DNA of 64,000 nucleotides from Mucilaginibacter sp. (GTDB taxonomy: Bacteria; Bacteroidota; Bacteroidia; Sphingobacteriales; Sphingobacteriaceae). The notes beneath the pieces are model-generated. The model was given only the letters and a program-made list of their open reading frames with translations, did no database searches and was not told where the DNA came from. Of the stretch, positions 1-64,000 are shown in pieces; the first letter of the stretch is position 1; the number at the start of each line of letters is the position of its first letter. The position numbers and the translations under genes are program-made. The DNA lies in NCBI GenBank assembly GCA_028288285.1, contig JAQBNZ010000156.1, forward strand, positions 1 through 64,000, in the 5' to 3' direction.

Positions 1-92
1 TGTGTTAGCGCCGTTATTCCAAAAAGAATGAAGGCTGCTACCACCACAATAATGGTGATGGGCCTTCTAAGGGCCATTTTTATTAAATTCAT
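1..92 (-). CDS. RND-family efflux transporter, N-terminal fragment running off the window edge
   Basis: Reverse-strand translation from ATG at 92: MNLIKMALRRPITIIVVVAAFILFGITALT, a typical AcrB/CzcA N-terminus, directly upstream of a TolC gene region; not in the ORF track because it is truncated. Confidence 0.8.
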   Translation of the reverse strand, partial: MNLIKMALRRPITIIVVVAAFILFGITALT

Positions 93-102
93 AAGGTTGC
101 GT

Positions 103-1515
103 TTAATGAGTTTGGTTCAGGAACAAATTCATATCTCCTGAAACTACTGCTTTGAACAATAATGCCTGCCACACACTGTTGTAAACGATATCACGATCAG
201 TTTCGGCCCGGTTAAGATTGTAAAGGGCTGTTGTAACATCAATAATAGTGGCCAGGCCGTTTTGATATAAGACACTTTTTTGCTGAAAGGCGTCGGTTGC
301 TGCTTTTAATTGCAGAGGAGCCTCATTATATTGCTTAATGGCATTGGCCATTCGCTCATCAGCCAGAGACAATTGCTCCTGTAGTGTATTACGTTGCAAA
401 TCAAATTCATCTTTGTAGGCAGCTGTAACACTTTGCTGAGTAACTTCTTTTTTATGGATGCGGAACAGATCGGTAATGTTCCATACCGCACTAACACCTA
501 CCAAATAGTTTGACCTGACCGGGTCAAGACCCGCTGATAAACTACTATTAGCTACGGGACCAGAACCGGTTGCATAATTACTCCCAAAACCAGAGCCACG
601 GCTTTGATACAAATTAAAAAGGGATAATTTGGGCCATTTTGAAGTCTTGATGTAATTTGACTCAAGCTGGCCAAGCTTAACCCTGGAGTCTAAATATTTT
701 AAAACCGGGTTTTGGATAGTTTCAGTCATTGGCTCAGCTCCAACTTTATCAGGTGTTTTTACAACAAAAGAGGTATCCAAATCAGCTACTGAAGTTTGCT
801 TGCCTAAGAGTACCTTTAATTGATTGGCCTGGTTTTGACGGTAATTTTGCGCATCAATTAAAGTTAGCCGGGCTTTTGAAAGTTCAGCATTGGCAATAGT
901 ACTATCTACGCCCGGGTTTAAGCCATTTATAGTCCGGGTCTGGATAAGCTTGTCTAAAACAGTAGCACGGCTTAGGTTTTTCTCCATTGATAGCTCAAGC
1001 CGTTGCGCTGCAATCAGGTTAAGGTAAGTGGCACTTACGTTGCCCTGCAATTGAAACGTCTCTTGTTCAAGCGCGGCCTCATCGCTTTGGTATTGTCCTT
1101 TTGCAACCGCTACTTTAGCTTTATGATTTCCAAAGGACATGAATTGCCAGTTTAAGGTTGTTGCGTATAAACTACCAAAGGCAGCATTCCAGTTTTGTGT
1201 GGGTTGCACTACGCCACCATTTATGGTGCTCACGCCCGGCATGCTAAAGTTGGGGCCGTTGATACCATTAATGGTTCCATAAGCTGTTTGTGCGCCAACA
1301 TTCAGATCTGGTAAATATTCAGATTTAACTTCGCCAATTACAGATTTTGATGCCGCAGCATAATCTTTCCTGGCTTGTATTGATTTATAATTTGATAATG
1401 AAATGCGAATGGCATCCTGCAGAGTGAGCACTTTTTGCTGGGCGTTAGCCTGAGAAGCAATGCACACAAGGGTAAACCAAAGCATAGCATTATAAATTTT
1501 GCTTATGCTTTTCAT
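103..1515 (-). CDS. TolC-family outer membrane efflux protein
   Basis: Signal peptide ending SQANAQ, LTLQDAIRISLSNYKSIQ start, TolC-like repeat architecture; adjacent to RND gene. Confidence 0.93.
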   Translation of the reverse strand: MKSISKIYNAMLWFTLVCIASQANAQQKVLTLQDAIRISLSNYKSIQARKDYAAASKSVIGEVKSEYLPDLNVGAQTAYGTINGINGPNFSMPGVSTINGGVVQPTQNWNAAFGSLYATTLNWQFMSFGNHKAKVAVAKGQYQSDEAALEQETFQLQGNVSATYLNLIAAQRLELSMEKNLSRATVLDKLIQTRTINGLNPGVDSTIANAELSKARLTLIDAQNYRQNQANQLKVLLGKQTSVADLDTSFVVKTPDKVGAEPMTETIQNPVLKYLDSRVKLGQLESNYIKTSKWPKLSLFNLYQSRGSGFGSNYATGSGPVANSSLSAGLDPVRSNYLVGVSAVWNITDLFRIHKKEVTQQSVTAAYKDEFDLQRNTLQEQLSLADERMANAIKQYNEAPLQLKAATDAFQQKSVLYQNGLATIIDVTTALYNLNRAETDRDIVYNSVWQALLFKAVVSGDMNLFLNQTH

Positions 1516-1590
1516 GAAAAATATTTTTAGGATAAAGCAGTGCCCGAAAATGGGACAACATGCTGAATTTTAATTAAAAAAAGAGATTAT

Positions 1591-1938
1591 TCAGGAAAAA
1601 GCCGGAGGGCCTCGCAAACTTGCCGGTGTTTTTTGGACAAAACACAGCTTTGCAACGTAAGTTGCAGGAAAAATTGTTTTAAACTCAAATCCCAGAATAG
1701 GCTGGAAATTAAATTCAGTATTATATGGTGTTATTAGAGGCTGGAGTTTTTGAGTAAAGCATTGCAGCTTAATAAGCTGCTGGCGCTCCACCGTTTTTTT
1801 AGGAACGGGCAAGTGATGCCCCAATTTATGACTTTGGAATAAAGTGAAATAGCGCTGAATTACCTCTCCCTGAAGGGAGAAGAAAATCAATATAATTATA
1901 CTGATTTTACTATAAAGCTTTAACGATTTCCTATCCAT
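1591..1938 (-). CDS. hypothetical small protein with N-terminal hydrophobic segment and C-terminal SLRGPPAFS
   Basis: ORF of 115 aa upstream of the TolC gene on the same strand. Confidence 0.55.
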   Translation of the reverse strand: MDRKSLKLYSKISIIILIFFSLQGEVIQRYFTLFQSHKLGHHLPVPKKTVERQQLIKLQCFTQKLQPLITPYNTEFNFQPILGFEFKTIFPATYVAKLCFVQKTPASLRGPPAFS

Positions 1939-2222
1939 TCACAACAAACATAAAAACGAAATCTGTAGAAATTTTGGGCATCACAATAAAATTTGTTATG
2001 AATTAACCAATTTTATTAAATATCTGCAGCGGTGTTGGTGGGCTGAATACCTGGTTGCATCCTGTACTATGAAGTTAGGATATTTGGTATTTATCCAGCT
2101 ATATTATACTGTATACAAGTATGTTACATCCACATCGAGTATGGTTAAGGGAACTTATCGAAAATATTGTAACGTCTTTCAAAACACTTTTGTTAAAAAC
2201 ATTATACCATTATTATTGTTAC

Positions 2223-2252
2223 AAAAAACGCCCTGGATCTCATCCCAGGGCG
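2223..2252 (-). terminator. Rho-independent terminator for the multiheme cytochrome gene
   Basis: Inverted repeat CGCCCTGG/CCAGGGCG (2229-2236/2245-2252), followed on the minus strand by a T run. Confidence 0.8.
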
Positions 2253-2319
2253 CATCAACTAAACCAGGTCAATCTCATGCCGGTCCTTTCTCAAGGGATC
2301 GGTTAATGACCTGTTATCT

Positions 2320-3552
2320 TCAATTCTGGCTGTTTATAAAAGCCATTACCTTTTTTGTTTCCTGCGGATAGATTGCAATGCGATGTGTACGTACTAAATA
2401 GGGCACTTTCAACTTACTATCGTTAGCCTCTACCTGTATTAAGTTTGATGGCTTAGCAGGCATGTGGCAATCAATGCAATTCTTTTTTATAACATCACCC
2501 AACTTGGGTAATAACTTACAGACGTTATGATTAGCCGTTGTGTGACAGTTCATACAACTTTTAGAATACAGCACCAGGTTTCCGCTTTCTTTTTTATGCA
2601 CATTATGGCAAGTATTGCAATTCATGTTACTCATTACAAAGCACTTGCTTGATGCCAGTAAACCATTCTGATTACCATGAACATCAAGCGTAGCAGGATT
2701 AGTATTTTGCGGTGCAAAGTTGTGCTCTTTAAATTTGGCCAGTGTATCGCCTTGTTTAAATACAAATGCCGACCGAATGAACACATCCTTATTTCCAGAA
2801 TGGCAAACCGCGCAGGCATCCAACTTTTGCTGCCTTGTTAAGGCATTGTAAGTAGTAATATATTTTGCCTTTTTAACCTCCGGAAATTGGGTATGAAAGT
2901 TTACATGGTTGGCTGCAGGGCCGTGGCAGCGTTCGCAATCAATACCATATATTAATGATGATTTATCAAACTCAACAGTACGGTTGGTAAGGCTTAAGTT
3001 TGGGTTGGGCAGTTCATTAATGTAAGAGCTATGGCACTCCATGCATCGCCTAACAATTGGCCTGTTAAAGTCTACCCTACCCGTATCATAACCCGGGCTG
3101 TTGGTCCAGCGGTGCAAAACACTGAAGTAGGACATCGGCAGCTCAAATAATTTATTACCTTTCCAGTACAAATACGTTTCGGCTTTAACACCTCCTATGG
3201 TAATATCAAATTTTTCGGCGGTGTTTGGTTTTCCGTGCTCGTAACCGGCCTGGTATAAACCGTCCTTACGCTTCTCCATAGTTACAGACATGCCGTTGCC
3301 AAAGCTGAAAACGTTATGGCCTTTAGCAAAACTACCATGTATGGTTTCTAATGCTGCCGGGCGCGATGTTTCAAAATGCGCTGTATGGATGTATGAGTTA
3401 TACACATCTTTGTGGCAACTGATGCAAGTAGCAGAACCGGCGAATATTTCCCCTCGCGCATCCTCCTTTTTATTATTGTAGCACTCGGTAAGCATCACGC
3501 TAAGCGGGATCAAAAAAACCAGTATCAAAAGAAGTGTTCTTTTAGAGATCAT
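2320..3552 (-). CDS. multiheme c-type cytochrome (7 CxxCH motifs), exported
   Basis: CISCH, CMECH, CERCH, CAVCH, CNTCH, CMNCH, CIDCH motifs; N-terminal hydrophobic signal. Confidence 0.93.
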   Translation of the reverse strand: MISKRTLLLILVFLIPLSVMLTECYNNKKEDARGEIFAGSATCISCHKDVYNSYIHTAHFETSRPAALETIHGSFAKGHNVFSFGNGMSVTMEKRKDGLYQAGYEHGKPNTAEKFDITIGGVKAETYLYWKGNKLFELPMSYFSVLHRWTNSPGYDTGRVDFNRPIVRRCMECHSSYINELPNPNLSLTNRTVEFDKSSLIYGIDCERCHGPAANHVNFHTQFPEVKKAKYITTYNALTRQQKLDACAVCHSGNKDVFIRSAFVFKQGDTLAKFKEHNFAPQNTNPATLDVHGNQNGLLASSKCFVMSNMNCNTCHNVHKKESGNLVLYSKSCMNCHTTANHNVCKLLPKLGDVIKKNCIDCHMPAKPSNLIQVEANDSKLKVPYLVRTHRIAIYPQETKKVMAFINSQN

Positions 3553-3603
3553 ATCTTTTAATAAGTGTTACGGGCAATTGCATAATTAAGCTACAGCTAT
3601 AAA

Positions 3604-3632
3604 TAAAAAAAGCTGCCGGCATGCCGGCAGCT
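3604..3632 (-). terminator. Rho-independent terminator downstream of susD-like gene
   Basis: Perfect palindrome AGCTGCCGGCATGCCGGCAGCT (3611-3632), then a T run on the minus strand. Confidence 0.85.
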
Positions 3633-3649
3633 TCCTAAAATGTATAAAA

Positions 3650-5164
3650 TTAATAACCTGGATTTTGTTTTATCTGTGTACCGTTTAATGTTTCGGTTAA
3701 CGGTATTGGCAAAATCTCATTTGTTCCGGCTTTAAAGCCTTTAAATGCTAAGGCAGCAGGTGCCTTGCCTGTTCTAACTAAATCAAACCAGCGGTGGCCT
3801 TCAGTAGCAAGTTCAAGGCGTCTTTCATTATATATATTATCCAATGTTGCAGCAATAGCAGGCAAGCCAACACGTGCACGAACAGCATTTAATAAAGCTG
3901 CTGCACGGCTTGTGTTAGTACCAGCATTTACCAATGCTTCTGCTTCCATCAGGTAAGTATCGGCAAGCCTGATTTCAATATAATCATTAGGCCAGTTCAA
4001 ATCTGTTGTACCGGTGGTAACAACATTTTTTAACAATGGTGCATATTTTTGAATGTAGTAACCTGATCCCTGGTAGCCTTCGCTATAACTTTTGCCGTTA
4101 GCTTTAGCTATGCTGTCTATATTGGCTATAGTGTAAGGGTAACGCGGATCACCCTTCATAGCTGCAACCAGGTTAGGTGTAATAGGGTTAAAACCCCAAC
4201 CACCGCTATAATAAAACGGACCGGTGTAACTTCTTGGGCCAACCATTTGCACGTAAACGTTTGATTTAAATTGGCCCCAGTTGCTCCAGCTATAGCTTTG
4301 TGTACCAGAGTGTACCAGCTCAAAAATAGATTCGCTGTTAAATTTATTGGTAGGACTAAAAACATCACCAAAGTTAGCTTGCAGCTTATAACCATAAGTG
4401 CTTGTGCCACCTGGTGTGCCATTCACCTCGGCTAATATTGAAGCCGCTTGTGCCCATTTTTTCTCATACAGGTAAACTTTGCCTAATAATGCTTTAGCAG
4501 CACCCTGTGTAACACGGCCGTTCTCTGCGGAAGCAACTGTTATTGGCAGGTCAGGAATAGCAGCGGTAAGGTCAGCTTCAACTTGTGCATATACTGCTTC
4601 AGGTGTAGCCTGCGGCTGTTTGTACACATCTGCAACCTGCAGTGAAGTTAAAATTAAAGGCACATTCTTAAATACCCTAACCAAATCAAAATAATAATGT
4701 GCACGTAAAAAGTGACCTTCGGCAGTAAACCTTTTTAAAGTCGCGGCATCCATACCCGGTACATTAGGCAATTTCTCTAATAATACATCGGTACGGTTAA
4801 CACCCTGAAAGTTAACTCCCCAAAAACTACCTTGTGGGCCAATTGAAGGCCCCATTGTGTAGTTGTTTATTGCCTGCCATCCTGCCATATCAGATGAACC
4901 ACCGCCACCTGCAAAACAATCGTCAGACGCTGCGTTTAATGGCCCAAGCGGATTGCTATAAGTATTATCTAAACCGCCGGTTTCAGTTACCAACGGATCA
5001 TAAGCTGCTACCAGGGCTGTAAATGCCTGTTGTGGAGTTGCATAATAATTAGATTCTAAAAACTGCCCTTTGGGCGTTAATTCCAGAAAAGACTTTTTGC
5101 AGGATGCCATACCGCCTATAGCTAACAAAACAGCACCTGTATATATTGAATATTTAATTTTCAT
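3650..5164 (-). CDS. RagB/SusD family nutrient-uptake outer membrane lipoprotein
   Basis: Lipobox GGMASC, FLELTPKGQFLESNYYATPQQAF, C-terminal NERRLELATEGHRWFDLVRTG and FLPIP-like motifs. Confidence 0.97.
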   Translation of the reverse strand: MKIKYSIYTGAVLLAIGGMASCKKSFLELTPKGQFLESNYYATPQQAFTALVAAYDPLVTETGGLDNTYSNPLGPLNAASDDCFAGGGGSSDMAGWQAINNYTMGPSIGPQGSFWGVNFQGVNRTDVLLEKLPNVPGMDAATLKRFTAEGHFLRAHYYFDLVRVFKNVPLILTSLQVADVYKQPQATPEAVYAQVEADLTAAIPDLPITVASAENGRVTQGAAKALLGKVYLYEKKWAQAASILAEVNGTPGGTSTYGYKLQANFGDVFSPTNKFNSESIFELVHSGTQSYSWSNWGQFKSNVYVQMVGPRSYTGPFYYSGGWGFNPITPNLVAAMKGDPRYPYTIANIDSIAKANGKSYSEGYQGSGYYIQKYAPLLKNVVTTGTTDLNWPNDYIEIRLADTYLMEAEALVNAGTNTSRAAALLNAVRARVGLPAIAATLDNIYNERRLELATEGHRWFDLVRTGKAPAALAFKGFKAGTNEILPIPLTETLNGTQIKQNPGY

Positions 5165-5181
5165 GATAATTGTATTTGTTA

Positions 5182-8100
5182 TTATAAAGTAATATCTAAA
5201 CCAACCATAAACGTGCGGGCTTGTGGATAAATACCCATATCAATACCACCGCTTATTTCAGGATCATAACCCTTGTAACCGGTAATGGTAGCCAGGTTAT
5301 TACTGCTTAAGAATACTCTTGCCTTTTGTATATCAGCCTTTTTAAGCCACAGGCTTGGTAGGGTATATCCTAATTGCAGCGTTTTGATGCGGAAATACGC
5401 GCCATTTTGCAGATAAAAGTTTGATGGATTCTTAAAGTTGTTGTTAAGATCAGCATCACTTAACCTTGGATAGTTGCTGGTTGGGTTAGCTGTTGTCCAT
5501 GCATTTAAAGCTGCAGTTGGATAGTTAGCTGTAGCAATATCTAACCTACGGTAAGCCTGATAAATTTTGTTACCCCAAACCCCTTGTCCAAAAACTTTAA
5601 TATCAAAGTTTTTGTAATTAGCGCTTAAGTTTACCCCGTAAGTAAATGTTGGTAGTGGGTTGCCCAGGTATTGACGGTCAGATGCATCAATCTTGCCATC
5701 GCCGTTAACATCCTGCCATTTAAAATCGCCTGGTTTAGCATTTGGCTGTATTAAAGCACCGCTTGCTGATGTATAAGCATTTATCTCAGCCTGTGACTTG
5801 AAAGTGCCCAGTTCCTGGAAACCATAGAATGCACCTACCGGCTGACCAACAGCAGTACGGCCAATTTCATAATTAGTACTTTGAACAGTACCTACTCTTA
5901 AGAAGTTGATTTGGCTACCCAAGTTAGTTACCTGGTTATGGTTATAAGAAATATTACCACCAATATTATAGCTTAAATCGCCAATTTTGTTATTGTAACC
6001 TAAGTTTAACTCAACTCCTTTGTTTTCCATATCGCCAATATTGGCCCATGGTTGCGCCGCAAAACCTGCATAACCCGGCAGCTGTACTTGTTGCAGCATG
6101 CCGTTAGTAAGTTTTCTATAAATATCAAAGGTAACGGTAAGATTTTGGAAGATCGTCGCATCAAAGCCAATGTTTGCTGTACGAGTTTCTTCCCACCTCA
6201 AATCGGGATTTTGTGGCGCATTAGGGCTGTAGCCTATATTATTAACATCACCAAAAATGTAATTACGGCCACCACCAATTAATGAAGTATACATGAATGT
6301 TTGTAATGACATTTCGTTACCTACAACACCGTATGAACCACGTAATTTCAAGTAGTCGATAAAGGTGTTTTTAGGGAACCAGTTTTCTTTAGATATGACA
6401 TAACCAACCTGTGCTGAAGGGAAGGTACCGTATATGTTGTTACTACCAAACTTTGATGAGCCATCTCTGCGGATAATACCAGTAAACAGCCACTTGCCAT
6501 CATAATCATAAGTTAACCTTGCAAAAGTAGATGCCAAAGAATAAGGTTGATTATCAAAGCCACTTGCTATTCTGTTAGCTGGCGCTAAACTAAAGTTTGG
6601 AGATGCCTGGCTAAACGTATTTACAGGCAACCCTATAAATGTGCCACCAACACCTGATCCACTTTCTTTTTGCGCGCTGGTACCTATTAAAGCGGTAAAA
6701 TTATGTTTACCGAATGCACGGCTATAAGTAGCGGTGTTATCAACATTCCATGATAAATTGTTGTTATTTGCAGAATAGAAAGAGGTATTTGATACGTTGC
6801 TTGTGCTTGAATTCAGGTAATAAAGAGGGGTAAAAGACTGATTACCATAGTAAGCCTGTTTAGCACTTATTTGCGAGCGTAATTTTAAACCTGCAATTGG
6901 CTCAACTTCAACAAATGCACTACCTAACAAATTGGTTGCATAACCATAATTACCGTTTTGTGTTTGTGTATATGCTAATGGGTTAGTTATCTCTTGTGAT
7001 ACATAAGGCGATATACCGTAAAAGCGGCCAGAAGCGTCTCTTACTGCTGATTGATAAGCTTTACTGGTTGGGTCCGCAGGGAAAAATGCCGCCTGTGTAG
7101 CCGGATTAGTAACTAAAACCGGAGTAATAGGGTCAAGATTTAATGCCGAGCTTAGCGGGCCACCAAATACACTATTAGTGTTTAAGTTATTTTTATTACG
7201 TGTGTAAGTGTAAGTAAAGTTTTCGCCAATAGTTAACCATTTTTTAGCTTTATAACTGGTATTAACTGTAAAGGTGAACTTTTTATAGTTTGATATATCA
7301 GGCATTACAATACCTTGTTGGTCTAAATAACCAAATGAAGTATAGTAGTTAGCTTTATCATTAGCGCCATTAATGCTCAGGTTATGATTCTGGATCATTG
7401 CATTATTGCTAAAGATCTGATCTTGCCAGTTTGTACCTGTACCAAATGCAGCAGGGTTAGCAAACGGAGCAGTCTTACCATCATTAGTTACAGACTGGTT
7501 ACGCAAAGTGGCGTACTCTGATGCATTTGCCATTGCAGGTTTGCTAACCGGGGCTTGCCAGCCTACATAACCATTGTATGAAACTTTAGGAGGGCCTTGC
7601 TTACCTTTTTTAGTGGTAATGAAAATTACACCGTTTGAACCACGTGAACCATAGATAGAAGCTGCCGCATCCTTTAATACATCTATTGATTCTACATCAT
7701 TCGGGTTAATATTATCAAGTCCGCCATTGTCAACAACAACACCGTCTATTACATATAATGGGTCGCTGTTATTAATTGAAGTAACCCCCCTTACACGTAT
7801 ACTTGGCGCCGAACCCGGCGCGCCAGAGCTTTGTACAACATTAACACCCGCTGTACGGCCTCTTAAGGCATCATCAATACGGGTTAATTGCTGGCCTTGC
7901 AAATCACTGGCTTTAACACTGCTGATAGCACCTGTTACACTGCCTCTTTTTTGCGTACCGTAACCAACTACAACAACCTCGTTTAAATTTTTAACATTTT
8001 CAACCAGGGTTATTGCAATGTTTGTTTGGCTGCCAACGGTAATTTCCTGGCTGTTATAACCAATATAAGCAACCACTAACACTGAATTAGGACCGGCTAC

Positions 8101-8640
8101 ATTTAATTTAAAACTACCGTTAATATCAGTAGTGGTACCGTTTGTTGTACCTTTTTCCAGCACGCTTGCACCAATAACGGTTTGGCCGTTTTGGTCAACA
8201 ATTTTACCGGTAATTGGCGTAGCAACAGCTACAGATGGGGTTGCCATTTTGCCTAAAATGATCCTGTCTTTTAAAACCTCATAAGTGATGCCATTGGTTT
8301 TTAAAACCTGGTCAAGTACAGTTTTAAGTGAAAGGTTATCGGCAATAACAGATACCTGCTGGTTTACGTTGATAGCTGTATTGCTGTAAATGAACTTAAC
8401 ATTATCATTTTTTTGCAGATAGTTTAATACATTCTGTAAAGAAGTATTGTTTAAAGACATACTTACTTTCTTATCGAGTATGTTTTGGGCGTTCAATGTA
8501 CTTGAATACGCCATGCTGCTTAATACAACGGAAAGGAATAACTGTATAAATGTAATCCTCATGATTTGATACCAGGGAATAGGGTTTCCTAAATGAAATT
8601 TCATTATATTTGATTTGTTTCTTTTTAAAAAATGGAACAA
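5182..8640 (-). CDS. SusC/RagA family TonB-dependent transporter with N-terminal STN domain
   Basis: STN-like N-terminus, carboxypeptidase-like domain, VVVVGYGTQKRGSVTGAISSV plug signature, beta-barrel C-terminus. Confidence 0.97.
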   Translation of the reverse strand: MFHFLKRNKSNIMKFHLGNPIPWYQIMRITFIQLFLSVVLSSMAYSSTLNAQNILDKKVSMSLNNTSLQNVLNYLQKNDNVKFIYSNTAINVNQQVSVIADNLSLKTVLDQVLKTNGITYEVLKDRIILGKMATPSVAVATPITGKIVDQNGQTVIGASVLEKGTTNGTTTDINGSFKLNVAGPNSVLVVAYIGYNSQEITVGSQTNIAITLVENVKNLNEVVVVGYGTQKRGSVTGAISSVKASDLQGQQLTRIDDALRGRTAGVNVVQSSGAPGSAPSIRVRGVTSINNSDPLYVIDGVVVDNGGLDNINPNDVESIDVLKDAAASIYGSRGSNGVIFITTKKGKQGPPKVSYNGYVGWQAPVSKPAMANASEYATLRNQSVTNDGKTAPFANPAAFGTGTNWQDQIFSNNAMIQNHNLSINGANDKANYYTSFGYLDQQGIVMPDISNYKKFTFTVNTSYKAKKWLTIGENFTYTYTRNKNNLNTNSVFGGPLSSALNLDPITPVLVTNPATQAAFFPADPTSKAYQSAVRDASGRFYGISPYVSQEITNPLAYTQTQNGNYGYATNLLGSAFVEVEPIAGLKLRSQISAKQAYYGNQSFTPLYYLNSSTSNVSNTSFYSANNNNLSWNVDNTATYSRAFGKHNFTALIGTSAQKESGSGVGGTFIGLPVNTFSQASPNFSLAPANRIASGFDNQPYSLASTFARLTYDYDGKWLFTGIIRRDGSSKFGSNNIYGTFPSAQVGYVISKENWFPKNTFIDYLKLRGSYGVVGNEMSLQTFMYTSLIGGGRNYIFGDVNNIGYSPNAPQNPDLRWEETRTANIGFDATIFQNLTVTFDIYRKLTNGMLQQVQLPGYAGFAAQPWANIGDMENKGVELNLGYNNKIGDLSYNIGGNISYNHNQVTNLGSQINFLRVGTVQSTNYEIGRTAVGQPVGAFYGFQELGTFKSQAEINAYTSASGALIQPNAKPGDFKWQDVNGDGKIDASDRQYLGNPLPTFTYGVNLSANYKNFDIKVFGQGVWGNKIYQAYRRLDIATANYPTAALNAWTTANPTSNYPRLSDADLNNNFKNPSNFYLQNGAYFRIKTLQLGYTLPSLWLKKADIQKARVFLSSNNLATITGYKGYDPEISGGIDMGIYPQARTFMVGLDITL

Positions 8641-8695
8641 TTAACGCCCCTTCACCATCAAAAATGGTGTCGATGCAAATGGGCTAATTTTTAAG

Positions 8696-8724
8696 ACTTA
8701 GGAGTGCTCGTAACACTTCTAAGT
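8696..8724. other. hairpin in the intergenic region upstream of the susC-like gene
   Basis: ACTTAGGAGTG-CTCGTAA-CACTTCTAAGT followed by T7 on the plus strand. Confidence 0.5.
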
Positions 8725-8808
8725 TTTTTTATTTAGTACCTGTAGGTTTTGACTATTTCCTTGGTTTATGTTTGATATTTATTCATCATAACTGTTTTTA
8801 GTATTTGG

Positions 8809-9849
8809 TTAATTGATTGGTTGGTTGAGTTCTATTGTATTATTAATAAAAGAGTAGTCAATATTAAGGGCTTTACTAAGTGCCTCTAAAACATCGGGCA
8901 GGTTCAGGCCCGAGAAATCGGCATTAAGTAAATAATTGTTAAGCTTTTCGTTGCTCACTTTAATATGGGCATTATAGGTAGCATTAAGTATGGGTACAAT
9001 ATCTTTTAAAGGCTTGTTATCAAAATACAGGTTAGCATGCTTCCATATCTTCAGCTCCGGATTGTTTTTAGTACTCCCAGGTTTCAGCACTTGCACATCT
9101 GCCAGGTAAGTAGCCTTTTGCTGCGGATATAGCATTACCTCGTCCTTATTAATACTTAATAAATTGCTGTTGCTTTTCTTTTTAATGCTTACCGATACTT
9201 TGCCGGTTACAACAGATACATCTGCCGAGCGGCTTGCCTCGTTATCCCTCACCAAAAAACTGGTTCCCCAAACTTTTGTAATGATGGTATGGCTGGTAAT
9301 AATAAAAGGGCGGTTGGGATTTTTTGTCACCTCAAAAAAGCATTCGCCGCTCATGCTTACCATGCGCGATTTTGAATCAAATACTTTTGGATATTTTAAC
9401 GTAGCATGCGGACTTAACCAAACTACACTGTTATCAGGAAGGATAGATTTATAAATATGGTTAGAGTTGTTAGTAACAGCAATTACCTGCTGTACATCGC
9501 TACCGTCAATAGATTCAGATTTTGTTGTATTATTATAGTATAACAAACCTGCCGTAGCTGCTATTAATAAAACCGCTGCAGCGCCCGCAATTTTGTACCA
9601 TAAACCGGCATTACGGTTATCAATAGCCCGAACCTGAGTTTCCTCATCTTCTACAACCCCAATGTTATCAATGATACGGTTATAGATATTTGCTTCCAAC
9701 TCCTGTTGTTCGGCTGGATTCAATGTATCAATATGGCTTGGTTCCTGCTCAAAAGATGCGTACCATTCTTTTACCAATATCGTTTCTTCTGCAGAACAAT
9801 TCCCACTTAAATACTTTTCCAGTAACTCTACGGGTATAAGTTTATTCAT
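8809..9849 (-). CDS. FecR-family anti-sigma factor
   Basis: N-terminal cytoplasmic segment, single TM, SILPDNSVVWLSPHATLKYPKVFDSKSRMVSMSGECFFEVTKNPNRPFII FecR core. Confidence 0.95.
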   Translation of the reverse strand: MNKLIPVELLEKYLSGNCSAEETILVKEWYASFEQEPSHIDTLNPAEQQELEANIYNRIIDNIGVVEDEETQVRAIDNRNAGLWYKIAGAAAVLLIAATAGLLYYNNTTKSESIDGSDVQQVIAVTNNSNHIYKSILPDNSVVWLSPHATLKYPKVFDSKSRMVSMSGECFFEVTKNPNRPFIITSHTIITKVWGTSFLVRDNEASRSADVSVVTGKVSVSIKKKSNSNLLSINKDEVMLYPQQKATYLADVQVLKPGSTKNNPELKIWKHANLYFDNKPLKDIVPILNATYNAHIKVSNEKLNNYLLNADFSGLNLPDVLEALSKALNIDYSFINNTIELNQPIN

Positions 9850-9939
9850 GAAATTAGTAAAGTATAGTTCGGTTTATAAAGACATTGACGTGCAAGGAAG
9901 TCCTAACCCTTGCTCTGATTTGAAAAAAAAGTAAAATAA

Positions 9940-10521
9940 TTATTTAAGCAACAGAATGACAATGATAGACAGGTAGTTACCTAATCCCACCCGGATATGT
10001 TTTAGTGCTTTTGTGATGTGATGTTCAACAGTTTTTTCAGATATACCCAGTTCAAAGGCAATTTCTTTGTTGGTTTTATGCTCTACCCGGCTCAATTCAA
10101 ATACCGAGCGGCATTTATCGGGCAGGGAATTAACTTCATGTTCAATAGTATGCTCCAGCTCTTTAACCAGTATAGTGTCCTCGGTGGAGTTGTCTGTTTC
10201 GCTGTAAACAAGTTTGAATGATTCTTTGTACCGGGCGCGAACAAGATCTTTACGGTACTGATCAATAACCAGGTTGCTTACGCTGGTAAAAAGGTAACCG
10301 CCTAAAGTTTGTGTGATATTGAGGGCACCGCGTTTATGCCATAAAGATGTGAATACTTCCTGCACAATCTCTTCGGCCATCTCTTTGTTCTTTAGCCGTT
10401 TATAGGCATCCGCATACAGTTGTTTCCAGTAGCGGGTGTAAATTTCTCTGAACGCGCCTAATTTATCCTGCTGCAGTAAATTAATCAGTTCATCTTCCCC
10501 AAGCGTAGTAAAATCGGTCAT
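9940..10521 (-). CDS. ECF RNA polymerase sigma factor (sigma-70 family)
   Basis: Sigma region 2 (EEIVQEVFTSLWHKR) and region 4 (NKEIAFELGISEKTVEHHITKAL); adjacent to FecR. Confidence 0.95.
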   Translation of the reverse strand: MTDFTTLGEDELINLLQQDKLGAFREIYTRYWKQLYADAYKRLKNKEMAEEIVQEVFTSLWHKRGALNITQTLGGYLFTSVSNLVIDQYRKDLVRARYKESFKLVYSETDNSTEDTILVKELEHTIEHEVNSLPDKCRSVFELSRVEHKTNKEIAFELGISEKTVEHHITKALKHIRVGLGNYLSIIVILLLK

Positions 10522-10799
10522 CCCTCAGATGCAGAAATAAATAAAGCGTTACAATAACAATTAATTAGCGTACAAACTTCAGTAAAAACGCGTAATTACA
10601 TAAAGTTTATATGTCATGGTACAGTTAAATAATGTTAAAACTTGTATTTTTTTTAATACATAAAGGTCAGAAACTAAAATTTTGCTGGATTCTTGGGTGG
10701 GTAAGTTGGCAATTGGAAGGGTGCAAAGAGTGCGTGAGGAAGCGGAATGCTTCAATAGTTTTTAACGCAAAGATGCAACTGACTTGCTAATTTTTTTGA

Positions 10800-10841
10800 T
10801 ACCGCAAGCGTCCCGCTTGTGGATTTAGGACGGTAATAAAT
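10800..10841. repeat. REP-like intergenic repeat, copy 1 (left part only)
   Basis: taccgcaagcgtcccgcttgtggatttaggacggtaataaat, same core as at 11561 and 11945. Confidence 0.85.
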
Positions 10842-10990
10842 AGTGTCTTGTTGCAGTAGCGGTGCAATATTGCTTTTTCCATATTTACAACACTTTGTTT
10901 GTTCAATAAATGATGTTATAATACTATCTTGGCTTTTATCAAATTAATGCTTTACTTTTTTAATGATACTATACTTTTGCTGTAAATAAA

Positions 10991-11509
10991 ATGAAAAAAA
11001 CCTATTACCTGCTGTTATTTGCGCTGATGCTATCGGCAGCAGCTAAAGCCCAAACCGATTGGGTAACAAAAAACCTGGACGAAAAACTGTCGGTAAAATT
11101 CCCGGTCGAACCGGAAAAGGTGACCAAGAACGGCATTGATAGTTATACTGTCAAAGGAAAAGACAGTGTTGGATATAATGCTGCCGTGCTAGATTATAAA
11201 GTTGTAGCCAATTTAGATTCGGCCGCCTTAGCGCCGGTGAAGGATACCCAGCAATTTGCCGATCAAATTAGGATGGGTATAGCGTCAAAAAAGACAAACT
11301 ATACCTTTGGGGATGTCGTAATAGGCAAATGGAAAACATATACCACTTATAGTATTTCCGCGTCTGACAATATTAATAAAAACACGTTATTGATGCGAAT
11401 GATATTAATTGGCAGCAAAATGTACTCACTCTCGTGCCGGGTACCCGCTAACATGGTCACCAAAAATAACGAAGTGTTTTTAGGTTCGGTTGAACTAATG
11501 AAGAAATAA
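10991..11509 (+). CDS. hypothetical secreted protein
   Basis: Signal peptide MKKTYYLLLFALMLSAAAKAQ; continuous 172-aa ORF. Confidence 0.8.
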   Translation: MKKTYYLLLFALMLSAAAKAQTDWVTKNLDEKLSVKFPVEPEKVTKNGIDSYTVKGKDSVGYNAAVLDYKVVANLDSAALAPVKDTQQFADQIRMGIASKKTNYTFGDVVIGKWKTYTTYSISASDNINKNTLLMRMILIGSKMYSLSCRVPANMVTKNNEVFLGSVELMKK

Positions 11510-11554
11510 AAGTAGCCTCTGCCGTCATTGAGAAAAAAGAGCCAGGACACTAAC

Positions 11555-11643
11555 TTTGCTACCGCATACGTCCCGCTTGTGGATTTAGGACGGTAATAAA
11601 TGGATAGCTTACTAAGCAAGCGGACGCTTGCGGTAGTAGCAAA
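11555..11643. repeat. REP-like palindromic repeat, copy 2 (both arms)
   Basis: tttgctaccgcatacgtcccgcttgt...acaag-type arm answered by gcaagcggacgcttgcggtagtagcaaa; central ggatttaggacggtaataaatgg shared. Confidence 0.85.
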
Positions 11644-11657
11644 TCGTGCACATATAA

Positions 11658-11870
11658 CTAATTATGATCTTCAATTGCTTGTTTAATGGTTACAAACACA
11701 TCTTCATCAAGTGGTTCGCCGGATGTTTGTTCCCAATCTTTATTGTGTTGAATTTTGGCTATAAATTCCCCACCAAAAGCAATTACAAAATAATTTTCAA
11801 TAGGTATTACCTCAAAGCTATTCATGCCGCCTTTGTAAAAGGCCTGTACGTAAAAACTATCTGATTCCAT
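11658..11870 (-). CDS. hypothetical 70-aa protein
   Basis: Acidic, compact 70-aa ORF; the overlapping plus-strand ORF has a less protein-like composition. Confidence 0.6.
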   Translation of the reverse strand: MESDSFYVQAFYKGGMNSFEVIPIENYFVIAFGGEFIAKIQHNKDWEQTSGEPLDEDVFVTIKQAIEDHN

Positions 11871-11939
11871 ATTGTTAAGACAAATGTAACGGAACGTTTG
11901 TTTTTAAGATGGGGATATACCTTCTATCTACGCTTTGCC

Positions 11940-12040
11940 TTTGCTACCCCAAGCGTCCCGCTTGTGGATTTAGGACGGTAATAAATGGGCTGCTTATCTA
12001 CCAAGCATGCGGCCACAAGCGGGACGCTTACGGTAGCGGG
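11940..12040. repeat. REP-like palindromic repeat, copy 3 (both arms)
   Basis: tttgctaccccaagcgtcccgcttgtgg ... ccacaagcgggacgcttacggtagcgggg inverted arms with the shared core. Confidence 0.88.
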
Positions 12041-12045
12041 GCATT

Positions 12046-12207
12046 GGCGACGAGCATTTAAAATATCCAAATGTTTTGCATAGAAATGCTATCTTACATG
12101 GGCAAGATTACAATTATGGTTCGGAAAAAAATTCGTATAAAGCAATATCATTGTTTCAATTTGTAACGGAAATCGTTTCTGAAATAGTTGATGATAGTGC
12201 TGCTTGA
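12046..12207 (+). pseudogene. C-terminal remnant of a HEPN-like (R-x4-H) protein
   Basis: Open frame without an upstream start: ...VLHRNAILHGQDYNYGSEKNSYKAISLFQFVTEIVSEIVDDSAA*, containing RNAILHG. Confidence 0.6.
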
Positions 12208-12235
12208 TTGTAAATTTTCTCATATTTTATTATTA

Positions 12236-13048
12236 ATGACATCAAAATTAATACAACAAATAACTGTTAAAAGTATACCTAAATTAACTGTTACTGATAA
12301 TGTGGTAAGTAATGTTGTAGAGAAACAATTAGCTGTACCCAAATTTAAAGAACAGCAAAAAGAAAATGGTCGTAATATTGATCGAATTAAGACAAATAAA
12401 AACAAGCCTATTGTAGTACTAAATCCTATCGACAAATCTTTAATTTGTACAGTACCTATTATATTTCAGGGCAGATTACTAATCGCTGAATTCCCGAATT
12501 TATTAACCTTGTATCTACATAACGCTATAGAAAGCTACAACCATAGTTATGAGATTCTTAATGAAATAAATATAACGAAGGCGTATAAAAGCGGAGACGT
12601 CGTAGTTTTCAGTAATCAACAATTCTATAATTCTTATTTATTAAATCGAATTAATATTATATTCTATTTGTCTATCGCGTTAGAATTATTACTGAACTCC
12701 AAGATACCATTAGATTATGAATACAGGAAGAAAGATATAGTTCTAAATAGAAAAGAGATAGAAGAAAAACTTCCATTTAAAGAAAAACTTAAATTAGTTA
12801 ATAATTTGTTATCAGTTAACAAAAAAGGGATTAATATTCAGATGCTTAACACCCTGATTGAATTATATTCAATTAGATCAAAGCTGGTTCATCCAAAAAC
12901 TTCAGATTTCAAATTTAATAAAGATCATCCAATGGATGATATAGCACAAAGTTTTTCATATGAGATTATAAAATACATTAATTGTATTATAACAGTTATT
13001 AAAAAGTGGGAACCAGGACTTTTGTCTTTTGAAGATATCGCTAAATAA
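12236..13048 (+). CDS. hypothetical HEPN-like protein (ORF track start 12188; ATG at 12236 more plausible)
   Basis: Alpha-helical C-terminus LIELYSIRSKLVHPKTSDF with R-x4-H; 12188 start would overlap the remnant frame. Confidence 0.65.
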   Translation: MTSKLIQQITVKSIPKLTVTDNVVSNVVEKQLAVPKFKEQQKENGRNIDRIKTNKNKPIVVLNPIDKSLICTVPIIFQGRLLIAEFPNLLTLYLHNAIESYNHSYEILNEINITKAYKSGDVVVFSNQQFYNSYLLNRINIIFYLSIALELLLNSKIPLDYEYRKKDIVLNRKEIEEKLPFKEKLKLVNNLLSVNKKGINIQMLNTLIELYSIRSKLVHPKTSDFKFNKDHPMDDIAQSFSYEIIKYINCIITVIKKWEPGLLSFEDIAK

Positions 13049-13137
13049 TTCAATCTGTGAGAGCTATCACCGCATTATTTAGGGTGTTTACTCTCCATTT
13101 TTAAAAGACATGGCTTAACTATAATGCCCGGCAACAA

Positions 13138-13165
13138 GATTGCCACGCTATCGCTCGCAATGACA
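13138..13165. repeat. possible dispersed intergenic repeat (gattgccacgctatcgctcgcaatgaca)
   Basis: Resembles the GTCATTGCGAGCGATAGCGTGGCAATC-type repeat recalled from Sphingobacteriaceae genomes; only one copy in this window. Confidence 0.45.
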
Positions 13166-13191
13166 TTAGTTTTATGAACCGTGTTTGTTAA

Positions 13192-13341
13192 CTATGCGGC
13201 GGCAAGCAACTGCCTAACAAACGCTAAATTCTTTTTGCGTTGTTGTTCTGCCCTGTATTTTTGAAGGTCCTGATCTATGATCCTTTTCAATTCAATATCG
13301 AAAGCTTTTAAAAGAATGGCGGTATGGATAGAATTTTTCAT
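13192..13341 (-). CDS. 49-aa small protein, not in ORF track
   Basis: MKNSIHTAILLKAFDIELKRIIDQDLQKYRAEQQRKKNLAFVRQLLAAA*, read directly from the minus strand; charged helical composition. Confidence 0.5.
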   Translation of the reverse strand: MKNSIHTAILLKAFDIELKRIIDQDLQKYRAEQQRKKNLAFVRQLLAAA

Positions 13342-13553
13342 AAGTGAGCGTTTAGTTATGCACTAACTATACATTAATAACAATGCCAAAATAAAAACCG
13401 CATCAAACTTGCAAAAAAACGTCATAGATCCATATCGGGCGTATATTAAAATAGTCACCGTTTAGTTTGTGGAGGGTATTATATCCCCGATGATTATATG
13501 GATGATAAGCACAAGCCGGTATTGCCCAGTACTTCGCAATCCCCTCTTCTCCC

Positions 13554-14633
13554 CTAACCTAACAACCTGTTCACTGTTGCAAGGCCAATTTTTAGCTCGT
13601 TGCTAATGTAGCGGTAACTGTGGCCCTGTTGCTGTAGCTCAAGGGCTTGTTGCTTTAGTAATTTGCGGTCGCGGCGTTGTTGCAGGTGGTCGCTCTCCTG
13701 GGCGTAACCATCAAAAACATAGTGCAGGTCGTTCATTACCTTGGTAATATGGCAAATACAAACGTTTTGTTCGCCATATACTTTTTGGGTATTACGCTGT
13801 TTTATTTGCTTAAGGTAACGGCCGCCGGGTATGGTATGGCTCTCGCCGATGGCAAAGGCACTGTCGCAAAAATTGATAATCATTTTACTGCCCTGCAAAT
13901 CATTCACCGTAAGCGGTTGCGCAGCGCTACGCTTAGGTGTATGCGCCAAAGCCAATACAGATAGCTTGTACCTTGTTTTAAGCGCCTTTAAATGTTTCAT
14001 AAGCGGCAGTGCATCTTTGGCACTTTCGGTACCGTTGCGCATATAGGTAAGGTTATCAATAATAAGCACCTTGGCTTTGCTTTGTTCAATTGCGCGCTCA
14101 ACAGCGCTGGCCAGGTAATCGTTATAACTGTCATACAGTGCGGGGTTATCCGCCTCGGGGTTTATTTCGGCCCTGCTAAATGTTTTCCCAAACGGGAAGT
14201 TACCCCACTGACTATCAAAATAACGGGTTTGGAACTGCTTACTGCCCATCTCAAAATCAATATACAAAACCGGGGTTTGTGCATCCATTTGGTTAGCAAA
14301 CGGCTCCATACATGCACCCAGTGTTATATTATTGCCAATTTGTACCGCCAGTATAGATTTGCCCAGGTTGGTATCGGCAAACAAAACGCAAAGCTCTCCC
14401 TCAAACCAAAAATCGCCAAACAGTTTACGTGGCGCAGGCTTGCCGTACTCCTGCTCCATCCATTCGCTGGCGGGCTTTACGCGCAGCAGGTTAGTTTTAT
14501 TTTGGGTAAGGTATATATCAGGAGTTAAGCCGTATTTTTTTAAGCGCTGGTTACTACGGTGTACCTGGTTGCGGATATCGTTTATAATATCAGGACGCTG
14601 ACTTAAACGAATGTTCATTATTTCATTAGGCAT
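13554..14633 (-). CDS. AAA/RecA-like ATPase (RepA/AAA_25 type) with C-terminal helix-turn-helix
   Basis: Walker A-like FADTNLGKS, Walker B-like KVLIIDNLTYM, C-terminal QGHSYRYISNELKIGLATVNRLLG. Confidence 0.85.
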   Translation of the reverse strand: MPNEIMNIRLSQRPDIINDIRNQVHRSNQRLKKYGLTPDIYLTQNKTNLLRVKPASEWMEQEYGKPAPRKLFGDFWFEGELCVLFADTNLGKSILAVQIGNNITLGACMEPFANQMDAQTPVLYIDFEMGSKQFQTRYFDSQWGNFPFGKTFSRAEINPEADNPALYDSYNDYLASAVERAIEQSKAKVLIIDNLTYMRNGTESAKDALPLMKHLKALKTRYKLSVLALAHTPKRSAAQPLTVNDLQGSKMIINFCDSAFAIGESHTIPGGRYLKQIKQRNTQKVYGEQNVCICHITKVMNDLHYVFDGYAQESDHLQQRRDRKLLKQQALELQQQGHSYRYISNELKIGLATVNRLLG

Positions 14634-14647
14634 AGCTTATTCTATTT

Positions 14648-14661
14648 CTGTAAATATACAG
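14648..14661. promoter_or_regulatory. short palindrome immediately upstream of ATPase gene
   Basis: CTGTA-AATA-TACAG, 15 bp upstream of the start codon. Confidence 0.35.
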
Positions 14662-14716
14662 ATATTTCTTTATAAATACAAAGAATAAGATATAATTAGC
14701 TATAATCGGCGCAGGT

Positions 14717-14781
14717 GTTCCGGTTTTTGTTCCGCTACTGTTCCGTTTTGTTCCGCTTTTTGCGGAACGGAACAGCGGAAC
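14717..14781. repeat. GTTCCG direct/inverted repeat array
   Basis: GTTCCG at 14717, 14729, 14740, 14750; CGGAAC at 14763, 14768, 14776. Confidence 0.88.
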
Positions 14782-14829
14782 ACTCAGCTATGCAAGTTTC
14801 AGCTCAATCTTTCAATAATTTAGCATTAA

Positions 14830-16131
14830 CTATTTTCCAACCAGGTCGGCAGGGTTCATTTCGTTACTTAACAGCTGGCCAAACAATTCCCAGCGCTTTT
14901 CAGGGGTTTTAGCATTTCGTTCTATATGAGCCTTTACCAGATCCTGGCCATAGTTGTAATTGATAACATAACTACGGTATTTTTTAATAAAGCTGATGGA
15001 TTTTTCGGCAGTTTCATCATTCATCAAGCAATATTTTTTAAGCCATGTTAAAGCCTTATCGCGCGACATGGTTTCATTTATCAGTCCTCTTGCGGCATCA
15101 TTACGGGCGTAATTCAGTTTACCTTTAATGGCCAGCGCCTTAAAATATAGTGCTATACCGGTAGTATCTAAACCGGCAAGTGGCAGCAATACGTTTTTGG
15201 CAAATTTAACTTTCTCATCACCAGGGAAAGCAACCTCAATGCCGTAGTTGGCGCTTCCTTCTGCAATTAATGATTGTGGGCTAAACAATGGATAAAGTGA
15301 TACCTCAACATACCGCCTATCGTGGTAAAGCTTTTGCTCCAGTAGGGTATTATAAACATGGTGCCCCGGGTAACTTTCATGGCTGCCTACATCAATAGCA
15401 CGGTCAATAAAAATTTTTGTGTCGGTATTTATCTGCACCACGCTGGTGTAATTTCCTTTGTACCAATTATAACCGCTCCAAGGTTTATCGGTTACATATT
15501 CAAGTGAAAAGTTCTCTTTTGCAGGTAGTTTATAATAAGCAAGCGTTCGTTTACGGGCCTCGGCAATGGCGGCTTTCATTACCATGTCCAGCTTCTCTTT
15601 AGGAATAATAAAATGATTTGCCAATTTCTGGAACCTATCATTCACTTTACCTTTACCCGGCAAAAGGCTATCCAGTTTATCCACTTCGGCCTTATAGTGC
15701 TCCTCCGCAAAAACAGGCGCTGCCACACCAAATAAATCCTTTGATTCTTCATCGAATGAGCGGTATTCTTCTGAATAGATCCTGATGCGCCGGCCAAAGG
15801 CCAGCAGTTGGTTATACATCCAGTTAGCACGCATCCGGTTAGAATCAACATCGCCAGAACCGGCTACCACTTTCAAATCATTCATTAAGCTGTTTATTGA
15901 TGCCAGCAGGCTATCCTTAGGAAAAACTTCCCCGGCAGGTTTTGCAGGTTTTAGTGAATCCGGACCGTAATAGGCATCAACAAAATCTTTATCATACTGG
16001 CCAATGGTAAGGCCCAAAGTAACATAATCGCGGGCAAGTCCGTTAAGCTTTTTGGTTTCGGGGTTATCAGCAATATTTTGTTTACATGACAATACAAACA
16101 AGATGGGTATAAACAGCAATAATTTCTTCAT
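14830..16131 (-). CDS. DUF885-family putative metalloprotein/peptidase, lipoprotein
   Basis: Lipobox LFVLSC; HESYPGHHVYNTL motif characteristic of DUF885. Confidence 0.85.
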   Translation of the reverse strand: MKKLLLFIPILFVLSCKQNIADNPETKKLNGLARDYVTLGLTIGQYDKDFVDAYYGPDSLKPAKPAGEVFPKDSLLASINSLMNDLKVVAGSGDVDSNRMRANWMYNQLLAFGRRIRIYSEEYRSFDEESKDLFGVAAPVFAEEHYKAEVDKLDSLLPGKGKVNDRFQKLANHFIIPKEKLDMVMKAAIAEARKRTLAYYKLPAKENFSLEYVTDKPWSGYNWYKGNYTSVVQINTDTKIFIDRAIDVGSHESYPGHHVYNTLLEQKLYHDRRYVEVSLYPLFSPQSLIAEGSANYGIEVAFPGDEKVKFAKNVLLPLAGLDTTGIALYFKALAIKGKLNYARNDAARGLINETMSRDKALTWLKKYCLMNDETAEKSISFIKKYRSYVINYNYGQDLVKAHIERNAKTPEKRWELFGQLLSNEMNPADLVGK

Positions 16132-16206
16132 GGTAAAAACAATGGTAGATAGGTGGCAAGGTAATAATTCCTTTTAAGATAGAATTGTTTGAATTGAATT
16201 TATGAA

Positions 16207-17568
16207 CTACCTGTTCCAGATGCCGGTAGCCTTTTTCTCAATAATAAGTTTACACTGCCAGGTAACAATAATGCTCATAATAACCATGATAATTATGTTA
16301 GCCCATACAGTACCGGGCAAACCAACCTGTTTAATTAAAAATATAGAAAGAGGTATGTTGAGGAAACTCGTAATTAAAACCAATATAAGCTGGATGCGTA
16401 ACTTACCTACCCCATTAAGCAGGTAAGCGTGTATTACCATCCAGGTTTGTACAATGGTGTACATGGCTATTGAAAATGATAAAGCATCAGGAACTATAAC
16501 CATTTGCTTAACCCACAGCTTATAAAATATCCCCGAAAAAAAATAAAGAGTAATGGCAAGTGCAGCAAAACCTACCCATAGCATCCGCATTTTTTTGATA
16601 GAACGCTTGATCCAGTCGAAATCATCACGGGCATAAGCATCAGTAAATGCGCTCCAGTAGGGTGTTATAATTATGGTGAATATAATTGTGACAATGGAAA
16701 AATACTTAAACGGGATATTAAAGGTAGTTACCTCCTGCGGGCCCAGTATTCGGGTAATTACTATATTATCTGTTTCATAAAGTACCAGTGCACCTATCTG
16801 AATAAAAAAGAATGCTCCGCCAATATTCAGCAGGTTTTTAGCATGTTTTAAATAGATGGCTTTAAACCTGGGTACAAACGCTTTTAGGCTTGTACTAAAC
16901 AGAAAAATATTTGCCAATAACAGTACCAGGACAGGGGCGCCGGTTCCTACCAAAACGAGTAAAAACAGGTTACTGCTGCTATATAATGTTAAAAAATAAG
17001 TGAGTATGTAAATGAGCACCTGCCCCAATAATAGTATTAATGACGATTTGAATGGCTGATGGGTAGCAATTAATATACTGTTGATGGGCTGCAGCACAAA
17101 TTGAATGCAGAATGCTGCCAAAGTAATGATCAGCACAGGCCATACACTAAAGTTGACCGAGTCTGGTACACGAAGTATATGGTTCCAGTTAAAAAAAGAA
17201 CTTATTATAAAAAAACCAATAAATGTGGATAATGAGATAAAAAACAGCAATGCATAGGTTGTGCTGATATCCTTCACCATATCGTTATGCTCGTTTAAAG
17301 CTAAAGCACGTGCCAGTTTGTTGCGTAAACCATTACTTAAACCAATATCAAAAGTATTCATCCATCCAACTAACGATACAATAGTAATATAAATACCATA
17401 CTGTGTATTGTTTAAATAACTTACCGTTAAAGGTATCAGCATAAAGCTGATGAGCACACTTAATCCCTTTATTAAAAAAGTATAAAAGATGTTCCGTTTT
17501 ATTTTTAAAGTACGCTCATGACCAACGTTCCAAAAAGTTTGTACCTTTTTTTTAATGTTAGATGTCAT
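16207..17568 (-). CDS. oligosaccharide flippase (Wzx/MATE-like); ORF track start 17643, likely start MTSNIKKK at 17568
   Basis: Multi-TM; GIYITIVSLVGWMNTFDIGLSNGLRNKLARALA flippase signature. Confidence 0.9.
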   Translation of the reverse strand: MTSNIKKKVQTFWNVGHERTLKIKRNIFYTFLIKGLSVLISFMLIPLTVSYLNNTQYGIYITIVSLVGWMNTFDIGLSNGLRNKLARALALNEHNDMVKDISTTYALLFFISLSTFIGFFIISSFFNWNHILRVPDSVNFSVWPVLIITLAAFCIQFVLQPINSILIATHQPFKSSLILLLGQVLIYILTYFLTLYSSSNLFLLVLVGTGAPVLVLLLANIFLFSTSLKAFVPRFKAIYLKHAKNLLNIGGAFFFIQIGALVLYETDNIVITRILGPQEVTTFNIPFKYFSIVTIIFTIIITPYWSAFTDAYARDDFDWIKRSIKKMRMLWVGFAALAITLYFFSGIFYKLWVKQMVIVPDALSFSIAMYTIVQTWMVIHAYLLNGVGKLRIQLILVLITSFLNIPLSIFLIKQVGLPGTVWANIIIMVIMSIIVTWQCKLIIEKKATGIWNR

Positions 17569-17803
17569 TCCCTTGTTGGATAAACTGATTTGTAATAAGA
17601 TACATTGGCACGTAATACATTGAATTGCTGCAAATTTATACAAACCATTAACATTACATTATTAGCCATAAATTATAATTGGTAATATCAAATCACAGCA
17701 TGTCAGCATCCATAAAAGGAAATTTATTTAATTTAAAAAACACTTAAAGCACTATAAATTAATAACATGTATTTTAAGTATATTTTGATTAGTCAATAAT
17801 ATG

Positions 17804-18760
17804 TTATTGTAAATTAACAATATTGGCAGGAAGAATTTTTGCATCAATTTCTGCTCCCCAGGTATTGGTTTCCCAGCCGGTAACTTTACCACAATTACCG
17901 CCATTCCAGCTATGATTAGCATCTCCATGAGAATTGGTAAAGTTTACCTTATTGTTGGTAATAGTATTTAATGCACAGCCTGATGTATGCTGGTTCCAGA
18001 TGTATATGCCTACGTTGGTAAAGGGTTGCTGCCTTCCAAATATTTTATTCCTGATAATTTGGATATTGGTACCACCAGCTATAGCTATCCCATACTGGCC
18101 CGGATCAACAAGGATGTTATCTTTCACTATCATATATGATCCGCCATTATCGCCCAGCATAATCCCCCCACCGGTTTTGCTTGGCCCTCCTCCACGTATG
18201 TGGTTACCAATTATTTGTATAGGGTCATTAACAGTACCATTTGTTTTATACATATTAATAACATCTTCGGGGTTGCCTGCTCCTAAGTTATTTTGGCATT
18301 TATTAAAATTAACCCTATTACCCTTACCATAAACCTCATTAAATTGCGCCATCTGCCCCTTTGGTAATGGCCCATGCATATTTTTGAATTGATTATGAAT
18401 TATTTTGATGCCTTCACTTTTGTAAGCGTAAACACCAGTTTCGGTGTTTTCAAAATAACAATTTATGACTGTAATATTTTTACTGTTTATAATATCCGCT
18501 CCATTCTGTTTTGAAGAGCGTAGCCGGCAATTTTTTATGGTTATATTATAACAATTGGTAAGTTTTATACAATCGGCTTCGCCACCTTTAATATCTAAGT
18601 TACTTATAACCATGTCATGCGCACCATTTAAAGTAATTGGCTTTGATGGTGTATAAAATTTATTGTTATCAGCCTTAAAAAAAATTAAAGCGTTGTAAAC
18701 AAATACACCTAAAAAAATAAGTATAATAAAGTAAGTGACATGTTTGCTTACAGTTATCAT
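17804..18760 (-). CDS. right-handed parallel beta-helix repeat protein, membrane-anchored/secreted
   Basis: N-terminal TM then repeated NITIKNCRL/NITVINCYFENT/IKIIHNQFKN/IQIIRNKIFG beta-helix turns. Confidence 0.88.
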   Translation of the reverse strand: MITVSKHVTYFIILIFLGVFVYNALIFFKADNNKFYTPSKPITLNGAHDMVISNLDIKGGEADCIKLTNCYNITIKNCRLRSSKQNGADIINSKNITVINCYFENTETGVYAYKSEGIKIIHNQFKNMHGPLPKGQMAQFNEVYGKGNRVNFNKCQNNLGAGNPEDVINMYKTNGTVNDPIQIIGNHIRGGGPSKTGGGIMLGDNGGSYMIVKDNILVDPGQYGIAIAGGTNIQIIRNKIFGRQQPFTNVGIYIWNQHTSGCALNTITNNKVNFTNSHGDANHSWNGGNCGKVTGWETNTWGAEIDAKILPANIVNLQ

Positions 18761-18827
18761 TATTATTTTAGCAATTAAATAAAAGGGATATAAAGATTCG
18801 ACTTTAGCTCAAGATAACCGGGAAACA

Positions 18828-19604
18828 CTATGGCGTCTCGTCTACTATGTATCTTTTTTTGTTAGACAGTAAGATAAATTTTTCCTTAAATACCATATAA
18901 ACAAATACAGGCCCATATAACACATATCGCCTCCATAGATGATTAGGTTCATTTATCAAACGGATAAACCACTCTAAACCTAAATTTATCCAAAATTTAC
19001 TTGGCCGTTTTACAGTACCCGAATAAAAATCAAACACAGCGCCAACAGAACATATAACATTGGCATCCAATTTATCCTTGTTGATAAAAACCCATTTTTC
19101 TTGCTTAGGGGCAGTCATTCCCACAAATAAAACATCCGGTTTAAAAGAATTAATGCTGGCTATCATAAGTGCATTATCTGCACTGTTAAACTCTTTTTTA
19201 AACGGCGGAGAGTGGGTACCAACTTTAATTGCAGGATACTCAATGGCCAGGCGCTTTTTTATACCATCTAAAGTTTCTTCTGATGAGCCCAGGTAAAAGC
19301 ACCTGCCACCCGTTATACTTAGTTTTTTTAATAAGTGTTTATGCAGATCGGCTCCTGCTATCTTTTTTATTTTTTTCCCTTTTAAAATTTTAGCTGCGCC
19401 AACTATGCCAATACCATCCGGCAAAAGCATGTCAGATTCTATTAATACCTTTTTAAAGGTATCATCCTTTTCGGCAATTATATAAGAGTATTGATTAAGC
19501 GTATTGATAACACATTTTGACTCTTGATTAATTTGATCAAATTGATCTAAGCTCGAGGTAAAAATTGAATAGTCAAATAACCTTAACGTTTCGTATCTAT
19601 TCAT
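18828..19604 (-). CDS. WecG/TagA/CpsF family glycosyltransferase
   Basis: LLPDGIGIVGAAKIL, FYLGSSEETL, DVLFVGMTAPKQEKWV motifs. Confidence 0.94.
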   Translation of the reverse strand: MNRYETLRLFDYSIFTSSLDQFDQINQESKCVINTLNQYSYIIAEKDDTFKKVLIESDMLLPDGIGIVGAAKILKGKKIKKIAGADLHKHLLKKLSITGGRCFYLGSSEETLDGIKKRLAIEYPAIKVGTHSPPFKKEFNSADNALMIASINSFKPDVLFVGMTAPKQEKWVFINKDKLDANVICSVGAVFDFYSGTVKRPSKFWINLGLEWFIRLINEPNHLWRRYVLYGPVFVYMVFKEKFILLSNKKRYIVDETP

Positions 19605-19821
19605 TTATAAAATCGTGATAGCTTGTGCCGGGGATATGATTAATATGATACATTTAATAATAAATAATATAAGCTGAATTTAGGCTTATATACGATAATA
19701 ATCTCTATAAGTTACGACATTCTAAACAAATCCGACTTTGAATTAATACTCTGTAATATAATAAATCTCTCAATTCAAAAATAAATAACAAGGGTTAAAA
19801 ATATACATTTAAACGCCACCT

Positions 19822-20556
19822 TCAAATCAGTGTAGATATTTTTACAAAATTAATCCAGTTAATAATCGAATCGTTGTCGAAATGGTCGGTTATATTTCCT
19901 TTTAAATCAAAATCAGGATGCAACATAATTTCTACAATGTTATCCTGATGTCCATTCTGATTCTTTAAAAACTTATCAACTGTTTCAAAATAAACCGAGT
20001 AGTTAAGTTTGTTATTAATTATTATACGGTTAATATATTTGCGGTATAAAAATTTAATGTAGCTATCCTCCTTATAGGTTTGTGCCAAACGCAATTTTAA
20101 ATTAAAATGTCGGGCAGCCGTAATAAACAACTTATAAAAGCCAGGTAGGGTATGTAGATGATAATGAGAATCAAGGTGAGTAACAGGTAACTTATTTACA
20201 AATGCAAGGTTTATCTGAGCATATATCTCGTTTGCAAAATCCCGCTTATCATTGTTACTAATAAAGTTAATTTTCTTACCAATTTTATTTACATCGAAAT
20301 TTCCATCAGCATTTAAAAAATTCCTGTTGATGTTTGTAAGCGGCTTACCCTCGGCCAGGTTTACATGCACACCTAAATTACAAACACACGATGTAGTATG
20401 TGCAAGTTGCACACTCTCCTGAAATCCTATTGTGTTAGTTAAAACCGAAGCGCTGTTAATATACCCATGTTCAAAACAATGTATGATAGCTTTGTTAACA
20501 GATTCATTTAAGCCAAAATCATCGGCATTTGCTAATACATTTTCTGGTATAGGCAT
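19822..20556 (-). CDS. ChbG/YdjC-family carbohydrate deacetylase
   Basis: NADDFGLNESVNKAI N-terminus; THLDSHYHLH metal-binding motif. Confidence 0.9.
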   Translation of the reverse strand: MPIPENVLANADDFGLNESVNKAIIHCFEHGYINSASVLTNTIGFQESVQLAHTTSCVCNLGVHVNLAEGKPLTNINRNFLNADGNFDVNKIGKKINFISNNDKRDFANEIYAQINLAFVNKLPVTHLDSHYHLHTLPGFYKLFITAARHFNLKLRLAQTYKEDSYIKFLYRKYINRIIINNKLNYSVYFETVDKFLKNQNGHQDNIVEIMLHPDFDLKGNITDHFDNDSIINWINFVKISTLI

Positions 20557-20913
20557 ATTATTAAGGTGAAAGATATTTGACTATAACCTACAATATATAT
20601 AAAAATAAAAAATTGTAAACGTAAGAGTTATAATTAATTTAAATGGTAAAAAAAAACACAAATTTCACAATATTTTCTCATTTATTTCACTATTTTCGCA
20701 CAAATATATAAATATCATTCAGTTATGCAGAAGGTTGAAGTACCTCTTTCATTAAAAGAAATAATATTTCCATAACCTTCATTCTATATTATTTATTCAC
20801 TCAATTGCGCATAACTATATAACTAATAATTAAAAATAAATAGCAGTTAAAATTGGATTCTCCATACACACCCATGTCAAAAAATCTCATTAATATACTT
20901 TCAAATTACTAAT

Positions 20914-21690
20914 ATGAACTTAAAGCATTTACTAATTTTTTCATTAATAGTTCTTGTTTTCACTAACTCTTCCTGTACCAGTTATAAAAACATACCTTAT
21001 TTTCAAAATTTAAACAGGGATAGTATAACAACTGAAAGTATTGAAAACTATTCTCAGTTAACTATTCAGCCCGGAGATTTATTGGGCATACATGTATCCA
21101 GCTTAAATAACGAGGCTGATTCTAAATACAATTATAATCTTGAACGTGCTTTTGGTAACAGTAATTTAGACAGAGCCGAAGAGAATGCTGTTGTGGGTTA
21201 TCTGGTTGATCCTAATGGCGATATTCGCCTACCGAGCATTGGAACGCTAAAAGTTTCTGGTTCAACTACTTTTGAAATAGCTAAATTATTAGAAAAAAAA
21301 TTACTTATTGATTTAAAAGACCCTACAGTAAATGTGCGTATTCAAAATTTTAGAGTATCTGTTTTAGGCGATGTAAAAAACCCCGGAACATTTTTGATTA
21401 CAAACGAACGCCTTACATTAACAGAAGCACTGAGCCGGGCCGGCGATCTAAATATCACAGGTATCCGCCAGATTTTATTAATAAGAGAAATAAATGGTAA
21501 AAGAACTTATGTACCTATTGACCTTAATTCAAAGGATATAATTAAATCTCCCTATTACTACTTAAAGAACAATGATGTTGTTTATGTGAAACCTAATCGT
21601 GCAAGGGCAGAAGATAATGGTTCTACATTCCAAAGAGCCGGCTTAATTGTTTCTGTCCTTTCCATAATAGCAATCCTGATATCAAGATAA
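20914..21690 (+). CDS. wza: polysaccharide export outer membrane lipoprotein (Wza-like)
   Basis: Lipobox TNSSC, YQLTIQPGDLLGIHV-type poly_export domain, SLBB, C-terminal TM. Confidence 0.93.
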   Translation: MNLKHLLIFSLIVLVFTNSSCTSYKNIPYFQNLNRDSITTESIENYSQLTIQPGDLLGIHVSSLNNEADSKYNYNLERAFGNSNLDRAEENAVVGYLVDPNGDIRLPSIGTLKVSGSTTFEIAKLLEKKLLIDLKDPTVNVRIQNFRVSVLGDVKNPGTFLITNERLTLTEALSRAGDLNITGIRQILLIREINGKRTYVPIDLNSKDIIKSPYYYLKNNDVVYVKPNRARAEDNGSTFQRAGLIVSVLSIIAILISR

Positions 21691-21701
21691 TTTACACATA
21701 A

Positions 21702-24128
21702 ATGAGCAAGCAAAATTCAAATACTCAAATAGCAGCTTTTACATTACCGGTATCAGAAAGTAAATCAACAGATACCAGTAAGCTTATTAAAAAATACATT
21801 TTTCATTGGCCTTTATTTGTTTTATGTAGTGTATTGGCACTTGTGGCCGCTTATTTTTACACAGAACGCACTAACCCTATATATCCCGTATTAGCAACCC
21901 TTGAATTTAAAACGCCGGTTAGTTCAGATGGTACAGTCACTAATAAAAACGGCGTTGACCAACAGCTTGATCCTATTAAGACCCCAGTAATAGTTGAAAA
22001 CGAGATTGAGGTTATGCAATCTAAAAAGCTGATGTATCAGGTTGTTAATAATTTGCAGCTATGGGTTTCTTACACTCATAAAAAAACAGCTAAAAATATT
22101 GAGCTTTATAAAAACAGTCCGGTTCAGTTCCAATTTGTAAAAGCCGATGGCAGTATTGATGCCAAAGGCGAAAAACTGCTGATTTCAATCAAAAACCGCA
22201 ATTCATATATTCTAAAAGATGATGTGAATGGTGATAAGGAATATAAATTTTCATCGCCTGTTAAAAGCGAATTTGGCACCTGGATGTTGTTGCCAACCTC
22301 AAACATTGATAACTATATTGGCTCAGCAATTGACATAAAGGTACAAGATCCGGACCTGGTATCAGACAGTTATTTGACTCAGATTAAGGTAACTTTAGAG
22401 AATAAAGATGCTCCTTTTGTTAACCTATCTACTTCAGACGAAATACCTGCAAGAGGAAAGGACATTCTTAACTCATTAATGGCCTTATATCAAAAAGATG
22501 CCCTTATTGATAAAGGTAAAGACGCTCAAAACACGCTTAACTTTATTACCTCACGCTTAGATTCCATAAACAAAGGGTTAAATATTGCCGAAATGAATAT
22601 TGAGCAATATAAAAGTAACCAGGGCATGACAGATATTATATCGCAGGCCCAGGGTTTTCGTGATATTAAACAAGCTAATATTAAAGCACAAAATGATGTA
22701 ACTATTCAATTAAAAATAGTTAGTGAATTAGAAAAGTGGGTTAATTCCCCTCAAAATTCCGAAAAATTGCCGGCTACAAGTGCTTATCTGCAAGACCCAA
22801 GCTTAATGGGGTTATATGATAAACTGGCTACCCTTCAGTTGCAACGCCAACAATTATTAGCTACTACGCCAGAAACTAACCCAATGTTTGATCCTATCAA
22901 CCAACAGATAGCTACATTGCGAACCGCTTTTAAAGAAAAAATCCGTACAATAAAATCTTCATTACTGGCAACTCAAGGTCAAATGAAAAGCTTTGATTCA
23001 GGTATACAAACTTCATTAAAAAAGATACCTGATCAGGATAGACAATATGCTTCAATGAAAAGGGAGCAAGAGAGTAAAGAAAGAATTTACACCTTCTTGT
23101 TAGAGAAAAAAGAGCAGGTAGCATTAAGATATGCTTCATCTGTTTCAGACTCTGAGGTGGTTGATGATGCCCATGCGGGTAAAGCGAAGTGGCCACAACC
23201 TGCTATTATCTATCCTTTAGCTTTAATATTAGGCATGGCCGGCGCCGCAGGATTAATTTATGCAAGAGAAAGCGTAAACGAACGCATTATGCACCGCAAA
23301 CAAATTGAAGATGCTGTAAGCGTTCCGGTTATAGGTGAACTCGCTTATCAAGAATCAAGCACACCAATAGTGGTTACTGAAGGAAGAGGTAAGTTTGCCA
23401 TTGGCGAACAATTCCGTGTATTGCGTACCAATTTATTTCATCTGCATGGCAATAATGAAAGTGGCCGTGTTACCCTATTCACATCCAGCATTAGTGGCGA
23501 GGGCAAGAGCTTTGTTAGTTCTAATTTAGCCGTAACACTTGCTTACGCTAAAAGAAAAACCATCCTTCTTGAGTTGGATCTTAGGAAACCTAAAGTATCT
23601 GGTGTGTTTGGGCTTTCTCCGGACCATGCAGGAATAAGCGATTACTTATCAGGAAATATATCTGATCTAAGTAAGCTGATACAGCCATCTGGTATAGCCG
23701 GACTTGATGTGTTAGGATGCGGACCAATACTTCCTAACCCATCTGAGTTATTAGAAAAAGAAACTCTTGATCAATTAATTAATAAACTTAAAGAGAGTTA
23801 CGATGATATTTTAATTGACTCCCCTCCAATACACCTTGTAACAGATTCGTTGATTATTGCCAGAGTTGTTGATGCATCACTGTACATGGTGCGCCAGGGC
23901 TATACACATAAAGATGAGCTTGAATTCATTAATGAAATAAATGAATCTAAAAGGCTGCCTAAATATAGCCTGGTGTTTAACGGTATTAAAAAAGAAAACT
24001 TCAGTTATAGCTATGGCTATAGCTATGGTTATGGAAATGGATACGGTAATAGCTATTATAATTCATATGCCGAAGGAAGCAAGGAAAGCTTTGGCGATAA
24101 GATAAAAGGATTTTTGAAGAGGTTTTAA
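21702..24128 (+). CDS. wzc: chain-length/co-polymerase with C-terminal tyrosine autokinase (Wzc-like)
   Basis: Wzz domain, Walker A TSSISGEGKSFVSSNLA, DDILIDSPP, tyrosine-rich C-terminus. Confidence 0.96.
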   Translation: MSKQNSNTQIAAFTLPVSESKSTDTSKLIKKYIFHWPLFVLCSVLALVAAYFYTERTNPIYPVLATLEFKTPVSSDGTVTNKNGVDQQLDPIKTPVIVENEIEVMQSKKLMYQVVNNLQLWVSYTHKKTAKNIELYKNSPVQFQFVKADGSIDAKGEKLLISIKNRNSYILKDDVNGDKEYKFSSPVKSEFGTWMLLPTSNIDNYIGSAIDIKVQDPDLVSDSYLTQIKVTLENKDAPFVNLSTSDEIPARGKDILNSLMALYQKDALIDKGKDAQNTLNFITSRLDSINKGLNIAEMNIEQYKSNQGMTDIISQAQGFRDIKQANIKAQNDVTIQLKIVSELEKWVNSPQNSEKLPATSAYLQDPSLMGLYDKLATLQLQRQQLLATTPETNPMFDPINQQIATLRTAFKEKIRTIKSSLLATQGQMKSFDSGIQTSLKKIPDQDRQYASMKREQESKERIYTFLLEKKEQVALRYASSVSDSEVVDDAHAGKAKWPQPAIIYPLALILGMAGAAGLIYARESVNERIMHRKQIEDAVSVPVIGELAYQESSTPIVVTEGRGKFAIGEQFRVLRTNLFHLHGNNESGRVTLFTSSISGEGKSFVSSNLAVTLAYAKRKTILLELDLRKPKVSGVFGLSPDHAGISDYLSGNISDLSKLIQPSGIAGLDVLGCGPILPNPSELLEKETLDQLINKLKESYDDILIDSPPIHLVTDSLIIARVVDASLYMVRQGYTHKDELEFINEINESKRLPKYSLVFNGIKKENFSYSYGYSYGYGNGYGNSYYNSYAEGSKESFGDKIKGFLKRF

Positions 24129-24139
24129 TAGTTCTTTAT

Positions 24140-24178
24140 ACTTTAAATGTTCTGATATACAATTCAGAACATTTAAGT
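24140..24178. terminator. hairpin 1 downstream of wzc
   Basis: ACTTTAAATGTTCTGA...TCAGAACATTTAAGT. Confidence 0.6.
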
Positions 24179-24185
24179 ATTGATT

Positions 24186-24234
24186 AGATAGTAATACCAA
24201 TCTTAACTAAATAAGATTGGTATTACTATCTTTT
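24186..24234 (+). terminator. hairpin 2 downstream of wzc (perfect 20-bp stem then TTTT)
   Basis: AGATAGTAATACCAATCTTA-ACTAAA-TAAGATTGGTATTACTATCT-TTT. Confidence 0.8.
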
Positions 24235-24388
24235 ACTGCAGAATAGATGCTTAACTATATACCCTATTATATCAATAGCTAAACTTGTTAGGTATTAATA
24301 TTCGGCATACAATAGTAAACTCTCCTCAGATGGACAATTGGAAAGTATTGCAGCCTTAATCAACTACATTATCTCATAAACATATATA

Positions 24389-25735
24389 ATGATTGGCAAT
24401 GTTGCTCAAAAATTAAGCTTTAAAAATCTGAAAGGACGATCGCAGGTTGTTGCTAAAAACGCAATTATATCTTTGATGTTTAAAGGCTTTAGCATACTGT
24501 TAAGCTTTGTATTTGTCCCTTTATATTTAAGTTCGGTAGGACAAAGGCAATATGGGATAATTTTAACAATAACATCGGTATCAAACTTCATTTCATTTTT
24601 TGACGTTGGGATAGGTAATGGTTTACGTAGCAAACTTGGAAAAGCTATTGCAAATAATGATAAAATATTAGCCAGGAAGTACGTAAGCACATCTTACTTT
24701 TATGTAGCCATTTTCTTTACCTGTGTATTTATATTATATTGTATTGCTGCTTCATGGATAGAGTGGTCAAAGATCTTAAATATCCCCGTTAATGAAATTC
24801 AAAACCTGAATAGCTGGGTTTTTGGGGTAATAGCTTTTTTCATCATTCGCTTTGTAATACAATTAGTAGGCAACGTGTTAATGGCCGACCAAAAATCATC
24901 TTTAAACGATTCTATTCAATTTTCTACCAGCCTTTTAACCATAATTATTTGCCTAATCTTAAAGCAGATTAACAGCCTGAATTTTTATACCCTTTTATTA
25001 ACCACTTGTGCACTGCCGGTTTTAGTGTTAATAATATACTCGATAATTTTATATTCTACAAAATATAAATGGTTACGCCCTTCATTTGCATATGTTGACC
25101 ATTCCATAAGAAAAGACTTGTTAGGCCTTGGTTTAAAATTTTTCCTTATCCAAATAGTTGCATTAACAATATTTTCAACTACCAATATCCTTATAGCCCA
25201 ACTGTTTAATATTGCAGATGTTACCACTTATAACATAGCCTTTAAATTTTATAATATTACAGTAATGGTATTTTCTATACTAATGTCGCCCTTGTGGGGA
25301 GCATTTACTAATGCATGGTACCAAAACGATGTAAAATGGATAACTAAAAACATTAAATATTACATCGGCATACTACTTTTATTTGTGTTAGTGAACTTAA
25401 TACAATATTTTATTTATCCGCATTTTATACATATTTGGCTAAAAAGAGAGCTGGTAATACCTGGTGTACTTGTAGTAAGCTTCATATTATATAATTTCAT
25501 ATTTTGTTATAACGACATCTTTGCTCACTTTTTGGCAAGTATAGGACAAGTGAACAGGCAAGTATATGCTGCTGTGGCTGGTGGAGTGTTAAATATACCA
25601 ATAACCATTTATCTTGCTAAGAACACACATCTTGGAATATCGGCTATTTTGTTTGCAAATATCATTTGTTTGTTACCAAGCACCATAGTTACTACGATAC
25701 AAACAATACAGTTATTAAAAAAGGGTAAAATATAA
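24389..25735 (+). CDS. oligosaccharide flippase (Wzx), paralogue of 16207..17568
   Basis: GIILTITSVSNFISFFDVGIGNGLRSKLGKAIA motif; about 12 TM. Confidence 0.92.
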   Translation: MIGNVAQKLSFKNLKGRSQVVAKNAIISLMFKGFSILLSFVFVPLYLSSVGQRQYGIILTITSVSNFISFFDVGIGNGLRSKLGKAIANNDKILARKYVSTSYFYVAIFFTCVFILYCIAASWIEWSKILNIPVNEIQNLNSWVFGVIAFFIIRFVIQLVGNVLMADQKSSLNDSIQFSTSLLTIIICLILKQINSLNFYTLLLTTCALPVLVLIIYSIILYSTKYKWLRPSFAYVDHSIRKDLLGLGLKFFLIQIVALTIFSTTNILIAQLFNIADVTTYNIAFKFYNITVMVFSILMSPLWGAFTNAWYQNDVKWITKNIKYYIGILLLFVLVNLIQYFIYPHFIHIWLKRELVIPGVLVVSFILYNFIFCYNDIFAHFLASIGQVNRQVYAAVAGGVLNIPITIYLAKNTHLGISAILFANIICLLPSTIVTTIQTIQLLKKGKI

Positions 25736-25736
25736 T

Positions 25737-25850
25737 ATGAATTTAATTACAAGGGCTAATAACATAGTGTTGCTTTTACTTGCGGCATATATACCTTTTG
25801 TTATAATTTATCTCGGCTTCATTTATTTAAGCACTTCAAGTGATTTATAA
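25737..25850 (+). CDS. 37-aa putative single-pass membrane protein, not in ORF track
   Basis: MNLITRANNIVLLLLAAYIPFVIIYLGFIYLSTSSDL*; starts 1 nt after the wzx stop and ends before the polymerase gene. Confidence 0.6.
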   Translation: MNLITRANNIVLLLLAAYIPFVIIYLGFIYLSTSSDL

Positions 25851-25868
25851 TAATATAACAGATAACAG

Positions 25869-27203
25869 ATGATATTTCTATCTATAGCAATTTTCTCAGC
25901 ATTGTTAGCAGCTGGCTTGTACAATCGAACCTTATGTATACAGTTGTTTATAGTTATATTTATAATATTCCCGGATAGTATGCCCATGATAGGATTTTTT
26001 GGTCTTGGTTTAATAAAAGCTTCCACAATTTTGGTCTTTGCGTTAAATTGCTACAAAAATGGACCTAAACTAAGCTCTAATTACTTCTATATTTTAATTG
26101 TATTTACCATACTAATTTTACCATCTTATATGTTTGCCGAGAACTCTACGGGCATATATTTATACTTCTCACAATTTTTCGTTTCTACTTTTTTGCCCGG
26201 CATAACAATTTATAAATACATTAATGATACAAAGAATCTAAAGAGCGTGTATAAGGCCATATGCTTTTCTTTTTTTGTAATGTGTGGTTATGGTCTTTTT
26301 GAGTTGGTGGCAAATTATAACCCGCTTATAGAAAGCTTAAAGGCTTATTCAACCAAAAAAACCGTGTTTGAATATACCGGTGTTAGCCAAGTTAGGTTGG
26401 GCTTTTCAAGAAGAATCCAATCTACATCATGGCATCCAATTGCTTTCGGTGGCTATTTGTCACTCTTTATTCCAATTATACTTTCCCCACTTTTTGATAT
26501 TAACTCATCAATTATTCCAAATCCTCTAAAATCTTTTGCAAAAAATAAATCAATAATATTAATTCTTTTAGCATTAATGTTATTTAATTTATTTGTTTGC
26601 CTTTCACGTTCGGCATGGGTTGCTGGCATAGTTGCTTTAGCTTATATCATTTTCAGCCATCGTAAATATTTAATGTATCGTAAAAAGGAGTTAAAATATA
26701 TTGCGCTTTTTGTCATTTTACCTGTAGCAGGTTACGGTATATATTACATAGTTGATAAATTGTCACATGTGACCTATGGCGGTAGTTCTACAGATATGAG
26801 AGAAGTTCAGGCAAATTATGTTTATAACTTAGTTAAAAATGATTTAGCAATTGGTTTAGGCGACTCAGCAATATCTAATATATTAGCTAAAGGACTCAGT
26901 GGCCAAGCATTCGGGTTTGAAAGTACATTGATGGCTTTTCCAGTAAATCATGGTATAGTAGGATCTTTAGGCTATTTTTTATTATACCTGTCAACATTTG
27001 TGCTCCTAATACGCCCAAATAAAACAGTTTTCACAGCATTCTTTCATGCTACATTAATTACACATATAGCCTTTACAGTGCTAACCGGAGAAATGAAAAC
27101 AACAACAATGTTTTGGTTCTTATTTTCCATTTTCTATGCAGCACACATTGATCAACTAAAACCTAAAACGATTTTTATATTAAACAAGCAACCCGAAATT
27201 TAG
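25869..27203 (+). CDS. O-antigen ligase/polymerase family (Wzy-like) membrane protein
   Basis: Multi-TM with large periplasmic loop; LFVCLSRSAWVAGIVALAYIIF ligase-type segment. Confidence 0.85.
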   Translation: MIFLSIAIFSALLAAGLYNRTLCIQLFIVIFIIFPDSMPMIGFFGLGLIKASTILVFALNCYKNGPKLSSNYFYILIVFTILILPSYMFAENSTGIYLYFSQFFVSTFLPGITIYKYINDTKNLKSVYKAICFSFFVMCGYGLFELVANYNPLIESLKAYSTKKTVFEYTGVSQVRLGFSRRIQSTSWHPIAFGGYLSLFIPIILSPLFDINSSIIPNPLKSFAKNKSIILILLALMLFNLFVCLSRSAWVAGIVALAYIIFSHRKYLMYRKKELKYIALFVILPVAGYGIYYIVDKLSHVTYGGSSTDMREVQANYVYNLVKNDLAIGLGDSAISNILAKGLSGQAFGFESTLMAFPVNHGIVGSLGYFLLYLSTFVLLIRPNKTVFTAFFHATLITHIAFTVLTGEMKTTTMFWFLFSIFYAAHIDQLKPKTIFILNKQPEI

Positions 27204-27225
27204 AATGTTTTATCATGAATATACT

Positions 27226-28455
27226 ATGAAAATTGCGGTTTGGCATAACTTAAATAGCGGCGGGGGTAAAAGAGCCTTGTATGACCATATTAAAGGCTTA
27301 ATAAGCTTAGGTCATACTGTGGTGAGCTTTTGCCCGGATACTGCAGATCAAAGTTATTTACCTATTTCAACACTCACTGTAGAAAACATACTTCCATTAA
27401 AAAAAGCGATAAATAATAAGAAACGCTTTAAACTTTTTAACTCTTATAAATCCGCTTACGAAATTTTTGAGGCCGAATTAGCACATTGTAAAGCTTGTGC
27501 TGATATTATAAACAAAGGCGACTTCGATTTGCTTTTTGCTAATTCAAGTACTATATCTTATATTTCCCATATTGGCAGGTACGTTAAAATTCCTAAAGTA
27601 ATATACCTTGGGGAACCTAACAGGGGCTTATATGAAGCGGGGAAATACTTCATATGGAGAGCGCCTTCTAAAAATGGGAGTAATTTTATCTTCCATACTT
27701 TCAAAAAAGTATATCATTTATTTAAAATGTATTCATACAGCTTGATTGTAAGAGAAGAGCATAATTCAGCAATTACCTATGACAGGGTATTAGTAAATTC
27801 ATCCTTTTCAAGAGAAAGCGTTAAAAGAGCATATGGAATTGACTCTAAAGTTTGCTATTTAGGAATTGATACAGAAAAATTTCAATCGGTAAATATAGAA
27901 AAAAAGCCATACGTTATTGGTTTGGGATCCATAAGCAAGCCCAAAGGTATCGATCAAATTATTGATGCATTATCAAGAATTGACGAAAATATAAGGCCGG
28001 AATTAGTTTGGATAGGTAATACCAAAGTAGAAAATTATTACCAATATTTATTAGATTACAGTAAAAAGTTAAATGTTAAAGTTTGCTTTAAAACAAATAT
28101 ATCTGATACAGAACTTCTTAAAGACTTATCTGCAGCAAGTGCGTTGTTATATTTTCCACATTTAGAACCATTCGGCCTGGCCCCTTTAGAAGCCAATTCA
28201 TGTGGAACTACAGTAGTAGCGATTAAGGAAGGCGGCTTAAGAGAAACGATTATAGAGGGAGTTAATGGATTTTTAGTTGATGACTTTAATCCCGATAAAA
28301 TTGCTAATTCTCTAAAACCCATTATAGCTAATTTAGAATATGCCAAACTATTAGGAGATAAAGGTAGAGATCATATCGTAAAAAATTGGTCTCTAAGTTC
28401 CGGCATTAAAAACTTGGAAAAACATATGGTTGAAGTCGTTAACAACAGTGTGTAA
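27226..28455 (+). CDS. glycosyltransferase family 4 (ORF track start 27205; MKIAVWH start at 27226 likely)
   Basis: GSISKPKGIDQIIDAL; PHLEPFGLAPLEANSCGTTVVAIKEGGLRETI. Confidence 0.92.
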   Translation: MKIAVWHNLNSGGGKRALYDHIKGLISLGHTVVSFCPDTADQSYLPISTLTVENILPLKKAINNKKRFKLFNSYKSAYEIFEAELAHCKACADIINKGDFDLLFANSSTISYISHIGRYVKIPKVIYLGEPNRGLYEAGKYFIWRAPSKNGSNFIFHTFKKVYHLFKMYSYSLIVREEHNSAITYDRVLVNSSFSRESVKRAYGIDSKVCYLGIDTEKFQSVNIEKKPYVIGLGSISKPKGIDQIIDALSRIDENIRPELVWIGNTKVENYYQYLLDYSKKLNVKVCFKTNISDTELLKDLSAASALLYFPHLEPFGLAPLEANSCGTTVVAIKEGGLRETIIEGVNGFLVDDFNPDKIANSLKPIIANLEYAKLLGDKGRDHIVKNWSLSSGIKNLEKHMVEVVNNSV

Positions 28456-28480
28456 ATATTTACATCTCTAAGCAAAATCA

Positions 28481-29407
28481 ATGCAATTTTCAATCGCTAT
28501 ACCGGCTTACAAGAGTACATTTTTAAAAGAATGTATAGAAAGTGTCCTTAAGCAAACCTTTACAAATTTTGAACTTATTATAGTTAATGATTGCTCGCCA
28601 CAGCCCATTGATGAAATTGTAAGTCAGTTTACAGATAGCAGAATAACCTATTATAAAAACGAAGAAAATATAGGGGCCGAAAACCTGGTTATTAATTGGA
28701 ATAATAGCTTAAAAAAAGCCACTGGTGAGTTTTTTATTATGATGGGTGATGATGATACGATGCATCCGGAATATCTGGAAGAGTTTAAAAAGTTAATTGA
28801 TAAGTACCCACAATTGGACGTTTACCATTGCCGGTCTGTAATTATCAATGACCAATCTGTACCTATAGCCTTAACCCCATCATGGCCGGAATTTGAATCC
28901 GTATATGATAATATACTGCACAGAATAACAACCAAGAGATTGCAGTATATCTCAGACTTTGTTTACCGTACTTGTATGCTGAAAAAAAATGGGGGGTTTT
29001 ATAATTTGCCCCTTGCCTGGGCATCAGATGATATATCTGCTTACATCGCTTGCGGAGATAAAGGAATAGCACATACCAACAGGCCTGTATTTAATTACCG
29101 CCAAAACAATCAAACCATTTCATCAACTGGCAATTATTATAAAAAAATAGAGGCAATTGCCAAAAGCGAAAATTGGTTTAATAATCTCATGGCCACCCCT
29201 CCCGCCAATCATTACGATAAAATTATTTATGAACAATTAAAATCAAAGATACCTGAACATATTAAGGCCCATAAAATAGCATTAATGAGTTCATCATTTA
29301 AAAAAGATCTTATTAAAAACCTGATCTATTTTTTAAGAAAGCGCTCACTGTATAAAATAGGTTTTACTGAAATAATAAAATCATTGATTAAAACAGTAAA
29401 ATTCTAA
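28481..29407 (+). CDS. glycosyltransferase family 2
   Basis: FSIAIPAYKSTFLKECIESVLKQTFTNFELIIVNDCS; GDDDTMHPEYLE. Confidence 0.94.
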   Translation: MQFSIAIPAYKSTFLKECIESVLKQTFTNFELIIVNDCSPQPIDEIVSQFTDSRITYYKNEENIGAENLVINWNNSLKKATGEFFIMMGDDDTMHPEYLEEFKKLIDKYPQLDVYHCRSVIINDQSVPIALTPSWPEFESVYDNILHRITTKRLQYISDFVYRTCMLKKNGGFYNLPLAWASDDISAYIACGDKGIAHTNRPVFNYRQNNQTISSTGNYYKKIEAIAKSENWFNNLMATPPANHYDKIIYEQLKSKIPEHIKAHKIALMSSSFKKDLIKNLIYFLRKRSLYKIGFTEIIKSLIKTVKF

Positions 29408-29409
29408 CG

Positions 29410-30582
29410 ATGCGTGTAGCCTATATAACTTATCCTTTTTTTTTAGATTTTTCTATTGAATACATTAATGAATTAAAAAAAGCAGTTCAGCTTGATGTAT
29501 ATATTGTTTTAACAAGAATACACTTAAAATCAACAATTTTAAATGCATCAAAATACAATTTTCAAACAGGCGAGTTAGTTTCACTGGAGAGACTTGAAAA
29601 TATTTTAGAAAATTACAACTTAATTAAACAGTATGCGAACGGTTGTAATTCATTCAATTTTATTTTATTCCCTGATAAAAGTTTAAGCTTAGCTTCTGTT
29701 ATAACAAGCAAAAAATTCGCTAAAATAATCAACGGTAGTAAGCCGGCTATTATTCACTTTGATGATACTATAACACATTTTCTGGGTTTAAAACTGTTTT
29801 TAAAAGGCAGTAATATTTTAACAAACATACACGATCCTGAACCTCATTCAAATGCTAAGGACTGGCGGCGCGACCTTACACGCAAAGTGCTTTTTCCTAA
29901 AATGAAGTCGTTCATCCTTTTTTCGGAATTTAGCACAAACAGATTTATTGAAATTTACAAACCCAGGCAAAAGGTGCATACACTTTCGCTTGTACCATAT
30001 AATTTTTACACTAAGCTTAACCCAAAAGAAATTTACAACAATATTAAGCCCAATGATTTTGTGGTTCTTTTTTTTGGCAGGATATCAAAGTATAAAGGAA
30101 TTAATCAGTTATTTAATTCATTCAACAATTTATATCAAAAACTACCAAACCTAAAGGTAATTATTGCCGGTAAGGGCAGTATAGAATATGATTTTCCTGA
30201 AAATTTAAAAAATGAGATTGATAAGCGGTTAATAATTATAAACAGGTTTATTACTAATGAAGAATTAGTACAACTAATGCAGATAACAAACATAGTTGTA
30301 TGCCCCTATTTGGATGCTACACAAAGCGGGGTAGTGATGACGGCATTTGCGTTTCAAAAAAAGGTCATAGCTACCCGCGTTGGTGGGTTACATGAACCTA
30401 TTATTGAAAATAAAAACGGATTTACCTATTCATTAGATAATGAGAATGGGTTAGATACAATAATTGAAAACCTGGTAAATAACAAAACAGGTACACAAGA
30501 ATTTATTTTAAAACAAGAATACCAATCTCATTTTAACACAAAAAAACTAATAGAGATTTATAGGCAACTGATTGAAAATTAA
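29410..30582 (+). CDS. glycosyltransferase family 4
   Basis: VVLFFGRISKYKGINQLF; FQKKVIATRVGGLHEPI. Confidence 0.9.
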   Translation: MRVAYITYPFFLDFSIEYINELKKAVQLDVYIVLTRIHLKSTILNASKYNFQTGELVSLERLENILENYNLIKQYANGCNSFNFILFPDKSLSLASVITSKKFAKIINGSKPAIIHFDDTITHFLGLKLFLKGSNILTNIHDPEPHSNAKDWRRDLTRKVLFPKMKSFILFSEFSTNRFIEIYKPRQKVHTLSLVPYNFYTKLNPKEIYNNIKPNDFVVLFFGRISKYKGINQLFNSFNNLYQKLPNLKVIIAGKGSIEYDFPENLKNEIDKRLIIINRFITNEELVQLMQITNIVVCPYLDATQSGVVMTAFAFQKKVIATRVGGLHEPIIENKNGFTYSLDNENGLDTIIENLVNNKTGTQEFILKQEYQSHFNTKKLIEIYRQLIEN

Positions 30583-30591
30583 TTAAAACCA

Positions 30592-31686
30592 ATGAAAAAA
30601 AATATTTTATTTGTTATGACAGGCATGCCCGTAGGTGGTGCCGAAAAGTTTGTAATTTCATTAGCTAATTCATTAATTATTGATCTGTTTAACTTAACTA
30701 TTATAAGTTTAAGTAATACAAACCCTTTAGCGCAAGAGCTTAATAAAAACATTGATTTTATAACAATACCCCGAAAAGGAAAGTTTGATACACAACCTCT
30801 ATTATCACTCAGAAAGATAATTAACGAAGTAAAGTTTGATAAAATTATTTGCGTTGGCCCGTTCACGTTTTTCTTTACCTGTGTTGCCACCTTATTTAAT
30901 TATCAGCCAAAGATCATATCTTATCATACCACAATTCCTTTAAACAAAAAAACAGATGTATTATATCGCATATATTTTAGGTTTTTGCGTAAAAAAGACC
31001 AAATAATAACCGTTTCAAAAAACCAGGCAAAATATACTGCTAATAGATATAAGATACCAACAGAAGTATTTACAACCATTTATAACGGAATAGATATTAG
31101 TCATTGGAAACTTGCCCCTAATACATTTTCCAAACAAGGTTTAAGAGAAGAATATGGTTTACCAGCCAACTCAAAAGTGATTATTTTAACGGCAAGTTTA
31201 AGGCCCGAAAAAAACCATGAAGGAGCAATAAGATCATTAAGTATTCTTCACAACAAGTATAACTTCAAAGCTTATTTGCTGATAGTAGGCGGCGGGCTCA
31301 TGTTAACTAATTTAGAAGCCCTGGCCGCAGAACTTGGTTTAGAGGAATACGTAAAGTTTGCCGGCCATCAAACCGATGTAAGGCCTTTTTATTGGATAAG
31401 CGACCTATTCACATTGTGCTCACAGCGTGTTGAAACTTTTTCTATAGCAGCATTAGAGGCTATGGCCTGTGGCTTACCCGCTGTGCTAACCAACATTGGT
31501 GGCGCAAACGAAATGATAGTTGAAGGGACAAGTGGCTTGTTATGCATAGCAACCGAAGATGATATAAGCGACAAGTGGTATAAGGCTTTTAATATTACTT
31601 TTAATGCAGAAGCAATTAGCGCCAACATACACCAAAATTACAGCCACATAAATATGGCTAAGAAGTATAAAAATATATTTATATAA
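30592..31686 (+). CDS. glycosyltransferase family 4
   Basis: MTGMPVGGAEKFVISLA; RVETFSIAALEAMACGLPAVLTNIGGANEMI. Confidence 0.94.
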   Translation: MKKNILFVMTGMPVGGAEKFVISLANSLIIDLFNLTIISLSNTNPLAQELNKNIDFITIPRKGKFDTQPLLSLRKIINEVKFDKIICVGPFTFFFTCVATLFNYQPKIISYHTTIPLNKKTDVLYRIYFRFLRKKDQIITVSKNQAKYTANRYKIPTEVFTTIYNGIDISHWKLAPNTFSKQGLREEYGLPANSKVIILTASLRPEKNHEGAIRSLSILHNKYNFKAYLLIVGGGLMLTNLEALAAELGLEEYVKFAGHQTDVRPFYWISDLFTLCSQRVETFSIAALEAMACGLPAVLTNIGGANEMIVEGTSGLLCIATEDDISDKWYKAFNITFNAEAISANIHQNYSHINMAKKYKNIFI

Positions 31687-31844
31687 ATTCTAAAATTTAA
31701 TTAGGCAATGATCTCAGAGATAGTTTCAAAGAAAGTACTTACAGCAGTTGAAACTTTCAACTATCGGAGCTACAGTCTTAACTTACATGATTTTTTTACT
31801 GAAATTATAGTAACCAAAGTTTAAATTAACACATTAATTGCCTT

Positions 31845-32936
31845 ATGGATAAAATCACTAAAGAGCTATCTTCCAAGATTTTAACACTTGGCGCCGATCC
31901 TAAAAATCACCGTGGTGGTATAGGTGCTGTAATTGAGTTGTATACCACTTTTTTTGAAGATTTTAATTTCATTCCTACTTATCGGCCTTACGGAAATAAT
32001 ATAAAAAAAAGTATATTCTTTGTAAAACAAACATTTGCTTTAATTAAAGAATTAAATTCAAATAAAAATATACAAATAGTACATATTCACGGTTCGCATA
32101 GCGGTAGCTTCTATAGAAAGCTAATTTCTTTTTTTATTGCAAAAAAAGTGTTTTGTAAAACCGTCATATATCATTTACACTCCTCATCTTTTGATCTGTT
32201 CTACATGAGGTCCGGAGGATTTTCAAAAAAACTTATTAACTATGTTATTAATAATTCTGATAAAATAGTTTGCCTATCGCCTTGGTGGAAAAACTTTTAT
32301 AGCACCAACTTTAATTGCAAAGCAATAGAAATTATAAATAATGTAGTTAATGAACCTCTGGAGATTAACTCATTACATACCGAGCCAATAAATTATCCGC
32401 TAAATTTTTTGTTTTTAGGCCGTATAGGCGACCGCAAAGGTATTTTTGATTTTATAGATATAGTTTGCAAAGAAAAAGCAAGTCTGTTAGGCCGTTTTAA
32501 GCTCTATATTGGTGGCGATGGTGAAATTGAACGATTGAATAAGGTTATAAATGAAAACCACCTCGGGGATATAGTTGAATATATTGGTTGGGTTACTAAT
32601 AAAGAAAAACACCAATATTTAAAAAAATCACACGTGTATGTATTGCCCTCATATAATGAAGGCTTGCCAATTTCTATATTAGAAGCTATGTCATACGGCC
32701 TACCAATATTATCTACTGATATTGGCGGCATACCCGAAGTTTTAGAAAACGGAGTAAACGGTTTTATCTTTAAGCCTGGTGATAAAGCAGCTTTGGAGCA
32801 TTCGGTTAAATATTTATTAGACGATCCAGAAAAGCTTATTGAACTTGGTAAGGGGTCGCTTGGTAAAATTAAACCTTATTTGCCTAATGCGGTAGCTACA
32901 CAGCTGATTGAACTTTATGAACCTTTACTTAAATAA
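31845..32936 (+). CDS. glycosyltransferase family 4
   Basis: LGRIGDRKGIFDFI; YNEGLPISILEAMSYGLPILSTDIGGIPEVL. Confidence 0.95.
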   Translation: MDKITKELSSKILTLGADPKNHRGGIGAVIELYTTFFEDFNFIPTYRPYGNNIKKSIFFVKQTFALIKELNSNKNIQIVHIHGSHSGSFYRKLISFFIAKKVFCKTVIYHLHSSSFDLFYMRSGGFSKKLINYVINNSDKIVCLSPWWKNFYSTNFNCKAIEIINNVVNEPLEINSLHTEPINYPLNFLFLGRIGDRKGIFDFIDIVCKEKASLLGRFKLYIGGDGEIERLNKVINENHLGDIVEYIGWVTNKEKHQYLKKSHVYVLPSYNEGLPISILEAMSYGLPILSTDIGGIPEVLENGVNGFIFKPGDKAALEHSVKYLLDDPEKLIELGKGSLGKIKPYLPNAVATQLIELYEPLLK

Positions 32937-32948
32937 TAATATTCACAA

Positions 32949-34937
32949 TTGAATCCATCCCGATTTCATCTAGTTGCGGATCAAGTCTACAAACATATTA
33001 CAATGGATCTATCAAAAATTAAATGGTTATACAACAGGTTTAAAATAATGAGTCGCGGAGAGGTAGTGTTTCGGGCTGGCCAGGCCATTCAGAAATATAA
33101 AGAAAAAACGTTTCCAAAGGTACCGGTACATAAGTCGTTCGCAGCAGTACCATTTTTTTTTGATCCCACGGATGCCCTGGCTTTCCCATCTCCCGACTTA
33201 TCTGTATACCACTTCTTCGGACTTAGCTTAGATATAGAAAGCTCTATAGATTTTCATAAAGATATATTTTCTGGCAAATCTTTCCCTCTTGTTTTCTCAA
33301 AAAGTATTGACACCCGTACAAGTAAGTTCGGTGATGCAAAGGTAGTTTGGGAAATTAACCGGTTGCAGTTCCTGTTACCTATTCTGCTAGAGTACCGCAA
33401 AACTGGTAATAGCCAGCATTTAAGCCGATTCGTATCTATTATGACCGACTGGGATTCTCAAAATCCTTATATGATAGGTGTAAATTGGTACAGTAATATA
33501 GAAGTTAACGTTCGCCTCATTAATTGGTACTGGTGTTGGATATTATTGGACAATGACCCTGTGTGGCAATCCAACACACAATATCAACAATTCAAAAATG
33601 AGGTTTGGATACCGCTTATTTATAAACATTGTGTTTACAGTAACAATAACCCTTCATACTATTCTTCTGCTAATAATCATTTAATATCAGAATATGCGGG
33701 GTTATTTGTTGCCTCAACCTTATGGCACTTTCCTGAAAGTAAACAATGGCAGCATCATTCTCTAAAAGGACTCGAGAAAGAAATTATTTTACAACATTCA
33801 ACAAATGGCATAAATAAGGAAGAGGCTGCTGAATATATACAATTCATTACCGATTTTTTTTTGGTGCCATATGTGATTTCACAGCATCAAAATATATCGT
33901 TCTCAAAAAATTACACAGACACGTTAACCAACATTTGTAAATACATTTATAATTTTATTGATGCAAAGGGTAATTATCCCAAGTATGGCGACGATGATGA
34001 TGGTAAAATAATTGTACCAAGCTGTAATACACATGATAACAACTTTTTATCAATACTTAACACAGCAGTTGTATTATTAAAGAGGCCCGAATTTAAATTG
34101 CCCGGAAATACTTGGGATATTAAATCGGCATTATTAACTGCACATATAAACGGCACCCAAAAATGGGGTGCTATACAACCACTGTCGCGGAAAGACGCTT
34201 CGGTGTTTTATGAAAAAGAAGGGCATTTTTTCTTTCGTAAAACAACCCAGCAGGGCGAAATCTACTTTCACTTTGATGCCGCATCTTTAGGCTTTTTGTC
34301 ATTAGCTGCGCATGGGCATGCCGATGCATTATCAGTTATATTAAATGTAGATGGCTGTGCTTTTTTAGTGGACCCGGGTACTTATACTTACTATCAAAAC
34401 AAAGAGTGGCGAAAATATTTTGTTAACACCAGTGTGCATAATACTGTTTCATTTGACCAAATAAATCAAGCAAACCATGTAGGTGCTATGATGTGGCTTG
34501 ATCATTTTACATGTAAATTAGAAACCTTACAAAAAAATAATGATAAAGAAATAGTAAGTGCTTCTCATGACGGGTACAAAAGAATTGGTGCAAAACACTC
34601 GCGTACAATTGAGTTTAACCGTTTAAAAAACACAATTGTAATAAAAGATGAAATTGAGGCAGCCGATAAAGTGAATAATGCGATCCTTCACTGGCATTTG
34701 CACCCGTTAGTTAACATTGCACCAGGTAGCAATAAAAATGAATTTGTATTGAGCCATCCAGAAACAAACAGAAAAGTAATCTTAAACCTACCTAACAATA
34801 CAAACGAGATTGTGATACAAGATGGATGGTATTCAGATAGCTTTTTAAAAAAAGCATCTTGTAAAATATTTGACTGTTTTTTTAATATCACAAACCGTGA
34901 AGTTGTTTTACAAACAACTATAAAAATAATCGATTAA
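32949..34937 (+). CDS. heparinase II/III-family / alginate-lyase-like protein (possible start 33003)
   Basis: Alpha-toroid N-terminus with NNHLISEYAGLFVAS, LAAHGHADALSVILNVDGCAFLVDPGTYTYYQNKEWRKYFVNTSVHNTVSFD. Confidence 0.92.
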   Translation: MNPSRFHLVADQVYKHITMDLSKIKWLYNRFKIMSRGEVVFRAGQAIQKYKEKTFPKVPVHKSFAAVPFFFDPTDALAFPSPDLSVYHFFGLSLDIESSIDFHKDIFSGKSFPLVFSKSIDTRTSKFGDAKVVWEINRLQFLLPILLEYRKTGNSQHLSRFVSIMTDWDSQNPYMIGVNWYSNIEVNVRLINWYWCWILLDNDPVWQSNTQYQQFKNEVWIPLIYKHCVYSNNNPSYYSSANNHLISEYAGLFVASTLWHFPESKQWQHHSLKGLEKEIILQHSTNGINKEEAAEYIQFITDFFLVPYVISQHQNISFSKNYTDTLTNICKYIYNFIDAKGNYPKYGDDDDGKIIVPSCNTHDNNFLSILNTAVVLLKRPEFKLPGNTWDIKSALLTAHINGTQKWGAIQPLSRKDASVFYEKEGHFFFRKTTQQGEIYFHFDAASLGFLSLAAHGHADALSVILNVDGCAFLVDPGTYTYYQNKEWRKYFVNTSVHNTVSFDQINQANHVGAMMWLDHFTCKLETLQKNNDKEIVSASHDGYKRIGAKHSRTIEFNRLKNTIVIKDEIEAADKVNNAILHWHLHPLVNIAPGSNKNEFVLSHPETNRKVILNLPNNTNEIVIQDGWYSDSFLKKASCKIFDCFFNITNREVVLQTTIKIID

Positions 34938-34964
34938 AAATATTTATTGACTTAAAGTGAATTA

Positions 34965-35744
34965 TTATGGAGCTACATCAGAATAAGTAGCTTTTTCATT
35001 TCCCTTTCTTATTCCGCTATAAAATAATACACGTTGATTGTACTTATGCAATTTTTCGTTATGGTCTTTGTAAACCCATTTATAGACACCCACTTTCCAG
35101 TAAGGCAATTTTGCATCATTAAAAACATTAGGGCCTTGTCTGCTTATAACTTTTTTACCGTTTTTATATATTTCCACTAATCCATCAGCTTTATACGAAA
35201 ACTTAATATGAAAAACCCAGTCCGTCCATTCATTCAGGACAACAGAGCCTAAGTCAAAATTTACACTTCCCATCCATTTTCCTTGCGGTGTTATTCTTGC
35301 GGTATCCCACATAATATGAAAATCCCAACGTCCATTTACAACCCACATTGAAAGACTAGGAGATAGACCATACTCTAAAGAACTATCGGGAACATTATGC
35401 CATTGTGTTACAATTTCCGGTTCAACATCCGATAAATATGATTTTGGTGCAAATATCGAAAGCCCATACCATCGCTCAGAATTAGTTTCCGGTTTAGATG
35501 CAAATTCAGACCGAATAGATCTGCTGTCAATATTGTTAGACCTAACTTCAATGCGTACGCTCTTTTGCCCATGTCTCATAACACTGTCAGAAATAGTCGC
35601 CCCTGCAGGATCAAAAATCTCTTCATGTTCAAACTTGTGCAATATCCCATCATTAAAATTGGCGTCAAGTAATAAGTTTTTTCGCTGAGCCATTACGCTG
35701 GAAGTACACAAAAATAATAAGACAAAAAATTTAATTCGTTGCAT
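34965..35744 (-). CDS. secreted polysaccharide lyase, heparin lyase I-like fold
   Basis: Signal peptide; NFNDG, RHGQKSVRIEVR, RSEFASKPETNSERWYGLSIFAP, QWHNVPD, YKNGKKV motifs. Confidence 0.82.
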   Translation of the reverse strand: MQRIKFFVLLFLCTSSVMAQRKNLLLDANFNDGILHKFEHEEIFDPAGATISDSVMRHGQKSVRIEVRSNNIDSRSIRSEFASKPETNSERWYGLSIFAPKSYLSDVEPEIVTQWHNVPDSSLEYGLSPSLSMWVVNGRWDFHIMWDTARITPQGKWMGSVNFDLGSVVLNEWTDWVFHIKFSYKADGLVEIYKNGKKVISRQGPNVFNDAKLPYWKVGVYKWVYKDHNEKLHKYNQRVLFYSGIRKGNEKATYSDVAP

Positions 35745-35951
35745 ATAGTTGGTATATAATTACACAAAGAACGATCAATTACTTATTTTAATATATATCA
35801 TAAATAATAAAAGATTTTTTTTAAATTTGAATATTAAAAACAGTATAAAAAGTCAATATGTGCAATATATGGACTTATTATTACAATATTCTTAATAGGA
35901 ATCCATATTTCTTAGTTACAAATTTATTACAAATAGCACATATATCGTCCA

Positions 35952-37262
35952 ATGAATATTAGTATTTTCGGTTTAGGTTATGTTGGCTGCGTTAGCCTGG
36001 GCTGTCTTGCAAAAAATGGACACAATGTAGTTGGCGTTGACGTCAGCCAAACAAAGGTTAACCAAATAAATAATGGGTTACCTACCATAATTGAAAAAGA
36101 CATTGACGTTATTATCAAAGAGCAATTTGAAGCACAACGTATTCGTGCCACCACCGACTTTAAAGAAGCCATTTTCAATACCGAAATATCAATTGTTGCT
36201 GTAGGCACACCTACCGGTCCTAACGGGCACTTAAACTTAGACTATATTTTTAACGTAGCTAATAATCTTGGCGAGGTTTTAAAAGAAAAGAACGATTTTC
36301 ATATTATTGCTATTCGATCTACGGTAATGCCCGGCACCTCCGATAAATTTGCAGCCATTGTAGAAGAAGTTTCCGGTAAAAAACATGGAAAAGACTTTGC
36401 AATGGTAAGTAATCCCGAATTTTTACGGGAGGGTACAGCTGTTAAAGACTACTATAATCCTCCTATTACATTAATAGGCTCACATTTCCGTGATGCCGCA
36501 ACTAAACTGGCATCTATTTATGATCAATTACCAGGCGAGGTTGTACTAACTGATGTTAAAGTTGCCGAAATAATGAAGTATGTTAACAATACTTACCATG
36601 CTTTAAAGATATCTTTCGCAAATGAAATCGGAAATATATGCAATGCCCTGCAAATAGATTCGCATAGCGTAATGGATATATTCTGTAAAGATAAAGAACT
36701 TAATATCTCAAATTATTATTTTAAACCTGGTTTTGCATATGGCGGTTCCTGCTTACCTAAAGATTTAAAAGGCTTACAAACTCTTGCCCATGATTTGTAT
36801 ATTAAAGCACCAGTAATTGAAAGCATTGACAAAACGAACAATATTCAAATCCAAAGAGTCATTGATCTTATTGTGAGTCAAAAAAAACAAAAATTAGGCT
36901 TTTTAGGATTAAGTTTTAAAGCAGGAACTGACGACTTGAGAAACAGCCCTGCCGTTGTCGTTATAGAAACTCTTTTAGGTAAAGGTTATGATATTTCAAT
37001 TTATGACAAAAATGTGCAGGTATCGCGATTAACGGGCACCAATAAAGAATATATCGATGCTCACATTCCTCATCTATCTAAACTGATGGTAAATGATATC
37101 CATGAAATAATGGATAAATATGAAGTAATTGTTGTAAACAACAATGAAAAGGAATATGCTGATACATTGGCAACCTGGATAGGCACTGCTACTATAATTG
37201 ACCTCGTTCGTATCGATGAAAGAGTTCGCCAAAAGCCCGTTTATAAAGGAATAAACTGGTAA
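35952..37262 (+). CDS. nucleotide-sugar dehydrogenase, AlgD-like (GDP-mannose 6-dehydrogenase) rather than UDP-glucose type
   Basis: SIFGLGYVGCVSLGCLA, SNPEFLREGTAVKDY, FAYGGSCLPKDLKGL, TNKEYIDAHIPHLSKLMVNDIHEI, LGLSFKAGTDDLR, which parallel recalled P. aeruginosa AlgD. Confidence 0.88.
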   Translation: MNISIFGLGYVGCVSLGCLAKNGHNVVGVDVSQTKVNQINNGLPTIIEKDIDVIIKEQFEAQRIRATTDFKEAIFNTEISIVAVGTPTGPNGHLNLDYIFNVANNLGEVLKEKNDFHIIAIRSTVMPGTSDKFAAIVEEVSGKKHGKDFAMVSNPEFLREGTAVKDYYNPPITLIGSHFRDAATKLASIYDQLPGEVVLTDVKVAEIMKYVNNTYHALKISFANEIGNICNALQIDSHSVMDIFCKDKELNISNYYFKPGFAYGGSCLPKDLKGLQTLAHDLYIKAPVIESIDKTNNIQIQRVIDLIVSQKKQKLGFLGLSFKAGTDDLRNSPAVVVIETLLGKGYDISIYDKNVQVSRLTGTNKEYIDAHIPHLSKLMVNDIHEIMDKYEVIVVNNNEKEYADTLATWIGTATIIDLVRIDERVRQKPVYKGINW

Positions 37263-37292
37263 ACCGCTGATCCGTTACTCAATATACTTAAA

Positions 37293-38489
37293 ATGGCTGA
37301 AGAAATTTTTACAGGTAAACATATATTAATCATTGTAGAAAATTTGCCTGTTCCGTTTGATAGAAGAGTTTGGCAAGAAGCAAATACTCTAAAAGAAAAT
37401 GGTGCTATAATATCTATCATATGTCCGATTATGAAGGGCTACACTAAAAGGCACGAGGTGATAAATGATATTAATATTTATCGTCACCCTTTATCTGAAG
37501 GAAACGGTTTAATCGGTTATTTGCTTGAATATTCCACTTCTATTTTTTGGTGGTACTGGCTTAGTCTAAAAATTTTTTTAAAAAGGCCTTTTCATGTAAT
37601 ACATGGTTGCAATCCTCCAGATCTGATATTTCTAGTGGCAATCTTCTATAAGTTATTTCGTGTAAAATATGTTTTTGACCACCATGATATAAACCCGGAA
37701 TTTTATGTGGCTAAATTTAATAAGAAAGGTTTTTTTTATAAATTATTATTATTAGTTGAACGTTTAACTTTTGCAACTGCCAATATAAGTATAGCCACCA
37801 ATGAATCATTTAAAGAGATCGCCATACGTCGAGGGAAGATGGATCCAAACAACGTAAATGTAGTAAGAAGCGGCCCAAAACTGGATAGGCTCAAAATTAT
37901 TCCACCTATAGATTCATACAAAAAAGGCAAAAAATATCTAATTGGATATGTCGGTGTAATAAGTGAAACAGAAGGCTTGGACCTTTTGCTTGAATCAATA
38001 AAATATATTGTAGAACAGCGTCAAGATGTACACTTTGCTATTGTAGGCGGTGGTATAGAATTGGAAAAAATACAGCACTTATCAGCAAGGATGAATTTGA
38101 ATAACTATGTTGATTTTTATGGCCGGGTAGATGATAAAACGTTGGTAGAAGTGCTTAACACCGCTGATGTTTGCGTTAATCCGGACAGACCTACAGATAT
38201 GAATAATTTATCTACCATGAACAAGATAATGGAATACATGGCACTTAAAAAGCCAATTGTACAATATGATTTAAAAGAAGGTAGGTTTTCGGCTGAAAAA
38301 GCATCGTTATACGCAACAAATACAGATACACTCGACTTTGCTAATAAAGTGATGTGGCTTTTAGACAACCCGAGAGACCGTGAGATCATGGGTAATTTTG
38401 GCTATGACAGGGTGGTTAATAAATTAGCCTGGTCATATGAATCGGTCAAACTTGTTAACGTGTATAAACGCCTATTTAAGATTACTTAA
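37293..38489 (+). CDS. glycosyltransferase family 4
   Basis: LPVPFDRRVWQEANTL; VNPDRPTDMNNLSTMNKIMEYMALKKPIVQYD. Confidence 0.93.
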   Translation: MAEEIFTGKHILIIVENLPVPFDRRVWQEANTLKENGAIISIICPIMKGYTKRHEVINDINIYRHPLSEGNGLIGYLLEYSTSIFWWYWLSLKIFLKRPFHVIHGCNPPDLIFLVAIFYKLFRVKYVFDHHDINPEFYVAKFNKKGFFYKLLLLVERLTFATANISIATNESFKEIAIRRGKMDPNNVNVVRSGPKLDRLKIIPPIDSYKKGKKYLIGYVGVISETEGLDLLLESIKYIVEQRQDVHFAIVGGGIELEKIQHLSARMNLNNYVDFYGRVDDKTLVEVLNTADVCVNPDRPTDMNNLSTMNKIMEYMALKKPIVQYDLKEGRFSAEKASLYATNTDTLDFANKVMWLLDNPRDREIMGNFGYDRVVNKLAWSYESVKLVNVYKRLFKIT

Positions 38490-38608
38490 ATACTATAATA
38501 TTTTTTATACTTATAATTAACAATTAAATAATATGTAAATAAGCGTTTAAAATAAACTTAATTACGTTATTTTCAACGTTTAATAAATTGGCTACTTTTA
38601 ATTAATGA

Positions 38609-40024
38609 ATGAATTCAAATCGTAAAATACACTTCAATTTCTATAGGTTTTTTAACGAATCTTTTGTTTTAACATTTAGTTTTGGATTAGCCTCTGTAAT
38701 TATTGAGTACGTTTATAAGTCTCATCTCGCTTTAGCAAATTTCTGGATGTTACCTATTTTGGTTATTGGCTGGTATTTTACTTCCAGCAGTAATCATCAC
38801 CCGGATAATTTTGATGCAAAAACCTTTTTGGTCAGCTTATACAAAACAGCCAATGGGATATTTATTCAGTTTTGCCTGGTGGTACTTTTCTTTTTTTCTG
38901 CACACCAAACTTTTAACACCAGGCGCTTTTTATTAATTTACATAGGTTTATTATGTATATTTATTCCGTTTGAAAAAATTATATATAGAAAGTTAATGCT
39001 TTTCCTTCATAAGAAAGGCGTTCATAAAAAAAATATACTTATCATAGGTGCAGGTAAAATTGGCATAGAGTTTTCCAATGTAATTAAAAAAAATATTCAC
39101 CTTGGTTATGAGGTGGTTGGTTTTTTAGATGATGAGGATAAATCTGCATTAAAGGGAAAGTATCTTGGCAAAATAGAAAATATAGACAATTACATTACTG
39201 ACAATATGAATAATGTGGATGAGGTTGTAATTGCTCTTCCAAACACTGCCCATCATAAGATTAAGCATATAGCAAGTATGGTAAGCAACCATGCGGTTAA
39301 ATTGCGTATCATCCCTGCATATCATGATTTAATAAATTCACAATATAATATCAGTGTTTTTAACGGATTCCCAATGATAACTGTACGAAATGAACCATTG
39401 GATGACATTCATTTACGAACAATTAAAAGGATATTTGATATTATTTTCAGCTTTTTTGTGCTACTTTTAATATGCTCATGGCTTTTTCCCTTAATTGGTT
39501 TATTAATAAAGTTAAATTCAAAAGGACCTGTATTTTTTGTTCAGGAAAGATGGGGGCGCAAGAACAAAAAAATTAAATGCTATAAGTTCCGCTCCATGTA
39601 TATTACTTCACGTGATGTAGATGCAACCAGTGGTAAATATCAACAAGCTAAAAAAAATGATTCGAGGATAACTCCTATAGGTGCTTTTTTAAGAAAAACA
39701 AGTTTAGATGAATTTCCACAGTTTGTAAATGTACTTATAGGCAATATGTCTGTTGTTGGGCCCCGGCCGCATCCAACTCCGCTAAATCTTGAATCCAAAA
39801 AAACTATTGACAAATATCTGGTACGGCATCTGGTTAAACCAGGCATCACTGGTTGGGCGCAGGTAAATGGCTTTAGAGGTGAAACTACTACAAATTCATC
39901 ACTTATGTTGGCAAGAATAAACTATGATATATGGTATATTGAAAATTGGACCTTGCTGTTAGACATAAAAATCATTTTCCTTACTTTTTGGAAAACCGTT
40001 GCAGGCGATAAAAACGCTTTTTAA
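38609..40024 (+). CDS. undecaprenyl-phosphate hexose-1-phosphate transferase (WcaJ-type initiating transferase)
   Basis: N-terminal TMs, CoA-binding-like domain, C-terminal KRIFDIIFSFFVLLLICSWLFPLIGLLIKLNSKGPVFFVQERWGRKNK, DEFPQFVNVLIGNMSVVGPRPH. Confidence 0.95.
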   Translation: MNSNRKIHFNFYRFFNESFVLTFSFGLASVIIEYVYKSHLALANFWMLPILVIGWYFTSSSNHHPDNFDAKTFLVSLYKTANGIFIQFCLVVLFFFSAHQTFNTRRFLLIYIGLLCIFIPFEKIIYRKLMLFLHKKGVHKKNILIIGAGKIGIEFSNVIKKNIHLGYEVVGFLDDEDKSALKGKYLGKIENIDNYITDNMNNVDEVVIALPNTAHHKIKHIASMVSNHAVKLRIIPAYHDLINSQYNISVFNGFPMITVRNEPLDDIHLRTIKRIFDIIFSFFVLLLICSWLFPLIGLLIKLNSKGPVFFVQERWGRKNKKIKCYKFRSMYITSRDVDATSGKYQQAKKNDSRITPIGAFLRKTSLDEFPQFVNVLIGNMSVVGPRPHPTPLNLESKKTIDKYLVRHLVKPGITGWAQVNGFRGETTTNSSLMLARINYDIWYIENWTLLLDIKIIFLTFWKTVAGDKNAF

Positions 40025-40135
40025 TTTATTACCATACGCCTATTAAGTAAAAGGTGACTATCTAATACTCTTATCAAATAAAATGTAGTAATTTCGAGCT
40101 AAAAAATAATTGAATTCGATAAGAATATTCTTTAA

Positions 40136-41254
40136 ATGAGTAAAAAAGTAGCACTAATAACAGGTATAACAGGACAGGATGGGGCATATCTTGCGGATTT
40201 ATTATTATCAAAGGGATACGAAATACATGGTATAAAGCGCCGCAGTTCGTTATTTAATACCGAGCGGATAGACCATCTATACCAAGACCCGCATGATGAA
40301 GACCAAAAATTCATTCTGCATTACGGAGATCTGTCTGATTCTACAAATTTAATAAGGATCATACAACAAGTTCAACCTGATGAAATTTATAACCTGGGTG
40401 CAATGTCTCATGTTAAAGTAAGTTTTGATACACCAGAATACACTGCCAATGCCGATGGTATTGGAACTTTAAGACTTTTGGAAGCTATACGTATTTTAGG
40501 ATTAACCAAAAAAACTAAAATTTATCAGGCCTCAACATCAGAACTTTATGGTTTAGTGCAGGCAGTTCCGCAATCAGAAACTACACCCTTTTACCCCCGG
40601 TCACCTTACGCAGTGGCCAAAATGTACGCTTACTGGATAACTGTTAACTATCGCGAAGCTTATGGTATGTTTGCCTGTAATGGTATATTGTTTAATCATG
40701 AGAGTCCTTTACGTGGCGAAACCTTTGTAACACGTAAAATTACCAGGGCAGCAGCAAAAATAGCATTGGGCCTGCAAAGTAAATTATTTTTAGGTAATCT
40801 TGATGCACAAAGGGATTGGGGGCATGCTAAAGACTATGTTGAAGCAATGTACCTTATATTACAACAGGATACTCCTGAAGATTTTGTTATAGCTACCGGC
40901 GTTACTACAAGGGTGCGTGAATTTGTACGATTAGCTTTTGCAGAACTTGGAATAGTTATTGAGTTTAAAGGTAGTGGTGCTGATGAAAAAGGATACGTAG
41001 CAGCTTGTACACATCCTGATTATCAGATTGAAATTGGACAGGAAATTGTTGCTGTAGATCCAAAATATTTTAGACCTACAGAAGTTGATCTGTTAATTGG
41101 AGATCCTACAAAATCTCAAACTAAATTAGGCTGGAAACCTAAATATGATTTACAGGGATTGATTGAGGAAATGGTGGCTGCAGATGTTGAATTCTTCCAT
41201 CGCGAAAAGCTGTTGAAAGATTCAGGATATCAAATTAAAAACCAGTTCGAATAA
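40136..41254 (+). CDS. gmd: GDP-mannose 4,6-dehydratase
   Basis: [62 protein letters not shown]. Confidence 0.98.
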
Positions 41255-41260
41255 GAAGGA

Positions 41261-42199
41261 ATGGAAAAAGTAGCAAGTATATATATTGCAGGGCATCGCG
41301 GCATGGTTGGCTCGGCCATTCATCGCAAACTAACCAAAGAGGGCTATACTAATATTATTACCAGTACCTCTACAGAACTTGATTTGCGGAACCAGCAACA
41401 AACTGCTGCTTTTTTTGCTACACACAAACCCGAATATGTTTTTTTAGCTGCTGCAAAAGTGGGGGGTATTATAGCTAATAATACTTACCGTGCAGAGTTT
41501 TTGTACGATAATCTGCAAATTCAGAACAACATTATTCACTCATCCTACCTTAATGGGGTAAAAAAATTGATGTTTTTAGGATCAAGTTGTATATATCCAA
41601 AACTTGCACCACAGCCTCTAAAAGAGGAGTACCTTTTAACCGGTTTACTTGAGCAAACAAATGAGCCTTATGCAATTGCCAAAATAGCAGGTATAAAAAT
41701 GTGCGATGCTTACCGTGCACAATATGGTTGCAATTTTATATCAGTAATGCCTACAAATTTGTATGGTTATAATGACAACTATCACCCACAAAATTCACAC
41801 GTAGTTCCGGCATTAATCCGAAGATTTCATGAGGCTAAAACTAATGGCTTATCTTCTGTAACTATTTGGGGTAGCGGCACACCAAAACGCGAGTTTTTAT
41901 TTGCTGATGACTTGGCTGAAGCTTGTTTTTATCTGATGCAGAACTACAACGAAGAAGGGCTGGTTAATGTTGGCACCGGTGAGGATATTTCTATCAAAGA
42001 TCTTGCCCTGCTTATCAAAAATATTGTTGGCTTTGAAGGCGATGTAGCATTTGACACCTCAAAACCAGATGGTACACCTCGCAAGTTAATGGATGTATCA
42101 AAACTTCACAGTAAAGGTTGGCATCATACAATAGAATTGCAAGAAGGCATCCAACTGGCTTACAATGATTTTCTCTCTAAAAACAAAAGCTTAGTTTAA
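41261..42199 (+). CDS. fcl: GDP-L-fucose synthase
   Basis: [61 protein letters not shown]. Confidence 0.98.
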
Positions 42200-42225
42200 T
42201 TATAAACTAAGCTTTTGTTTTTATC
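42181..42225. terminator. bidirectional terminator between convergent fcl and acyltransferase genes, overlapping the fcl 3' end
   Basis: Perfect 18-bp stem AAACAAAAGCTTAGTTTA-ATTA-TAAACTAAGCTTTTGTTT. Confidence 0.85.
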
Positions 42226-43255
42226 AATTGGTTGTAATTACTCTAATGGTGTGCTTTTTACTCCTGATAAAAGGCTTCTCAATGCATATCCATGATAAGT
42301 ATGCAAGTATGTAGGTTAGCAATATCAGTACAAACAGATTTACATTAACTTTTTCTTGAATCATAATGGTTAAAATAAGCCCATGATAAATATATATACC
42401 GTATGATATATCATTCGTACGAAGCAGCTTTTTGGCAAGCTCTGGCAAGGTATAGGCTAACGATATAACCACAAAAGCTAACAGTACATTTTTTATTAAA
42501 GTAAATGTTATTGGTTCAATAATCGGTGATAATGTTAAGCTATACACCAGATAAGCAATTACCCAATACAATGCCTTGTTATTAATTATTGCATGCTTAT
42601 AAAGCTGCAACCGTTGGAAAATAACACCTATTAAAAAAAGATAAAAATGTGGAATGAATGAATAGCTTATTATCTTTTCCAGCTTACCGGTAAAACCTAT
42701 TGTCTGGAACAGAAAGCTTAATACTAAGAAGACCGTAAGCAATACGTAAAAAAAATAATTAGTATACTTTTTTGGCGCCAGCAAATAACAAAAAGGCAGC
42801 AGAATATAAAACTGCAGTTCGATGGGTATTGTCCATAAGCTACCGTTATACGAACCGAAACCGTATGTTTTTAAAAATGGAGGTGTATAAATAAGCCCTA
42901 TTAGCTGGGCAGGTAACCAGGCAATAACCTGTTTGTTAATAAAACTTATACCGGTTATTGTTATTAAAATTATGGTTATGAAAATACAGCCCCACAAGCC
43001 CGGGAAAATACGTAATATTCTGTTTCTTGTATAAGTACTGATGCTGTTATTACGTTCATATGAGGCTGAGATCAAATACCCGCTTATTATAAAAAAAACC
43101 GGCACACCTGGAAACAGATATAGGATATTAAGGCTAAAATCACTTAATGATATTTGTAAATGTTGAAAATAATGGTCGACAATAACTTGTGTTGCGGCAA
43201 GTAAACGCAACAGATCAAAATTATTAACCTTAAACTCCTGTTTAAACTCCATCAA
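42224..43255 (-). CDS. acyltransferase family 3 membrane protein
   Basis: NNFDLLRLLAATQVIVDHYF; PGVPVFFIISGYLISASYER; YGIYIYHGLI. Confidence 0.93.
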   Translation of the reverse strand: MMEFKQEFKVNNFDLLRLLAATQVIVDHYFQHLQISLSDFSLNILYLFPGVPVFFIISGYLISASYERNNSISTYTRNRILRIFPGLWGCIFITIILITITGISFINKQVIAWLPAQLIGLIYTPPFLKTYGFGSYNGSLWTIPIELQFYILLPFCYLLAPKKYTNYFFYVLLTVFLVLSFLFQTIGFTGKLEKIISYSFIPHFYLFLIGVIFQRLQLYKHAIINNKALYWVIAYLVYSLTLSPIIEPITFTLIKNVLLAFVVISLAYTLPELAKKLLRTNDISYGIYIYHGLILTIMIQEKVNVNLFVLILLTYILAYLSWICIEKPFIRSKKHTIRVITTN

Positions 43256-44454
43256 GCCTTATTGTTATCAATTTTATCCCAACCACTTGTATTGTAGCGG
43301 CCATGCCATAAGCTTATAATAGTAGCGGTGATAATACCCGGTAATATATATGGTTTGGCATATAACCTATTTAGTTCATCGGCAAGCTGTTTACCCATTC
43401 TTTCAAAACTAAATGCATCAACAAGCTTCAAAGATGCATTTCCCATCTGTTTTTTTAGTAGGTCATTAGTATTTATATACTTTAAGATGGCATTATAAAT
43501 AGCGTTTACATCAACCGGATCAAATCCAAACCCATTTACTCCTTCTTTTAAAAGATCGTGAGCCGCATTAATTCTTGCACTTAATAACACAGGCAAACCA
43601 GCGGCCATAGCCTCGTTTACAACGAGCCCCCATGTTTCTGAAAGGCTTGGCAAAATAAACGCATCAGAGCGTTTAAAATAAGCCGGGAGCGTCTTGTTAT
43701 CTACAGCCTCAATAAACTCAACCGTTTTAACACTCAAATTTAATGACAGCTGTTTTAAAGACACTTCCTGAGGTCCGTTACCAACAATCACTAAGTGATA
43801 ACCTGTATTTTGCCGTTCAATCAACTGCCATGCCTTTAGCAAATTATCTATATTCTTTATGGGTACCAGCCGCGCGATGCAAATAATGGTTTTGCTTTTG
43901 GGCTGACAATTAGTAATCGGATTAAAAAAATCATTATCAATACAACTGAATCCATAAAAAAACGGGATGCCTTTATCATGGAAGTAGGTGTATTCTTGAG
44001 CATAACTTTTTGAAGGGAGCCACAAACTGTCAGCCTGCAATGTGATCAGGTTCTTGATCCCTTGCACTACAAAATTCCTTTTTACCTGCGATGGCTTGGC
44101 ATCATCAAACATGATAAATTTCTTCTTGTTCTTTTTCGCCCATGAAATACCTAACGCACCAGGGAAAAACACAATAGAAGGCCCAATAACAATATCAGGC
44201 TGCAGATCATCTAAAGCCTCATGTAGGGCTTTCTTTATATCAAATTTTGATAAATCTATCGAACTATCATTAGGGAAAAGGCAAGTCCACCAGGGCTGTG
44301 TATTGTTAACCGTATCAAAAGTATAAGGCGAGCCTTTTCCAAAAAGCTCGATCGCATACATATCAATATTTTGAGAAGCCAGATATTGGTGAAGGTAGGC
44401 CAGCCTGCTTTTCCAGTATACCCTGAAATCGTTATTTAATATTACTATTTTCAA
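43252..44454 (-). CDS. glycosyltransferase family 4
   Basis: IARLVPIKNIDNLLKAW; PSLSETWGLVVNEAMAAGLPVLLSARINAAHDLL. Confidence 0.93.
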   Translation of the reverse strand: MKIVILNNDFRVYWKSRLAYLHQYLASQNIDMYAIELFGKGSPYTFDTVNNTQPWWTCLFPNDSSIDLSKFDIKKALHEALDDLQPDIVIGPSIVFFPGALGISWAKKNKKKFIMFDDAKPSQVKRNFVVQGIKNLITLQADSLWLPSKSYAQEYTYFHDKGIPFFYGFSCIDNDFFNPITNCQPKSKTIICIARLVPIKNIDNLLKAWQLIERQNTGYHLVIVGNGPQEVSLKQLSLNLSVKTVEFIEAVDNKTLPAYFKRSDAFILPSLSETWGLVVNEAMAAGLPVLLSARINAAHDLLKEGVNGFGFDPVDVNAIYNAILKYINTNDLLKKQMGNASLKLVDAFSFERMGKQLADELNRLYAKPYILPGIITATIISLWHGRYNTSGWDKIDNNKA

Positions 44455-45347
44455 TTATGCATTTCCCTCCTTTTAAATTTATCCCAAATAATGGGGAACA
44501 GGGTTTTTAGCCATAATTTAGCAAAGGCACTTATATAATCTGCCGGGAAATGTTTTTTTATGTAATAAAGATATTCTTTGTAAGCCAAGCCATTAACACT
44601 GTATAGGTAGCTAATTCTCTTTTTAAGCGAGTGCTTGCCTGATAGCCAGTTAACCCCATGATCATCTTCGCAATAACCATAATAACCGGGTGCAATTAAC
44701 ACGTCAACACCATTCCTGAATGCAGTTAAAGTATAATCAAAGTCGGCCAGGTAGTGGGTATACATATTTGAAAAAAGGCCTATCCTTTCAACCGTAAACT
44801 TATCAACCAAAAGTATATTAGCATTACCTAATTGGCATGGAAGAGTTTCACTATCATGAGGCTTAACAGAATAATAAGCAGCGCGATTTGATTTATACAA
44901 TGAGCTGCCACCATATGATAACTGGTTTGAAACAGGGCTTAATGTTGAACCTATTAAAATAGTTCCGTTGCTTTTGCCCTCCATATAGGTGGCCATTAAT
45001 CTTTCAACACTATCTTCCAGAAGTATTACATCATCGTTAAACAATAAAAACAGATCATAAACCTTTTGAGTGATGGCGTATTTCCAAATAGTAAGCATCC
45101 CTCCTGCCCAAAACAAGCTTCCCGTTCCGTTTATTATATTAACAAAAGGAAATTCTTTTTTTACAGCAGCAGCGGTACCATCAGTTGAACCATCATCAAG
45201 CAAGTATATATCTGCCTGTAATCTTTTAAATCCAAACTGATCAATTAAACTATGTAGAAATGTAAGGGTTTTATATTTTCGGTTATAACAGGTTAACAAA
45301 ACCGCTACGTTGCTTAAAGCCTGATCTTTCATCCTATTGGTATGCAA
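44451..45347 (-). CDS. glycosyltransferase family 2
   Basis: VAVLLTCYNRKYKTLTFLHSL; IYLLDDGSTDGTAAAVK; FLLFNDDVILLED. Confidence 0.93.
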   Translation of the reverse strand: MHTNRMKDQALSNVAVLLTCYNRKYKTLTFLHSLIDQFGFKRLQADIYLLDDGSTDGTAAAVKKEFPFVNIINGTGSLFWAGGMLTIWKYAITQKVYDLFLLFNDDVILLEDSVERLMATYMEGKSNGTILIGSTLSPVSNQLSYGGSSLYKSNRAAYYSVKPHDSETLPCQLGNANILLVDKFTVERIGLFSNMYTHYLADFDYTLTAFRNGVDVLIAPGYYGYCEDDHGVNWLSGKHSLKKRISYLYSVNGLAYKEYLYYIKKHFPADYISAFAKLWLKTLFPIIWDKFKRREMHN

Positions 45348-46607
45348 TTAAATGCCGGCAAGGTTGTCACTTTCTTTTTCTTTATGACCTATAGGGGTTT
45401 GTACTTTCCTTAAAAACAAAAATATTAATACAAACGGAAGGATAAGAATAGGTTCGCCAAAACTTAATGCCAATAGAATAAGTATACAATATACTACGTT
45501 CTCAAATTTAACTACATACGGGCGGCAAAATCTTATATAACGATACATCAGGTAAAAAAATCCTACTATACCAAACTTGGCAAAAAAATCAAATATCCCA
45601 TTAGATATGTTAACTGTATAAGTTTTGTTTAATATATCATTATACTTGTTACTTACGCCCAATATCAATTTATCGCCAAATGAATTTATAATATGCCACA
45701 TGCTTGAGAACCTGTTTAGTGGTATTTGCATACGGTTATGATGATAATACTTCTCTAATACTTTTAAATGATTAAGATCACGCATATCTTCCTTATAGGT
45801 ATCTATTATCTTATCCCCTAAAAATGGAATAAAAACAACTAATGCAATAACTATAGGAATAAGTATTAATAGGTAAATATTAATCTTGGGTACTCTAAAC
45901 CTGTATGCTAAAATTAGCAATACACACAAACCTAAATAATTTGTAGTTGAAAATGTAGTAATATTAGCAATTACAAGTATAATAGTAGTGTTATCAAACT
46001 TAAACCTGTTTAAGAAAAAGTGAAACATTAAGGCTATCACTAAAAAACATCCAAATGCGCCAGGCTCCCAAACAAAGCCCGAATTGCTAAAATCATGAAA
46101 ACCTTTTGTATAGGTAAATAATAAAAAGTTTGTATAGCCGGGAATCATATTACCGGTTGGAAAACTTATAGCCGAAAACACTCTGAACATAGCCTCTGGT
46201 GCTAAGAGCTGTAGTATAAAAAATATAAAAGACAGTACCGCCAAATGGGTTACAACTTTTACAATATACGCTATGGCTTCATCCTTTAGAATTGCACAGA
46301 ATATAAAGCTCAAAAATATGTACTTAACTAAGAATATTATGTCGCTGATTAAATAATCGGTTTCAAGCTCATTAACAACATAGAACCTAAAAAATATGAA
46401 TAAAAGATAAGCGATGGAGAACCAAAGAAGATTTATCATATCACGTTTCTCAAACTGCCTTTTTATAACACCAGCTAAAATCATTAAAAACATAATTATA
46501 AACCAGCCAGGTGTACTTGATGACAAAAAATTGGCATTTGCAGTTAATAATAAAAAAAAGAAAGTGATAAGGTATTGTACGTTTATATCTTTAAAAAACT
46601 TCATCAA
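45348..46607 (-). CDS. O-antigen polymerase-like (Wzy) membrane protein
   Basis: About 10-12 TM; SGFVWEPGAFGCFLVIALMFHFFLNRF (WEPGAFG-type polymerase motif). Confidence 0.82.
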   Translation of the reverse strand: MMKFFKDINVQYLITFFFLLLTANANFLSSSTPGWFIIMFLMILAGVIKRQFEKRDMINLLWFSIAYLLFIFFRFYVVNELETDYLISDIIFLVKYIFLSFIFCAILKDEAIAYIVKVVTHLAVLSFIFFILQLLAPEAMFRVFSAISFPTGNMIPGYTNFLLFTYTKGFHDFSNSGFVWEPGAFGCFLVIALMFHFFLNRFKFDNTTIILVIANITTFSTTNYLGLCVLLILAYRFRVPKINIYLLILIPIVIALVVFIPFLGDKIIDTYKEDMRDLNHLKVLEKYYHHNRMQIPLNRFSSMWHIINSFGDKLILGVSNKYNDILNKTYTVNISNGIFDFFAKFGIVGFFYLMYRYIRFCRPYVVKFENVVYCILILLALSFGEPILILPFVLIFLFLRKVQTPIGHKEKESDNLAGI

Positions 46608-46657
46608 TTGTATTGCGATTTACTGTACTAAAGTATCAAATATTATAATAATGGCTT

Positions 46658-46693
46658 TCAATAATTAGTAAAATAACTATTACTAATTATTGA
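46658..46693. terminator. hairpin at the 3' end of the 46687 acetyltransferase gene
   Basis: TCAATAATTAGTAA...TTACTAATTATTGA perfect arms. Confidence 0.55.
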
Positions 46694-47349
46694 ATACTCG
46701 AGGTAAATGATTCAACGCTCTCGAAAAGCTTATTATTCGCTTTAATTTCTTTCATGCTCCAATTCCACCATTTTATTGCTAAAAGCTTTTCTACTTGCTG
46801 TTCATCAAAACGAGGCTTGATAAACTTTGCAGGTACGCCACCAACAATGGTATAAGGCGCTACATCCTTTGTTACAACTGATCCTGAAGCTACGATAGCT
46901 CCATCGCCAATTTTAATCCCATCCATAATAATAACATTGTTGCCTACCCAAACATCGTTGCCTATCAGCACTACATATTTTTCGTCCGCATCAATAAATA
47001 AGTGCTCTTTAAAGATATCTTTATCTACAAAAGAAAAACCGGCTTGCTTTTTTGTTGAATAGAATGCGGGATGGCTTGATACAAAACCCGTGGAAGGATG
47101 CACACCCAAACCGGTTTCCACACTACTGCCTATTGAACAATATCTCCCGATAATAGCTTTTTTTATAATTGATTTATCGGCTATGTAAGTTCCTAAGCCA
47201 ATTTTTGATGAGGCAACTTCGGTATTATCGCCAATTACATTATATCCTTCAAACACAATGCGGGTATCTAATAATACCTTTTTACCAATCTTTACATTTT
47301 TACTGTAATAAGCCCATTTATAATAATTTCTTTTAAGCCAGGCTTTCAT
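46687..47349 (-). CDS. CatB-related hexapeptide O-acetyltransferase
   Basis: Left-handed beta-helix hexapeptides; [55 protein letters not shown]. Confidence 0.94.
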
Positions 47350-47543
47350 TTAAATAGTATTATTGAGCTATAAAGATAATTAACTAAGCTAAAAAACCTA
47401 TGGAAAAGGTTATAAAGCCGGTGCAAATCGGTAGTAATTTAATTGCTGACAAAGAATTGAATTATTATACTCAATAAATAATACTAAACATTTACTTTTA
47501 AGGAATTTTGTTTACAACCTTACACAACGTGGTACTATAATCT

Positions 47544-48647
47544 ATGAGAACTAAAAAGAAATTAAATCATAAACTTCCGGTTGTTGACAAAGTTGTATTG
47601 ATAATAAATATTTTTGCGGTATTAGCGCTATTGTTGAGTTACCTGGCTCCAAGTACCGATCCAAGGGATTTTTGGATAATAGCTGTTTTTGGTTTAGCGT
47701 ATCAAGTAATATTACTGGTAAACATTTTATTCGTATTGTATTGGACGATTCGTTTAAAATGGTTTGTTTTTATTTCTACAATTTGCATTGTAATTGGCTT
47801 TAATGCAATTATTGCAAATTTTGGGTTTCATAAAATGACACAAAAAGAAATAAAAGAATCACCGGAAGACATTAGAATTATGCTTTATAACGTCCGTCAA
47901 TTTATCGGATTAGGAATTAAAGAAAACGAACCTGACCAGAGAGATATTTTGAAATTAATTAATGATAAACAACCCGATATAGTAAGTTTAATTGAATACA
48001 CATCAAAACCATCTGATAGAGGAAGCATTTCAGATTCCCTAAAAAAATTATTAAACACTAAATATGCTTTTTCTCAGCTTCATAAAAATAAAAATGGCGA
48101 TTCTACAGGAATTGCAATTTTCAGTAAATACCCAATTATTAATTCGGGTTCGATACCCGAAACTCGCTTTCTCAAAGTTGAAAATGTATTTGTTGATGTT
48201 AAACATAACAACAAAATTTTTAGAGTGTATAGTATTCATTTACTTGGCGTACACTTTAAAAAAGAAAAAACTAGTGTAAGCCATGGAAAAGTACATTTAA
48301 ACGAATCCACACTTGTATTGGACAAATTAAAGATTGCTTTTATTAAAAGAAGTTATCAGACAGCTATAATAAAAAGGCATCTTAACAACTGCAAATATCC
48401 ATACGTAATATTAGGCGACCTTGACGATACACCGTTGTCTTTTACGGTAAATGAATTAACTTATGGATTAAAAAATGCTTTTATTGAAAGAGGAACTGGC
48501 TTTGTAACAACCTATTATAACAAGTTTCCCAAACTCCAGATAGATTACATCTTAACCAGTCCGGAATTTGATGTACTTAATTACCAGGCGCTTGATAAAA
48601 AGATATCAGATCACAAACCAATTATATCTGACGTGAAGCTTAATTAG
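47544..48647 (+). CDS. membrane-anchored endonuclease/exonuclease/phosphatase (EEP) family protein
   Basis: Three N-terminal TMs; VSLIEYTSK, YSIHLLG, YVILGDLDDTPLS, IDYILTS, SDHKPI EEP motifs. Confidence 0.9.
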   Translation: MRTKKKLNHKLPVVDKVVLIINIFAVLALLLSYLAPSTDPRDFWIIAVFGLAYQVILLVNILFVLYWTIRLKWFVFISTICIVIGFNAIIANFGFHKMTQKEIKESPEDIRIMLYNVRQFIGLGIKENEPDQRDILKLINDKQPDIVSLIEYTSKPSDRGSISDSLKKLLNTKYAFSQLHKNKNGDSTGIAIFSKYPIINSGSIPETRFLKVENVFVDVKHNNKIFRVYSIHLLGVHFKKEKTSVSHGKVHLNESTLVLDKLKIAFIKRSYQTAIIKRHLNNCKYPYVILGDLDDTPLSFTVNELTYGLKNAFIERGTGFVTTYYNKFPKLQIDYILTSPEFDVLNYQALDKKISDHKPIISDVKLN

Positions 48648-48660
48648 CACAAAGGTTTGA

Positions 48661-49914
48661 TCAACTTAAAAAATTACCTACAAAATCGTCCATAACCGTA
48701 TCAACGTTTAAATATTTTGTAGCGTAATTACGGGCATTAATTCTCTTTTGTTCAAGGCTATCATCAAGTTTAATGCCTAATATAAGTTCAGTAAGCAACT
48801 TATGCTTACCCGGTTCAACTATGTAGCCAAAATCTTGTTCAATAACCATATCATAAAGTGATGTACCCTTTGATGCGGTTATGATGCTGGCACCCCCAAC
48901 AGCTAAAATGGTTGTTAGTTTAGAAGGCATAACCAAGTCACCGGCATTCGCTTTTTGCAATACCAAATGCAAATCGGCCATATTAAGAAACTCATTAAAT
49001 ATCTCCTTTACCTGTACAGATAAAAAACTAATATTACTTAACTTTTTCCTTTTAGCCTGCTCAATAATCAATTCGTTATATGGCCCTGATGAGCAAATAA
49101 CAAACTTAATATGCTTATGATTTTGTTGTTGTAATTGTTCGGCAGTAACTAAAATTCCCTCGAGCCCTTGTTTTACTCCAACAGCGCCAGAGTACAACAA
49201 AACAATATCATTAGAATGGAAACCCCATTTATCTTTAAGCAAATGCCTGTCTGGAATGGGGAAATAATCACCTGTATCAACCCAGTTAGGAAAAAACACA
49301 ATATCGCGGTTAACTTTCGATTTGATTTTTTTTATCATACCTTCAGATATGCTGCTTACATAATCGGCACCAAATAATATATTATACTCTACCTTAAATA
49401 AACCTGCTAATATCCTTTTTCTTGAAAAAAATTTAAGATCACGCGCGGCCTCTATCTGCATATCCTGAATATGATAAAGTAGTTTACCGCCCTTTAGCTT
49501 TCTGAATATTAATCCCAGGTAAGCCAGGTGAAATGGAGGAGCAACAGTGATAATAAGATCATATTTCTTTTTTGAAATTATCAGCTTAAATATCATTAAG
49601 AATTTTGAAAGCCAGTAAGAAAAATCTTGTACGGCCCTTTGTTTACCTGTAGGGTCTTTAGGGATGTATGATGGGCAACGATATATAGTTAGATCAGGCT
49701 TACCTTCTCCAACATACATCAGCTCCTTTTTATACCACAAGTTATTATATGGTGCCTGTACTTTCCAATAGGGGTAATATGGAAAAGTTGTAATTACAGT
49801 ACAATCATAACCATGATTCGCAAGCCAGAGCAGCATTTCTCCATTATATTTTCCAATGCCAATAGGTTCAGGTGAAAAATTGTGACTTATTAACAGAATT
49901 TTCTTCTTGTTCAT
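48661..49914 (-). CDS. WcaI-type glycosyltransferase family 4
   Basis: LLISHNFSPEPIGIGKYNGEMLLWLANHGYDCTVITTFPYYPYWKV; MPSKLTTILAVGGASIIT. Confidence 0.94.
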   Translation of the reverse strand: MNKKKILLISHNFSPEPIGIGKYNGEMLLWLANHGYDCTVITTFPYYPYWKVQAPYNNLWYKKELMYVGEGKPDLTIYRCPSYIPKDPTGKQRAVQDFSYWLSKFLMIFKLIISKKKYDLIITVAPPFHLAYLGLIFRKLKGGKLLYHIQDMQIEAARDLKFFSRKRILAGLFKVEYNILFGADYVSSISEGMIKKIKSKVNRDIVFFPNWVDTGDYFPIPDRHLLKDKWGFHSNDIVLLYSGAVGVKQGLEGILVTAEQLQQQNHKHIKFVICSSGPYNELIIEQAKRKKLSNISFLSVQVKEIFNEFLNMADLHLVLQKANAGDLVMPSKLTTILAVGGASIITASKGTSLYDMVIEQDFGYIVEPGKHKLLTELILGIKLDDSLEQKRINARNYATKYLNVDTVMDDFVGNFLS

Positions 49915-50076
49915 TTATTAATTAGGGGCTTCGGCTGATAACTGCATAGTCATTGAGAAAAGTAGAAGGAATAAAACTTTAACATAAAAAAATGCGAATC
50001 AACGTTTTATTTAAACTACTTTTTTAAAATAGCTATTATTCTGCTAAAATAACAAATTAATTCTTGCTATACGGCT

Positions 50077-50952
50077 TCAGTGCTTCTTATCTGTAACGGA
50101 GCTTATAAATATATCGGTTTGTTTGTTTTTTATATTATCAGATAAAATTTCCTTAGTTTTAAGTACTATAAAATATTCATATATCGATTGCATTATGGCA
50201 TAAGTTATACCTGCGGTACCATCAATAAAAGCCCCTCGTATAAACATCATATAAAACCACTTAATTATTGGCCTGCCCGGCAGTTTATAAAAAAGCCCTT
50301 TTTGGTGATAGCGTTTTTCGCTAAAATCTTTGCTAAAAAGTGCCTTTTTTATTGAAAACTCTTTCCCGATTCCTATTTCATCAATACGCATTGCCGCTTC
50401 CATATCAGCATAATTTAAATGGCGGTTAAACCAAAATTTAAACCCTTTGCTAAAAGGATAATGATCTAAATAACCATCTGCCCGCCCAACCGAACCTTGT
50501 GGTAATGAAACCGGGTTCACCAACCGTTTATAATGCATTTTTCCGGGCCTGAATAACCGGATATAAAATGGTGAGATTTGTGCATGTTTTAACCAAACAC
50601 CGTTCCATGCAAAATCCCGGCGTCTAATTTCATAAGCTACGTGTTCGCTTTTTTGCAAATTCAACAGTTGTAACGAAATATATAAGCTTTCTGATACCCG
50701 TTCATCAGCATCAATATATAATACCCAGGGATACTTAAAATTAATATTCTTTAATCCCCAATTTTGATGTGCCGACCAATTATCAAATTTTCGCTGTGTG
50801 ATTTTTGCACCAGCGCTGGTTGCTAATTCAACTGTTTTGTCATCACTAAAAGAATCATAAACATGTATATCATCGCACCACTTTACTGATGCAAGACATC
50901 CCGGCAAGTCTTGCTCTTCGTTTTTGGTGAGTATTAAAACAGATATCATCAA
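50077..50952 (-). CDS. glycosyltransferase family 2 (LPS core WaaE/KdtX-like)
   Basis: ISVLILTKNEEQDLPGCLASVKWCDDIHVYDSFSDDKTVELA; WVLYIDADERVSE. Confidence 0.94.
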   Translation of the reverse strand: MMISVLILTKNEEQDLPGCLASVKWCDDIHVYDSFSDDKTVELATSAGAKITQRKFDNWSAHQNWGLKNINFKYPWVLYIDADERVSESLYISLQLLNLQKSEHVAYEIRRRDFAWNGVWLKHAQISPFYIRLFRPGKMHYKRLVNPVSLPQGSVGRADGYLDHYPFSKGFKFWFNRHLNYADMEAAMRIDEIGIGKEFSIKKALFSKDFSEKRYHQKGLFYKLPGRPIIKWFYMMFIRGAFIDGTAGITYAIMQSIYEYFIVLKTKEILSDNIKNKQTDIFISSVTDKKH

Positions 50953-50965
50953 AATAGTACAAAAA

Positions 50966-51508
50966 TTAATTTATAACCCGTGCTTTAAGGGGTTTACATG
51001 GGTGACCCGAGCACACCATCCATTCCGGCATATCATTTACAACTACTGATCTTGCACCAATTACGCAACCGTTTGCAATGGTTACACCCGGGTGTATAAA
51101 TGCCTCAGCTGCTACCCATACATTAGCACCAATATAAATTGGCTTTGTAACTAAAGGCATGCCTGCATCTGTATAATCATGGGTGCCTGTACATATATTT
51201 ACGCCTTGTGATATCACAGCCCTTTGGCCAATGGTTATTTTCCCTTGCGAGTAGAGTATTGCGCCGCTGCCTACACCGCATTCATCATGCAATTCTAAAT
51301 TCCATGGCGCCCATATCCTTACGCCAGGATAAACATGTACTCCATTACCTATTTTTGCGCCAAAACAACGCAAAATAAAAGAGCGCCAGCCATGCAATGA
51401 TTTGGGTGAATATCTAAAAAACAGGAGATACACCAAACTCCATATAACTCTTGCAATACGGTTATTGATTGAAAAAGATGGACCGGTTAATGTATCTTGA
51501 TTAACCAT
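50966..51508 (-). CDS. WcaF-type colanic-acid-like acetyltransferase
   Basis: SPKSLHGWRSFILRCFGAKIGNGVHVYPGVRIWAPWNLELHDECGVGSGAILYSQGKITIGQRAVISQGVNICTGTHDY. Confidence 0.94.
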   Translation of the reverse strand: MVNQDTLTGPSFSINNRIARVIWSLVYLLFFRYSPKSLHGWRSFILRCFGAKIGNGVHVYPGVRIWAPWNLELHDECGVGSGAILYSQGKITIGQRAVISQGVNICTGTHDYTDAGMPLVTKPIYIGANVWVAAEAFIHPGVTIANGCVIGARSVVVNDMPEWMVCSGHPCKPLKARVIN

Positions 51509-51601
51509 GGTATGAATTACCGTTTAAACACAACATAATACTTAGTACAATACTAATAATTATATCGTATGTTTTTAACCGTCCTGCTCGCATATATAAA
51601 T

Positions 51602-52810
51602 TTATATACTTATTGAATTAATAAAGGCAATTGATGCTGGCCCTATATGGAAATTATTTTGATAGGTCTCAAGCGCACGTTTACCCATTTCATTTTGCTT
51701 ACCTGCAGATAAACTTACCCACTCATTTAGCATATTTTGGGTTCCTTCAAGAGTATCGGCAGCAACAATTGCACCACCGCCGGCTTCTATCTCCTTCCAT
51801 ATATTTATTTGGTGCGATATAAGTACCGGTTTTTTACATGCCATTGCCTCAACTACAGCAATGCCAAAATTTTCCTGGTGACTTGGCAATACAAAAGCTT
51901 CGCAGCCATAAAGCCCTCCCCATTTACAGTCGCCGGTAAGCATGCCGGTAAAAAAAATACTATTTTTTAACGTGGGATACGACGCTAACAGCCTAACCAT
52001 TTTTGCTCCGTATAAACTATTTAAACCTGGACCCGCTATAACCAGCTTTGGGTATTCTCTTTTTTCGGCCAATGCTTTATTAACAGTGTTGGCATATGCT
52101 TTTATTAACAGGTCAACACCTTTTTTTTTATGTATACGGCTTAAAAATAATAAGTAGGGCTTATCTTTTACTTCCGGACATTGCGCTAAAAATTCCCCTC
52201 TCATTCCCTCAGAATATACGGGTGGAGGGGTGATACCATAGCCAACATTGACCTCTTTTTTAGGATGATACGGGTGAAATGACTTGCGGGCCAGCATAAG
52301 CTCGGTTGCGCAGGTAAACAATATGCCGTCAGCCCCGTTTACAACCTTGTTCTCTATAAGTTTCCAGTAAAACCAGTTACGTATCGCTTTTATCCTTCTA
52401 TTGGATGCGTTTTGGAAATATGGATCAAGCATGCCATGGGGCATTATAAAAACTTTGGGTACACGTATTTCAGGGTTGCGCTTAGCCTGCTTTTTAATAG
52501 TTTGAATTGCACTCCAGCCTGCGTAACTTGGATAAATCCATAATCCGTTTATAACAACTACATCAAACCTGCCAAGGTTAGCAAGCAGCCACGGTCTTAA
52601 ACGGGGCGCATAATGCCATGTACCAATTGCCGGCCCCAAAGCATGTATTATAAAATCATCTGATCCTAAAAAAGGAGTTTCCGGGTCATCCAGACTAACA
52701 ACTTCACGGTTTATGCCATAACGCACAATTTCGGGATTACTATTACGTATCCCCTGGCAGGGCCCACCGCTAATGGGGTTCATGGTGGCAATAATGTGCA
52801 ATAGTTTCAT
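51602..52810 (-). CDS. glycosyltransferase family 4
   Basis: LLHIIATMNPISGGPCQGIRN; LFLSRIHKKKGVDLLIKAYA; HQENFGIAVVEAMACKKPVLIS. Confidence 0.95.
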   Translation of the reverse strand: MKLLHIIATMNPISGGPCQGIRNSNPEIVRYGINREVVSLDDPETPFLGSDDFIIHALGPAIGTWHYAPRLRPWLLANLGRFDVVVINGLWIYPSYAGWSAIQTIKKQAKRNPEIRVPKVFIMPHGMLDPYFQNASNRRIKAIRNWFYWKLIENKVVNGADGILFTCATELMLARKSFHPYHPKKEVNVGYGITPPPVYSEGMRGEFLAQCPEVKDKPYLLFLSRIHKKKGVDLLIKAYANTVNKALAEKREYPKLVIAGPGLNSLYGAKMVRLLASYPTLKNSIFFTGMLTGDCKWGGLYGCEAFVLPSHQENFGIAVVEAMACKKPVLISHQINIWKEIEAGGGAIVAADTLEGTQNMLNEWVSLSAGKQNEMGKRALETYQNNFHIGPASIAFINSISI

Positions 52811-52830
52811 TGTTTACCTCCTATTAAATA

Positions 52831-53493
52831 TTAGTAAACAAACCCGTTTGCACGTGTAAAATATTTGGCGTCGGCGGGTATTTGCTGTAGCGCTTTTGCG
52901 GGCACACCACCATACATCATCCACTTATCAGTAAATTTTTTATTAAGTAATGATTTAGCTCCCAATACCGAGCAGGATGGAAGTTCGGCCCCACCCAGCA
53001 TAACTACATTGGTGCCCACAAAAGTATACTCACCAATAACAATTTTATCACTGTGCTGCCTGTTCTCTATCACATCTATTGAATGAGTAAGAAATTGCGA
53101 CTGGTAGCCGGCAATTGTTGTAAAACGACCTATTTCAATAACATTAGTGCAATCAAAATGATGGTTTTTTGTGACAGCAGAATTATCGCCCATAATAAAT
53201 AACGACCGCCTTAGTGTTTGATGACCAAAATGCGGGGAGTTTGTGTTGGATGGGAAACCTGTTATCCAGTTGCCACGAGCTATTGAAGCTTTGGTGCCCA
53301 TTTCAATTTGGTCAAGGTGTATGGCTATATTAAAGTGGCCTATCTTTGCGCCCTCCTTCATGATTAATTTGCCAGGGTATATCCATGATAAGCCTATTCT
53401 GGCTGTGGGGTGAATAACATATCCAAACCAATGTTGCAGAGCAACGCGCCTTAATGACCACGGAAGTATAAAAGCAAGTATTTTTAAAAACAT
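52831..53493 (-). CDS. hexapeptide-repeat acyltransferase
   Basis: IGRFTTIAGYQSQFLTHSID; VIGEYTFVGTNVVMLGGAELPSCSVLGAKSLLNK; MMYGGVPAKALQ. Confidence 0.88.
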   Translation of the reverse strand: MFLKILAFILPWSLRRVALQHWFGYVIHPTARIGLSWIYPGKLIMKEGAKIGHFNIAIHLDQIEMGTKASIARGNWITGFPSNTNSPHFGHQTLRRSLFIMGDNSAVTKNHHFDCTNVIEIGRFTTIAGYQSQFLTHSIDVIENRQHSDKIVIGEYTFVGTNVVMLGGAELPSCSVLGAKSLLNKKFTDKWMMYGGVPAKALQQIPADAKYFTRANGFVY

Positions 53494-53511
53494 ACTATAG
53501 TAAATATAAAC

Positions 53512-54615
53512 TTAATAGCTGTATTTGGCTTCTGTATTATTTAAAGTTTCTGTTACAGCATTAAGCACTTCATCTACCGTGATAGATAATATGCATTTTT
53601 TTTGCTGCACTATACACTCCTCCAAACCACAACCTGCACAATCAGTTTTATGGTATATAATTTTGTTGAAATTATCTCTCGGATACCATTGCCCTGGAAA
53701 ATTCCTGGCCGAGTAAATAGCAACAATAGGTACCCCTACTGCCGCTGCCAGATGCATTGGCCCGCTATCGTGCCCAATAAATATACGCGCTTTTTGCAAA
53801 ACCGCGCCTGATACCCTTGGCGAAGTTTTGCCGCATAAATTAATACCTGTGCCTCCCCAGGCTTCAATACATTTATAAGAACGGCCAGCCTCCTCCGGCG
53901 AACCCACCATTACTAATTGCCAATCGGGATATTGTAATTTTAAATCCTTAAAAAACCTACTCCAATTATCCTGTTCCCAATCGTTTGATTGCCTTTTGGT
54001 ACCTACACTGGCGGCTATAATTGGTTTGCCGGAAAGGCATTTTTGTAAAGCGGCACTTGCTAACAAGTTCTCCTCGTCATTAAAATGCATATCCCAGTAA
54101 AAATCACTTCCAAGATCAATTGGCCCTAAAGTTTCCAATCTGCGGGTAAGGCGTGCGGCTTCCCATTCAAAATCACCGGTTTTAAGGTCAACTGCTAATT
54201 CATAATCAGCCCTTACAGTTGGGAACCCTATCAGTTTTGATATACCTGCCGACCGGAAAAACAAATTATCCCTCAACACCGCCAGTTTTGTTAAGCGTAA
54301 GTCTTTTAAAATTCTTGTAGTGGAAAGGTTAATAACAATATCTATTTTTTGTTGTCTTATCTCTTTCCAAACCGCATATAAAACTCGCGGGCTCCTGGTG
54401 CCTGATGGATAATTTATAACCCTGTCAAAATAATAATCGCTGCTCAATACACTTTCTAATGCAGGCGCCTTGGATGTAATAGGGCGGTTGGTGAGCAATG
54501 TAATATCGGCATCAGGGTATATTTCACGTACCTTATTAAAAACGGGTAAAGCAACAATAGTATCACCAAGGCTGCCTATCCTGTAAAGTAAAATCCGTTT
54601 ACGGTGTACATCCAT
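53512..54615 (-). CDS. glycosyltransferase family 9 (heptosyltransferase-like)
   Basis: RILLYRIGSLGDTIVALPVFNKVREIYPDADITLLTNRP; FIGHDSGPMHLAAAVGVPIVAIYSAR. Confidence 0.94.
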   Translation of the reverse strand: MDVHRKRILLYRIGSLGDTIVALPVFNKVREIYPDADITLLTNRPITSKAPALESVLSSDYYFDRVINYPSGTRSPRVLYAVWKEIRQQKIDIVINLSTTRILKDLRLTKLAVLRDNLFFRSAGISKLIGFPTVRADYELAVDLKTGDFEWEAARLTRRLETLGPIDLGSDFYWDMHFNDEENLLASAALQKCLSGKPIIAASVGTKRQSNDWEQDNWSRFFKDLKLQYPDWQLVMVGSPEEAGRSYKCIEAWGGTGINLCGKTSPRVSGAVLQKARIFIGHDSGPMHLAAAVGVPIVAIYSARNFPGQWYPRDNFNKIIYHKTDCAGCGLEECIVQQKKCILSITVDEVLNAVTETLNNTEAKYSY

Positions 54616-54662
54616 ACTACGGTAATTTAAAAGCTAATTTAACCTTTGCCGGATATGTTATG

Positions 54663-56030
54663 CTAATTTTCATTATCAGCAGCAGGAATTTCAATTTTCA
54701 ATGAAGAAATTAATAACCCGCCAATTAAAGTAGAAAACCCTAAAGTTGTAGGCTGCGCCCATTGGCTTTGGGCAATAAATACAAATGCCATACTTAAAAT
54801 TATCCAGGGCAGAATATCTTTTACCGCGAGCCTACTAAAACTTAGCCATGCAGCTTTTATACAAAACGATAAGCGTATCATTATGACCATAATACCCATA
54901 ATGGTTCCCATCTCTCCAATTAACCTGCCCCACTCTTCTTCAGCAATTAAAAAGTCTACGTTACCTGTAAGTAATTTAGCGCCAACGTTGGTTCCCATCC
55001 CAATCCCATATCCAAAAAATGGCTGGTTTGTTTGCTGTACAGCTCCTAATAATCCACCTAAAAAGCGGTTGCCTAATGTGCCCTCTAATCCACCCTCGCT
55101 AACACTTGCATCAGTATAGCGGGATACAAGTGCTTCCGTTGATTTTTGGAAAAAATCCAATTTGTTTAACAACATAATGGCGATAGTTATACCTATTCCC
55201 GCCAGTAACATCTGGCCTATGTATCTTGGGTTTTTTGATACAGATATAAACGCAAAAAACACTGTTATAACTATTTGGAATATTAGTGTACGGCTAATTG
55301 AAAGTGGTACTGATGCAATTAAACAAATTGATGCTGCAATGAGTAATATGCGATTAACGCCTGATGGGTTAAGCCAAAAATAAATCACAAACAAGCCCAC
55401 AACCGACCAAAACTGTGTATTACCACTGGTAAAGGAAAAAGTTCCCGGCGGGCGAAAATAGCCCAATGCACCTGAGAAACCACCACCGGAAAGGTCACCT
55501 CCTACCCCACGGTTAATAAATGAAGTTTGCGGGCTATAAAACTGAACAGCGATAAGCAATAACATGGGAATAGATATAGCCAGCATCATTTTACCAAATT
55601 TGATAACATCATCCCGGTTAAATATACTGCCTATTAAAAACATTAAAGGAAAATGAATAAGCAATATTCGGGTTCCGTAAATGGCCACAGCCATACTACC
55701 ATGTCCTATAGTTATGGCTATAAAGAAGGCAAAAATCGACACGATAATCATGCTCCACACATAGTTATTGGAGGGAAAAAGTCCGTTTTTTATGGCCACA
55801 AAAAGCATCCAGATAGCAACAGGATCTCTTACAATTAATAATGGAGCAGCTAATTGGGGTAATCCCCATTTACGAATAGCACCTTCAGTTAGCAGTAAAA
55901 TAATATATACCCAAACCCCTTTTTTTAAAAGTTCTATAACGGCTTCCTTTTTAAGAATAACTCTTAACCTCCGCTCGTTCATAACAGGATTAAATGGAAT
56001 GGCTGTATCGGGGTTTAGTTCTACGTTCAT
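54663..56030 (-). CDS. O-antigen ligase/polymerase-like membrane protein
   Basis: Multi-TM; YFRPPGTFSFTSGNTQFWSVVGLFVIYFWL; PFFGYGIGMGTNVGAKLL. Confidence 0.83.
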   Translation of the reverse strand: MNVELNPDTAIPFNPVMNERRLRVILKKEAVIELLKKGVWVYIILLLTEGAIRKWGLPQLAAPLLIVRDPVAIWMLFVAIKNGLFPSNNYVWSMIIVSIFAFFIAITIGHGSMAVAIYGTRILLIHFPLMFLIGSIFNRDDVIKFGKMMLAISIPMLLLIAVQFYSPQTSFINRGVGGDLSGGGFSGALGYFRPPGTFSFTSGNTQFWSVVGLFVIYFWLNPSGVNRILLIAASICLIASVPLSISRTLIFQIVITVFFAFISVSKNPRYIGQMLLAGIGITIAIMLLNKLDFFQKSTEALVSRYTDASVSEGGLEGTLGNRFLGGLLGAVQQTNQPFFGYGIGMGTNVGAKLLTGNVDFLIAEEEWGRLIGEMGTIMGIMVIMIRLSFCIKAAWLSFSRLAVKDILPWIILSMAFVFIAQSQWAQPTTLGFSTLIGGLLISSLKIEIPAADNEN

Positions 56031-56062
56031 TAATTATTTGGGTACTATTATTCACCCCGAAA

Positions 56063-57298
56063 TTAGTAATTATTATAAATAATTGCTTCGGCTAATTCTT
56101 TTCCATAAACATGCCATGGCCTTAGCCTTGCAGTTTCCATTGCGGCTTTACCGGCATTGGCAATCAATTGCGGTTGTTGCAACAACTTCTCAATAGCATG
56201 TTGTATGTCTTGTTCATCCCCCGCTTTTATCAACCAGCCATTATTATCATGCTCAATCACATCTGGCCCGGCAGTACGTTCTGTTGTAATAACCGGTGTA
56301 CCTTGTGCCATAGCCTCTGTTATAACCAAACCAAATCCTTCAAATAATGACGGAAATACTAAAACATCATGTTCCTTCATTATTTTAAGTATGCCGGCGT
56401 GCGGCAAACTGGGTATCCATTTATGCCTGGCTAATTCAGTATCTAAAGCAGGGCAATCATTACCGGTTTTGCTGCCTACAATAGTTAATTCAACATGCCG
56501 GCCAAGTTTATTAACCGCCGCAAAAAGATCAGCTATTCCCTTACGCTGCGAAAGGCCTCCAACAAATAATAACTTTAGTGGCCTGCCTGTTACATTATCA
56601 TATTCTTTAATAGCACCCACAACCGGAAAACCGTATGGAATCACTTTAACCGGGGCAAGTATACCCGGATAAGCATTTAAAGTTTTAGCGGTAAACGAAC
56701 TGGCAACAAAAATGCGGTCGGCAAGCTTAAGTTCTTGATCTTTGCGGGCCAATTTAATTTCCGAATCTTTAAATGTAGTTAATGTGGCTGCCCATTCCGG
56801 CCATCGTGCGGCTTCGTTTTTTAACAATTCGTGTCCTGCGCGCCAGTAACCTATAGGCAAATCATAAAGGCATTTTAAGCCCAATATTTTTGCTTGCCTA
56901 AATGAGTACCCGGCAGCGTCTTCATAAGCATATATAGCGTTGGCATTTGCATATTTACGCATGTATGCGGCTACCTCTCTATCCAAACTTTTATATATGG
57001 CATCAATACTAAATATACCAGTTTCATGTGTAGTAAAACTTGTTAACCCCGTCTTTAATGCTACAAGTCTTCCGGCTTCACGCCACGGCGATAAATGGGT
57101 ATATGGTTTCAACCGGGCATCAACCCTTCTTCTACGTATTTCTGATAAAGGGCCGATAACTCCTAACCCATCTAAAAAAGTACCCGGAAAACTGGCTATA
57201 GCTGTATAGAATGCAGCTAATATACCGGCATCATACATACCGTTAACCGCGGCCCGTACAAAGGCATTACCAGTAGGGTGAGCAATTATTAATTTCAT
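56063..57298 (-). CDS. glycosyltransferase family 4
   Basis: LFVGGLSQRKGIADLFAAV; FPSLFEGFGLVITEAMAQGTPVITTERTAGPDVI. Confidence 0.95.
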   Translation of the reverse strand: MKLIIAHPTGNAFVRAAVNGMYDAGILAAFYTAIASFPGTFLDGLGVIGPLSEIRRRRVDARLKPYTHLSPWREAGRLVALKTGLTSFTTHETGIFSIDAIYKSLDREVAAYMRKYANANAIYAYEDAAGYSFRQAKILGLKCLYDLPIGYWRAGHELLKNEAARWPEWAATLTTFKDSEIKLARKDQELKLADRIFVASSFTAKTLNAYPGILAPVKVIPYGFPVVGAIKEYDNVTGRPLKLLFVGGLSQRKGIADLFAAVNKLGRHVELTIVGSKTGNDCPALDTELARHKWIPSLPHAGILKIMKEHDVLVFPSLFEGFGLVITEAMAQGTPVITTERTAGPDVIEHDNNGWLIKAGDEQDIQHAIEKLLQQPQLIANAGKAAMETARLRPWHVYGKELAEAIIYNNY

Positions 57299-57312
57299 TT
57301 ATCTGTATTAAT

Positions 57313-57906
57313 TCATCCTATCAGCCACGCGCGGTTGGCTGCTAAAAATTCACAAGGATTATAATGTAATTCGGTACTGCGGGTTTTTGTTAGAGGTGTT
57401 GCCGGGTTGCCTGCAACAATTGCGCCCGGTGCCACGGACTTGCTCACTACCGCCCTTGCCCCTACTACCGCGCCGCGGCCAAGCGTTACTCCCGGCAATA
57501 TCATAGCCCCCTGGCCTATCCAAACATAATCTTCAATAACCACATCTTTTGCTATTTGTACCCAATGGGGATCAGTTACGTCATGGGTGGCCGTTAATAT
57601 TTCTACTCTATCATTGATGCATACCCTTTCGCCAATAATAATATTTGCATGCAATACCATATAAGCGCGACCGATGAATGAAAAACTACCAACAGTTAAC
57701 CTGCTTTTACGCCCATCAAACTTTGCCTCACCAATTTCGGCACGTTCATCAATTGTGGCACCCTGTTTTATTAGTTTGCGACGGCGGCTGTTCATCTTTA
57801 AAACCTGCGAAAATAACAGGATCCGCTTTGCCCAGGCACGGTTAAACGCTTTTGAACCCAAAGGAAATTTAGCACGGTTACTCCACAAATAATTTAAACT
57901 CGCCAT
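57313..57906 (-). CDS. hexapeptide-repeat acetyltransferase
   Basis: DVVIEDYVWIGQGAMILPGVTLGRGAVVGARAVVSKSVAPGAIVAGNPATPL. Confidence 0.93.
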   Translation of the reverse strand: MASLNYLWSNRAKFPLGSKAFNRAWAKRILLFSQVLKMNSRRRKLIKQGATIDERAEIGEAKFDGRKSRLTVGSFSFIGRAYMVLHANIIIGERVCINDRVEILTATHDVTDPHWVQIAKDVVIEDYVWIGQGAMILPGVTLGRGAVVGARAVVSKSVAPGAIVAGNPATPLTKTRSTELHYNPCEFLAANRAWLIG

Positions 57907-59036
57907 TAAAACCCAAGTAATAAATTTAATAGTTGTTTGGATACCGTATCTACATCAGTACTTACCGAAGATATGGTATCCCTCGAACTATAAAACTCTT
58001 TAAAGTTACCCTTTTTATAGTAAAAAACGTCATCAGGGATGATCTTTTCAATTCCGCGTGCATGCCACAATCGCGAGACACTTATTACAGGCAAACCATG
58101 CTCGCGCATAGCTGCAAAAGACCCGCTTTTATCTGTAATAAACACCGGGGTTGTTGTTATACCTATATCGGCACTTTTCAATTCTGCAGAGATGCACTCC
58201 GCTGGTTGTTTACCTATAACGGCTACCTGCAACCCGGCGGACTGCCATTGTTTTATCCAATTATGCTGCTCAGGCCCACAGTGCCCTAAAAGCTTTAAAG
58301 TAGGGTTAATATTAAATTCTTTAGTGTAAGCGGCAACCTCATGTGCAAAAGCATGCACCGGTGCACCATGATGGATATTTCCAAAGATAACCATGCTAAG
58401 GTTCTCTCTTTCAGTTTTAATATATGGTGCTTGTGTAATACTCGGGATATTTGAAAATAGCGGTAAATAATGCGCATCATAACCCATTTTAGCCAGGTGC
58501 AATTTATAAAGCTGCGATTGTGTTGTGATAATGGCAGGTTTTAAATTTTTAAGCATGGAACTGATCAGTTTCTTTTGCATCCATCCCCACGCAATATGTT
58601 TTACAGGTGATTCTTTATCCATTCCTACCCAAAGCTCATGGATCATAACATGCCACCTGGCTAACGTATTTAAGGAAAGCAATAACTTACTTAAGCCGGT
58701 TTTTAATCCCTTTACATGAAAGCCGAAAGGAACAAACTGCAAGCTTATCCATTGAGGGGCCAACTTATCAATATAGCATTTTGCAGCGGCAAATTTTTCC
58801 TGATCAGGCAAGGTTGATGCAATACGTAAAACAGGCACATCAATATTATCTACTGATTGGGCACCTTCAAAATTATCCGTAACATACCTGTCGTTTATTG
58901 AAATGATAGCGCATTGGTTATTTTCTTTTATTAAAGCTGCTGCAAGGCGGCGACTATAATCGCCTACACCATCACGGCCTGGCTCAAGCGCGCTGCATAA
59001 AAAAACAATGCTAAAGTTATTTCCTTGGTGCGTCAT
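57906..59036 (-). CDS. glycosyltransferase (GT4-like)
   Basis: VFLCSALEPGRDGVGDYSRRLAAAL; LKLLGHCGPEQHNW; GSFAAMREHGLPVISVSR; overlaps the next start (57906). Confidence 0.82.
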   Translation of the reverse strand: MTHQGNNFSIVFLCSALEPGRDGVGDYSRRLAAALIKENNQCAIISINDRYVTDNFEGAQSVDNIDVPVLRIASTLPDQEKFAAAKCYIDKLAPQWISLQFVPFGFHVKGLKTGLSKLLLSLNTLARWHVMIHELWVGMDKESPVKHIAWGWMQKKLISSMLKNLKPAIITTQSQLYKLHLAKMGYDAHYLPLFSNIPSITQAPYIKTERENLSMVIFGNIHHGAPVHAFAHEVAAYTKEFNINPTLKLLGHCGPEQHNWIKQWQSAGLQVAVIGKQPAECISAELKSADIGITTTPVFITDKSGSFAAMREHGLPVISVSRLWHARGIEKIIPDDVFYYKKGNFKEFYSSRDTISSVSTDVDTVSKQLLNLLLGF

Positions 59037-59266
59037 CAGGTTAATGCGGGTAAACCTTTAATATTAGTCATTTAATTTAAGCAGTAGAAATAAATAGCTT
59101 GTTTGTAACCCAACCATTAGTTTTTCCGTATATGGATCAATATTTAAAGGCTTAAGAAACTATTATCATAATAAGTTGCGATATTACTTTTTAATTAAGA
59201 CATTGCAATTAAACCATTAAATATTAATTATAACTAAGCAGGTAAATAGTTTACGCCAATCTATAC

Positions 59267-59449
59267 ATGAACAAGCCCTTTTTATATTGCAAGAAATGCA
59301 AACAACCTTACCATTATAAAAACCCAACCCCTTTTTTGCTTAGTACTTTACTGTTTTTTTTACCCATAAAAACTTTTTTTTGTGCCCGGTGTATGAAAAA
59401 CAGATACCGGATAATGGATAGTAGTGAAGTAAGAAAATACCAGATTTAA
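59267..59449 (+). CDS. 60-aa putative membrane-associated zinc-ribbon-like small protein
   Basis: CKKC ... hydrophobic segment LLSTLLFFLPIKTFF ... CARC in a 60-aa ORF. Confidence 0.55.
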   Translation: MNKPFLYCKKCKQPYHYKNPTPFLLSTLLFFLPIKTFFCARCMKNRYRIMDSSEVRKYQI

Positions 59450-59983
59450 TTATTGCAACAATCTGCGATAAGACAACCGGTAGTTTAATTCTGTTTGGCG
59501 CGTACGGATAAATTGAGCCGGCACACCGCCAACAATTGCAAAAGGCTTAACATCTTTAGTAACAACCGAACCTGCGGCTATTACCGCTCCTTTGCCTATA
59601 GTTACACCTGGTAATATTGTTGCACGCGAACCTATAAATACATAATCTTCTATAATAACCGGTAAATCTCTGCTTGCAAATACCAGTGAATCGGGATCAT
59701 GGTCTGCCGAGAGGATCAATACCTCTTGCGAGATAGAAACATTATTGCCAATGGTAATACTGCTTTTGTTATCTATACGGCACTTACCATTTATTACTGA
59801 ATTGCTGCCGATAGCAAAATGCCGTGTGCAATCAAACGTACAATCCATTAATATAGCTGTATTTTGGCCAATACTATATTTCATTATATAACAATAATAC
59901 CACTGACGGATAGTATGACTTGGGATGCTTGCCACCCACCGGTTACAAATGTATATCCTTAATTCAGCAAGTATCCGCCTCAT
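59450..59983 (-). CDS. hexapeptide-repeat O-acetyltransferase
   Basis: [58 protein letters not shown]. Confidence 0.94.
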
Positions 59984-61102
59984 TTAATTTATTTTAGTTT
60001 GCCAAAATCTTTCTCTGATAGTATCAAAGTTAAATTTTTCGCATGCCAGTTTCTTTGCATTTTCAGATACTTCACCCTTGTTCTTTATCAGTTCATTAAT
60101 CGCTATTACCATATCATCTACTGTTAATGTTGTACAACATATGGCGGCGTTTGCTTCTTTTAACATTTTATAGGCCGCGCTGTCTGCAGGGCCATGATAA
60201 AGTACAGACCCTGGTGATGCCAAATAACCCACCATTTTTGTTGACAAGCTGTACATATAAAATTCCGGATTGTTAAATTTTATCGGAAGATAGAGAATTG
60301 TTGCCATATCCATCTCCTGTTTAATAGCTTCATCACTAATGAAATTAGTACGGTATTCTACTTTATAATGTCTGTTCTTTAAAAAATCAAGCTGTTGTGT
60401 ACCGCGCATTATCAGTTTAAATTCAATACACTGAGTTGATATTATATCCAAAGCATCCGCAAGCACTTTAAATAATGGGTAATACCCAAGGTGTAATAAG
60501 CCGGAAAAGTAAATTATAACCGGTTCTTCTTTATTAATTTTCCGTGGAGATGAAAACTCGTCCGGAAGGACGCCATCTGTAATAATCTCGTAGTGCTGAT
60601 AATTAAACAGGCGTTGGTACTCCTGCCCTAATTCAGTTGAGATAACCAAACGGCGATGTGCCTTATTCCAAAGATACTGGGTATCTGTAAAATTAGTATT
60701 TGTGGTTAAATAGTGATCATGAAACGATACCCAAAGATGTTTGCCATTAAGCAACTCATCTTTACATAAAGCCATTGCATAGGGCCCATGGTGTATCATA
60801 TGGATAGTATCGTAATCCACACTTTGTGCAGCGTTTTGTATTTGCCGCATGGTATTGAACTTAAAAACTTTTTGTCTTAACCAAATAAATAGGTTACGTA
60901 TTTTCCACCTCATCCATAGCCTGTGCAATGGAAATGTGGGAACAATAACTTCTGCAATTTCACCGGGTGGAAGTTTCCCCGGTGTTTCGGTTACTCCGAT
61001 AGAATATACGCTATTTTCAGCACCCTTATATAAACGGCGCAAAACGCGTGAGGCGCCCCCGTTTCTGTAAAGTGAAAGAGGTTGAAAGGAAAGTATTTTC
61101 AA
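59984..61102 (-). CDS. glycosyltransferase (GT4-like)
   Basis: ILSFQPLSLYRNGGASRVLRRLY; VIIYFSGLLHLGYYPLFKVLADAL; LSTKMVGYLASPGSVLYHGP. Confidence 0.83.
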   Translation of the reverse strand: MKILSFQPLSLYRNGGASRVLRRLYKGAENSVYSIGVTETPGKLPPGEIAEVIVPTFPLHRLWMRWKIRNLFIWLRQKVFKFNTMRQIQNAAQSVDYDTIHMIHHGPYAMALCKDELLNGKHLWVSFHDHYLTTNTNFTDTQYLWNKAHRRLVISTELGQEYQRLFNYQHYEIITDGVLPDEFSSPRKINKEEPVIIYFSGLLHLGYYPLFKVLADALDIISTQCIEFKLIMRGTQQLDFLKNRHYKVEYRTNFISDEAIKQEMDMATILYLPIKFNNPEFYMYSLSTKMVGYLASPGSVLYHGPADSAAYKMLKEANAAICCTTLTVDDMVIAINELIKNKGEVSENAKKLACEKFNFDTIRERFWQTKIN

Positions 61103-61114
61103 GACAATAACATT

Positions 61115-62284
61115 TTAACTATTTATAACCGATACCATTTTTTTTCGCATTGGTAGTGTACCAACCTCTATCTGCACCAAATTTTGCGCGTTTTTCAATA
61201 GGTGCAAAATCTGTTTTTTATCTCTCAACAAACTCATAGCATTGGTAATATCTCCTTTTTGGGTGGATGATACAGTTATTGCTGCCTTATGCTCAACCAG
61301 ATATTTGATCATAGCCGAATAAGCCGGTCCAACGGCTATTATAGGTACGCCACAGGCAAGATATTCGCTCATTTTTGTAGCTATATTAAATTGAGACATA
61401 TTACGTAGTTCATTCTTAAAACTAATAGGAAGTAATACCGCATCGTAATTACGCATAGTAGCTTGCACTTCATGTGGCACTATACGCCCTTTAAAGTGTA
61501 CTCCATGCACCTGCAGGCCTTTGGGCAACTCATCAACACCCGAATAGATGTGCAGTTGTGTATCTGTGCCTTTAAGCGCATCAGCAACAGCTATCAACGC
61601 ATCTCGCTGCCAGTTAGCCACCGCTCCAAAATAACCTATCCTTAAGGGTTTATTTATGTTAACAACATACTCTTCCACAGCGTCAGCTATATTTGACGAA
61701 CCGAACAACACAGTTGATTCTATCCCGAAACGCGATTTATAAAATTCCTGCATAGCCGGGCTTATTACAAAAACATGTTTTGCTTCACATAAATGCTTCG
61801 CAAAAACAGGTTGAATATATGGAGGGTATTGCCAGTTGCCATTTACATATTTAATTAAATGATCATCCATTATCCACGTAATATATTTTACCGGGCGATG
61901 CTTCTGAAGTTCATGCAGAGTATAAATGGCATTGGCTCCTTGTGGACAAACCAAGGCACATAATTCCCTATTACCTTTAAATTTATTATTTATAACTGTG
62001 GCAGCATAACGCGCATGCTGCCTTATCATGGTTGGTGCTCTGCTAATTTTTGCTGATAGTGTACGGCCAAGTACATTGCGTACCTTATCACTATCCCATG
62101 ATGATGGAAGATTAATACTTTTGCCTGAAAAACTGCCTGTTGCAGGAATATCCGTTGCAAAACGGTTAACGTAAATAAAATAAGATATATCATCCAAATT
62201 GTTGCCTAATACACGCTGTAGGGTTAAGCCCCCACCATGCAAATCAGATACCGACATTTCTGAAAGGTAAAAATCAAACTTCAT
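61115..62284 (-). CDS. glycosyltransferase (GT4-like)
   Basis: LSEMSVSDLHGGGLTLQRVL; RIGYFGAVANWQRDALIAVADAL; ATKMSEYLACGVPIIAVGPAYSAMI. Confidence 0.85.
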   Translation of the reverse strand: MKFDFYLSEMSVSDLHGGGLTLQRVLGNNLDDISYFIYVNRFATDIPATGSFSGKSINLPSSWDSDKVRNVLGRTLSAKISRAPTMIRQHARYAATVINNKFKGNRELCALVCPQGANAIYTLHELQKHRPVKYITWIMDDHLIKYVNGNWQYPPYIQPVFAKHLCEAKHVFVISPAMQEFYKSRFGIESTVLFGSSNIADAVEEYVVNINKPLRIGYFGAVANWQRDALIAVADALKGTDTQLHIYSGVDELPKGLQVHGVHFKGRIVPHEVQATMRNYDAVLLPISFKNELRNMSQFNIATKMSEYLACGVPIIAVGPAYSAMIKYLVEHKAAITVSSTQKGDITNAMSLLRDKKQILHLLKNAQNLVQIEVGTLPMRKKMVSVINS

Positions 62285-62302
62285 TATATACTTTTCCTTA
62301 TA

Positions 62303-63133
62303 CTATGTTAAATCTTTTATATCGATATATTGCTTCCAAAAACTGAGGTGTTTATACCAGGCATGACAGCCCAAAGGTAATTTATCGCCATTTAACCGCA
62401 ATGAATCTGCAAGATTATATTCAAAACTAAATTTTAAAGCACTCATTGGGTCGGCTACTTTAAATTCGGGAAACAACTGCGGGATAACCTCTGACCATAC
62501 CAGGTCTTCATTTAAATGAAAATTTGCAAAGTAAAACCCAAACTTCCCACTAATATAAACCTCGTATCTATTGTGAGTGAACTTATTTAGCCTGGTACGT
62601 AACTTTGATGAGTGCGATAGAAACAGCTTATACATTAACCACTCCAAACGAAACTTGCTCATGGAGCTTAACACTTTTATACATGACCGTACATTCCTGA
62701 TAGAAAAGCCTGAATTACATCCATTTGATAAAGACGCGCCTGGTTTAGCTTCCCAATATCCTTCAAAAAATGGGGCTCCTATAAAATCGAAATTAAAGGC
62801 GCCTGTATCTTCAAAATCTGAATGGAAAATATAGGCATCTAATTCATAAGTGAGCATGTATTGGTAATTACTAAACAGACTGTAAAAATCCAGACTCAGC
62901 TTCATTTTGTTGTATTGCTCTACCGATGATAGCCATTGGGGCTCTACCGGTTTAAGTTGCAATTCGGGGTAAAGCGAAGTATATATAACGGTATCCATCC
63001 CATCAGGATAAATCAAAAAGCAATTATATTTTGTTAGTTGCGCGTGTGCCGCTTTAAGTGAAATGATCTCATCGGCAGATGGTACCGGTTTATGAACGGG
63101 TATAATTATGCAAAGACTGACGTTTCCGCTCAT
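62303..63133 (-). CDS. DUF5672-type putative glycosyltransferase-associated protein
   Basis: LCIIIPVHKPVPSADEIISLKAAHAQLTKYNCFLIYPDG; FIGAPFFEGYW; SNGCNSGFSIRNVRSCIKVL. Confidence 0.8.
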   Translation of the reverse strand: MSGNVSLCIIIPVHKPVPSADEIISLKAAHAQLTKYNCFLIYPDGMDTVIYTSLYPELQLKPVEPQWLSSVEQYNKMKLSLDFYSLFSNYQYMLTYELDAYIFHSDFEDTGAFNFDFIGAPFFEGYWEAKPGASLSNGCNSGFSIRNVRSCIKVLSSMSKFRLEWLMYKLFLSHSSKLRTRLNKFTHNRYEVYISGKFGFYFANFHLNEDLVWSEVIPQLFPEFKVADPMSALKFSFEYNLADSLRLNGDKLPLGCHAWYKHLSFWKQYIDIKDLT

Positions 63134-63999
63134 TTAAATAACATATTTAAACGCCTATTGATACGAATTTTTAACAGGCTTAACCTGCCGTTCAGTTGTA
63201 GAAAAGTCTTGTACGATTTAACCCCATCATTATAAAACGCTGCTTTTATTGCTGCCTTTACATCATGTGTAAACTTATACTTAAACACCCTAAAGCGAAT
63301 ATATTTTTCAAGCAAATGAGTCTTAAACTCTGCTTCGGTTATCATACCATCATCTTTCAGAATCTTTAAAATCTGAAGTTCTTCCAGATTGTTGTTGCCC
63401 GTACTGTACATTTTACCGCTCACATCCTTATCATGCTTACGGAAATAGTTTAACACCTTACCAGATATAAAGACATCGCCCTGTTTGGCCATCTCTATAT
63501 AAAATAACCAGTCGCCACTCATTTTAAAGGCAGTATACCTTTGAGATATATTACTATACTGCGCTTTTCTGAAAATAAGCATGCTTGCATTCCAGATAGA
63601 GCAATGAGTTGTTAAATATTGTGCTATATATTTTTTACCGTGTATATATTCGGCAAGCTTATTATGGGTCGAGGTTTGTAATATGATGTTGTCATCATTT
63701 ATAGTATGTGTTTGCACATAAGCTAATACGCATCCCCTGTTATCATCTAAACTCTGCACTAAGGTTTCTAATAGCGTTGGCTCGCACCAATCGTCACTTT
63801 CGGCTATCCATATGTATTCTCCTGCAGCTAATTCAATTCCCTTTTTCCACTGATAAAAAGGGCCGCCACTATTAATTTCATTAAAAACAATATGGCTTAC
63901 TTTAAGGTGCTCACGGTATTGCTCAATAATCTGTTTGCTATTATCTGCAGAGCAGTCATCTAAAATTATTAATTCAAAATCTTGGTACGTTTGTGCCAA
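63130..63999 (-). CDS. glycosyltransferase family 2, 5' end beyond window
   Basis: AQTYQDFELIILDDCSADNSKQIIEQY; AAGEYIWIAESDDWCEPTLLETLV. Confidence 0.93.
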   Translation of the reverse strand: MAQTYQDFELIILDDCSADNSKQIIEQYREHLKVSHIVFNEINSGGPFYQWKKGIELAAGEYIWIAESDDWCEPTLLETLVQSLDDNRGCVLAYVQTHTINDDNIILQTSTHNKLAEYIHGKKYIAQYLTTHCSIWNASMLIFRKAQYSNISQRYTAFKMSGDWLFYIEMAKQGDVFISGKVLNYFRKHDKDVSGKMYSTGNNNLEELQILKILKDDGMITEAEFKTHLLEKYIRFRVFKYKFTHDVKAAIKAAFYNDGVKSYKTFLQLNGRLSLLKIRINRRLNMLFK

Positions 64000-64000
64000 C

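Follow-up and report, generated by a model that had tools for sequence, protein, structure and literature searches.

Dispersed palindromic repeats are common in bacteria. The protein partner well described for them in the literature is the Y1 (RAYT) transposase. A 64,000-nucleotide stretch of Mucilaginibacter DNA (the whole of it is called here the window) raises the question of whether a quite different protein, a replication-like ATPase, might stand in such a partnership. Upstream of the gene for this ATPase lies a compact array of six-base repeats. Is the array a private fixture of the gene that it precedes, or is it one member of a family that the protein itself recognizes?

The analysis found a dispersed, genome-private family of arrays that is linked to the ATPase. 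Sequence comparison suggests a protein-matched repeat family of a new kind. At a probability of roughly 60%, the array would be a set of binding sites for the adjoining ATPase, multiplied into a dispersed repeat family private to the genome. The many natural pairs of ATPase and repeat unit would, of course, make specificity, spread, and function directly testable. Searches of the open-access literature found no description of such an ATPase-array system; PINSR, a 188-bp repeat of Prevotella, is a different thing (PMC4755523).

The array and its surroundings

The features discussed here, with their positions in the window, are as follows.

10689..14826, no strand assigned: block of array, ATPase gene, and three small ORFs, not present at the corresponding position of the sister genome RYN_305 (G134)
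13554..14633, minus strand: AAA_25 (RecA/DnaB_C-like) ATPase, 359 aa, homolog of the AAA ATPase of Tn4555
13560..13637, minus strand: C-terminal helix-turn-helix (HTH) of the ATPase (approximately residues 333-358, with recognition helix LATVNRLL), proposed to read the repeat unit
14648..14661, minus strand: perfect dyad CTGTA-AATA-TACAG (CTGTAAATATACAG) between the array and the ATPase start, kept in close homologs
14717..14781, minus strand (the sense of the genes): repeat array of seven GTTCCG/CGGAAC units, with the hairpin first and direct GGAAC repeats after it
14750..14773, no strand assigned: core hairpin GTTCCGCTTTTTGCGGAACGGAAC, the most constant portion across all copies
14830..16131, minus strand: 433-aa gene; 48 bp separate its stop codon from the hairpin side of the array

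The unit GTTCCG starts at 14717, 14729, 14740, and 14750, with spacings of 12, 11, and 10; the inverted unit CGGAAC starts at 14763, 14768, and 14776, the first two inverted copies having base 14768 in common. A preliminary description of the locus had given the same coordinates and spacings, and these are exact. The clustering exceeds chance. The window holds 22 GTTCCG/CGGAAC sites where 10.7 are expected, a number that none of 100 shuffles reaches, and 7 of the 22 are packed into the 65 bp of the array. The hairpin GTTCCGC-TTTTT-GCGGAAC that had been proposed for the center is likewise there, at 14750-14768, and an extra GGAAC (14769-14773) can pair with the GTTCC before it. The array strand folds with -38.4 kcal/mol, against -23.7 ± 3.1 in shuffles (z = -4.8).

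In the sense of the genes, the order is the stop codon of the 433-aa gene, 48 bp, the hairpin, the direct GGAAC repeats, 84 bp, and the ATPase start at 14633. We infer that the dyad at 14648-14661 is the probable promoter or operator of the ATPase gene. Given this separate, conserved dyad close to the start of the ATPase gene, the array itself is unlikely to be the core promoter.

The neighboring ATPase

The ATPase matches AAA_25 and, weakly, DnaB_C; it also matches replicative-helicase families in PHROG. The single protein had no match in the PDB, and a profile search there matched the HTH alone. HTH_23 is found at the C-terminus of 15 of 17 homologs. Within the genus, 100 of 150 genomes carry the ATPase; its distribution in the class is patchy (16 of 198 genomes, two of them Mucilaginibacter). 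Most of the Mucilaginibacter loci compared have no conserved neighbors. At four of them, a related gene comes after the ATPase; two of these genes were tested, and both match DUF6371/Zn_ribbon_16. In the window the ATPase is solitary, with no excisionase, integrase, DUF6371, or mobilization gene recognized near it. PADLOC returned no match.

A phage origin was considered and rejected. The ATPase has no relative in viral_contigs, and phage records give three distant matches, two of which are unannotated fecal scaffolds.

The same genome encodes a second ATPase of the family (G000:C141 14646-15698; L163, L198), with a GTGAAC array upstream that has only two weak further copies in the genome. In a longer ATPase subfamily (about 460-550 aa; L334-L353), a strongly conserved dyad, TGACAAAACA(G/C)TGTCAGCAC, precedes the start codon by some tens of bases and is probably an operator or promoter.

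Copies dispersed in the genome

A search of the genome, which is 76% complete, finds about 26 near-identical copies of the array; genome-wide copy counts here rest on such searches. The copies follow a design that can be written as [GTTCCG-N4-6]n plus a nearly constant hairpin. The common form has one to five GTTCCG units at a spacing of 10-12 bp, and in the copies read the last of these opens the near-constant hairpin GTTCCGCTTTTAGCGGAACGGAAC or a close variant. The length of the run varies, as seen in L013 and L019, which have similar flanks with unequal numbers of units.

By gene calls that are ORF-based only, 13 of the 26 sites are flanked by convergent genes, 6 by tandem genes running with the array, 2 by tandem genes running against it, and 1 by divergent genes. 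For three more, the stretch read includes a gene on just one side, and one copy overlaps a predicted ORF. Thus, 25 of the 26 are clear of predicted ORFs, giving the short palindrome in many intergenic copies that characterizes a REP. The copies also have a preferred orientation. On the hairpin side, 19 genes come within 130 bp of an array, and 17 of these face it with their stop codon; a stop codon within 25 bp is found on the hairpin side of 12 copies, versus 2 on the other side.

BLAST of the array against 40 relatives found a similar stretch in none of them. Outside its own genome, the exact hairpin pattern occurs only in two Mucilaginibacter MAGs, RYN_305 and RYN_307. A search of the genus for the hairpin gave 25 exact matches in the genome itself, with 2 and 1 in the genomes that match RYN_305 and RYN_307. 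Three more matches lack the full motif, one of them being a cousin array (L045) in genome G019.

Arrays beside ATPase homologs

The preliminary description had proposed looking for the same array at homologous genes. The flanks of 30 ATPase homologs, when read, often show the same design of hairpin and short direct repeats built from other units: GGAAC, GGGAC, GGTAC, GCTAC, GTGAAC, CGGAC, and GTACGA. Because homologs keep the design while they swap the unit, taking the absence of literal GTTCCG as the test would mislead.

A blind detector, covering both orientations and requiring at least 4 copies of a 6-mer with at least 3 G/C, was applied to the 500 bp before the ATPase gene and the 350 bp after it. 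It is positive at 15 of 30 loci in the first set, 7 of 11 in the class-wide set, 9 of 40 in the held-out set, and 2 of 20 in a last set. The background is 12 of 840 equally long stretches (1.4%), drawn from 400-kb samples of one ATPase-free and one ATPase-bearing genome, which are too noisy for comparing numbers of arrays. About half of the first set and most of the held-out set are thus negative. The last set belongs mostly to the longer ATPase subfamily, where arrays are fewer, shorter, or not visible. Where arrays are present, they lie upstream of solitary ATPases and downstream of those of the integrative-element type.

Thirteen ATPase-linked arrays were joined as one query and compared with the genomes that they come from. 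In each of the thirteen, the matches are almost confined to its own array and number 2 to 41, a count that takes in the copy beside the ATPase and everything up to E = 0.01. In ten genomes, the present one included, the unit linked to the ATPase has 11-41 dispersed occurrences. The largest numbers (11-41) are those of queried genomes with a solitary-type ATPase; the four with an ATPase-DUF6371-type pair have 2-9.

A pattern of three GGAAC units, sought across the genus, occurs at 10 or more sites in 13 genomes, all of which are ATPase-positive (Fisher 0.004). The present genome has 34 such sites, and G019, the richest in GGAAC arrays, has 130; matches that overlap inside an array are counted separately. 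Five ATPase-negative genomes (G156, G006, G116, G060, and G138) keep 5-8 GGAAC matches; those in G060 are low-complexity repeats that resemble coding sequence.

Repeat unit and recognition helix

At the loci compared, the unit changes together with the recognition helix of the C-terminal HTH. The helix motif QK[VA][DS]R accompanies CGGAC arrays at 5 of 6 loci in the first set, against 1 of 35, and at 7 of 8 held-out loci, against 1 of 32 (Fisher p = 3e-6). Units were called by fixed motifs and a stricter detector in place of a noisy simple 5-mer caller.

Among pairs of ATPases with 30-60% identity in the core, drawn from every locus to which a unit could be assigned, HTH similarity is 0.46 for those with the same unit versus 0.31, a difference reached in 0 of 2000 shuffles; the assignments were made partly by eye, and the comparison does not fully remove clade structure. 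Below 45% core identity, where there are nine same-unit pairs, the difference vanishes. Individual cases are instructive. The ATPase at L186 has a core close to that of a GTACGA ATPase, yet it has a GTGAAC array and the helix LGTVNKYL, like the distant L221, an apparent convergence. L085 and L095, a close pair, have different units (GGGAC/GGTAC) and different recognition helices. G123 combines GGGAC with KIGSSTVGR, and G131 combines GGTAC with KISASTVAR. The L186 and L085/L095 cases are hard to explain by descent.

The preliminary description had suggested that the HTH of the ATPase binds the repeats. Arrays beside homologs far above background, together with the covariation of unit and HTH, give this suggestion strong, though indirect, support; the binding itself is a prediction from sequence.

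Tn4555 and a probable mobile-element origin

The Bacteroides mobilizable transposon Tn4555 carries, after an excisionase gene, a homologous ATPase (38% identity), followed directly by DUF6371 and a mobilization protein. Its array, GTCCC three times and then GGGAC three times, overlaps the 3' end of the ATPase gene. Placing of the array at loci in other families is similar. The locus in the window has the same pairing of a homologous AAA ATPase, bearing a C-terminal HTH, with short inverted units beside it; in Tn4555 the units are of 5 bp. Tn4555 differs in being a full element, with excisionase, integrase, DUF6371, and mobilization genes and one array, behind the ATPase. Here, the ATPase is solitary, the array precedes the gene, and about 26 copies are dispersed.

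The position of the inverted GTCCC/GGGAC array inside the coding end of the ATPase gene (L252 860-1110, L254 4850-5080) means that the C-terminal tail of the protein is partly encoded by the array.

How excised integrative and mobilizable elements (IMEs) are maintained is largely unexplored (PMC5704250). It is plausible that the array acts as a replication origin in the Tn4555-type ATPase-DUF6371 module; if so, this module of Bacteroides elements would gain a candidate origin. The dispersed family would probably descend from the replication origin of a mobile element. A relic origin, one of the options in the preliminary description, is plausible for the array in the window, since the Tn4555 homolog has an array of this kind in a helicase-like/DUF6371 module.

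The sister genome

RYN_305 lacks the 4.1-kb block between a sigma factor gene and the 433-aa gene, the latter being 97% identical to its counterpart in the window. G061, a more distant genome, carries the ATPase about 5 kb downstream of the 433-aa gene, which argues for loss of the block in RYN_305 rather than gain in the present genome. Eight array sites were found in RYN_305 by their flanks alone: 1 intact, 3 degenerate, 2 truncated, and 2 absent. A ninth site gave one flank only, and RYN_305 retains a second intact copy of the array. The state of these sites fits decay after loss of the ATPase, in a comparison where the copies of the present genome were ascertained as intact and RYN_305 is 64% complete.

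A possible mechanism

The HTH may read one repeat unit per ATPase subunit. A run of units at roughly helical spacing would, in turn, load an ATPase oligomer. In integrative elements, the loaded ATPase might start plasmid-like replication, with the array as oriV. In Mucilaginibacter, the ATPase would have lost its partners, and its site would have been copied to intergenic places, preferentially behind stop codons. Such sites could persist as a REP-like family that has no transposase and is still bound by the ATPase. As for how copies move, our guess is capture of single-stranded array DNA linked to replication, rather than cut-and-paste transposition.

A more ambitious version of this proposal is tentative, and the odds are against its holding in full. 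It would be a bacterial repeat-protein system of a new class, in which a replication-type AAA ATPase and its dispersed iterons co-diverge through the HTH; the arrays, tens of them in each genome, would be private chromosomal loading sites, spread and homogenized by the ATPase rather than by a transposase.

Plasmid iteron origins have short repeats, about one helical turn apart, beside a replication-type gene. The array resembles them in its direct units, 10-12 bp apart, beside a DnaB_C-like ATPase, and in its proposed role of loading an initiator. It differs in its shorter units, its inverted arrangement, and its many chromosomal copies. BOX or STAR elements likewise combine a constant module with a variable number of internal units and are dispersed between genes, as the present family is. 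We know of no linked, co-varying DNA-binding protein for these, in contrast to the present family.

Alternative explanations

Other explanations of the array must, of course, be weighed. One holds that these are chromosomal sites that benefit the cell, at which the ATPase serves replication restart, chromosome organization, or the ending of transcripts, in the manner of other chromosomal systems of a protein and its sites. The copies are homogeneous and oriented, with the hairpin against the stop codon, and most of the orthologous sites are degraded in RYN_305, a genome without the ATPase at this locus. That decay may, however, be an effect of ascertainment in an incomplete genome. Further, one unit gives way to another between close species, and the number of copies ranges from a few to more than 100. 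A selfish or neutral family fits this turnover and range better, and a system of cellular sites is unlikely.

A second explanation, in which ordinary REP-type repeats are moved by a Y1 (RAYT) transposase and the neighboring ATPase is incidental, is improbable. REPs are short palindromic copies between genes, mostly at convergent or tandem gene ends (PMC3733652), and the present copies are much the same; as in REPtrons, one gene is flanked by the same repeat. Genes for Y1_Tnp do exist in the genome. However, among the Y1_Tnp loci of this (76% complete) genome and three related genomes, none is flanked by the array discussed here. The intact Y1_Tnp gene at L036 has a different array, restricted to its own locus, which led to rejection of RAYT as the driver. 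The present family also has direct units beside its hairpin and, in the copies read, lacks the constant GTAG or CGTC tag beside the stem; GTAG occurs only in the spacer of a few copies. Its unit follows the HTH of the ATPase, which speaks against the RAYT reading.

The chance is slimmer that the array acts as RNA, as a terminator or a stabilizing 3' hairpin. Read in gene sense, the hairpin does come immediately after stop codons, and its fold is strong. In the copies read, however, the T-run that marks an intrinsic terminator follows the hairpin on neither strand; repeats or unique flank come instead. The run of repeats past the hairpin would have no role in a terminator, and Rfam has no relevant family for the array, giving one weak chance match.

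Least probable is an operator of the ATPase gene and nothing more. The preliminary description had raised an operator as one option, and the array does precede the ATPase start, with the conserved dyad between. The other copies, about 25, are however located elsewhere, mostly after stop codons rather than at promoters and only one between divergent genes, and at Tn4555-like loci the array is behind the ATPase. Autoregulation is refuted as the full explanation and may at most be an additional role.

Other repeats

The intact, RAYT-like Y1_Tnp gene at L036 (811-1380; G000:C246, about 11.88-12.46 kb) lies beside a BIME-like tandem array of units of about 69 bp, with hairpins ATGTTCCGATGGAACAT and TTGTTCCGGAGGAACA. 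This array has a GTTCC/GGAAC core in common with the ATPase-linked array and is confined to this one place in the genome. The genus also has many copies of dispersed repeats of other types, CTTCGACAAGCTCAGGATGAC and GATGCTTCACTCCGTTCAGCATGACA (G138 matches; L042 3330-3460). Many intergenic runs of short direct or inverted units, among them ATTTGAAGATTTGA, TTGTGAG, CTAATGA, and CTATGGAC, were seen in Mucilaginibacter (L256-L295, from the G060 and G146 samples, and L094, L096, L097, and L101), and some of these adjoin ATPase genes.
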